IMG/VR virus record: IMGVR_UViG_3300005841_000061
Location: 1-35,784 of that record
DNA length: 35,784 nt
Origin: a virus
Strand: one strand, 5' to 3'
Of this stretch, positions 1 through 35,784 are shown piece after piece. Each line of letters opens with the position of its first letter. The first letter of the stretch is position 1. The notes beneath the pieces are model-generated. The model made no database searches. It saw nothing but the letters and a program-made list of their open reading frames with translations, and was not told the origin of the DNA. The translations under genes and the position numbers were made by a program.

Positions 1-189
1 GAACTCAACTGGCGCAACGTCATTGACAATGCCTGTAACCCCTTCGGAGACTTTGGTAATTTCATCTACCAAATTGCTCGTGCCTATCAGGCGCAAATGC
101 CACACGTCGTTATCCCAATTCTCTACAAGCGCTGCGCCGGAGGACTCGGATTGCAGACTTGCACGGGAGTCACCGATCTAAGCGGTTGA
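1..189 (+). CDS. C-terminal fragment of a virion protein, candidate major capsid protein
   Basis: The first 62 codons are open in frame 1 and end at TGA (187-189); the start lies outside the window. The fragment has an ordinary soluble composition and includes the stretch NPFGDFGNFIYQIARAYQ. I do not recognise the family from this piece alone. The capsid suggestion is positional: a strong terminator follows directly, and adaptor and nozzle genes come downstream, as after the capsid gene in T7-like phages. A portal, scaffold or other structural protein remains possible. Confidence 0.5.
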   Translation, partial: ELNWRNVIDNACNPFGDFGNFIYQIARAYQAQMPHVVIPILYKRCAGGLGLQTCTGVTDLSG

Positions 190-217
190 TCGAGAGATCT
201 AGGTCTTATGAAAGCGC

Positions 218-246
218 GGGCTCGGATAAATGTCCGAGCCCTTTTT
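218..246 (+). terminator. Rho-independent terminator
   Basis: A perfect 9-bp stem (GGGCTCGGA with TCCGAGCCC) encloses a 6-base loop and is followed by five T residues. It lies 28 bases after the stop of the first, partial gene. It should end or attenuate the highly expressed upstream transcript before the fibre genes. Confidence 0.9.
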
Positions 247-293
247 ATTAGATTCTTCGTTGAACACCGCCGGTAAACCGTCAATCTAAAAGT

Positions 294-473
294 ATGCCAG
301 AGCCACTTACCTCCGACCAAAACGACACTTACCAAGTCTCGGTTTATAAAATGGCGTATAACTGGTGGATATTGGCCTCGAATTCTGGATGGACAGGTGC
401 CGCACCGCATCCAAGTGATTCACCCGATTATCTAGTTCGGTTAACGGTAGACTATACGGATTTCCTAACATGA
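294..473 (+). CDS. Small hypothetical protein before the fibre gene (59 aa)
   Basis: ATG at 294 opens a 59-codon frame ending at TGA 471-473. The product starts MPEPLTSDQND and contains an aromatic patch (YKMAYNWWILASNSGW) but no predicted membrane helix. The stop overlaps the ATG of the next gene as ATGA, the coupling used elsewhere in this genome, which is the main reason to believe it. No Shine-Dalgarno sequence precedes it. The family is not recognised; a small fibre-attachment or fibre-assembly protein is only a guess from position. Confidence 0.6.
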   Translation: MPEPLTSDQNDTYQVSVYKMAYNWWILASNSGWTGAAPHPSDSPDYLVRLTVDYTDFLT

Positions 474-2575
474 GTCAAACATCAGAGCAAAATGATAGTT
501 TCCCCATATCCCTAAGGAAGATTGTCGATAATACCTCGGAAATAGCAAACGGGGGATGGGGTGGAGGAGGAAACGGAATCTGGGGACAGATCATAGGAAC
601 GCTTTCGAACCAGACCGATCTTCAGAACGCCTTAAACGCCAAGGCGAATGTCGGAAGCTTGGGCATGTTCGGCACGCTTTCTACGGTTAATTCGGAGATG
701 GCAACTCCGTTTGTTCAACATCCGTGTCCAGCCGTAGGAACTAGCGTAACTCTTGCTACATTTACTGGCGCTGGGATAGTGGACATGGTATGGATTACGC
801 TAGGCACAAATAGCGATGGTACGCTAATGTGGGATGGAAGACTTCAAGTATTCACGGATGGGGCCGCACTGCCAGATATAGATACCGATCTAGGCACACT
901 TTTTTTAACGGCACTGGATGGTCATTTGGGATCAGCTAGGTGCGCCGCAACTCAGCACATTTCTTATGGAACTATGGGTGGATCTGGAACAGGCATGAGC
1001 GGGGGTCTTAAGTTCCCAATCCCATATAGCAATGGCATTGTCATAAAGCTTCTGGCTCCTACAGGGAGTACGAGCCACCCAGATTCAGACTATACCCTAT
1101 TCACTCAGATTTCAAACAAGCCCGGGGTAGTTAGCGGATATCGTCTCAGATCAAATGCAGTCTCCTGGATCAATAGAAAGACATACACGAAAGACGATAT
1201 AATCACATTTTTCAATCTAACCAATGCAGCCGGATGGTTGGTGTGGCAAAGCGTTGCGGTGCTCGGGCTAGCCAGTAGCGGAAATACGTACGATTATCTG
1301 GAGCGAATTTGGTTTTGGGGAATAGACGGAGAACCAACAACGCCAGATGGCAATGGAGTTGTTACGACTAAGTTTTCATCTTCCGGCGGTGAAGATCTTT
1401 TTCTTTACGGCTGGTACTTCGCTAACGCCCAGGGTGTGTATGGAACGCCTTGGACGCTCTGTACAGCAACCAACAATGCCAATAAGACCACGGTTGCGGG
1501 ATTCGATTTTTGGGCATCGTGCGGTGGACTTAAGTTTAGTTCGGCACTTAAGCCGGGTTGGTCTCTTAAGCCATCGGCTGTTATCAACAACGGCCACGAG
1601 ATGAGTTGGTGCTTCCTGTACTACATCGACACTTCGGTTCCATTTGCTCCGAGCGCTCCTTCTATTTCTGCAACGGCAGGAGATACGCAGGCTACTCTAG
1701 CAATAACCCCTCCAACTTCATATGGCTCAAGTGCTATCACCGGATACACAGGAACCTATTCTCCTGGAGGCGGAACATTCACAGTCGCAGCAGTAGACAC
1801 GAGCAAAGTAATCACTGGATTAACAAATGGGGTCACTTACACATTCTCGCTTAGAGCTGTAAATTCGGTCGGGACAAGCTCACCTGGAACTACGACATCA
1901 ACACCAACTTCTTTGCCTTTCCCGACGATAACGACAGGCACAATTTTGGCGCGGTACGTAGCAAGTGACTTGGCCCTTAGCGATGGAGCGAGCATAACGT
2001 CATGGGCTAAAACTTCAGGTACGTCATCTATAAGTTTGATTCAAAGCGGAACCGATCCAGTTCCAGTTTTTAAGACAAGTATAATGAACGGGAGGGCTGT
2101 TGCTCGATTCTCTGGTGCTGGCTTCTCAAGACTCGTGGCAAGTGCGAGCTTCAATACAGCTGCACCGACTATGATGATTTGTGTATGGAAGCCAGTAGCT
2201 CTAAGCGCAAATCAGGTTTTTGATACGTATCCTGGCGGTGCGCACGGACGAAGCGCAGGCGGAATAAATGGTAGCGGCCTATGGAATACGTACGCCGGAG
2301 CATCAGACGCAGTTTCGGCTGTTTCTCCTACTTCAGCGCCGCATATCGAAGTGATGGTTCAGAACGGCTCTTCTTCGTATGTCAGCATTGATGGCGTGAA
2401 GAGCAGTACGATAGACGCTGGATCCGGTGGAATCGACCTTCCGCTTTTTGGTGTTATCACCCAATTGGATGGTGACGTAGCTGAAATCATTGTTATTTCT
2501 GGAAACGTGTCAGATTCAGATCGTCGACTAATCGAAGCTTACGAAGGCACGGTTTACAATATTACAGTAACGTAA
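470..2575 (+). CDS. Tail fibre/receptor-binding protein with GH172 (DUF2961)-like, FnIII and lectin-like domains
   Basis: This 701-residue protein has a modular tail-fibre layout. Residues 36-58 match the phage fibre motif WGxIxGTLSNQTDLQNAL. Residues about 95-387 resemble DUF2961/GH172: a GAGIVDMVWIT segment, a DGAALPDIDTDLG segment, KFPIPYSNG, then LERIWFWGIDGE (Glu288) and GGEDLFLYGWYF (Glu308). GH172 enzymes use two glutamates about 20 residues apart, so Glu288 and Glu308 are the candidate catalytic pair. Residues about 394-480 form a fibronectin type III domain, and 488-701 look like a concanavalin-type lectin fold. Fibre and domain order are read from sequence; enzymatic activity on host surface glycan is inference. 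It starts in an ATGA overlap with the upstream gene and ends in a TAATG overlap with the next. Confidence 0.75.
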   Translation: MSQTSEQNDSFPISLRKIVDNTSEIANGGWGGGGNGIWGQIIGTLSNQTDLQNALNAKANVGSLGMFGTLSTVNSEMATPFVQHPCPAVGTSVTLATFTGAGIVDMVWITLGTNSDGTLMWDGRLQVFTDGAALPDIDTDLGTLFLTALDGHLGSARCAATQHISYGTMGGSGTGMSGGLKFPIPYSNGIVIKLLAPTGSTSHPDSDYTLFTQISNKPGVVSGYRLRSNAVSWINRKTYTKDDIITFFNLTNAAGWLVWQSVAVLGLASSGNTYDYLERIWFWGIDGEPTTPDGNGVVTTKFSSSGGEDLFLYGWYFANAQGVYGTPWTLCTATNNANKTTVAGFDFWASCGGLKFSSALKPGWSLKPSAVINNGHEMSWCFLYYIDTSVPFAPSAPSISATAGDTQATLAITPPTSYGSSAITGYTGTYSPGGGTFTVAAVDTSKVITGLTNGVTYTFSLRAVNSVGTSSPGTTTSTPTSLPFPTITTGTILARYVASDLALSDGASITSWAKTSGTSSISLIQSGTDPVPVFKTSIMNGRAVARFSGAGFSRLVASASFNTAAPTMMICVWKPVALSANQVFDTYPGGAHGRSAGGINGSGLWNTYAGASDAVSAVSPTSAPHIEVMVQNGSSSYVSIDGVKSSTIDAGSGGIDLPLFGVITQLDGDVAEIIVISGNVSDSDRRLIEAYEGTVYNITVT

Positions 2576-4812
2576 TGGCTGATATAAATATTCCGACCCA
2601 GATCACCGATTGGAATGTCGGGGATATTTTGGCTGGCAGCGCTCCAGGAAGAAGCGCTCGTATTCCTGGAAGCACCAGCGCGGAACTAAAGGTATTTGCT
2701 CAGAAAGGGGATGGTAAGAATTCTGCTAAGCCATTCTGGACTTCAGTTGGCTCAATCATTCCTGGGCTGGCCGCGATTGCAACGAGCGGCAGTGCTAATG
2801 ATCTCATTGCGGGCACGATCCCGCCGCTTAGGTTTCCAGCATTAACCGGAGACGTTACTACTCCTGGCGGTTCGCTCGCTACTACAATTAGCCAGAATGC
2901 GGTGAGTAACGGCAAGCTGGCGAAAATGCCGCCAATGACTCTGAAGGGCAACAATACTATCTTAGCTGCTGACCCCAAGGACCTGACTGTAGCCGAAGTT
3001 AACGCGATGGGAATTGGTGGAGGCGGCGGTGGATCAGGTACCGTGACGAGCGTTGGGCTAAGCATGCCTGCAATCTTTAGCGTGGCCGGTTCGCCAGTGA
3101 CCGCCGCAGGTACGTTCACCGTAACGCTAGCGACAGAAGCCGCTAATACGGTATGGGCGGGGCCAGGTACAGGCGCACCAGCAACGCCTACGTTTCGCGG
3201 CTTAGTCATAGCTGACATTCCGAGCCTTGCTACGCTTTACCAGCCAATAGACGCTACGCTTACAGCACTCTCCGCTTTAGCTGACGCGGTTGGATTCCTG
3301 CATAATGACGGAGCTGGTATGCTGGCTTGGTCTACTGCGGTTGTGCCTGGTTCGATAACAACGTCCGGGCTAACTCAGTCAACCGCTAGAATCCTTGGAA
3401 GAACTACCGCAGGAACAGGAGCTATTGAAGAGATCACAGTTGGCTCGGGTCTTACGTTAACGGCTGGCGCGTTGACGGCTACCGGAGGAGGAACAGGAGA
3501 CTTCCTAGGACCGGCTAGCGCTACGGATAACGCTGTAGTCCGTTTTGACGGTACAACCGGAAAGCTCGGGCAAAATAGCACGGTCACTATAGATGATAAT
3601 GGTAATACCGTAATTGGAACTTCAACGCCTGCTGGAATAGGATTAACTTTTCAGACCAGTGCGTATGGATTCATTCAGTTTAAACGTTCTGGAACTGCCA
3701 ACGCCTCTTGGGGTGTAGCGGGGGGCGCTAACGATTTTATCACAGGCTCAGTCGTTGACGACATGTGCTATAGAAATGATGCAAATAAAAACATTATATT
3801 CTCAACTGATAATGGCGCGAGCGCAGGTCTAAAAATAATTGCGGCAACAAACCTTATTCAGATACCTAAGTACACCACGGCAGGTCTACTATCTAACGAT
3901 GCATCTGGAAACGTAACAACTGCTACGGTAGGAAGCGGACTTAGCTTGAGTGCTGGCGTTCTAAGCGCTACCGGTGGAGGCGGAACACCAGCTGGTTCTA
4001 ATACTCAGATTCAGTTTAATAATTCAGGAGCGTTCGGAGCTTCAGCCGATCTTACTTGGGGCGGATCCACATCTGGCCTTACCGTTTCTGGGAATCCCCT
4101 TGCTGGGACTAATCCAACTTTCAAGATAACTGATTCTAACGCAAATGAACCAGTTTGGATGAGGGTTGAACAGAGTAATATTTCAGCTGCTTTTGAACTT
4201 GGGGTCGCAGGTGCTGCCGGTCAATTTCTAACCGATGCTCACGCTGGCGATGGAATATTTAAAGGATTTGGCGCGGGTGGCCCAGGAATGGCAATTGGCG
4301 GCGGACCAACATCGCCAGCCACTAGCTTATATATCAAGTACGTCTCTGGTTCTAAGGGGCGCGTAATTGTCGGCGGAGTGACGGATGACGGGGCAAACGA
4401 TCTTCAGGTTTTAGATAATGCATTTATCAAGAACTCACTGACGATAGGGAACGGCTTAGGAGCCGGGCCATTTCTAAAGATTAATAGCAGTACATATACA
4501 CTTCTTCAATACGCTAGGGGAGGGGCTTCTAAATTTTCAACCGGAACGGCTAACGCGGCTAATGATTTTATAACAGGAACGGTTCAGGACGACATGGCGT
4601 TTAAGTCAGATGCTTCTAAGAGTATCGTTTTTTCAACTGATAACGGGACAAGTATTCTGATGAAGCTAATTTCTGGTCATGGAGGGATTTTCTTAGGTGA
4701 TCAATCCGGAACGCCATCAACACCAACTGGAGGCGGGGTTTTGTTTGTAAGTTCTGGAGCACTTAAGTGGATTGGTAGTTCTGGAACAATTACAACTATT
4801 GCCGCAGCATGA
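2575..4812 (+). CDS. Large repetitive tail fibre protein (745 aa)
   Basis: A low-complexity Gly/Ser/Thr/Ala-rich protein of 745 residues. It contains well-known phage fibre modules: GTVTSVGLSMPAIFSVAGSP near residue 160, a NTVWAGPGTGAPATPTFRGL segment after it, and ATDNAVVRFDGTTGKLGQ near 315. Two 32-residue blocks (from residues 385 and 662) are near-duplicates, and two TVGSGL...LSATGGG-type linkers occur. Such proteins form trimeric beta-structured shafts. No chaperone, peptidase S74 or enzymatic domain is visible. It begins in a TAATG overlap with the upstream fibre gene and ends in ATGA overlap with the next, so the three are probably made together. Confidence 0.75.
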   Translation: MADINIPTQITDWNVGDILAGSAPGRSARIPGSTSAELKVFAQKGDGKNSAKPFWTSVGSIIPGLAAIATSGSANDLIAGTIPPLRFPALTGDVTTPGGSLATTISQNAVSNGKLAKMPPMTLKGNNTILAADPKDLTVAEVNAMGIGGGGGGSGTVTSVGLSMPAIFSVAGSPVTAAGTFTVTLATEAANTVWAGPGTGAPATPTFRGLVIADIPSLATLYQPIDATLTALSALADAVGFLHNDGAGMLAWSTAVVPGSITTSGLTQSTARILGRTTAGTGAIEEITVGSGLTLTAGALTATGGGTGDFLGPASATDNAVVRFDGTTGKLGQNSTVTIDDNGNTVIGTSTPAGIGLTFQTSAYGFIQFKRSGTANASWGVAGGANDFITGSVVDDMCYRNDANKNIIFSTDNGASAGLKIIAATNLIQIPKYTTAGLLSNDASGNVTTATVGSGLSLSAGVLSATGGGGTPAGSNTQIQFNNSGAFGASADLTWGGSTSGLTVSGNPLAGTNPTFKITDSNANEPVWMRVEQSNISAAFELGVAGAAGQFLTDAHAGDGIFKGFGAGGPGMAIGGGPTSPATSLYIKYVSGSKGRVIVGGVTDDGANDLQVLDNAFIKNSLTIGNGLGAGPFLKINSSTYTLLQYARGGASKFSTGTANAANDFITGTVQDDMAFKSDASKSIVFSTDNGTSILMKLISGHGGIFLGDQSGTPSTPTGGGVLFVSSGALKWIGSSGTITTIAAA
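3727..3822 (+). repeat. Fibre repeat block, copy 1
   Basis: This encodes a 32-residue block beginning ANDFITGSVVDDM and ending FSTDNGAS inside the large fibre. It is identical at 22 of 32 residues to the block at 4558-4653 by my hand count, with no gaps. It probably arose by duplication of a shaft module. Confidence 0.75.
4558..4653 (+). repeat. Fibre repeat block, copy 2
   Basis: This encodes the second 32-residue block, beginning ANDFITGTVQDDM and ending FSTDNGTS. It pairs with 3727-3822. The DNA has diverged more than the protein, mostly at third codon positions, which fits an old duplication kept for structure. Confidence 0.75.
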
Positions 4813-5183
4813 GCACACGAATAAGAGATCAAGCTATATCGGCAGACGTTCAAACTACCGGATCTACGCAAACCACGCTGCTCACTTGGACACCTCCGGA
4901 TGGCTGTGTCTTCAGAATCTCGGCCAATGTCTTTGCCCTCAAGTCCGACAATTCAACCGCAGCCTCCTGGCAGCTTCAAACGACGATGAAGCGTTTCAGC
5001 AACGTCGTATCTCTTCTTGGATCGGTGGGTGAGTTGCTATCAGGCCAGCGTGACGCAGGAGCCGCACTGTGGCTTGCGAGCATGGATACGTCTGGAGCAA
5101 CTATTCGCATTAGGATCACAGGCGGACTGGCTACGACGATCAATTGGAAGGGCTATATAAACGTAGACATCTTTGCTCCATAG
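4809..5183 (+). CDS. Small fibre-associated or tip protein (124 aa)
   Basis: A 124-residue protein that starts in an ATGA overlap with the large fibre gene, so it is almost certainly translated from the same message. It is rich in beta-prone residues (for example TTLLTWTPPDGCVFRISANVFAL) and ends GGLATTINWKGYINVDIF, compatible with a compact jelly-roll or beta-sandwich. It has no signal peptide or membrane helix. I do not recognise the family; a fibre tip, cap or assembly factor is inferred from coupling and composition only. About 90 bases without a gene follow, with a candidate promoter. Confidence 0.65.
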   Translation: MSTRIRDQAISADVQTTGSTQTTLLTWTPPDGCVFRISANVFALKSDNSTAASWQLQTTMKRFSNVVSLLGSVGELLSGQRDAGAALWLASMDTSGATIRIRITGGLATTINWKGYINVDIFAP

Positions 5184-5206
5184 GTTTTTGCCAATAAAAT
5201 TAGACG

Positions 5207-5235
5207 TTGCCATTATTTGGATAAGGCGTTCTAAT
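5207..5235 (+). promoter_or_regulatory. Candidate sigma-70-type promoter
   Basis: TTGCCA (5207-5212) and TCTAAT (5230-5235) each match the -35 and -10 consensus at five of six positions and are exactly 17 bases apart. The box lies in the only larger gap of this region, about 40 bases before the lipoprotein gene. It could give that gene and the next one expression independent of the fibre operon. It rests on sequence match only. Confidence 0.5.
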
Positions 5236-5273
5236 CTTTTCGTAAAATTGGTAACAAATCTAAAATAATTCGT

Positions 5274-5492
5274 ATGAAACGTTTTTCGCTTATTGTGGCC
5301 GTTTCGGCTATTTTGTTCGGGTTATCGGGTTGCGTCAGTGGGAATTGGCAGGGACTAGTTCCCGGAAAGGACGTTCACCTAAAGAACTTCAAACAAGAGA
5401 TCACAACGCCCTGGGGTCATACGTTGATCACAGCAGACTCATTGGATACTTCGGTTGCTGCGAATGGCACAGTTCCGCCGATTTCAAAATAA
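5274..5492 (+). CDS. Small phage lipoprotein, candidate outer spanin or exclusion lipoprotein
   Basis: A 72-residue protein with a lipoprotein signal peptide: basic start MKRF, a hydrophobic run to residue 17, and a lipobox LSGC with the acylated Cys at position 20. The mature part is only 53 residues (starting CVSGNWQGLVPGKD) and has no second membrane segment. Small phage lipoproteins of this size are usually outer-membrane spanin subunits (Rz1 type) or superinfection-exclusion factors. It is less proline-rich than classic Rz1. The following gene encodes a coiled-coil membrane protein, and a promoter-like sequence precedes this gene, so the two may form a lysis or exclusion unit. The lipoprotein call is solid; the role is inferred. 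Confidence 0.75.
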   Translation: MKRFSLIVAVSAILFGLSGCVSGNWQGLVPGKDVHLKNFKQEITTPWGHTLITADSLDTSVAANGTVPPISK

Positions 5493-5500
5493 AAAACACT

Positions 5501-5507
5501 GGGAGGA
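5501..5507 (+). promoter_or_regulatory. Strong Shine-Dalgarno sequence
   Basis: GGGAGGA lies 9 bases before the ATG at 5517. It is one of very few clear ribosome-binding sites in the window, where most genes have none, so this gene may be translated unusually well. Confidence 0.75.
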
Positions 5508-5516
5508 TGTTTCGTT

Positions 5517-5984
5517 ATGGCTGAAGATCATGAAAGGCTTTCGACGCATGCATTGAATGTGAAACTTGATGAGTTGGAGAAGCGCCGACAAAAAGAGCGG
5601 CACGAAGCGAACAGCAGGATAATGGGAGCAATCCTTAAGCAGGGAGAGGAAAGCATCAAAGCAGCAGACCGCATCGATAAGATGGAGCTTACTATGGGCA
5701 ACGTGGCAATGGAGGTGAAAGAATTGCGCGAGTCCATGTCGCCCTTCGTTGAGTTAGCGCGGGACCTCAAGTTTCGCCTTCTTGGAGATCCATCCATGCA
5801 GACCACGGGCCTGGTCAAGGATCACGAGCAGCTAAAATTGGACATTCAGAATGAACTTTCTGAGATCAAGAAAAAGGGAGACCAAACGTTTAAGGAGCAG
5901 CGGGCGGCTATTTGGGGCGCGGCTACCACGTTCATCACCACAATAGGGCTAATCATCGTGGCGTGGATTCAGCTTAAGAAATGA
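5517..5984 (+). CDS. Coiled-coil protein with C-terminal membrane anchor (XhlA- or spanin-like)
   Basis: A 155-residue protein. Residues 1 to about 125 are highly charged and helical with heptad-like spacing (LDELEKRRQKERHEANSR, MELTMGNVAMEVKELRESM), predicting a coiled coil. Residues about 128-151 form one hydrophobic helix (AAIWGAATTFITTIGLIIVAW) followed by QLKK. A cytoplasmic coiled coil with a C-terminal anchor is the layout of the XhlA lysis-accessory family; a typical inner spanin would be anchored at the N-terminus. Together with the adjacent lipoprotein it suggests a lysis cassette, but no endolysin is seen in the window. The start is fixed by the strong SD at 5501-5507. Confidence 0.6.
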   Translation: MAEDHERLSTHALNVKLDELEKRRQKERHEANSRIMGAILKQGEESIKAADRIDKMELTMGNVAMEVKELRESMSPFVELARDLKFRLLGDPSMQTTGLVKDHEQLKLDIQNELSEIKKKGDQTFKEQRAAIWGAATTFITTIGLIIVAWIQLKK

Positions 5985-6069
5985 GATCTGGATTGACGGC
6001 CAAGCGCAATCTGTTCGTATCTCGTTAAGATCGGGCTGTACTCTGGAAATCGCCAACCAGGTTTAAGAC

Positions 6070-6345
6070 ATGAGTTTTCCGATTCCAACTAACCAAAGTA
6101 CGTCCGCTGTTTGCGGCCAGTTCGCGGACCCAACAAATCCGGATCAAGGCCAGACGTTTCCTTTGCCGGTTAAACTTACCTGCGAACGACCAGACGCACC
6201 GATAATCGAGTGCTCAGACGATCAGTACGTTACGGAATACAACCCAAGCACAGGGGGATTCACCGTAAGTTCTAGGCTTTTTGATGAAGACTGCGGAGTG
6301 ATTACCGATCAAAGCGGCCAACCTATCTTAACTATCATTACCTAA
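6070..6345 (+). CDS. Hypothetical protein, fibre region (91 aa)
   Basis: A 91-residue acidic protein starting MSFPIPTNQSTSAVCG, with four cysteines and no membrane segment. It precedes a GTG-start fibre gene by one base, so the two are likely co-translated. The cysteines do not form a recognisable zinc motif. I do not recognise the family; the position between the membrane protein and fibre genes suggests a small virion component. The 85 bases upstream show no convincing promoter. Confidence 0.6.
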   Translation: MSFPIPTNQSTSAVCGQFADPTNPDQGQTFPLPVKLTCERPDAPIIECSDDQYVTEYNPSTGGFTVSSRLFDEDCGVITDQSGQPILTIIT

Positions 6346-6346
6346 C

Positions 6347-7156
6347 GTGCCGCAATTCGCCTCATATCCCCAGGTAACGATTATCGCGCCGACCGATACG
6401 TTTCTCATTAGCCAACCAGTTGGCGGCGTAAAGCAGATTGAATTTCAAGATGTCGAGGCAAGCCTTTCGCTTACAGTTATTCCTGGCGTGGTTCCAATTG
6501 CTAAGGGCGGAACGGGATCAAGCCTGACTAGTCCCGGCCAAGACTCGATTGTTTTTTGGGATAATAGCGCGGCAGCAATCAAATTTCTTTCCATTGGAGA
6601 CGGGCTTCAGATCGTAGGCACAACGCTATCGGCCACAAGTTCAGGTGGTGGCGGCAGCGGCGGTGCCCCAGTTGGGGCAACGTACATCACTCAGCTTCCC
6701 AATGCTGACCTTACAAATGAATTTGCACTTTCAGACTTGGCTACCGGCCTGCTTAAAAATACAACCGCTACTGGAGTGTTGTCAATTGCTAATGCTGGAA
6801 GCGATTATGCGATAGGATCAGGATCGGGAACGGATAACGCTATCGTTAGGCTAAATGGGACATCTGGAGGAGTGTTCCAAGACAGCAATGTTACGCTTGC
6901 GGATAATGGAACTTCGTTCGTGTTCTCTGGAGCAAGCGGACTCACAAGCAGTGGGTCCAACCAAAACGTGACACTAACACCTTCTGGAACCGGCTTTGTT
7001 TCGGTAACTACTGGAGTAAAAACTGGAGCTCCTTCTGGCGCTGCTGGCCTTTGGCGTATGGGTAAAGTAACTGCAGGTGCAGTGACGCTAGATACCACGT
7101 CATATGTGGAAATCCTTGTAGACGGAGCTGTGATTAAGTTGCTGAAAGCTAGTTAA
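6347..7156 (+). CDS. Tail fibre protein with shared N-terminal module (269 aa)
   Basis: A 269-residue Gly/Ser/Thr-rich fibre. The first 40 residues (starting MPQFASYPQVTIIAPTDTF) match the start of the next gene's product and probably form a common attachment module. Then come PIAKGGTGSS, a typical phage fibre collar motif, a poly-Gly linker near residue 100, and a GTDNAIVRLNGTSGGVFQ segment that parallels ATDNAVVRFDGTTGKLGQ in the large fibre at 2575-4812. The C-terminal 40 residues (LWRMGKVTAGAVTLDTTSYVE) look like a small cap. The start is GTG at 6347, one base after the upstream stop, as no ATG is suitable. Confidence 0.7.
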   Translation: MPQFASYPQVTIIAPTDTFLISQPVGGVKQIEFQDVEASLSLTVIPGVVPIAKGGTGSSLTSPGQDSIVFWDNSAAAIKFLSIGDGLQIVGTTLSATSSGGGGSGGAPVGATYITQLPNADLTNEFALSDLATGLLKNTTATGVLSIANAGSDYAIGSGSGTDNAIVRLNGTSGGVFQDSNVTLADNGTSFVFSGASGLTSSGSNQNVTLTPSGTGFVSVTTGVKTGAPSGAAGLWRMGKVTAGAVTLDTTSYVEILVDGAVIKLLKAS

Positions 7157-7161
7157 TTATT

Positions 7162-7572
7162 ATGCCACAATTTGGATCATATCCCATTAGGACATCAATC
7201 GATCCAGCCGACACAATCCTGTTTTGGCGAGATGCTGATGGCACCGTAAACCAGATCACACTAGCCGACCTAATCACTTCGATTCAAAGTAATACGGATG
7301 GCGCACAAACGGTAACCTACGTAAATGCTGACACTACGCTTACCCCCGCGCTGGGCTATGTCGTGGCAAACACGGGAGCAAATATCACGCTTACTCTTCC
7401 TTTGGCTGCCGCGAGTTCGGGCATAACGTTTGGTGTTCTAAACAAGGGAGTTGGCCATGTGACCGTAGAACCATCTGGATCAGACACAATCGCTGGCCAA
7501 GCAAGTATAACCCTGGGGCAGTACGAAAGCGCCCGCATGACCAGTGACGGAAGCTCACTTTTCTCTCAATAA
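7162..7572 (+). CDS. Short tail-fibre paralogue (136 aa)
   Basis: A 136-residue protein whose start (MPQFGSYPIRTSIDPADTI, then VNQITLADL) parallels the neighbouring 269-residue fibre. The remainder (TLPLAAASSGITFGVLNKGVG, then VTVEPSGSDTIAGQASITL) is a beta-rich segment found in many phage fibres and tip proteins. It begins five bases after the previous stop. It looks like a second distal piece on the same attachment module, perhaps an alternative tip. The family assignment is by composition and shared N-terminus. Confidence 0.65.
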   Translation: MPQFGSYPIRTSIDPADTILFWRDADGTVNQITLADLITSIQSNTDGAQTVTYVNADTTLTPALGYVVANTGANITLTLPLAAASSGITFGVLNKGVGHVTVEPSGSDTIAGQASITLGQYESARMTSDGSSLFSQ

Positions 7573-7576
7573 TTTT

Positions 7577-7999
7577 ATGGCCAAGAAAGAATCAGATATG
7601 ATCCACCTCGGCGTACCAAGCATGGGCACGATGTTCATTGGAACCGATAAGCCAGATGACTCCGAACCTGAGTATCCTTGCTTACGCACCCGAACCTACA
7701 CCGACCTAAAACTTCCAGAAGGTGATTTCTTTTTTCTAGGTATTGGTCACGTTAAGAGTAAATCTGAAGACGAGGAAGATTCAGGTGACGTTTGCTATAG
7801 CAATGGAATTGAGGTTATTGCGATTCAGCCGATCAGCTCTATAGCTGATGAGAAGATTATTGAGAAACCTGGCGCTCCAGGAAGTCTAGAAGACAACTTC
7901 GATGCTGCAATTAAGAAAATGCAGGATCTCAAAGAAAATGAATCTAAAGACGACTCATCTTACGACGACGATGAAGACGAAGAGGGAGATGATAGCTGA
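7577..7999 (+). CDS. Hypothetical protein with acidic C-terminal tail (140 aa)
   Basis: I start it at ATG 7577 ([12 protein letters not shown]), five bases after the upstream stop, rather than at an earlier ATG inside the previous gene. The body has a few beta-rich segments ([15 protein letters not shown]). The last 25 residues are almost all Asp, Glu and Ser ([14 protein letters not shown]). An acidic tail of this kind could bind basic or metal-rich partners or mimic nucleic acid. The final 40 bases are read antisense by the end of an HNH gene. Family not recognised. Confidence 0.65.
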
Positions 8000-8538
8000 T
8001 GCAATTTTTGCTTCCTACGCTTCATAGGACGCTTATTGTTGGCCTGCTCTTTGTAGGTCGCCCACTTGCAATTCTCTTTGCAGTATGGGCCGTCATTGTC
8101 GATGCGTTCAATTGTGTATCTGGGTCCATCGGTTGGTTTCATTCCCATGTCCGCGATGAAGTTCTCAAACGATTCAAGCCAGCGCTCGCATACCGTTATT
8201 CCCCGACCGCCCCAGTATTCGAATTGGGTGTAATTGGGATTTGTGCATCGCTGAATCATATTTGTAAAACAGTTGTACTCCGATGTGTTACGCATATTGT
8301 GCGTGGTGTTTATTCTAGTCATTTCATCGGAATTAATACATCCACAGCTTTTGGTATGGCCGTTACGCAACTGGGTTCCACGAGCAATGGTCTTGTTTCC
8401 ACAGTCACAAACACATTCCCAGCATGCAATTTTCCCAGAATCTACTTTTGCAAATATTGTCACTGTAAGCCTACCGAATCTTTGGCCGGAAATATCCTTG
8501 AAGTTATGCCCTCTTTTTACGATCAATTCATCAGCCAT
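7960..8538 (-). CDS. HNH homing endonuclease, antisense insertion (192 aa)
   Basis: Residues 40-67 hold a Cys cluster (ECVCDCGNK then SCGC), a probable zinc-binding unit. Residues about 98-170 carry the phage HNH signature: [11 protein letters not shown], then [19 protein letters not shown] and EQANNKR. Such enzymes nick or cut DNA at intron-free or intergenic target sites and spread with their own gene. AGGAG lies 8 bases before the ATG. It faces the flanking late genes. The family normally ends near residue 170; here the frame runs on through basic residues into [10 protein letters not shown], read antisense from the acidic tail of the neighbour. That suggests insertion at the gene end. Confidence 0.85.
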
Positions 8539-8567
8539 AAACTAAACTCCTATTTGGTTTTGGTTAG

Positions 8568-8600
8568 AGCTCATTTCCGACTGAAGATCGGCGATGAGCT
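8568..8600. other. Two-part inverted repeat between HNH and adaptor genes
   Basis: AGCTCAT (8568-8574) pairs with ATGAGCT (8594-8600), and inside it CCGA (8577-8580) pairs with TCGG (8588-8591), leaving symmetric 2-base internal loops and a 7-base apical loop. It lies between the divergently read HNH gene and the adaptor-like gene at 8641. It has no T-tract typical of a terminator. It may be a leader structure or a remnant of the homing element boundary. Confidence 0.4.
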
Positions 8601-8640
8601 TGATTTTATTCTCGTACCGGTAGTCTAAAGATCAATCAAA

Positions 8641-9585
8641 ATGTACGTGGATGAAATTTTTCAGAATGCGGCTGACGCCTTAGGAAAGTGCGATCAGGAT
8701 GCAGTATTCTCGGCTATCACATACGCAGTAAAGGCCATAGGAGACCAAAGCCTATTAGATGTATCACTGGGAACTTTAGACCTTTGTGTATGCAGTGGAT
8801 GCGTTACGCTCCCCGAAGATGTTGGGACTGTCCTTGAGGTTAACTCCTCGGGCCAACCAACGCTTATCCGCAATCAGTTTTTCCAGTACCACCCCGACGG
8901 GCCTGGATCTCAAGCATGTACGCCCTGCCAATATGCTGATGAACTTGGTTCGGTCGTAACCTATCGAGATCCTTCGGGGCCGGTTAAGCTGATCGCTGAG
9001 GTGGAAAGCGCGGCAGACAACGGAAAAATGTTGCGTGTCTATGCCACGTCTAACGGCAAGCCGATCTACACTGCCGGAAAAACTGGCGCACTAGAGGAAG
9101 GCTTTCTTGTTCCCACGGTTTTCGGCTATTCGCAGCCCAACAACCTAGTTGGAGCTATCGACAATATTTATCGAATAAGAAAGGATCTCACTAACGGATT
9201 CGTTAAGCTCATAGCAATCAACTCGGACGGTACGCCCCATACCTCGATTGGTTACTATGGGCCTAACGAAACTGTTCCAAGTTATCGCAGGCTAAGGGTC
9301 GCAGCCAAAAACTGGGTTAGGATCAAATACAAGAAGCGCGACTTAAAGGTTCGTTCTCTTAAGGACTGGATCAGCATCGATAATGAAGAAGCGCTACTCT
9401 TGGCAATCAAGGCTGTGAAGTTCAGGAAAGATAACCAATTTGAACAAGGCCGAGCAGCCGAAGGAGAAGCGATCCGTTTGATCAATAATCAAGCCCAGTC
9501 AGAGACCCCGGGTGGCATTAAGCCTCCTCAGATTTTGTACAATGACTGGCCAGTTGAATGTGGAAACGACAGGCTCATCTATTGA
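8641..9585 (+). CDS. Tail adaptor/connector-like protein (T7 gp11-type position)
   Basis: A 314-residue virion protein. The N-terminal third is helical then Cys-rich (DLCVCSGCVTL, CTPCQ), the middle is beta-rich, and the end is helical: RRLRVAAKNWVRIKYKKRDL, then DWISIDNEEALLLAIKAV. Adaptor or ring proteins of short-tailed phages share this last pattern, where a helix bundle docks on the portal. Directly downstream, apart from an antisense HNH insertion, is a nozzle-like gene, the partner order of T7 gp11 and gp12. The call rests on that order and on weak similarity, not on a diagnostic motif. The Cys-rich CxCxxC element is unusual for a connector. Confidence 0.55.
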   Translation: MYVDEIFQNAADALGKCDQDAVFSAITYAVKAIGDQSLLDVSLGTLDLCVCSGCVTLPEDVGTVLEVNSSGQPTLIRNQFFQYHPDGPGSQACTPCQYADELGSVVTYRDPSGPVKLIAEVESAADNGKMLRVYATSNGKPIYTAGKTGALEEGFLVPTVFGYSQPNNLVGAIDNIYRIRKDLTNGFVKLIAINSDGTPHTSIGYYGPNETVPSYRRLRVAAKNWVRIKYKKRDLKVRSLKDWISIDNEEALLLAIKAVKFRKDNQFEQGRAAEGEAIRLINNQAQSETPGGIKPPQILYNDWPVECGNDRLIY

Positions 9586-10079
9586 TGAATTGCCCTGATG
9601 CTATCTCTTCGGTTCGCCCTTTGTTCCTTTCGGGTTGCCCATTTGCAGTTTTCTTTGAAATAACCAAGATCGTTATTAATTCGCTCTATCGTGTGTTTAG
9701 GAGTGGGTTTTTTACCCATATCGGCATAAAAGTTGGAAAACTCCTTCCACCGTTCGCAAACAGTGATTCCTCTTTCTTGATAATTGCGCGCCGAAACGTG
9801 ACTCGGATAACTGCACCTTTGATGCATGGCGTGCCATGAATTATGCTCAGGCATTCCATACATACCGTGAGTTTTATTCCGCTTAGACGCCATATCCCGA
9901 ACAAGACACCCGCAGCTTTTTGTGTTACCGCTCCTAAGCCACCCACCAGCAACAACGGTCTTTACTCCGCAATCACACTCACAAATCCACATGGCCTGTC
10001 TGTTTAGATGTATATGCGAAAATCTAATTACCGTAAGTCGTCCAATTTTATGACCGGCCATATCAACAATTTTGCTCAT
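9579..10079 (-). CDS. HNH homing endonuclease, second antisense copy (166 aa)
   Basis: This is a paralogue of the HNH gene at 7960-8538. Cys33, 35 and 37 (WICECDCG) and Cys56 and 58 (SCGC) make the N-terminal zinc unit; residues about 100-158 hold [31 protein letters not shown] and EQRANRR. It ends 12 residues after the core, close to the usual family length. It lies on the strand opposite the late genes, overlaps the end of the adaptor-like gene by 7 bases, and sits just before the nozzle gene. The two copies are clearly related but diverged, so they likely arrived separately or duplicated long ago. Confidence 0.85.
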   Translation of the reverse strand: MSKIVDMAGHKIGRLTVIRFSHIHLNRQAMWICECDCGVKTVVAGGWLRSGNTKSCGCLVRDMASKRNKTHGMYGMPEHNSWHAMHQRCSYPSHVSARNYQERGITVCERWKEFSNFYADMGKKPTPKHTIERINNDLGYFKENCKWATRKEQRANRRDSIRAIHQ

Positions 10080-10127
10080 ATTTTTATTTGCCTTATTTTT
10101 TCGTAGTTAGTCAAGCCATATAGAATC

Positions 10128-12086
10128 ATGCCAGACACAACACTTCTCGTAGATGGATCTGACTACCTGTCGTTGGGCGTGAATTCTTATGTTTCTCCTA
10201 CGAAAATATCTGATAATATGGTTGTTAGCGCAATGAACGTTACGGTTCGCGGAGGGGTTGTCCAAACCCGTCCGGGCACCAAAACGCTGTTTACTTTACC
10301 CAGGGGAAACTTCCAGGGCTTAACTTTTTACAAGCCCGCATCAGGTGTAGGTCATCTAGTTTTTGTGGTTTCTGGGGATGTCTACACATCGGCGTATCCG
10401 TTCGAAACCTACTCACTACTTAAGGGCGTAAAGTTCAGCCTTACGGCAAAGTTTATTGCGTGGGAGACCTGCCTGAAAACGACTAGCTATGATGCGGCTG
10501 GTGTACTCATTTTTGAGGACAATCCCTATTCTGTACTTATGATGCAGGATGGGCTTACCCGCGCAGCATACTGGGACGGTACGGTAGCGCGGCATCTTAA
10601 CCCAACCAAGAGCACGCTGCTAGATTCGGATGGAAACGTAGTAACCCAAATTGGCCTAGACGAAACACCGATGGGCCTTTGGATGAAGTGGAGTAATAAC
10701 CGACTTTGGGTAAGTCGCGGCAACCAAATATTTGCTTCTGACATCGGGAATCCTCTAAAGTTTACTGAGACCCAGTACCTCAATGAAGGCCGCGCTTTCT
10801 ATCTTCCAGATGAATGCACGGGTATCGTAGAGATTGAGGACAGTAACGGAATACCTCAGGGAATCGTTTGCTTCACAGAGCGCACGGGCACACTGCTTCT
10901 CTCATCAATCCAGGACAGAACTCAGTGGCTCGCTACGCAGCATTTCCAGGTTACGATCTTGCCCGAGGTTGGATGCGTGTCGGCGCGGTCCATCGTTAAA
11001 CAGTATGGCCTAGTCTGGTGGATGAGCGCTAAGGGCATGATCAGCATGAACAGCGCAACGCAGAGTAATGTGAGCTCTCGAATCGACATCCAGGATAACC
11101 AGATGTTTGATTCAAAGTTTAACCTTTCTTACGACCTAAGTGGAGTTTGTGGATGCTTTATCGAGAACTACCTTGTTGAATCCGTACCTAACGGAGACAA
11201 GTACAATAGGCACACATGGGTTTTAGATCAGGCTCCGTTTGAAGGAAACCAGAATGCCTGGTGTGGATACTGGGCGGGCTGGAGGCCAATTGAGTGGGCG
11301 CGGGGCATCATCGGATCAGAAGAGCGCGTTTTCTTTGGATCAGTTGACTATGATAACAATCTCAGGGTTTGGGAGGCGTTCCTATCGGATAAGACCGACA
11401 ACGGCGTTGCAATCACGTCCTTTGTTCAGACTAAGCAACACCTATTTCAGAATCGGGACTACAAGACTTTCAACTACGCCGAGATCGAGGCTAAAGAGAT
11501 TGTAGGCGAAACATCATTTATGGTTGCTGTGGGCGGAAGTAAGGGTGCCTTTCAGCCATGCATGACCAAGGAGGTTGTGGCGACAAAGGGCCAGGTTTAC
11601 TCTGGAGTTAAGTACGGTGCATCTGGGAATAGATTCGCAGGTAGCAGGAGTCAGATGAGGATTATGAAAACCCAGACTCCCGAGCAGCCATCGCTCTGCA
11701 ATGAGGACTGCATTGAATCTGAGTTTAAGGGAATGGTCGATAAGTCGTTTGGCTTACTTATCGTGTGGTCTGGGATTGCTGGGCTTTCGGCCTACAGAAT
11801 GTTTTCCTATGGCTTTACTACGCCATACCAGGGCACGTGCGAGGACAACGAGGTTCAGCCCAACCTACTTACGCCCGATGGATGTGGGTCCAAAAGCTTC
11901 TTCGACACGGATAAACCCATACCAGAATACACCGCGACTTCTACGTTTTCTCAAGTTAGCACGGCTACTGGACAACAGGTGTCGTACACAGCCACGCGCA
12001 AATCGTGGACGACCCAAGAGGACGCGATCCGTAACGCCGAAATCGCGGCACGCAATTACGTCTACCAAGAGATAGGACTATTTTGA
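10128..12086 (+). CDS. Tail nozzle/stabilisation protein, beta-propeller-like (652 aa)
   Basis: A 652-residue protein with the typical opening of short-tailed phage nozzle and packaged-DNA stabilisation proteins: MNVTVRGGVVQTRPGTK near residues 35-55. After that come repeated beta-strand blocks (GVGHLVFVVSGDVYTS, WSNNRLWVSRGNQIFAS, CFTERTGTLLLSS, YGLVWWMSAKGMISM) as expected of a propeller. The C-terminal helix ends in many Ala and Gln. Such proteins form the hexameric nozzle that closes the tail tube below the adaptor. It lies after the adaptor-like gene, interrupted only by the HNH gene. Family level is well supported; an exact match is not claimed. Confidence 0.65.
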   Translation: MPDTTLLVDGSDYLSLGVNSYVSPTKISDNMVVSAMNVTVRGGVVQTRPGTKTLFTLPRGNFQGLTFYKPASGVGHLVFVVSGDVYTSAYPFETYSLLKGVKFSLTAKFIAWETCLKTTSYDAAGVLIFEDNPYSVLMMQDGLTRAAYWDGTVARHLNPTKSTLLDSDGNVVTQIGLDETPMGLWMKWSNNRLWVSRGNQIFASDIGNPLKFTETQYLNEGRAFYLPDECTGIVEIEDSNGIPQGIVCFTERTGTLLLSSIQDRTQWLATQHFQVTILPEVGCVSARSIVKQYGLVWWMSAKGMISMNSATQSNVSSRIDIQDNQMFDSKFNLSYDLSGVCGCFIENYLVESVPNGDKYNRHTWVLDQAPFEGNQNAWCGYWAGWRPIEWARGIIGSEERVFFGSVDYDNNLRVWEAFLSDKTDNGVAITSFVQTKQHLFQNRDYKTFNYAEIEAKEIVGETSFMVAVGGSKGAFQPCMTKEVVATKGQVYSGVKYGASGNRFAGSRSQMRIMKTQTPEQPSLCNEDCIESEFKGMVDKSFGLLIVWSGIAGLSAYRMFSYGFTTPYQGTCEDNEVQPNLLTPDGCGSKSFFDTDKPIPEYTATSTFSQVSTATGQQVSYTATRKSWTTQEDAIRNAEIAARNYVYQEIGLF

Positions 12087-13054
12087 AATCGAGCAGTAGC
12101 ACATCTTTCAAAAAGCTTTCTCCCTATGCGCCAAGGGTAGTATCGCTTAATTACGTAGCTTTCCCGATAGACAATAACGCATTAATTGGAAACGTTCCCC
12201 CTGATGGAACGGTTTCAATTCTTTGCAGAAACAGGGCTGGAACCGCTACACTATGTGGATTTTCTGAATTTACGACGCCAAGCGCTCCGCCAAAGAAGTA
12301 CAAAACAAATACGAATTCTGGGAAAGTTCTTATCTGTATTCACGGAGAACCGGACTGCACCGTAGCTATCGGAACAACAGATTCTTATGATTTCGATAAT
12401 GCTGAAACGTGGCAGTACGACGTATCAAACTGCACCGTAAATACTTCTCACTACACGCACTATGTTATTGACGGACCGGACCTTCCTTGCGTTTGGAGCA
12501 ATACCGGAACTCCACATATAGAAGTAAACAATGTGGGAACAATTGGAGATCCCGTAGAAGTTGGGCCAGGATATACTATTTTCAGAACACCAACAGTCTA
12601 CCAAGAGGTAAGAGATACTTCATATTGCCAGCAAATTTTCCCTTATAATTTAAGTTTTTCTGGTGAACGATTCGAAACTCTAAGCAATGAGGATACGGAA
12701 GAAGACGCAATCGAAAGAGTTTTTCCAGATCCCGACGCAGGCTGGTCTGCATTTCAGTCTCCAGAGGGTGAAGGTTGTTGCACTACGTCTAGGCAGCTTA
12801 GGGCGGCTGATAGTTTTAGCCTAAGTTTTAGGCAGGTTGAGTTTAAAGTAGATGGTGAGGGATGGGCGTTTAACCCAACCATCAACGTTGTGGTCTATCG
12901 CAGACTTATAGGCAGTGTTGATTGGGAAAACTGGCAGACACTGACATACACACCTACAGTGATTGGTGGAGGCTTTTCTTTCATTGATTCGGTTCCTGAG
13001 TTGGTCGGTTACGAAACCTATGTATCTGCACCAGGAACGTGTGCTCCTTTGTGA
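12083..13054 (+). CDS. Hypothetical virion protein after the nozzle (323 aa)
   Basis: The start is a TTG at 12083 that overlaps the nozzle stop as TTGA, since no in-frame ATG lies nearby. The 323-residue product is beta-rich and Cys-containing, with several short Cys pairs (for example TVSILCRNRAGTATLCGF and EGEGCCTTSR). No membrane segment or signal peptide is present. Its place directly after the nozzle and before the C1q-tipped protein suggests a tail or tail-tip component. I do not recognise the family. Rare start codon and many cysteines are its notable features. Confidence 0.6.
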   Translation: MKSSSSTSFKKLSPYAPRVVSLNYVAFPIDNNALIGNVPPDGTVSILCRNRAGTATLCGFSEFTTPSAPPKKYKTNTNSGKVLICIHGEPDCTVAIGTTDSYDFDNAETWQYDVSNCTVNTSHYTHYVIDGPDLPCVWSNTGTPHIEVNNVGTIGDPVEVGPGYTIFRTPTVYQEVRDTSYCQQIFPYNLSFSGERFETLSNEDTEEDAIERVFPDPDAGWSAFQSPEGEGCCTTSRQLRAADSFSLSFRQVEFKVDGEGWAFNPTINVVVYRRLIGSVDWENWQTLTYTPTVIGGGFSFIDSVPELVGYETYVSAPGTCAPL

Positions 13055-13060
13055 AAAGCC

Positions 13061-13267
13061 ATGCGACTAAAACCCTCAAAAGTTGTGTTTCACACAAGCT
13101 CTAAAAATATTGGGCTAGGTGATGCTGTTGAAGCTATTGCTAAACCCATAGCCCGCACCATAGACGCATTGATCGGATCTAAAATTCAGGAATGCGGAGC
13201 CTGTAAAAAGAGAAAAGAATCTCTTAACAAGGTAATGCCTAATATCTCAAATCCTTTCTCAAAATAA
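13061..13267 (+). CDS. Small CxxC phage protein (68 aa)
   Basis: A 68-residue protein: an amphipathic helix (GLGDAVEAIAKPIARTIDALIG) followed by one CGAC motif (Cys45, Cys48) in CGACKKRKESLN and a short tail. Similar small phage proteins with a helix and a C-x-x-C-x-x-R-x-x-x-LN element are common near tail genes, but no role is established to my knowledge. One CxxC could only bind a metal as a dimer, or act as a redox pair. It starts six bases after the previous stop. Confidence 0.6.
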   Translation: MRLKPSKVVFHTSSKNIGLGDAVEAIAKPIARTIDALIGSKIQECGACKKRKESLNKVMPNISNPFSK

Positions 13268-13307
13268 GGTTGAGAAAATAACCTAAGTGCCCCAAACAAC
13301 ATAGTCA

Positions 13308-14288
13308 ATGGCCACAGTGATCCCAGTTTCTTTTCGAGTTGCGCCGTTTCCTACGAACGCTGATTACACTCCGCAGGAGTTTGCCGATGCGCTGGTGGCC
13401 AGACTTTCTATAGAATCACCGACTACGATTTCTTTCTTCGTTTCGGGACCAACCGCACCCACAAGCAACGTAGGCCCGTGGCTTAAGAATGGAGTTACTT
13501 GGTACGTTTGGGATACGCCAACGGCTTCATATGTTCCTCAGGTAATTGAGAGCCAGAGCCTAAGATACATATTTCAGAACGGCGCACCGGATCACAATTT
13601 TTACACATTTTGGGGAAGTCTTAACGGAACCGGAAAGGCCCAGTCTATCCAATACTTTTGGAACGGAGATTGGCACGATGTCTACGAGGACACGTTTGCC
13701 CTGTACACAAAGACCGTGGACATGAACACGGCAATAGATAACAAGATTGCAACTGCGCTGGTTCCGTACTCTACGACGATTCAGATGAACACGGCCATCC
13801 AGGCCGCTGTTCAAGGCGTTGCCTTTGGTAAGGGCGCGTTCCAGGTTGTCATGGGGTCATCTCAACATCAGGCTATTGCTGTTTCTGATAGCGGCACGAT
13901 TACGCCTATCTTCAACGTGGTCGCAGCAGATCCAGACGGCTGCTTCTCAGGCAACAAATATACCTGCCCAGCCAACGGCTACTACATCTTCAACGTCATC
14001 CTTCAGGTAAATGCAGATGACTCGAACACAACTGACCTTGGAACTATCTGCAATATCCTTAAAAACGCTGGGGTAGGAATTGCTGGAAATGTACTCCAAT
14101 CTCAAGCCGATCCATCGGCAGCAATGGCCCAAGCGGTAACGGTGGGGCCAGTTCTCATGAATATTGGAGACCAAGTTTACGTTACCCTGGATTACACGAT
14201 CACGGTAACGGCCCCGTCTGGCATCTTGGTTGGTGGCGGCGGTCCTGCCGGAGCACAGTTTAGCGGGCTAATGGTTCGAAGCGCATGA
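13308..14288 (+). CDS. Tail protein with C1q-like C-terminal domain (326 aa)
   Basis: The N-terminal part holds a GPWLKNGVTWYVWDTPTASYVPQ-type module (residues about 56-78) found in many phage tail proteins, then a short coiled coil around 135-168. Residues about 176-326 look like a C1q/TNF-type jelly-roll: a FxVVMGSSQHQAI opening, YTCPANGYYIFNVILQV at 218-234, and a GGAGAQFSGLMV-type end. C1q-like domains trimerise and often make the tip of phage fibres that binds host or sugar. The next gene overlaps it as ATGA, linking expression to a 2OG-oxygenase-like gene. Confidence 0.65.
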   Translation: MATVIPVSFRVAPFPTNADYTPQEFADALVARLSIESPTTISFFVSGPTAPTSNVGPWLKNGVTWYVWDTPTASYVPQVIESQSLRYIFQNGAPDHNFYTFWGSLNGTGKAQSIQYFWNGDWHDVYEDTFALYTKTVDMNTAIDNKIATALVPYSTTIQMNTAIQAAVQGVAFGKGAFQVVMGSSQHQAIAVSDSGTITPIFNVVAADPDGCFSGNKYTCPANGYYIFNVILQVNADDSNTTDLGTICNILKNAGVGIAGNVLQSQADPSAAMAQAVTVGPVLMNIGDQVYVTLDYTITVTAPSGILVGGGGPAGAQFSGLMVRSA

Positions 14289-14893
14289 TCAAGTCCTATC
14301 AAGTTTTTGATAATTTCTTAGACACATCTGTTTTAGATGTGCCAAGCTTGGTGCGCGACTCGGCTATTCATGCGGGCTTTGGAAACTGGATTCCAGGTAA
14401 AGACGAAACTTCGGCCAGCCTAGACGGCATGGGCTTTGGCGGAAATCACGCTATTCTCACAAAATCGCTAATGAATGCTACGGGAATTATCGCTGTTCCA
14501 AACCTGACGCATTTTAGACTCACCACAAAGCACACAGAGCGCGCCACGATTCACTCAGACGCACACGCGGCACCCTACACCTGCATAGCCTACCTTACGC
14601 AGAATAAAAATCAAGGGGCTACGGCATTCTGGAAGCACAAAGAAACTGGTCTAACTGCCCTTCCTGCTAATCTAAATCAAGAGACAGCTGCAATGCTCCG
14701 CGATGACATGGCGAAAAGCAGCATGGAAGACTGGGAAATTACCGACATCGTTAAGGGCGAGTATAACCGAGCGCTAGTTTTTAATGCACCGCTTTTTCAC
14801 TGCCGATATCCAATGGAAGATCCGGGCACAGACCTTGAATCGGGTCGTTTAGTCTGGATTTGCCACTACTTCAACCTACAGGAGATGAAATGA
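14285..14893 (+). CDS. 2OG-Fe(II) oxygenase-like protein (DUF6445-type), virion operon
   Basis: A 202-residue protein. Residues 90-92 give the HxD iron-binding motif (IHSDAHAAPYTCIAYLT), followed by GATAFWKHKETG at 111-122, and a distal His172 (FHCRYP) with Arg188 near WICHYF. This order matches the jelly-roll 2-oxoglutarate/Fe(II) family, most closely the uncharacterised DUF6445 group (inference from motifs). Such enzymes hydroxylate protein side chains or small molecules. The gene is coupled by ATGA overlaps to a C1q-like gene before it and a cupin gene after it, so the substrate could be a virion or host-surface protein. No substrate evidence exists here. Confidence 0.7.
   Translation: MIKSYQVFDNFLDTSVLDVPSLVRDSAIHAGFGNWIPGKDETSASLDGMGFGGNHAILTKSLMNATGIIAVPNLTHFRLTTKHTERATIHSDAHAAPYTCIAYLTQNKNQGATAFWKHKETGLTALPANLNQETAAMLRDDMAKSSMEDWEITDIVKGEYNRALVFNAPLFHCRYPMEDPGTDLESGRLVWICHYFNLQEMK
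14880..14884 (+). promoter_or_regulatory. Shine-Dalgarno sequence for the cupin gene
   Basis: AGGAG ends five bases before ATG 14890. It decides in favour of this start over an earlier in-frame ATG at 14860, which lies inside the previous gene. Confidence 0.7.
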
Positions 14894-15360
14894 GCGCCAT
14901 AGAACTCACCGACTCCGAGAAGATCATGCGAGCGGTTAACTCCTCAAAGATCAACCGCCTAGAGGCATTGATGCAGGCAGGCTATCCTCCAGTCTACCCA
15001 GAGGTCACGCACCACTTCACCAAAGGCGACGGCGTAAACGGGAAGATGTACGTTAGATCAATCCTAATGAAAAAGGGTATCTGCGTTACTTCTAAGATTC
15101 ACACGTGGGAACATCCCTTCTTTGTTATGACTGGGTCTATGACCTGGTTCAATGAAGTCGAGGGCATGGACGAATCCGTTCACATTCAGGCTCCTTACTT
15201 CGGCATAACTAAACCTGGAACGCGCCGCGCCATTCTAATTCATGAGGACGTGATTATGACCGCTTGCTATGCTACCGATCTAGAAGATGTGGCGGAGATT
15301 GAGCGGACAATAATCTATCCACACGAAGTTCCGCCTAACACTTTTGAACTGACACAATGA
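14890..15360 (+). CDS. Cupin-like protein (156 aa), coupled to the oxygenase-like gene
   Basis: A 156-residue protein with a cupin layout: ITSKIHTWEHPFF-like first motif (His71, Glu74, His75 and Gly82 in GSMTWF), then APYFGITKPGTRRAILIHED (residues 101-120) with His118. These would form a metal-binding beta-barrel. Similar stand-alone cupins occur in phage structural clusters, function unknown. The ATG overlaps the upstream stop as ATGA, and its own stop overlaps the next start. With the oxygenase-like gene it makes two metal-dependent beta-barrels in tandem, which may act together or on the same protein. Confidence 0.65.
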   Translation: MSAIELTDSEKIMRAVNSSKINRLEALMQAGYPPVYPEVTHHFTKGDGVNGKMYVRSILMKKGICVTSKIHTWEHPFFVMTGSMTWFNEVEGMDESVHIQAPYFGITKPGTRRAILIHEDVIMTACYATDLEDVAEIERTIIYPHEVPPNTFELTQ

Positions 15361-16448
15361 AACGATTTAAACAGGCGCATCAGAAACATACGGAAGAGAT
15401 TGTTTCTAGTTATAGTTTGCAACAGCAACAAGTATGGGTCGCTGCAGGGGTAGCTGTAGTCGGAATAGCCGCAGGGACGGTGTCACAAGCGGACGCTAGC
15501 CGCAAGGCGCAGCACGCGGCACAAGACGCAGCTAAGGCCGGGAAGGTTGACGTGAACGCCGTAGGGCAACAGGCAACAGATCAAGCGCTACAGAACTACA
15601 AGACCTCACGGGCACTAGAACAGCAGTACACGCCAGAAGTTGCTAATCTTAGAACTAACTCGGTTCAGGATTTATTGGCCGCGCTTGGGCCAAATCAGTA
15701 CAATCAGAGAGCGGGTCAGATCCTCATGAACCAGGGGAATGCGCAGAACTTTACTGCCGCGACTCCAGAAGGTTTACAGGCCGCAGCAAACGCCGCGCAA
15801 GCTAATCTCGCTTCGGGTAATACTCTGCCAACAGCAAGACTCTCTACGGAGATGAGTAATTTGGCAACGCGAAATGCGCTAGCTAATGCGGGAAACACTG
15901 CTCCTGGGTCTCTCTCTTTGGGCCGCGATTTGACGGCGCGTGATCTTGGACTAACGAGTCTTCAGCTCGGTCAGCAAGCGCAGCAGAATTTGCTTAACCA
16001 GATTAATAGCGCGGCGAGCACGGGACAAGCGTTAGGTAACTTCAATCTCGCTAACAATCAACAGCAGATTGGGCAGAGCCAATTCGCGCAACAAAACGCA
16101 CTCCAGCAAGCAGCAGCGTTACAAGCGTTGAGCGCAGGAGATTTTGCAAAGTATCTGAGTGCGGCCCAGTTTGGACAAAGCATCCAGTCGCCTGTTGTCG
16201 GACTTGATCCCAGTGCCGTAGCTAACCTGAGTGTCGGCAATTCTAATTTGGCGGCGAACGCCGGGCAGCAATCGGCAGCATTCAAAGCTCAGCAGGGAAA
16301 TAACTACGCTCAATTACTAGGTCAACTTGGCGGCGTTGGAGCTGGAGCTATTTCGAGCTACAATAAGCAGCAAAGTAGCTATCCATCGTATAATTCTGGC
16401 GGATCTTCGACCGGTACGGCATATGATTTTACAAATAAGTCAGATTAA
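15357..16448 (+). CDS. Internal virion (ejection) protein, small (363 aa)
   Basis: A 363-residue Gln/Ala/Asn-rich protein with one hydrophobic stretch (VWVAAGVAVVGIAAGTV, residues about 27-43) near the start, then a long helical, low-complexity body (QQAQQNLLNQINSAAS, LQQAAALQALSAGDFAKY). Short-tailed phages carry such proteins inside the head and eject them to build a channel through the cell envelope. The gene is the first of three in the right order before the terminase block. Start by ATGA overlap with the cupin gene. Assignment is by composition and position; no family signature is visible. Confidence 0.55.
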   Translation: MKRFKQAHQKHTEEIVSSYSLQQQQVWVAAGVAVVGIAAGTVSQADASRKAQHAAQDAAKAGKVDVNAVGQQATDQALQNYKTSRALEQQYTPEVANLRTNSVQDLLAALGPNQYNQRAGQILMNQGNAQNFTAATPEGLQAAANAAQANLASGNTLPTARLSTEMSNLATRNALANAGNTAPGSLSLGRDLTARDLGLTSLQLGQQAQQNLLNQINSAASTGQALGNFNLANNQQQIGQSQFAQQNALQQAAALQALSAGDFAKYLSAAQFGQSIQSPVVGLDPSAVANLSVGNSNLAANAGQQSAAFKAQQGNNYAQLLGQLGGVGAGAISSYNKQQSSYPSYNSGGSSTGTAYDFTNKSD

Positions 16449-16459
16449 AAATAAATAAC

Positions 16460-17560
16460 ATGGCCACAACAGCCGGGTACGGCGTCCAAGTGATGCCAAA
16501 TATTCAATTCGCCAGCGGGTCGGAATTGGCTGGGCGCGGACCAGGCGAAGCGATTGCTGGGTTTAACTCTGGCATTGGAGCGATTAACGCCATCCAAAAC
16601 ACGCGGCAGAAAGCTATTTTGGCTCCAATTGAGCAAGAAGCTGCGAGAGCACGTTTGGCGCAGATCCAGGCCGAAACTGAATTGGCTCAGGCCCAAGCAC
16701 CATATCGTGCCGCATTGGCTAGGATTGAAACGGCCAAAGCGAGCCAACCGTTCAGGACAAAGCAGGGAGAATCTATTGTTCAGGTTCCTAGGCTGGACGC
16801 GAACGGACAACCAACGGGACAGTATGATCAAGTGATTCAGGAAAGTGGCGTTCAGTACGATCCGGTTACTGGTACAAACAGTCCCTACACAGCAAACATG
16901 AAGCCGCTCGTTACGGCTGAAACGGCTGCGCTAAATAATTCCCTTATAGGTTCTCGACAATCTACATCCGAATATCAGCAAGACCAAGCCGCTGCGAGAG
17001 CCGAGGCTAATAGAATTGCAGCGCTTAACGCTCAGACTAATCAGGATCGGGCTAAGGCTCAGGCTGACTTGTATGCTCAGAGAATCAACCATTACAAGGC
17101 CCTTGAAGCCCAGGGGAAGGTTCAGATCTTCCAGACAGTAGACGCCAATGGCAATTTGGTTCTAAATCCCGTAGACGTTAAAACGCGTCAGGCGCTGCCT
17201 CCTATCAGTCTGAACGCTAAACCGAATCGTTCGGTTGATCCAGTTACTGCAATGATGTCAGGGGATGGTAAGGTGGGTGCCGTTAAGCCAAAGAGTGAGA
17301 GTATGACAACAGCAGCCACGAATTGGGTGAAGAATAAGATCAATTCATTCACTTCGCCGTCTCCCGCTGCGGATCAACCAGTGACTACGCTTCCCGTAAT
17401 TCCGGCTGGTCCCGTTGGCCAAGCATCACCAAACCCTGGACCTCCAGACATTCCAGATGACAGTGAGATCGATAATCTCCTCGGGTTTAATCCGACTCCA
17501 GTAGCTCAGCCTAATGCAGCTCCCGTGTCGCCCTACAAAATTCGTGTGGTTAAACCCTAA
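16460..17560 (+). CDS. Internal virion (ejection) protein, helical (366 aa)
   Basis: A 366-residue, Ala/Gln/Glu-rich protein. Residues about 45-95 form a strong helix (ILAPIEQEAARARLAQIQ and after), another lies about 170-215, and the C-terminus is Pro-rich with a short tail. It has no membrane segment. Position between two other ejection-like proteins supports a role in DNA delivery. The stop overlaps the next start as TAATG, so the giant protein is coupled to it. I cannot name the family; inference rests on order and composition. Confidence 0.5.
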   Translation: MATTAGYGVQVMPNIQFASGSELAGRGPGEAIAGFNSGIGAINAIQNTRQKAILAPIEQEAARARLAQIQAETELAQAQAPYRAALARIETAKASQPFRTKQGESIVQVPRLDANGQPTGQYDQVIQESGVQYDPVTGTNSPYTANMKPLVTAETAALNNSLIGSRQSTSEYQQDQAAARAEANRIAALNAQTNQDRAKAQADLYAQRINHYKALEAQGKVQIFQTVDANGNLVLNPVDVKTRQALPPISLNAKPNRSVDPVTAMMSGDGKVGAVKPKSESMTTAATNWVKNKINSFTSPSPAADQPVTTLPVIPAGPVGQASPNPGPPDIPDDSEIDNLLGFNPTPVAQPNAAPVSPYKIRVVKP

Positions 17561-20500
17561 TGCCTACTTATGAGGTAACAGGTCCCTCCGGTACGGTCAT
17601 TGAAATGGAGGGAGCGAATCCGCCTAGCCAATCGGATATTGATGCCGCGTTTGCGAGTATCCAACAAACGGCTTTGCCTGCCGCTCCGGCTTCATCTGGT
17701 GGTGCTGATTTGGCGCGGATGGCAATTGCTGCCTATAACGCCCCAGCTCCTAATATCGGAGCGAATCTAAACCTTCGTGATGCGCGTGCGGCAGGAGGGC
17801 AGACCTTAAGCTTATCTCAGGCTAGCCCAATTGCTCGTGAACGTGCGTATGATGTCCTTGGCGGGATTACTGGTCAAGGCGGATCTGAAGCCGCGCAGTT
17901 CACAAAGCAGTTCAGGGAAGCGCCAGTAGGCCAAGCGTTTCAAGACCGATATCTAGGCGCTATCGTTAAGACTGGCGACAATACTTTTAGGCGTGTTGGC
18001 CAAGCTCCGCAGCGTGAACAAACGGCAGGGGATATTTCCAGCCAACTTTTAAATCAGGTATCCAACGCGGATATTGGTGGCGCTCTTAGTACGCTTCAAC
18101 CCGGATTTAACCGAGCTGGTAATCTTGCTGTCCGTAGCGGTGGATTGGTTGCGTCAACGCTTGCTCCAGAGCTTAGACTCCCAGGGCTTATTCTTGGATC
18201 TACGGGGGAACTAGCGGGCCAAGCAATCGACGCTGAAAGCGCAGGTCAAGATCCTCTCAATTGGCGTAACTATAGTTTACCAGGTATAGTTGGCGCTGGG
18301 CTCGTGAGTACAGTTGGATCTGGCGCTACGGCTCCTACGCTTAGGCAGGCGGCAGCACAAGGCCTCCTTGAGGGTGGTGCGCTAGAGGCTCCGTATCAAC
18401 TATCGAGTTTAACGGCTGGCCCAACGCAGGCTGAAATTGATCCTAATACGGGACTGCCTATTGGCGCGGCTAAATACGAAGGAAACTCTACGGATCTCCT
18501 GCCTACGCTAGCAATGGGCCTAGGCGCTCGTGGAGGTCACGCTATTGCGAACGCTATTTCTGATCTAAGGAATCCTCGGTTGCCGCAAATTGAGTCTGCT
18601 CCGGCTAGCTATACGGATCAAGGAATAGTCAATGCTCAGACGGCAAGACAAGCTGAAGGAAACGCGGCGCTCGCTGACGCATTTCAAGGCGAACAACGAG
18701 CGCTACAGGGCATAGATACAGGCTATCAGAATGCCGTAGAGCTACAGGCTCCAGTCCAAGCACAGAACGTTTTGGATGCCGCCGAAGCACAAGGGGCAGT
18801 TAACGCACAGAGACAGGGTGCGATTCTGGATAACCCGGCTACGCCGCAAAGCGCTCAAGCACTTCGAGAGCAATTAGCACTTGAGCAGCAAGCGGCTGAT
18901 CGTGCGGTGCAGCAGCAGAATATTTTGAGACAGGCGTCTGGCCTAGATTTACAAGAAGCAATGCGGGCTAATCAGATTCAGCCTAGCACGCTTACACCGA
19001 TTGAAACCTCCCCTCAAGAACTGGCAGCTAGGCAGATTAGAGAACTGGACGCTCAACGAGCTACCGCGCTTCCGTTAAACGCTGAGCTTTCATCTCAGGC
19101 CAATAGGATGAACGAGCAATACGGGCGGGCGCTTCCTATTGCTCTTCCGACAATTGCTGGCGTAGGTGTTGGTGGTGCTATTGGATCAACGCAAGGCGAT
19201 ACACCACAAGAGCGATTTCAAAATACAGTTCTTGGTGCTGTTGGTGGTGGTCTGCTTGGCGCGGGCGGAACTGCTGCTGCACGGCTAGCTCAACCAGAGC
19301 TTAACGCTGGCGAACAAGTCTTGGCCAAGGCAGCTAAGCCACCGAGTCTTGCCAACATCGTAGCTGAAACCGCTTCTCACGTTGAAGGAAGTCCTGCTAG
19401 TACGCAGGCCGCAGCTAACGCGCTTACTCAGACTCCAAAGCTGCCTACGATCGCAGAGGCTACTGCGCAACAATCGGCTATTTCTTCGCTCAAGGATAAG
19501 CTCGTCTCCGGTCTAAAGAAAGCCGGTAAAGCTCTTACGCAAGGTGACACTGTTCCTAAGTTTCAAGGCGATTACTCAGCAACTCCTGACGCAGTGAAGG
19601 GCGGACCTGCTCCGGTTGGTTCTTACTCTGGCGTTCAGGAAGGTGCTAACGGCGAAAAGATTGATCTCTTCCACTTGAATCAGCCCGTCTATGATGACGC
19701 GGGGAAGATGGTTCATCCAGCAGGTTCAGACGTAAGCCGGGAATCGCTAGAAAAATTGGGCTATACCGTTCCAGAACCGAGTACATTGCCGCCAACTAAA
19801 GGCGCGTATCCGTCTGAGATGACTGGAGAGCAGTATCAGGCGCTCCGCGCACAAGAAGTGCAGGCCATGAAAGCGCAGGAGGCTGTTGCGCCCATGAACA
19901 ATGAGTCAATGAAAACGCACTCAGCCCTTGTAGGCGCTCTTGAAGTACTAGACTTCTCGCCATCAGAGGTTGGCGAAATCATGCGGACAAAGACGCCAGA
20001 ACAGATTCGTGGAATTATCAATGATGCCGTAGAGAGCGGTAAGAGCACTTCTTTAAAACCGTTACCTCAAGATACGGAGTTTCTATATGAACAGAAATAT
20101 GACACCAAGTCAGGACCGAAGTCCGAGCGGTATTATCAAGTTGACCGAACTCCCGACAATCCAAGAGGAAGAACTGTTGATGAAGCAACCCTGCGCTCGG
20201 AAGGGTACGATACTTCTGGACTCCCAGGACCCGAAGAGAATCCAGCAAATTCTGGATCTTCTCAATTCTCGGGTGCTATTGGAGCTGGCGGAACTCAAGG
20301 CGCAGTCACAGGAAAAGCGTTAGGCATACTTGCTGGCAGCGCTACCGGAGGTACCCTTGGTTTCCTGGGCTCTAACGAAAAAGACGATAAGTTAGTCCAC
20401 ACTGTAGCTGGTGCAATCATTGGTGGAATCGGAGCGGCGGCTCTGATGAAAGGAGCGGATGCTGTAACCAGAGCCAAGGTTGGGCAAGAGCTAGATGTTA

Positions 20501-23103
20501 TTCGCCGCAACATAATCAATGAGAATATCCCGCGCTTAAGGAACGCATCGGAAGAATCCGCTAATGCTGTGTTTCGTTACGCCAATGCGCCACAAGCCGC
20601 TGAAGATGTAGCGAAAGACATTCAGGCTAGAGTGCTTGGAAGTCAGTACAAAAGCCCGGAGTTCTCAAAGAAGCTCGGTTCTGTTTGGGTAGAAGAACAG
20701 CAGAGAGGGCTAAAAAATAGTTTGGAGGAGGCCGCAAATAACGCATCCACTCCAGAGGAAGCCACGCAGCTACGCAAACAGGCATCTAAGGTGGTAAGCA
20801 CAATTGGACGCGAAAGCGTATTCAAGAATGAGGCCGAATTTCAGGCCGCGCTAAATGATCCACAGATCAAAGAGGCCAACGAGATTTTTAAGCAGACTGT
20901 TCAGCCCGCAGCCGAGGCCCGTCATTTGCTCACAGGAGGATTTGATTCCAGAGAAGAGTATGAGGCCGCGATTCAAGAAGCGCTAAAAAACGGAGACCCA
21001 CTTCCAACCGTAAAGCTTGCTGCCCCAGGACCAAATACTGGAGTTTTCATAAACCAGCAGCCAATATTTGAAGAGGCCAAAGAAGTTACTGGAGGATCAT
21101 CGCCAAAGGGCAACCTCCGAAATCCGCTTCAGCGCAGGTCTGCATTTTCTAAGGTTCGTAAGGGCACCGCAGAAGAGTACAACATTGACGCCAATAGCCT
21201 GATTGAGCGCATGGTCAAAGGTAACTATGAGGATGCTGCTAAGCGGAACATGTATACACAGCTTGAAAAAGACGGGCTGGGCGTAGCGCTTCCTGCCGGA
21301 GAAAAACCAACAGACCTAGATACCGGTCGTTACGGAGGTCCTCCAATTCCAATCGAGCAACGCGGAAGCGGCAGCGCCAATACTTTTTTTTGGCCGGATC
21401 AATCTATTGAAGGAGAGTTGAGAAAAGCTCTGAACACAGATAGTCCGTTACGTAAAAAAGGATTTCTTGCTAGTGTCAGAGGAGCAATGAACCTGATTCA
21501 GATGCGCGGCCTAACCGATCCGGTTGTGCACGGGGCCAACATTATTGCTGGTATCGCTTCTGCTCCTGGTGGAGAAAACTTCATTACTCAAGTGTTTAGG
21601 GGCATGCCGATAGCATCCTCGTTCGATGCTCTTGGGAAAGTGGGGATGAAGGTTGTTGACCTTATCAAAGACACTCCAGAAATTAGGTCGCAAATCGCTA
21701 AACTTTCCGAAATCGGAAGTATCAGACCGGTCTACGAAGGAGATACGAATCGTATCAGTCGATTCCTCCACACGGTAGACAAAGCCGGTAGGTTGGCCTT
21801 AGATGATCTCTATCAGACCTTGGTTGATCGAGGACTAGTTCAAGAGTCAGAAGCTGGTAGGCGCGATTTTGCCAATAGAATTGGTCAGTACAATAGCCGT
21901 TTGCTTGGTCAATATGACGGTATCCTAAAAGAGTCTGGATTATCGCCGTTCCTGGTTGCTGGTAAAAACTTCAATTCTATTGGCCTTAAACAAGTCGGAG
22001 CACTTGGCGGGCTATCCACTGGAGGAGTGAAGGCTGCATCCAAAGCAGCAAGCCTGCAGCTTAGGGCAGCACAGACTATTGGGGCCTACAGTACACTTGT
22101 CGCCATACCAGCGGTGATTAACTATCTGGCCTGGGGAGACCCAGGTGGACCAGATGGAACCCCGCTTGGTAAGATTGCGCTAAATGAAAGTGACGATGGA
22201 AAGCGTTACTACTTCGACCCGGCACAGCTCACACTGCTTCGGCGTGGCTTGCGCAGCACGGGCCTGCAAGCGGTCATAACCGGCGCACAAACTGGCGACA
22301 ATCTAAACAACGTAGGTGGTCAAGCATGGCGAGACGTAAGAAACGCGCTCATTCACCCCTACGCTGGTCCAGTCCCAACCGCAGCAGTCACCGCTTTAAC
22401 GGGATATAACCCAACGTTCCATCGCGTAGCGGAGAACGTAACTCCTATTGGTCAAAGCCCAGACACGCTAAGGCAGCTTGGAGCTAATGCGAGTGCCGCG
22501 TTTAGAAACCTAAATCCAGTTCAAGGGGCCTTTGCAGAATCCGCTACGCCTAAAGCCGGAGAGGAGGCGTTTGGTCCAGGAGAATCAATTCTACCTGGAG
22601 TCGGAAACATGCTGATGGATCTTGCTGGCGCTGGTGGTCTACGTAGGGCGACTCCGCTGAGCGAAGACACAGGCGCGCTCCACGAGGCTCAGGACGAACG
22701 CTTCGAAGCCAACAGAAACCGCAAGAAGCTGATCGAGTCAATTATCGCAGGAAGCACAGACGCGAACGGACAATTGGATCTGTCTCAAGTTAGGGCCCAC
22801 ATTCAAACGCCAGAGATCCAGCAGGCCATCCGAGAGAACCCACTGCAAGCCCAGCTTCTCAAGAACGAGATCCGCACCGCAGTTAAACAGAAGCTCCAAG
22901 GCCAACAGAAGTCGGACGTTGAAAGTAAGTTCAATGTCGCCGAAGGAGAACGTGCTCAGTTTTACCTTAACCGAATCTCGAATCTTTCGCCGGAAGAGGC
23001 GCAACAATACCTGCGAGATCAGAAGTCAAAAGGATATTTGACTAGGAAGGTCCTGCAACAAATGAATTATTTGAGGTCAAGACAGCCCGCTGGTGTTCCG
23101 TGA
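17560..23103 (+). CDS. Giant internal virion (ejection) protein (1847 aa)
   Basis: At 1847 residues this is the largest gene. Its start (MPTYEVTGPSGTVIEMEG, then SQSDIDAAFASI) matches a short module at the N-terminus of many phage DNA-injection proteins. Two glycine-zipper clusters occur, at residues about 527-570 (IAGVGVGGAIG, GAVGGGLLGAGG) and 905-965 (GILAGSATGGTLG, AGAIIGGIGAAAL), which could insert in membranes. Long Gln/Ala/Glu helices fill the rest. The C-terminal 200 residues are charged and helical. No lytic transglycosylase, muramidase or RNA-polymerase motif was visible, unlike some T7- or N4-type counterparts. Confidence 0.65.
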   Translation: MPTYEVTGPSGTVIEMEGANPPSQSDIDAAFASIQQTALPAAPASSGGADLARMAIAAYNAPAPNIGANLNLRDARAAGGQTLSLSQASPIARERAYDVLGGITGQGGSEAAQFTKQFREAPVGQAFQDRYLGAIVKTGDNTFRRVGQAPQREQTAGDISSQLLNQVSNADIGGALSTLQPGFNRAGNLAVRSGGLVASTLAPELRLPGLILGSTGELAGQAIDAESAGQDPLNWRNYSLPGIVGAGLVSTVGSGATAPTLRQAAAQGLLEGGALEAPYQLSSLTAGPTQAEIDPNTGLPIGAAKYEGNSTDLLPTLAMGLGARGGHAIANAISDLRNPRLPQIESAPASYTDQGIVNAQTARQAEGNAALADAFQGEQRALQGIDTGYQNAVELQAPVQAQNVLDAAEAQGAVNAQRQGAILDNPATPQSAQALREQLALEQQAADRAVQQQNILRQASGLDLQEAMRANQIQPSTLTPIETSPQELAARQIRELDAQRATALPLNAELSSQANRMNEQYGRALPIALPTIAGVGVGGAIGSTQGDTPQERFQNTVLGAVGGGLLGAGGTAAARLAQPELNAGEQVLAKAAKPPSLANIVAETASHVEGSPASTQAAANALTQTPKLPTIAEATAQQSAISSLKDKLVSGLKKAGKALTQGDTVPKFQGDYSATPDAVKGGPAPVGSYSGVQEGANGEKIDLFHLNQPVYDDAGKMVHPAGSDVSRESLEKLGYTVPEPSTLPPTKGAYPSEMTGEQYQALRAQEVQAMKAQEAVAPMNNESMKTHSALVGALEVLDFSPSEVGEIMRTKTPEQIRGIINDAVESGKSTSLKPLPQDTEFLYEQKYDTKSGPKSERYYQVDRTPDNPRGRTVDEATLRSEGYDTSGLPGPEENPANSGSSQFSGAIGAGGTQGAVTGKALGILAGSATGGTLGFLGSNEKDDKLVHTVAGAIIGGIGAAALMKGADAVTRAKVGQELDVIRRNIINENIPRLRNASEESANAVFRYANAPQAAEDVAKDIQARVLGSQYKSPEFSKKLGSVWVEEQQRGLKNSLEEAANNASTPEEATQLRKQASKVVSTIGRESVFKNEAEFQAALNDPQIKEANEIFKQTVQPAAEARHLLTGGFDSREEYEAAIQEALKNGDPLPTVKLAAPGPNTGVFINQQPIFEEAKEVTGGSSPKGNLRNPLQRRSAFSKVRKGTAEEYNIDANSLIERMVKGNYEDAAKRNMYTQLEKDGLGVALPAGEKPTDLDTGRYGGPPIPIEQRGSGSANTFFWPDQSIEGELRKALNTDSPLRKKGFLASVRGAMNLIQMRGLTDPVVHGANIIAGIASAPGGENFITQVFRGMPIASSFDALGKVGMKVVDLIKDTPEIRSQIAKLSEIGSIRPVYEGDTNRISRFLHTVDKAGRLALDDLYQTLVDRGLVQESEAGRRDFANRIGQYNSRLLGQYDGILKESGLSPFLVAGKNFNSIGLKQVGALGGLSTGGVKAASKAASLQLRAAQTIGAYSTLVAIPAVINYLAWGDPGGPDGTPLGKIALNESDDGKRYYFDPAQLTLLRRGLRSTGLQAVITGAQTGDNLNNVGGQAWRDVRNALIHPYAGPVPTAAVTALTGYNPTFHRVAENVTPIGQSPDTLRQLGANASAAFRNLNPVQGAFAESATPKAGEEAFGPGESILPGVGNMLMDLAGAGGLRRATPLSEDTGALHEAQDERFEANRNRKKLIESIIAGSTDANGQLDLSQVRAHIQTPEIQQAIRENPLQAQLLKNEIRTAVKQKLQGQQKSDVESKFNVAEGERAQFYLNRISNLSPEEAQQYLRDQKSKGYLTRKVLQQMNYLRSRQPAGVP

Positions 23104-23136
23104 TGGTTTGATTGTTCGTTCGCGTTAGTTTATTGC

Positions 23137-23156
23137 TTGACTCTGATTGCGCAATC
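23137..23156 (+). promoter_or_regulatory. Candidate control site with perfect 12-bp palindrome
   Basis: TTGACT (23137-23142), a -35-like box, is followed by the perfect palindrome GATTGCGCAATC (23145-23156). At 17 bases the -10 position reads ATGATT, a poor match, so a standard promoter is not certain. The region is the only gap between the giant ejection gene and the SSB-like gene, so it is a good place for an operator or phage-factor site. Confidence 0.4.
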
Positions 23157-23172
23157 GAAATGATTCGCGTCA

Positions 23173-24018
23173 ATGAGTACAGCATTATTGACGATTAAGC
23201 AAATTAAGGAGATGCCAGCAATGGTGATTCCGGGTGTTCAAGGAACACTTGTTGAAGTAAAGGAGCACAAGCAGGTGCAAGGTGCTAAGGGGCCTACCAC
23301 AGTACAAAGCTTCAAAATCCAGGAAGGAAATGACTGGCTGTTTGGAGACGCCTGGGGCATGCAGGACTTATCGCCGTGGCGCGGGCAGCACGTTATCTTC
23401 GTCTCCAATAAGACGGGGAACAACAAGATCGCTGGGGTACAGATTAAGGAGAAGCCGAGCCAGGATGGATCCAAGACGTACAAGAATCTGAGCATATCTG
23501 GCGTGGCCACGCTGCACGACAAAGATACCTACGAATCCAGCAAGGGCGTTCCAGCTCCGCAACAGCAGGCTCCGGTCGCGGCACCACCACAAGCTCAGCA
23601 GCAAGCGCCGTTCGTGCCTAAGCCTGCGATAAAGCAACCGCCGCAGAAAGATATGCCATTGATGACCTACGCACAGGCGTTTCCTAATTCAGTTAACGGT
23701 CAGACTGTGGGTATGAGCGTTAAGGCGGCAATTGATATTCTGATTGCATCTGGAGCCGTTAAAGACGGTAAGTTTGCTGACGATGCTTTGTTCGGTGCCG
23801 TTCACCGCTTAGCTTCTGGGATCATTGGCGTTTCCCAACGACTGGAGCGCGGAGACCTTGTGGTTAACGACCATGCAGTTGGTTATACCCAAGCAGACAC
23901 AGCAGGTATTGAATCCTTTGAGCGCGCTATTCCTCAGCCGCGACCTAAGCCGAATCCTGGGCCTGGAGGCTCAGCGTTTCCAGCTAGTCAGGAAGACGGA
24001 GAGGACGTGCCATTCTGA
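23173..24018 (+). CDS. Single-stranded DNA-binding protein with SSB-type acidic tail
   Basis: A 281-residue protein. Residues about 17-95 look like an OB-fold (GTLVEVKEHKQV, FKIQEGNDWLFGDAWG, GQHVIFVSNK). A Pro/Gln-rich linker covers 126-160, a helical region lies at about 180-225, and the last residues are EDGEDVPF. Bacterial SSB ends in a similar acidic DDxxPF tail that recruits replication and repair partners. The tail is striking because it is at the exact C-terminus. OB assignment is by pattern and less certain than the tail. It opens the replication/recombination-like block before a nuclease gene. No SD precedes the ATG. Confidence 0.65.
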   Translation: MSTALLTIKQIKEMPAMVIPGVQGTLVEVKEHKQVQGAKGPTTVQSFKIQEGNDWLFGDAWGMQDLSPWRGQHVIFVSNKTGNNKIAGVQIKEKPSQDGSKTYKNLSISGVATLHDKDTYESSKGVPAPQQQAPVAAPPQAQQQAPFVPKPAIKQPPQKDMPLMTYAQAFPNSVNGQTVGMSVKAAIDILIASGAVKDGKFADDALFGAVHRLASGIIGVSQRLERGDLVVNDHAVGYTQADTAGIESFERAIPQPRPKPNPGPGGSAFPASQEDGEDVPF

Positions 24019-24227
24019 TGTATATGGAAAACAATAACTTAGGTAAACTTACCAAGGTCAAGAATAAGCGGCCACGCGGCAACGAACAGAAGGAATATCT
24101 GGCCACCAAATTAGAGTTCCCCGAGCACGGTGTACAGGACCTAATGTTTCGCCCGGACGAACTTATACGCCCCCTTAAGCGAGCGCTTAGACAGAAAGAC
24201 GATTTACCAGCTAGCAACTCAAACTAA
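24018..24227 (+). CDS. Small basic hypothetical protein (69 aa)
   Basis: A 69-residue basic protein beginning MYMENNNLGKLTKVKNKRPRG, starting in a TGATG overlap with the SSB-like gene, so it is coupled to it. A second in-frame ATG two codons later is also possible. The C-terminal half is charged and helical (DELIRPLKRALRQKDD). Family not recognised; the coupling suggests a cofactor of the SSB or nuclease. Confidence 0.55.
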   Translation: MYMENNNLGKLTKVKNKRPRGNEQKEYLATKLEFPEHGVQDLMFRPDELIRPLKRALRQKDDLPASNSN

Positions 24228-24233
24228 AAACCT

Positions 24234-25034
24234 ATGAGCCATTGGTACAAACCGAATCCAGATGGAACAATAACTACGCATCACGATTCAGATTTGCGTG
24301 ATGCTCGAAAGATGGGGCTTTACTGCTCAATCACTACGATAGAAAAAGCAATTCGAGTAAACCCTGGACTTACCAGGTGGATTGAGGGGGAGATCATTAA
24401 GGCAACCATCGCTTATCCAAAGATGGAGTGGGAGGACCTCAAGGCTTACGTAGATCGAATTAAGAAAGCGTCTGGAAAGATTGCCGAGACTGCCGCCGAT
24501 TTTGGTACGAGATTGCATGATGCGCTCCAGCATTTTCCTCAGTATCCAATGGACCTCCAGATTATCCCATACTTTGAAAAATATGCTGCTTGGCATGACG
24601 CTAACATCGTAGAGATTATTGGATCTGAGCTCGTGCTGGCCAATGATCAGATAGCGGTAGCTGGAACCCTAGATAAAGTTGTCAGGCACAAGACACACGG
24701 ACTTCTGGTCATCGACTACAAATCTCAGGACGTAAAAGCCAAACCGGCTTTCTATTCAAGTTGGGCAAGACAATTAAGTTTCTATGCCAAAACCTGGGCC
24801 AAGAAGAACTGCTGCGAAACGCCTAGGCTTATGTCGCTCATCGTCGATAGCAACGAGCCTAAAGCTCCAATAGCTCAGCTATGGTCGGATGAGGATGCCG
24901 AGAAAGCATGGAAGGAGACTGTTGCTCATGCTTGGCTGTGGGCTGCTGAGCGCGACTTTTGGGCAAACGGACCGTGGGAGATCGCGGACGTGCTCAATGA
25001 AACCGTAGACTTTCAAAACGACATACCTGTATGA
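24234..25034 (+). CDS. RecB-type PD-(D/E)XK nuclease (266 aa)
   Basis: A 266-residue protein with the full motif series of RecB/AddB-like PD-(D/E)XK nucleases: GTRLH (His95), Glu132 (SELVLAND), GTLDKV (Asp147), DYKSQ (Asp161, Lys163) and QLSFYAKTW (Gln180, Tyr184). These enzymes cut DNA with magnesium and often resect or degrade linear ends. Phages use such nucleases for recombination, host DNA breakdown or packaging clean-up. It follows the SSB-like gene by 12 bases after the small basic gene, so a resection plus SSB pair is likely. Core motifs are seen directly; the exact job is inferred. Confidence 0.85.
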   Translation: MSHWYKPNPDGTITTHHDSDLRDARKMGLYCSITTIEKAIRVNPGLTRWIEGEIIKATIAYPKMEWEDLKAYVDRIKKASGKIAETAADFGTRLHDALQHFPQYPMDLQIIPYFEKYAAWHDANIVEIIGSELVLANDQIAVAGTLDKVVRHKTHGLLVIDYKSQDVKAKPAFYSSWARQLSFYAKTWAKKNCCETPRLMSLIVDSNEPKAPIAQLWSDEDAEKAWKETVAHAWLWAAERDFWANGPWEIADVLNETVDFQNDIPV

Positions 25035-25309
25035 ATCGGCGCAAACGAATAGCCACGAATCGCACAGAGTTCAGCCGGTACGTTGACGACAATCCCACCT
25101 GCATACCAGAATGGGAGGAGCTTCGTGTGGCGTACTTCAGTAAGAAACACGGCCAGAGACCGGCCTTTGGGTTTTACATCAGGTCGTACTACGCGGACAA
25201 GTTTCTGATCAAGTACGATAGTTGGTGGTTAAACCATCCTGAGCTATGGAGTGGCGGAGTAAATCAAGACATCTTAGCCAATGCACACACAACCCGTTCA
25301 GTCGCGTGA
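25031..25309 (+). CDS. Hypothetical protein (92 aa), nuclease operon
   Basis: A 92-residue protein starting MNRRKRIATNRTEF in ATGA overlap with the nuclease gene. It is aromatic-rich (GFYIRSYYADKFLIKYDSWW) and may fold as a small helix-beta domain. Its last 29 bases overlap the next gene in another frame. Family not recognised; coupling argues for a partner of the nuclease. Confidence 0.55.
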   Translation: MNRRKRIATNRTEFSRYVDDNPTCIPEWEELRVAYFSKKHGQRPAFGFYIRSYYADKFLIKYDSWWLNHPELWSGGVNQDILANAHTTRSVA

Positions 25310-25601
25310 ACCAGGGGAGCCGATTATCTACGAGCCTTTCAACGGACCGTTAGAATGGCAGATACCCTCAAGTGAATCGGTCCATGCTCCATATGTCGTT
25401 AACCTTGGCGCGTTCGGTTGCCGTGGATCTTGCCAATGCAGGTGGTGGATCACGACTGTTGGGCCTAAAGTTAAAAAAGGAAAGTGGGTTTCATGTAAGC
25501 ATATCCAGATCGCACGTCAAAGATTTACCGACTGGATTATTCGCGAGCTAGCCAAGCGAGATCCTAACCGTCAACACGACATAGACCAAGTAGAACGATG
25601 A
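25281..25601 (+). CDS. SWIM-type zinc finger protein (106 aa)
   Basis: A 106-residue protein with a SWIM signature: Cys51-x-Cys53 then Cys72-x-His74 (GSCQCRWW, then WVSCKHIQIARQRF). Cys47 lies just before. SWIM fingers bind DNA or protein. The start ATG lies 29 bases before the upstream stop; there is no later in-frame Met, so the overlap is real or the start is unusual. Similar small SWIM proteins are seen in phage early or recombination blocks. Role unknown. Confidence 0.65.
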   Translation: MHTQPVQSREPGEPIIYEPFNGPLEWQIPSSESVHAPYVVNLGAFGCRGSCQCRWWITTVGPKVKKGKWVSCKHIQIARQRFTDWIIRELAKRDPNRQHDIDQVER

Positions 25602-25798
25602 AACCAGAAAAAGAAATAGATCATGTAAACACGGATGAAGCCATATGCCCATACTGTGGTCACGAACACGATGCGTCGCACGAATTCTTCGGAAGAGGAC
25701 ACACCGATTCAGCCGAAGTGGAATGCGTTGAGTGTGGTAAGGAGTTTTTCTTGGAAAGAGACTTCGCCGTGTACTACACAAGTTCAAAGAAAAAATGA
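25598..25798 (+). CDS. Zinc-ribbon protein (66 aa)
   Basis: A 66-residue protein with CPYCG (Cys17, Cys20) and CVECGK (Cys43, Cys46), a four-Cys zinc ribbon. It starts in ATGA overlap with the SWIM protein gene and ends in ATGA overlap with the HNH gene. Such ribbons are often nucleic-acid or transcription accessory folds; no function can be named. Confidence 0.65.
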   Translation: MKPEKEIDHVNTDEAICPYCGHEHDASHEFFGRGHTDSAEVECVECGKEFFLERDFAVYYTSSKKK

Positions 25799-26115
25799 AG
25801 CGTTCCCCTCTCAAAAGAAGTACAAAACCACTTAAGCGGACGCAGCTAAAGCGCGTGTCCAAGAAGATGGCCAAGGCGTATGAAACCTACCGACAGCGAA
25901 GGAAAGACTTCCTTGCCGAGCACCCGTTCTGCGAAGTGGAGATAGTTGTACCAGGAGTGCTTTCCTGTATGGGTGCCTCATGCGATGTTCATCATATCAA
26001 TAAGCGCGGGCCATACCTAAACGACACATCTACCTGGCTAGCGGTATGTCGCGAGTGCCACACTTTTATTCACAACAACCCAAAGATAGCCAGAGAACTA
26101 GGACTACTCAAATGA
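25795..26115 (+). CDS. HNH nuclease, terminase-operon type (106 aa)
   Basis: A 106-residue HNH protein: basic N-terminus (MKRSPLKRSTKPLKRTQLKR), Cys46, Cys58, Cys63, His66-His67 (DVHHINKRGPYLND), and VCRECHTFIHNN (Cys85, Cys88, His93). This is the small zinc-bound HNH class common in phages, unlike the homing-type genes at 7960, 9579 and 28825. It is coupled by ATGA to the zinc ribbon before it and the helical protein after it. Such HNHs can help terminase cut DNA or act on host DNA. Confidence 0.75.
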   Translation: MKRSPLKRSTKPLKRTQLKRVSKKMAKAYETYRQRRKDFLAEHPFCEVEIVVPGVLSCMGASCDVHHINKRGPYLNDTSTWLAVCRECHTFIHNNPKIARELGLLK

Positions 26116-26456
26116 TTCAACCGATCCAACCCATCAATACCGTCACAAAGAAAACGCTGCGTGAGACAATCCGCGCACAGAAAGCGGCCATCCAAAAGCT
26201 AGAGGGAAATCTACGCATTCTCCTGGTTATGGTCGAAGCAGTACGCTCGGAGTACAACTTGAGCCAAGAGAAAGTAGAGGAGATCACCAGCAAGTTCATC
26301 AACGCTCACGTAGAACGAGACGCCGAAGGAAAGATAGATATGTCGGAGTTTTTGGGCGCGGCTGACGGCATGAAGGAACAGTTGATGAAGCTCAAAGAAA
26401 CCATTGCGAACGGAGAGATGCCGCCTATCGTTAAACCTGAACAAAAACCAGAATGA
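26112..26456 (+). CDS. Helical hypothetical protein (114 aa)
   Basis: I start it at ATG 26112, in ATGA overlap with the HNH gene, not at an earlier Met inside that gene. The product begins MIQPIQPINTVTKK and is almost all charged helix, heptad-like at 15-60 (TIRAQKAAIQKLEGNLRILL). Its end is Pro/Lys-rich. Possibly a coiled-coil scaffold or small terminase-like factor, but no terminase small subunit signature is visible. Family not recognised. Confidence 0.55.
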   Translation: MIQPIQPINTVTKKTLRETIRAQKAAIQKLEGNLRILLVMVEAVRSEYNLSQEKVEEITSKFINAHVERDAEGKIDMSEFLGAADGMKEQLMKLKETIANGEMPPIVKPEQKPE

Positions 26457-26638
26457 AGACCGCCGACAATCTTAAGAGGGCATTGGAATATTGCGAAAAG
26501 CAAATGCGGTGTATTTGGGGTGACGATACGCTATCCCGCGATTATCAGGAAATACATAGACAATGGGCAATTGAAACAGCTAAGAAAGCTATTACCGAAT
26601 ACGAAGCAGATAAGACAATGCTGGAGACAAAACCATGA
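26453..26638 (+). CDS. Small helical hypothetical protein (61 aa)
   Basis: A 61-residue helical protein (MKTADNLKRALEYCEKQ start, WAIETAKKAITEYEADK near the end) joined to its neighbours by ATGA overlaps at both ends. No family was recognised. The two overlaps are the evidence that it is a gene. Confidence 0.55.
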   Translation: MKTADNLKRALEYCEKQMRCIWGDDTLSRDYQEIHRQWAIETAKKAITEYEADKTMLETKP

Positions 26639-26913
26639 GCATGACGCTAGGCCAACAGCAAGCAATGGTAGAAGCGATGGAACAGCTAGAGAAACATCTA
26701 GCGCACGCCACCATGTCTCACCGAGTCTGCATGGTAATGGCTGAAGCACTACGCCAAAAGCTATGCATGTCCCGGTTAGAGGTAGAGAAACTAATGGACG
26801 AGTTTGCTCGTGAAAACGCGGTAAGCATACGCGAGGAACTAGCACTAGAGTACAAGGACGGAGTGTTTACGCCCGCTGGCGTGAGTGCGCCGATTGATCC
26901 AGAGAGGAACTGA
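26635..26913 (+). CDS. Helical hypothetical protein before the terminase (92 aa)
   Basis: A 92-residue mostly helical protein with many Met and Ala (MSMTLGQQQAMVEAMEQLEKH), ending TPAGVSAPIDPERN. It starts in ATGA overlap with the gene before it. Its stop lies two bases before the ATT that I take as the terminase start. A small terminase subunit is possible from position, since none is evident elsewhere, but the size is short and no DNA-binding fold is seen. Confidence 0.5.
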   Translation: MSMTLGQQQAMVEAMEQLEKHLAHATMSHRVCMVMAEALRQKLCMSRLEVEKLMDEFARENAVSIREELALEYKDGVFTPAGVSAPIDPERN

Positions 26914-26918
26914 CCATT
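26904..26918 (+). promoter_or_regulatory. SD and non-canonical (ATT) start of the terminase
   Basis: GAGG with following AA (26904-26909) lies about 7 bases before ATT at 26916, two bases after the upstream gene's stop. The reading frame is open from 26898 to the terminase stop, and no ATG, GTG or TTG occurs in frame before GTG 27144. CTG at 26910 is too near the SD. ATT starts are rare but used by infC in E. coli. Confidence 0.55.
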
Positions 26919-28823
26919 AACTTAGAACAAGTAGCGATAGTTCATGAGGCGCTTTCTGCTGGTGACTGGCCAGCCGCGGCAAGCCTAGCCCTACGTGCCG
27001 ATGAGGTAGATCTAGTCGTAACCGAACAGAAAGAGGCGGACGTAGTAATTCGCACTCTGCTTCAGAACCTACTCGATTCCGATGATTACCTAACAGCGGC
27101 AGGATTACTCTGGAGTAGAACTCAGTTCGATCCCCGCCCGTCTGTGACTCAGCAGATTTTCAAAGCAATTCATGATAACAACAAATTGCTAATTATGGCT
27201 GGTTCCTCTCTTAGTAAGACGTATTCTGCTGGCATATTTTTTACACTAGATTTCCTACGCGACCCGTTCTACACCAACATAAAGCTGGTAAGCGCAAATG
27301 AGGACAACTTGCGCAAGAACCTTCACTCGCATATCTCGGCGCTGTTTAAAACTATGTCGATACCGTTGAAGCATGATCTAACCATACGAGATAATGACAT
27401 GTATATCGGGGTTAAAGGATGGATCTCGGAGATGGGTATATCTGGTATCGCAGTGAAACAGGGCGTCATTTCGTCTGGTGGTCTACGGGGCCATAAAGTG
27501 AAATCCATTCGCAAGCATCCTCATCCAAAATTCGGTTACCTCTCAAGGCTTAGAATTCTTGTGGACGAGGGACAGGATGTGCCGTCGGCTGGTTACGGTG
27601 ACCTTCAAACGATCGAAGCATCAATGGATGGACTAGATGCCATAAAGATAATTGTGCCCTTCAATCCGGTCGATCTATCTAGGCGCGCCGTAGAGATGGC
27701 AGAGCCACCCGAGGGATACCACCCTGATCAAATTGAGACATTGCACTATTACCAAGCTAAGTCCGGCTATCAGGTACTAAGACTGGATGCTTCCCGATTC
27801 GAAAATATTGTGCAGAGAAAAACAGTGTACCCTGGATTCATCACGTACCAGGCCTATCTAGGCTTCATGCGAGGCGGGGACAACAGCGCAGCCTACTACG
27901 TTGCCAGAGGGTTTCCTCCTATGAAGGATAGCGCCAATACGGTAATTCCTCCCGAGTGGCTACAAACACAAAGAGGCGAAGCGGTCTACGTTTCGGCGGT
28001 AAAGAACTTGATCTCGGCTGACTTAGCATTTCAAGGAAGAGATAAAGCTGTGATGGTTCTGGCGCGATGGGGACTAGCTGCTGGCTGGCGTAAGGAGCGC
28101 GGCGAGATGGTCTTCTTTGAAGATAGGCTTAATCCAGGAGAACGCAAAGCTAGACACGTCCTCACGATAGATCAAGTTTTCATCCTACCAAAAAGTGACG
28201 ACACAGTAACCATGACTCAAGAGCTTATGGGCCGCGCTAAGCAGCTTATGGTGGATCCTGAAAACGTATGTCTTGATATGACCGGAAACGCTCTAGGTGT
28301 TTGGTCCCACACTACCAAATTCTGGGGCAATGTACTCGGTATAAACTGGGGCGAGAAAGCCACTGAACTTAGGGTGTTGTCTGACGATATGGGAACGGCG
28401 AATGATGTCTACGACAACTTGCCCACCGAGCTTTGGTTTTCGTTTAAGCGCTGGCTAGATCCGCGAGTTTGCGGGATCCTTATTAATCCGATTATACCAA
28501 CTACGCCGCTGTACCGGCAGCTAAGCTCCAGGCGCTACTCTACGGTCAAAGATCACAAGAGCCGTGTAGAGTCCAAAGACTCGTATAAGGCGCGTAACGC
28601 GGGCGTCTCTCCAGACGAGGCTGATGCGTTTATTATGTTGCCTCAGTTGATCAGAACCAGGATGCCTGTTATTCCCGGAATGATGGAAGCTCCGAGCAAA
28701 AAGCTACCTACCGGCAATGAAACGGACAGCAACACAGTTTCGCATAAAACGCTCGATCAACCCGACTATTTATTTGATGAGAACGACCAGCACGCTCAGG
28801 ATACGCTAGACTACGTAGAATGA
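26916..28823 (+). CDS. terL: Terminase large subunit (TerL), 635 aa from an ATT start
   Basis: The packaging motor. Numbering from ATT 26916: a Pro-rich approach with the adenine-contacting Gln just before residue 80 (FDPRPSVTQQIF), a deviant Walker A AGSSLSKTY at 95-103 (Lys101), Walker B ILVDEGQ with Asp217-Glu218, then a FNP coupling segment. The nuclease domain shows its acidic triad: Asp369 (SADLA), Asp454 (CLDMTG) and Asp570 (DEADAF). The usual first start in this frame is GTG 27144, which would lose 76 codons of open, compositionally normal sequence and begin right at the Gln motif. A lost ATG through a sequence error is the main alternative. A homing-type HNH gene follows. Confidence 0.85.
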   Translation: MNLEQVAIVHEALSAGDWPAAASLALRADEVDLVVTEQKEADVVIRTLLQNLLDSDDYLTAAGLLWSRTQFDPRPSVTQQIFKAIHDNNKLLIMAGSSLSKTYSAGIFFTLDFLRDPFYTNIKLVSANEDNLRKNLHSHISALFKTMSIPLKHDLTIRDNDMYIGVKGWISEMGISGIAVKQGVISSGGLRGHKVKSIRKHPHPKFGYLSRLRILVDEGQDVPSAGYGDLQTIEASMDGLDAIKIIVPFNPVDLSRRAVEMAEPPEGYHPDQIETLHYYQAKSGYQVLRLDASRFENIVQRKTVYPGFITYQAYLGFMRGGDNSAAYYVARGFPPMKDSANTVIPPEWLQTQRGEAVYVSAVKNLISADLAFQGRDKAVMVLARWGLAAGWRKERGEMVFFEDRLNPGERKARHVLTIDQVFILPKSDDTVTMTQELMGRAKQLMVDPENVCLDMTGNALGVWSHTTKFWGNVLGINWGEKATELRVLSDDMGTANDVYDNLPTELWFSFKRWLDPRVCGILINPIIPTTPLYRQLSSRRYSTVKDHKSRVESKDSYKARNAGVSPDEADAFIMLPQLIRTRMPVIPGMMEAPSKKLPTGNETDSNTVSHKTLDQPDYLFDENDQHAQDTLDYVE

Positions 28824-28824
28824 A

Positions 28825-29250
28825 ATGACACCAGAAAAACAATCTTGGTTAGACCTTAACCGTAGGTGCTCGGACAAGAACTGGCCTAGGTATAAAGACT
28901 GGGGTGGGCGCGGAATCTCAGTGTATCCTCGCTGGGTTTACGACTATGAAGATTTTCTTGCGCACGTTGGATTTAGGCCGAGTCCAGAGCACAGCATAGA
29001 CAGGATTTCGAATGATGGAAATTATGTGCCTGGAAACGTAAAGTGGTCTACAATAAAAGAGCAGCGGGCGAACAGGCGTGAATCCAATTTTAAGACTGGA
29101 ACGTATTTCTACGAGAACGTTAAAGGGTCATTTAGCGGCGTGTGTAAAAGCGTAGGCGTGTGCTCCGTTTCGGTTAAGCGAAGGATGCGGCTATTTGGAT
29201 GGACGTTTTCTCAGGCCATATTTTATTTCGTCCAAAAGAAAAGCTGGTAG
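28825..29250 (+). CDS. HNH homing endonuclease with C-terminal HTH, after terminase (141 aa)
   Basis: A 141-residue protein of the same HNH family as those at 7960 and 9579 but without the Cys-rich N-terminal unit: GGRGISVYPRW, HSIDRISNDGNYVPGNVKWST and EQRANRR. The C-terminal part (FSGVCKSVGVCSVSVKRRM, then FGWTFSQAI) matches the helix-turn-helix repeats common at the end of homing nucleases. It starts one base after the terminase stop and lies in the same direction as it, unlike the other two. It probably inserted between terminase and the next gene. Confidence 0.8.
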   Translation: MTPEKQSWLDLNRRCSDKNWPRYKDWGGRGISVYPRWVYDYEDFLAHVGFRPSPEHSIDRISNDGNYVPGNVKWSTIKEQRANRRESNFKTGTYFYENVKGSFSGVCKSVGVCSVSVKRRMRLFGWTFSQAIFYFVQKKSW

Positions 29251-29252
29251 CC

Positions 29253-29822
29253 GTGATTAAGCTAAGACGAGATTATCCAAAGGTCCCACCGGGCGGATGG
29301 CACTACCAAGACCCTTCCGGCGTTGTGATAACTAGCTCAAGCCTAGATGGTCTTTTAGATGAGATCTCAAGCTTCAGGCTTAAAAACTCTTTGCCGCCGG
29401 GAAGGCCAGAGTATGAGCTTACTCTCTATTTCGTGGAACACTTTCCCGATTTTGTTGAGAGAACGGACAAGCCCGTTGAGGAGCCGGCTAAGACAATCGA
29501 AGATCGTCTGACCTATTTCACTAACAGACTGTGGCGCACGCCGCCCGGTAAGCTTATCCCGCTCAAGTTGGCAACCAAGCGAATTGAAACGTGTATGGCC
29601 TGCCCGCATAGGCGTGACTGGAGCTCTAGCAACGATGACCAGGACAAGGAGATCGTGCGTAAGCTAGTGATCCTGAGCCAAGGTGGTTACCGTGCAGAGC
29701 TTGGATACTGTGCCGCGCATAAGGCGCATGCGGGCTTGTTGGTGCTTATTAAAGAGCCTGACGTTAGAAATCCCCCTATGGAGTGTTGGGTGTCCCGGCC
29801 TGATAGCCTCATTGACGAATAG
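29253..29822 (+). CDS. Zinc-binding phage protein near terminase (189 aa)
   Basis: I place the start at GTG 29253, two bases after the HNH stop, because the product then opens VIKLRRDYPKVPPGGWHYQD, a motif that many phage proteins beside terminases start with. An earlier ATG at 29199 lies inside the HNH gene. Cys114 and Cys117 (CMACPHRR), Cys153 and His156 (GYCAAH) and Cys178 can form a zinc site. Role unknown; the gene probably followed terminase directly before the HNH insertion. Confidence 0.65.
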   Translation: MIKLRRDYPKVPPGGWHYQDPSGVVITSSSLDGLLDEISSFRLKNSLPPGRPEYELTLYFVEHFPDFVERTDKPVEEPAKTIEDRLTYFTNRLWRTPPGKLIPLKLATKRIETCMACPHRRDWSSSNDDQDKEIVRKLVILSQGGYRAELGYCAAHKAHAGLLVLIKEPDVRNPPMECWVSRPDSLIDE

Positions 29823-29842
29823 CTGATACGCTTGGCCGCATT

Positions 29843-30031
29843 ATGATCGAGGCTCTATTGGCTATCCTAATCGTCGGGTTAATCCTGGCTCTTGTGTATT
29901 TCATCGCGACAAAACTCCCCTTTATGGGCGGAGTCCCGCTTCAGATACTGGGAATAATCCTCGCGATCGTCTGGATTATTTACGCGCTTGATAGGATCGG
30001 TATTCTCGGCAGCACGCACGTTAGGCTTTAG
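29843..30031 (+). CDS. Small two-helix membrane protein, holin-like (62 aa)
   Basis: A 62-residue hydrophobic protein with helices at about 3-22 (EALLAILIVGLILALVYFIA) and 30-50 (GVPLQILGIILAIVWIIYAL), joined by a short loop, ending RLGILGSTHVRL-like with a basic tip. Size and layout fit class II holins and other small phage membrane proteins; no lysin gene is near. It overlaps a minus-strand gene tail to tail by 153 bases. Antisense of its hydrophobic codons gives charged residues, which explains the charged end of that gene. Confidence 0.6.
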   Translation: MIEALLAILIVGLILALVYFIATKLPFMGGVPLQILGIILAIVWIIYALDRIGILGSTHVRL

Positions 30032-30223
30032 CCACGGAATGTCTATTTCCTTCGGCATTCGCCTAACCAGTACGGTGGTTATTGCCGCCGAGTACTCAGC
30101 CCAGTCTTTTTCGTCTGGGTTGGGCTTATTCCACGGTCGCATGAGGGCCTCATGAATCCACTGTTGGCTAGGGTTTGGATTTGCGGCTATGATAGCTCTG
30201 ATATCTTCTCTTTGAAATGACAT
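29879..30223 (-). CDS. Hypothetical protein ending the minus-strand operon (114 aa)
   Basis: A 114-residue product. The first 65 residues look like real protein (NPSQQWIHEALMRPWNKPNP, AAITTVLVRRMPKEIDI). The last 50 residues are strongly charged and lie antisense to the plus-strand membrane gene. The start ATG (30223) follows the SGNH gene's stop by 25 bases. Either both genes are real with a long convergent overlap, or one ends earlier through sequence error. Family not recognised. Confidence 0.5.
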   Translation of the reverse strand: MSFQREDIRAIIAANPNPSQQWIHEALMRPWNKPNPDEKDWAEYSAAITTVLVRRMPKEIDIPWLKPNVRAAENTDPIKRVNNPDDREDYSQYLKRDSAHKGEFCRDEIHKSQD

Positions 30224-30241
30224 AAGTTATTGAATATTAAG

Positions 30242-30268
30242 CACTTGATCAATTCATATTATCAAGTG
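30242..30268 (-). terminator. Inverted repeat at the end of the SGNH gene, weak terminator candidate
   Basis: CACTTGAT (30242-30249) pairs perfectly with ATCAAGTG (30261-30268) around an 11-base loop. It spans the stop codon of the minus-strand SGNH gene. The stem is only 8 bp and the bases after it on the minus strand are A/T-rich but not a T-run, so it may be a weak terminator or an mRNA 3' structure. Confidence 0.35.
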
Positions 30269-33200
30269 ATACCCGAAACGGAGAACCGCCGACACGGAAC
30301 GAGCCCGTATAACTCCATCCACGTTGTCCGGTAGGATCTGGAGGAGAATAGAAACCACCATAGATAGTTACGCCGCGAGCTGAGTCGTAGATTGCGCCGC
30401 GACTCACGCCGCCAAACTGGATACCGTGAATGATGTTCTGGCTGTAGTCTCCGATGTGGAGTGCTAGGTTTCTGGTAGCAACGCAGGCGCAGACTGGGTC
30501 CTGGATTCTCTTGTCGGTGATCTTGCGGTACATGCCGCCGATTACGCCGCGATTTCCAGCAAACCTAGTGACATAGGAATAGACTGCGCGGTCTGCGCGG
30601 GCTACGGCGAAGAAACTCTGACCGAACGCTTGAGGGTTCTGCCCCTCGTCCATAACGCCAGCGGCTTGTACTTGGCCGTAGTAAGAGTCAAAGCGGGACC
30701 AGAACATTTGCGTGATGTTGCAGCCAACCGAGCCAACCTGGAATGAACCATAGATCTGTACGGGAGCGCCGGAGAAGTAGCCGAATTTGTACCTGTCCAT
30801 GAAGGGCGCGATGGAACAGACGTGAACTAGGCCGGACTCTGTGCCGATTAGGATCTTTTCAAAGTCGGCAGACCAATCGCCAAAGTGAGAGTTGGTTAAT
30901 CCACCTGAAGCTAATAGGCACGTAGGCTTAGTTACCTTAGCCGAGTAAACAAGAGTAGGCTTTAGGCCAGCGTTGCCGCCCTGCCAGTTTGAGGGGAACG
31001 TGCCAGCGTTCATCGCGTTCTGCGTGGCCTGCCAGGTTGTCTGGTCTGGCTCTAGGTACTTATTCCAGATGTCCAGGATAAAGGCTGTGCAATCGTAAAC
31101 AAGAAACTCTCCTTCGGTTTTAGAAGCTACGGCAATGCATCCAGAGCGAGCAAATGAAGAGTACGTGCCAGAATTATCCAGGGAACTATTGCGGTAGCCT
31201 GCGCGTTGGCCCGCGTCTGCTAGGTTGATTAGGCCGGGATCTGGATTGACCGGCTTAAGCGTAGCGTCTGTGGCGAAGCAGATGGACGTTGGAAAGTTAA
31301 CGCGCACACCATCCATGTTGAAGAGATCGAACTCATCAATGCGCTGGCACTTGGTCCAAGAACCTTCATTACTGAAGCCGATGTAGGGAGGACTGTGCCC
31401 CGGTAGGCCCCAGCCTTGCATAGCGAATACGACAACCTTGGCTACGTGGCGATTGGTATCCCAGACGATAGAGGCTTTGAACTCGTTCATCGTTGAGATA
31501 GCGAATGGTCCGGGGACTTCGCCGGGAAGAAAACCTCCTACGGGAACAGGAAACTTATCTCCATCGCGGGAAGTATCGAGTGGCTGAGTTGTGCCCGCGC
31601 CGTAAGCATCGTCAATCCAGGCTTCCGAAGAGTTGATGAAGTTCGCTCGGTCCGACCAAATTGGGTTACTTGGGAGCCGACTAATAGCGGTAGCTAGTGG
31701 CTCTCCTGCTGCACCGTAGGGGTCCTGGCGCTTGTAGAGATGGGCATAGAGTGTCCATAGCGTAGAATCGCGCAGGAAGCCTCCAGAATTGCGTTTGGGT
31801 TGAAGAGCAAAGCAAAGGTTATACTGAGCTGAGCCTTGGAACTTATCCAGGCCGCAGTGATTGATGCGGTCCTCGGAGTGGAATGTAACTGTGCCGCCGT
31901 CTGAGTTGTAGTCTCCGCCCTGGAGGCTCATCCAGTAATCGTCGTTAAGCCGGATCGTCCTTTGCCGATGATCCAGCATGAGGAGGTTACGGATATACGG
32001 ATCTGGATTCCAGTTGGCGGGGTCGTTGGGATCTACGCAATAGTTTGGTAGGCCAAAGAAGAAATTGTTAACGCCAGGGTCTACGGCTGGGTGAGTTGGC
32101 CCGTCTGTGCGCGGGATGACTTGCGCAGCGCAGTTTACCGGGTGCATGTCATGCCCTGGGTCCTGGAGAGATCCGTCGATAGGAGGCACAGGAACACCTT
32201 CGCCAAGCCTATCGTAGATCTGTCCGTCGTACTTAAGCTCTTTAGTGAATAGCTCGTCTCGGTCCTCTGTGCCGTTGGGATTCTTCTCCTGCCAGGTTGG
32301 GCCCCAGTGGCGAGACCAAGCCCTAGGATCTTCGGTTTTCCAATAGGCTGCGTAGCCTGCCGCGTTTACGGTGCCGTCCTGATTGCGGGCTACAGGCATG
32401 CTAGCTACAGGCTTTAGCGCGTACTTCATGCCCATAGCGTCGCCATTCGCTAGTGCCGCGATGCCTTCGTACCAAGGATGTACTCCGTCAAACTGTTGAT
32501 CTGGATGCGTCGTGAAGTGTACGAAGAGCGAGCGATTGCCCTGCCGGATAGTCGTCTGGTTGCAGACCTGATCTAGCATTGGCAGATAGGATTCCAAGAG
32601 TTGCAGGCTAGCCCTAGTCCATAGCCCGTTATAGGATCCTTCCTGGATATTGATCGGGTATTGCAGGACTACAGTCTGTTCACCTTCAGTGACCAACGCC
32701 TGGCAGATCGCCTGCATCTTGGTTTTAAAGACTTCCTTGGTTAGGGCTACACCTACCTTGGAATCGTTGTGCCCGAAACGGACCAGCGTAACCTTGGCCC
32801 CCGATGCCTTAATCGCGGCACACTTAGCTGAGAGGAGTCCAGGAGTATCGACAATGTAGGCCGAGGATGCGCCGTCTACCGAAGCGTTGATCTTGAGGGT
32901 ACAGGTTTCGCCTGTGGCGGTGGTTGCTGCAGCTGCTACGAGGTCGGCGGGGTTACCCTGGCCACTCTTATCAAAGTACATTGAATCGCCTAGTAACGCG
33001 AAAGGAATAGGCCCTGCTGTGTAAGGCAGAGGTACGTCTAGGATAGGACCTGCCGGGATAACTGGAGGCGGATCGTAAGGAGGTGGACCCGGATCTATCG
33101 GAGGAGGAGGAGGTGGCGGAGGAGTCACCGGAGGAGGAGTAACAGGACCGCCCGCGCCTCCAGCGCCGCCTCCGCCTGTACCTGGAACTACACCTGCAAC

Positions 33201-33620
33201 AATTGAGAGAGTTAACGTAGCTGAGACTACCCAAGAGTTGGGAGACTTCCGCGTGTCACATGCAGCTCTTAGGGTATAGGTTCCTTCCTCGTTAAAGGTG
33301 TATGTACCCTGCTTAATCGAGATAGATCTATTTCCGCCTAGAATACCTTCACTCCAACTCCAAGCTTGCCTGTTCTGAGAATCCGTTAACGTGATGTAGT
33401 GGCTTTTAAGATCTCCGTCCGCGTCTGTGGCGACTGATTCAAACTTTAAGGTTGAGCCTTTGGAGAACTGCGTTTCCTGCTGAATCGGAAGGAGGTACAC
33501 CTGCACATTCGGAACACTTGGTACATGCGGCGGCTTTTTTTTGTCAGTAGGAGGAGGCATAAGCTGAGTGTTTGTTAACGGATAGTAGGACGTTTGCGTT
33601 TGCTGTCCAGGTTCCGCCAA
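30249..33620 (-). CDS. SGNH hydrolase tail-spike/depolymerase candidate (1123 aa)
   Basis: A 1123-residue protein. Residues about 38-142 form an Ig/PKD-like beta domain, then a Gly run and a long Pro-rich hinge (160-190). Residues about 205-392 carry a complete SGNH/GDSL set: LLGDSMYF (Ser213), Gly250 in SVDGASS, FGHND (Asn285), and FDGVHPWY (Asp378, His381). Such domains remove acetyl or acyl groups from polysaccharides. Residues 400-1123 are beta-rich with no named family. It is likely a spike that edits host surface sugars. The only start in range is TTG at 33620, inside the upstream gene. It is the sole large gene on the minus strand. Confidence 0.7.
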   Translation of the reverse strand: MAEPGQQTQTSYYPLTNTQLMPPPTDKKKPPHVPSVPNVQVYLLPIQQETQFSKGSTLKFESVATDADGDLKSHYITLTDSQNRQAWSWSEGILGGNRSISIKQGTYTFNEEGTYTLRAACDTRKSPNSWVVSATLTLSIVAGVVPGTGGGGAGGAGGPVTPPPVTPPPPPPPPIDPGPPPYDPPPVIPAGPILDVPLPYTAGPIPFALLGDSMYFDKSGQGNPADLVAAAATTATGETCTLKINASVDGASSAYIVDTPGLLSAKCAAIKASGAKVTLVRFGHNDSKVGVALTKEVFKTKMQAICQALVTEGEQTVVLQYPINIQEGSYNGLWTRASLQLLESYLPMLDQVCNQTTIRQGNRSLFVHFTTHPDQQFDGVHPWYEGIAALANGDAMGMKYALKPVASMPVARNQDGTVNAAGYAAYWKTEDPRAWSRHWGPTWQEKNPNGTEDRDELFTKELKYDGQIYDRLGEGVPVPPIDGSLQDPGHDMHPVNCAAQVIPRTDGPTHPAVDPGVNNFFFGLPNYCVDPNDPANWNPDPYIRNLLMLDHRQRTIRLNDDYWMSLQGGDYNSDGGTVTFHSEDRINHCGLDKFQGSAQYNLCFALQPKRNSGGFLRDSTLWTLYAHLYKRQDPYGAAGEPLATAISRLPSNPIWSDRANFINSSEAWIDDAYGAGTTQPLDTSRDGDKFPVPVGGFLPGEVPGPFAISTMNEFKASIVWDTNRHVAKVVVFAMQGWGLPGHSPPYIGFSNEGSWTKCQRIDEFDLFNMDGVRVNFPTSICFATDATLKPVNPDPGLINLADAGQRAGYRNSSLDNSGTYSSFARSGCIAVASKTEGEFLVYDCTAFILDIWNKYLEPDQTTWQATQNAMNAGTFPSNWQGGNAGLKPTLVYSAKVTKPTCLLASGGLTNSHFGDWSADFEKILIGTESGLVHVCSIAPFMDRYKFGYFSGAPVQIYGSFQVGSVGCNITQMFWSRFDSYYGQVQAAGVMDEGQNPQAFGQSFFAVARADRAVYSYVTRFAGNRGVIGGMYRKITDKRIQDPVCACVATRNLALHIGDYSQNIIHGIQFGGVSRGAIYDSARGVTIYGGFYSPPDPTGQRGWSYTGSFRVGGSPFRVSLDNMN

Positions 33621-33769
33621 AATGGAACTTTCTTTTTGGGATCTGGTTTTGGCTCATTGCTTAAGCCGCAGCTATTCCAGTTACCGTATGAAATAGGATG
33701 GATCGGGCTTGGGCCATAGGTAGTCGTAGAGGTATGACCCACAAAATCTATAGGTTGGCTGATTCCCAT
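33575..33769 (-). CDS. Small hypothetical protein upstream of the SGNH gene (64 aa)
   Basis: I start it at ATG 33769 (MGISQPIDFVGHTS) rather than at a GTG ten codons earlier. The product is Pro/Ser-rich with a basic end (PKKKVPFWRNLDSKRKRPTIR). It overlaps the start of the SGNH gene by 46 bases in another frame, so translation of the two may be linked. No family was recognised; reality of the gene is moderate. Confidence 0.4.
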   Translation of the reverse strand: MGISQPIDFVGHTSTTTYGPSPIHPISYGNWNSCGLSNEPKPDPKKKVPFWRNLDSKRKRPTIR

Positions 33770-33827
33770 AACGAAGCATAGTACCACCGAACCGCGCACA
33801 GCAAGGGTGTTCCCTCATAGTTTACGG

Positions 33828-34286
33828 CTAATTAACGTTTTGGTTCATTGGAAATGGTGGCTCTTTAATCACGAGAGAGATGCCCGCTTGGGCGTCTACT
33901 GGCGTGGTAGCTATCGAAATCTTAGGCTCTGGCTTACGCTCATCAACCCAGAGTCCTTTAATCTTTAGGAATTGTTCAGCTCGTTCAGCAGCGCTAGCGT
34001 GTGCCGCGATCCAGTGAGATACGCTTGCGTCGTCTCGGTTATGGAAGGCTAGCCGTCTGGCATAGCTCGCTTGCTCTTTAGGGGTAAGCGTCTTCTCCGC
34101 TTCCCTCATGGCGTTTAGGTCGTTGAGGTAATCTGGTAGTATGTGAGAATCGTCGATAAGTTCATCAGCTTTTCTGCGAAAGACTGACCTAGCGCACGCT
34201 GAGCCTTCAGGGGAGTACCAGGATTCAATTGTTGATCTCCAGCCGCAGGCCCGCGCAATAACTTCTCTCTGTGACTCTGGTGTCAT
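33828..34286 (-). CDS. Uncharacterised phage protein with PDYLNDLNAM motif (152 aa)
   Basis: A 152-residue protein with ILPDYLNDLNAMREAEKTL near residues 49-67 and AERAEQFLKIKGLWVDE near 100-116. Both are typical of a widespread phage family of unknown function that often sits among small accessory genes. It is coupled by ATGA to the gene upstream at 34283. Helical, soluble, no catalytic motif. Homology is from remembered motif pattern. Confidence 0.65.
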   Translation of the reverse strand: MTPESQREVIARACGWRSTIESWYSPEGSACARSVFRRKADELIDDSHILPDYLNDLNAMREAEKTLTPKEQASYARRLAFHNRDDASVSHWIAAHASAAERAEQFLKIKGLWVDERKPEPKISIATTPVDAQAGISLVIKEPPFPMNQNVN

Positions 34287-34504
34287 GGCTCAAAAGGTTC
34301 GTTAATTGTGAATGAATTGTAGGGGTACTCAGGCTGTTTCTTACTGGGCCGGATTATGCCTCTTTCAAAGAGGCTATTCCAAGCTGCTGCGCGCTTAGGG
34401 TTAGACGTTGCTTCCCAGTCTGTGATCACGGGATTACGCTTGATTCGGGCTATACACCAAGCCTCATTGGCTGCGCGGGTTCGCATGTCTGGTAGGTTGC
34501 TCAT
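34283..34504 (-). CDS. Small hypothetical protein (73 aa)
   Basis: A 73-residue protein (MSNLPDMRTRAANEAWCIAR start), helix then a basic middle (SKKQPEYPYNSF). Its end overlaps the next minus-strand gene as ATGA, and it begins two bases after the stop of the gene upstream, so it belongs to the same tight operon. No family was recognised. Confidence 0.55.
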   Translation of the reverse strand: MSNLPDMRTRAANEAWCIARIKRNPVITDWEATSNPKRAAAWNSLFERGIIRPSKKQPEYPYNSFTINEPFEP

Positions 34505-34506
34505 GG

Positions 34507-34725
34507 TTATTCTTCGCGATAATGGTTAGGCCAATTTCTTACTTGGTCCATCTCTCTAGCCCTTCGGCACTCTGCTAGTTCATTCATGAGCCGAACATTG
34601 TCTTCGGATAGCGCCGTGTTTATCGCTCTGATGTCCTTGAGTACCTTGATGATTTCTTCAGCGGATACCCTACTCCTAGAGCTCTCTGGTATGCCGTCTG
34701 TCGTTTTATCTGAGTCTGTGCTCAT
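34507..34725 (-). CDS. Small coiled-coil protein (72 aa)
   Basis: A 72-residue protein with a Ser-rich start and a helix from about 21 to 58 (EEIIKVLKDIRAINTALSED, NVRLMNELAECRRARE) with heptad spacing. It is coupled by ATGA to the gene at 34722. It may pair with its coiled-coil neighbours. Family not recognised. Confidence 0.55.
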   Translation of the reverse strand: MSTDSDKTTDGIPESSRSRVSAEEIIKVLKDIRAINTALSEDNVRLMNELAECRRAREMDQVRNWPNHYREE

Positions 34726-34931
34726 GGTTGATCGTTTGTAAGTATTTGGATTATTCGTCTAACGTTGGGCTCTTCATTCCACTCAAGATTCTGAACGTAT
34801 TCTAAAGCTCGGTCGTTGTTTACCTTTAGCCGTCTGTATGCCTGAGCTACCATTTGCGCGGTTTTATTGGCACGCTCCAACTTATCTTTTAGAACGGCTA
34901 TCTCTTCGGATTGATTCGAAATAAGACTCAT
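34722..34931 (-). CDS. Small coiled-coil protein (69 aa)
   Basis: A 69-residue, mainly helical protein (SEEIAVLKDKLERANKTAQM, AQAYRRLKVNNDRALEYV). It is ATGA-coupled on both sides. GGAGG lies 7 bases before its ATG (34939-34943), one of the few clear SD sites on this strand. No family was recognised. Confidence 0.6.
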   Translation of the reverse strand: MSLISNQSEEIAVLKDKLERANKTAQMVAQAYRRLKVNNDRALEYVQNLEWNEEPNVRRIIQILTNDQP

Positions 34932-35131
34932 GGCGCGCCCTCCAGGTATTCCAAGTATTTGATCTTACTTTCAAGCTCTCCGCATTCAGCGTCTTTACTT
35001 TCTATGACCATGCCGAAGTACGATGCCGATTCTCCCTTTGCCTGGCAGTCTTTAGCCGCCGAGACAAGGCTCTTGAGCGTAGCTTCGGACTCCGCGAGCT
35101 GAGCTTTGAGTTGTTCTAGTGTTGGTTGCAT
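34928..35131 (-). CDS. Small coiled-coil protein (67 aa)
   Basis: A 67-residue protein that starts MQPTLEQLKAQLAESEATLK and runs as a helix through SAAKDCQAKGES to the end (CGELESKIKYLEYLEG). Its stop overlaps the next gene's start as ATGA. Three consecutive short coiled-coil genes suggest they assemble together. Family not recognised. Confidence 0.55.
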   Translation of the reverse strand: MQPTLEQLKAQLAESEATLKSLVSAAKDCQAKGESASYFGMVIESKDAECGELESKIKYLEYLEGAP

Positions 35132-35176
35132 ATCGTTGTTTTTGTTCTCTTTCGTTTTTGGTTGTTCTGTTCTCTG

Positions 35177-35551
35177 TCAAAAGTAGTCCAGGCATTCTGA
35201 GTGTTTCCATTTTATGGGGTCTCCGAAATTAGGGTGGCACATGTTAACTCCTAGCTCCTTTGCCACAGCCATCTTGGTTTTTGCAAATCTATGATGCTGG
35301 GATTCACTTGAAAACTTTATTTCTCCTGAGTCGGTTAGCTTATGGGATATTGTGTGGCATCTTCGGCATATAAGCCTGAGATCTGAAGTTGTAACTGAAT
35401 ACCAGTCTCGGTAGTTAAGGTGATGATTATCGGTGGCTCCGGTAAATCCACATATAGCACATCGGTTTTTACTTTTACTTCGTTTTGATTCGTTAAGATT
35501 TTTCCAGTGATCTGATTTAAGGTAGTTTTTGTATCTCTCTTTCGAGTTCAT
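35177..35551 (-). CDS. HNH nuclease, McrA-like small type (124 aa)
   Basis: A 124-residue zinc HNH protein: CAICG (Cys31, Cys34), NHHLNYRDW (His43, His44), then LICRRCHTISH (Cys62, Cys65, His66, His70). The C-terminal 50 residues are less conserved and basic. This is a third HNH type in the window, distinct from the homing family and from the 25795 gene. It heads the visible minus-strand operon; the intergenic region upstream contains a hairpin. No clear SD. Confidence 0.75.
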   Translation of the reverse strand: MNSKERYKNYLKSDHWKNLNESKRSKSKNRCAICGFTGATDNHHLNYRDWYSVTTSDLRLICRRCHTISHKLTDSGEIKFSSESQHHRFAKTKMAVAKELGVNMCHPNFGDPIKWKHSECLDYF

Positions 35552-35590
35552 TTTAAGTTTATCGTTTTGGTTCGGGTTTCAGTGCGTCCA

Positions 35591-35616
35591 CACCTCACCC
35601 ATTTAAGGGTAAGGTG
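35591..35616 (-). other. Hairpin in the leader of the minus-strand operon
   Basis: CACCTCACCC (35591-35600) and GGGTAAGGTG (35607-35616) form a 10-bp stem with a 6-base loop. On the minus strand the one mismatch becomes a G-U wobble, so the structure is better there. It lies 40 bases upstream of the HNH ATG and lacks a T-tract. The rest of the 185 bases between 35552 and 35736 shows no gene. Confidence 0.35.
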
Positions 35617-35736
35617 GATTTAAGTGAATCGCTTTGGACTGGGTAGTTGCGTTGCCACATTTTACCGTAGCTCGAACCCCCACGGCGTGTCCACGTTTCA
35701 AGGGGTGAGAGTTCTGTGATGACCGGGCTCACGTTG

Positions 35737-35784
35737 TTACTTCTTAGAGCCACGCTCGTGAGCGGCTGGCTTGGCCTTTCCGGC
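35737..35784 (-). CDS. C-terminal end of a minus-strand gene, truncated by the window
   Basis: Reading leftward from the window's right edge, the minus strand is open for 15 codons and stops at TAA (35737-35739). The fragment reads AGKAKPAAHERGSKK, a basic Lys/Ala-rich end typical of nucleic-acid-binding proteins. It is too short to identify, and chance openness cannot be excluded. Confidence 0.35.
   Translation of the reverse strand, partial: AGKAKPAAHERGSKK

Follow-up and report, generated by a model that had tools for sequence, protein, structure and literature searches.

A putative phage tail fibre carries a DUF2961/GH172-type domain in which both catalytic positions are apparently kept

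The window analysed here comprises the whole of the virus record IMGVR_UViG_3300005841_000061, a stretch of 35,784 nucleotides. Close to its start lies an open reading frame for a protein of 701 aa, which was assigned as a tail fibre on the basis of the homology of its N-terminus to phage attachment regions (phrog_25379, and phrog_8469 in the relative L093) and of its location among virion genes; the coordinates of its parts are collected in Table 1. Besides the fibre, further virion-type and phage proteins were found in the record by Pfam and PHROG comparisons, and the 745-aa product of the adjacent frame appears fibre-like in its composition as well. The domains flanking the enzyme-like part had been described in the first-pass annotation as FnIII and lectin-like. 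The fibronectin type III domain was recovered by its Pfam profile, whereas the lectin-like assignment found no backing, as the C-terminal 218 residues gave neither a Pfam nor a PDB sequence match.

Table 1. Coordinates of the tail-fibre gene, its domains and key residues, and the following gene.
Feature	Position	Strand	Basis
Tail-fibre open reading frame, 701 aa	470..2575	+	Open frame; Pfam DUF2961 and fn3; N-terminal PHROG tail-protein match
N-terminal virion-anchor region, residues 31-84	560..721	+	phrog_25379 'tail protein', E 1e-8
DUF2961/GH172-type domain, residues ~88-386	731..1627	+	Alignment with cellular members; Pfam core 124-366 = 839-1567
Glu278, acid/base equivalent (aFFase1 E270, DgGH172c E233)	1301..1303	+	Alignments; 10-residue spacing
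Glu288, non-catalytic DGE-turn position	1331..1333	+	Alignment column E/D/Q in relatives
Phage-specific insertion VVTTKFSS, ~8-9 residues, between DGE turn and nucleophile	1358..1381	+	20-sequence alignment
Glu308-Asp309, equivalent of nucleophile and neighbouring Asp (aFFase1 E291-D292, DgGH172c E254-D255)	1391..1396	+	Alignments
Trp315, equivalent of aFFase1 W298, -1 subsite	1412..1414	+	+7 spacing from nucleophile; Trp in all 20 aligned sequences
Fibronectin type III domain, residues 393-476	1646..1897	+	PF00041, E 3.7e-8
C-terminal module, residues 484-701, beta-rich, probable binding domain	1919..2572	+	57-62% identical in relatives
Next gene, 745-aa fibre-like protein, same cassette	2575..4812	+	Adjacent frame; weak DUF5907 repeat match below cut-off

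Some further genes of the record were observed. Within the block of fibre and virion genes a 192-aa open reading frame on the opposite strand (7960-8538, -) has an HNH-type look (CVCDCG...CGC, NCKWATY) and overlaps a plus-strand frame at 7999-8628; it gave no Pfam match and probably encodes a homing-type endonuclease. A similar endonuclease-like frame of 176 aa is located just upstream of the fibre gene of the relative L002 (5159-5689, -), and at that position only a short gap is present in the record studied here, where the upstream frame ends at 189 and the fibre starts at 470. For two very large open reading frames, 17560-23103 (+, 1847 aa) and 30249-33620 (-, 1123 aa), no Pfam or PHROG match was obtained.

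A DUF2961-like domain had been proposed at 752-1630, which is close to the span obtained here by alignment, and the proposed search against the Pfam profile DUF2961 (PF11175) matched residues 124-366 with 28.3 bits and an E-value of 1.6e-6. As this score is just 1.3 bits above the Pfam cut-off of 27, a chance match of an unrelated beta-rich domain was considered. Two near relatives scored similarly (27.8 and 28.3 bits), but L093, with 59% identity over the domain, reached 34.9 bits (E 1.5e-8), and 57.1 bits were obtained for gp60 of HRTV-29. In the reciprocal direction, a profile built from bacteriophage sequences only (A2) recovered a cellular open reading frame with the motif GTGTEDYF at an E-value of 5e-6, and a profile of the same type with HRTV-29 added (A5) recovered other cellular frames, down to an E-value of 3e-11. 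Together with the conservation of the motif positions in resampled alignments described below, these results render the already disfavoured chance match extremely improbable. The presence of a DUF2961/GH172 homologue within a phage tail fibre, as had been claimed, is well supported by the Pfam match, the reciprocal profile hits, the N-terminal matches to tail-protein families and the fold comparison.

For the fold comparison, residues 60-395 were modelled with AF2 (pTM 0.76, mean pLDDT 66) and the model was compared with known structures. Z-scores between 21.9 and 23.0 were obtained against GH172 structures (8ah3 23.0; 7v1v and 8ic8 22.3) and of ~11-12 against capsid proteins, the GH172 match being a consistency check and not independent evidence, because 34 of the 38 rows of the input alignment were bacterial GH172 proteins. 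Residues ~293-351, E308 included, mostly have a pLDDT below 50, and a model from the viral rows alone reached a pLDDT of 43. In a structure search of BFVD a single GH172-like protein ranked first; at 367 aa it has the length of HRTV-29 gp60, and the hits below it were mostly capsid proteins.

The catalytic residues of GH172 are known from two enzymes: in aFFase1, E270 is the acid/base and E291 the nucleophile, and the -1 subsite includes D292 and W298 (PMC8605356), and in DgGH172c the corresponding residues are E233 and E254, with D255 adjoining the latter (PMC10115798). Activity is lost or falls sharply when the catalytic glutamates or the Asp next to the nucleophile are mutated (PMC8605356, PMC10115798). 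Alignments of PDB sequences placed E254 of DgGH172c at the Glu of GTGTED and, combined with the published numbering, the acid/base of solved GH172 members 10 residues ahead of the DGE-turn Glu, so that the fibre equivalent would be Glu278 and not Glu288. Of the cellular motifs found, FLEGDEMIFIDGE...GTGTEDYFSSGWYY came closest, and its LE-to-DGE spacing equals that of the phage sequence YLERIWFWGIDGE...SGGEDLFLYGWYF.

The first-pass annotation had named Glu288 and Glu308 as the catalytic pair. The numbering was correct, with E288 in DGE and E308 in GGED, 20 residues apart, and the assignment held for Glu308, which is followed by Asp309 in an arrangement of the type G-x-G-x-E-D, albeit with SSGGED instead of GTG[TS]ED. 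Since the cellular sequences had been chosen by the motif G[TS]G[TS]ED, the invariance of the motif among them is by construction, and what is informative is the placement of the phage residue: E308 occupied the nucleophile column in 50 of 50 resampled alignments and likewise in the 38- and 20-sequence alignments. The acid/base column fell on E278 in 38 of the 50, on a gap in 10 and on Y276 in two, and in two individual alignments (A3 and A7) E278 was placed beside a gap. Glu288 was rejected as acid/base, since it was never aligned with the catalytic Glu (0/50) and its column in the 20-sequence alignment varies between E, D and Q. The columns of E278, E308, D309 and W315 each hold one residue in all 20 sequences of that alignment, and Glu278 is also invariant in L093. 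By alignment, Glu308 is the equivalent of the GH172 nucleophile, and the case for Glu278 as the acid/base equivalent is strong but not absolute.

The surroundings of these residues have changed. The insertion VVTTKFSS is present in the fibre, L002 and L093 and missing from HRTV-29 and the aligned cellular members. In an ungapped alignment the side-chain Ca ligand N272 of aFFase1 corresponds to Ile280 and the position of Trp267 to Asp275, which is replaced by Ser in L093. For the N-terminal Asn/Asp Ca ligands (N31' and D33' of aFFase1) no counterpart could be recognised in the fibre sequence. The Ca ligands are probably dispensable, because aFFase1 was not inhibited by EDTA (PMC8605356).

Full-length relatives of the fibre with 82% identity were found in three IMG/VR contigs. 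In the DUF2961 domain the identity to L002 is 99%, and the codon differences, 57 synonymous against 3 nonsynonymous, show strong purifying selection; the C-terminal module is 57-62% identical in the relatives. At the DNA level the identity to L002 is ~87-98% in the DUF2961 part, ~70% for residues 1-40 and mostly 40-73% for residues 400-680, the pattern of a conserved, functional core whose ends vary or have been exchanged. Positions 1646-2572, which encode the fn3 domain and the C-terminal module, share ~60% DNA identity with L002 versus ~94% in the preceding domain. This suggests module exchange at the border between the DUF2961 and fn3 domains. Moreover, the same DUF2961-fn3-C-terminal cassette occurs in L093 and L094 behind another N-terminus, one with matches to phage tail-fibre families (in L093 phrog_8469 'tail fiber protein', E 1.8e-9, instead of the phrog_25379 anchor of the fibre), so the cassette has moved between anchors. 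All viral sequences group together in the tree, on branches so long that no origin was drawn from it.

The scans of IMG/VR recovered only the lineage of the fibre itself, L093/L094 and HRTV-29, and no viral relative was recovered with a canonical GH172 query, although remoter viral members could be missed by scans seeded with exact short peptides or tblastn. No close copy was present in whole-genome samples of two phyla (those of L055 and L085). Among 50,697 phage records HRTV-29 was the only genuine case confirmed, with three of four faecal candidates examined and H7 left out; these four were unannotated 'Bacteriophage sp.' records with DUF2961-like matches. The three examined, L125, L126 and L127, were rejected as bacterial fragments owing to their TonB-dependent receptor genes. 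They (MT835583.1, MT836379.1 and MT835628.1) hold Bacteroidota-type genes, L125 additionally SusD and glycosidase genes, and are apparently bacterial contamination of the phage collection. The DUF2961 family was found in no virus in the survey of Krupovic et al., 2022, and the literature searched contained no report of a GH172 fibre. A DUF2961/GH172 domain with both catalytic positions apparently kept is, as far as these comparisons of sequences reach, rare in viruses; the fibre is not quite the first viral DUF2961 protein, as HRTV-29 gp60 is so annotated in GenBank, as a stand-alone protein.

GH172 enzymes hydrolyse alpha-D-arabinofuranosides and fructofuranosides with retention, and their active site is formed where adjacent subunits of a trimer meet. 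Since phage fibres are as a rule trimeric, the assembly required by the enzyme would be provided by the fibre itself. The protein would be a tail fibre or spike subunit composed of an N-terminal anchor, a GH172-homologous double-jelly-roll domain, an fn3 domain as spacer and, at the C-terminus, a binding module. From host-surface glycans it would cleave terminal alpha-furanosyl sugars resembling arabinofuranose or fructofuranose, by a retaining mechanism in a pocket at the subunit interface. Glu308 would act as the nucleophile and Glu278 as the acid/base, and the choice of receptor would fall to the C-terminal module. We judge this reading, an active or adapted exo-acting, retaining furanosidase that trims host-surface glycans from within a trimeric fibre, to be the likeliest, with a probability of roughly 0.55. 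The label of a new depolymerase class, which had been attached to the domain, goes further than the evidence, because the characterised GH172 enzymes covered here liberate monosaccharides or have a disaccharide as substrate.

The main rival is that of a catalytically silent, GH172-derived double jelly roll, which the fibre would use as a trimeric scaffold or for binding glycans, much as the capsid proteins use the same fold without being enzymes (PMC8812541). It would account for the altered subsite and Ca-ligand residues around both glutamates, for SSGGED in place of GTG[TS]ED and for the insertion beside the nucleophile. However, a silent domain need not have kept Glu278, Glu308, Asp309 and Trp315 in two phage lineages that are 59% identical and in HRTV-29 at ~26% identity; the strong purifying selection also speaks for function but is equally compatible with structural constraint. 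On balance the silent domain is regarded as a serious but clearly less probable explanation. The insertion and the altered subsite residues could likewise have shifted the specificity, leaving an enzyme that is active but catalyses another reaction or acts on another substrate, for instance an endo-acting depolymerase, of which phage fibres often carry examples. Set against this are the exo or disaccharide action of the characterised GH172 enzymes and the lack of a sign of an open cleft in the sequence, and such a change is considered improbable.

With the exo-acting furanosidase as the preferred reading, a wider proposal can be made, though only tentatively and at less than even odds: a tailed-phage fibre may have recruited a GH172 enzyme, with the interface active site provided by its own trimer, as an adsorption enzyme of a class undescribed in virions, and the double-jelly-roll family would then have entered virions a second time, independently. 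A DUF2961 domain with the catalytic motif in a tail of Duplodnaviria would have been taken into virions in a separate event, one whose trace can still be read from the sequence. Should the domain be active, phages would offer an enzyme for furanosidic sugars, e.g. arabinofuranose, that is useful against glycans for which few tools exist.

Compared with the solved GH172 members (aFFase1 7V1V, DgGH172c 8AH3 and ExoMA1 8IC8), the fibre domain shares sequence homology, at only ~14% identity, the predicted double-jelly-roll fold (Z 22-23), the nucleophile Glu-Asp, the Trp at +7 and the acid/base Glu 10 residues ahead of the DGE turn. It differs from them in being joined to an anchor, an fn3 domain and a C-terminal module in a phage tail protein, as well as in SSGGED, the 8-9 residue insertion and the changed Ca ligands and some -1 subsite residues. 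HRTV-29 gp60 (UBF23338.1, annotated DUF2961) is likewise viral, ~26% identical, has both catalytic positions kept and is encoded within a tail module, between the tail completion and tail tube genes; in contrast, it is a stand-alone protein of 367 aa from a halovirus (archaeal virus), without fn3, C-terminal module or insertion and with the canonical motif GTGSEDFF. The double-jelly-roll capsid proteins, thought to have common ancestry with DUF2961 (PMC8812541), share the general fold (Z 11-12) but belong to the capsid and not the tail. No sequence-level similarity of them to the fibre domain was seen, whereas the recruitment in the fibre is by a tailed phage and visible at the sequence level. 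In its combination of an anchor, an enzyme-like domain and a C-terminal module in a single fibre protein, the protein resembles the enzymatic phage tail spikes and depolymerases, which usually are built on beta-helix or other GH/PL folds.
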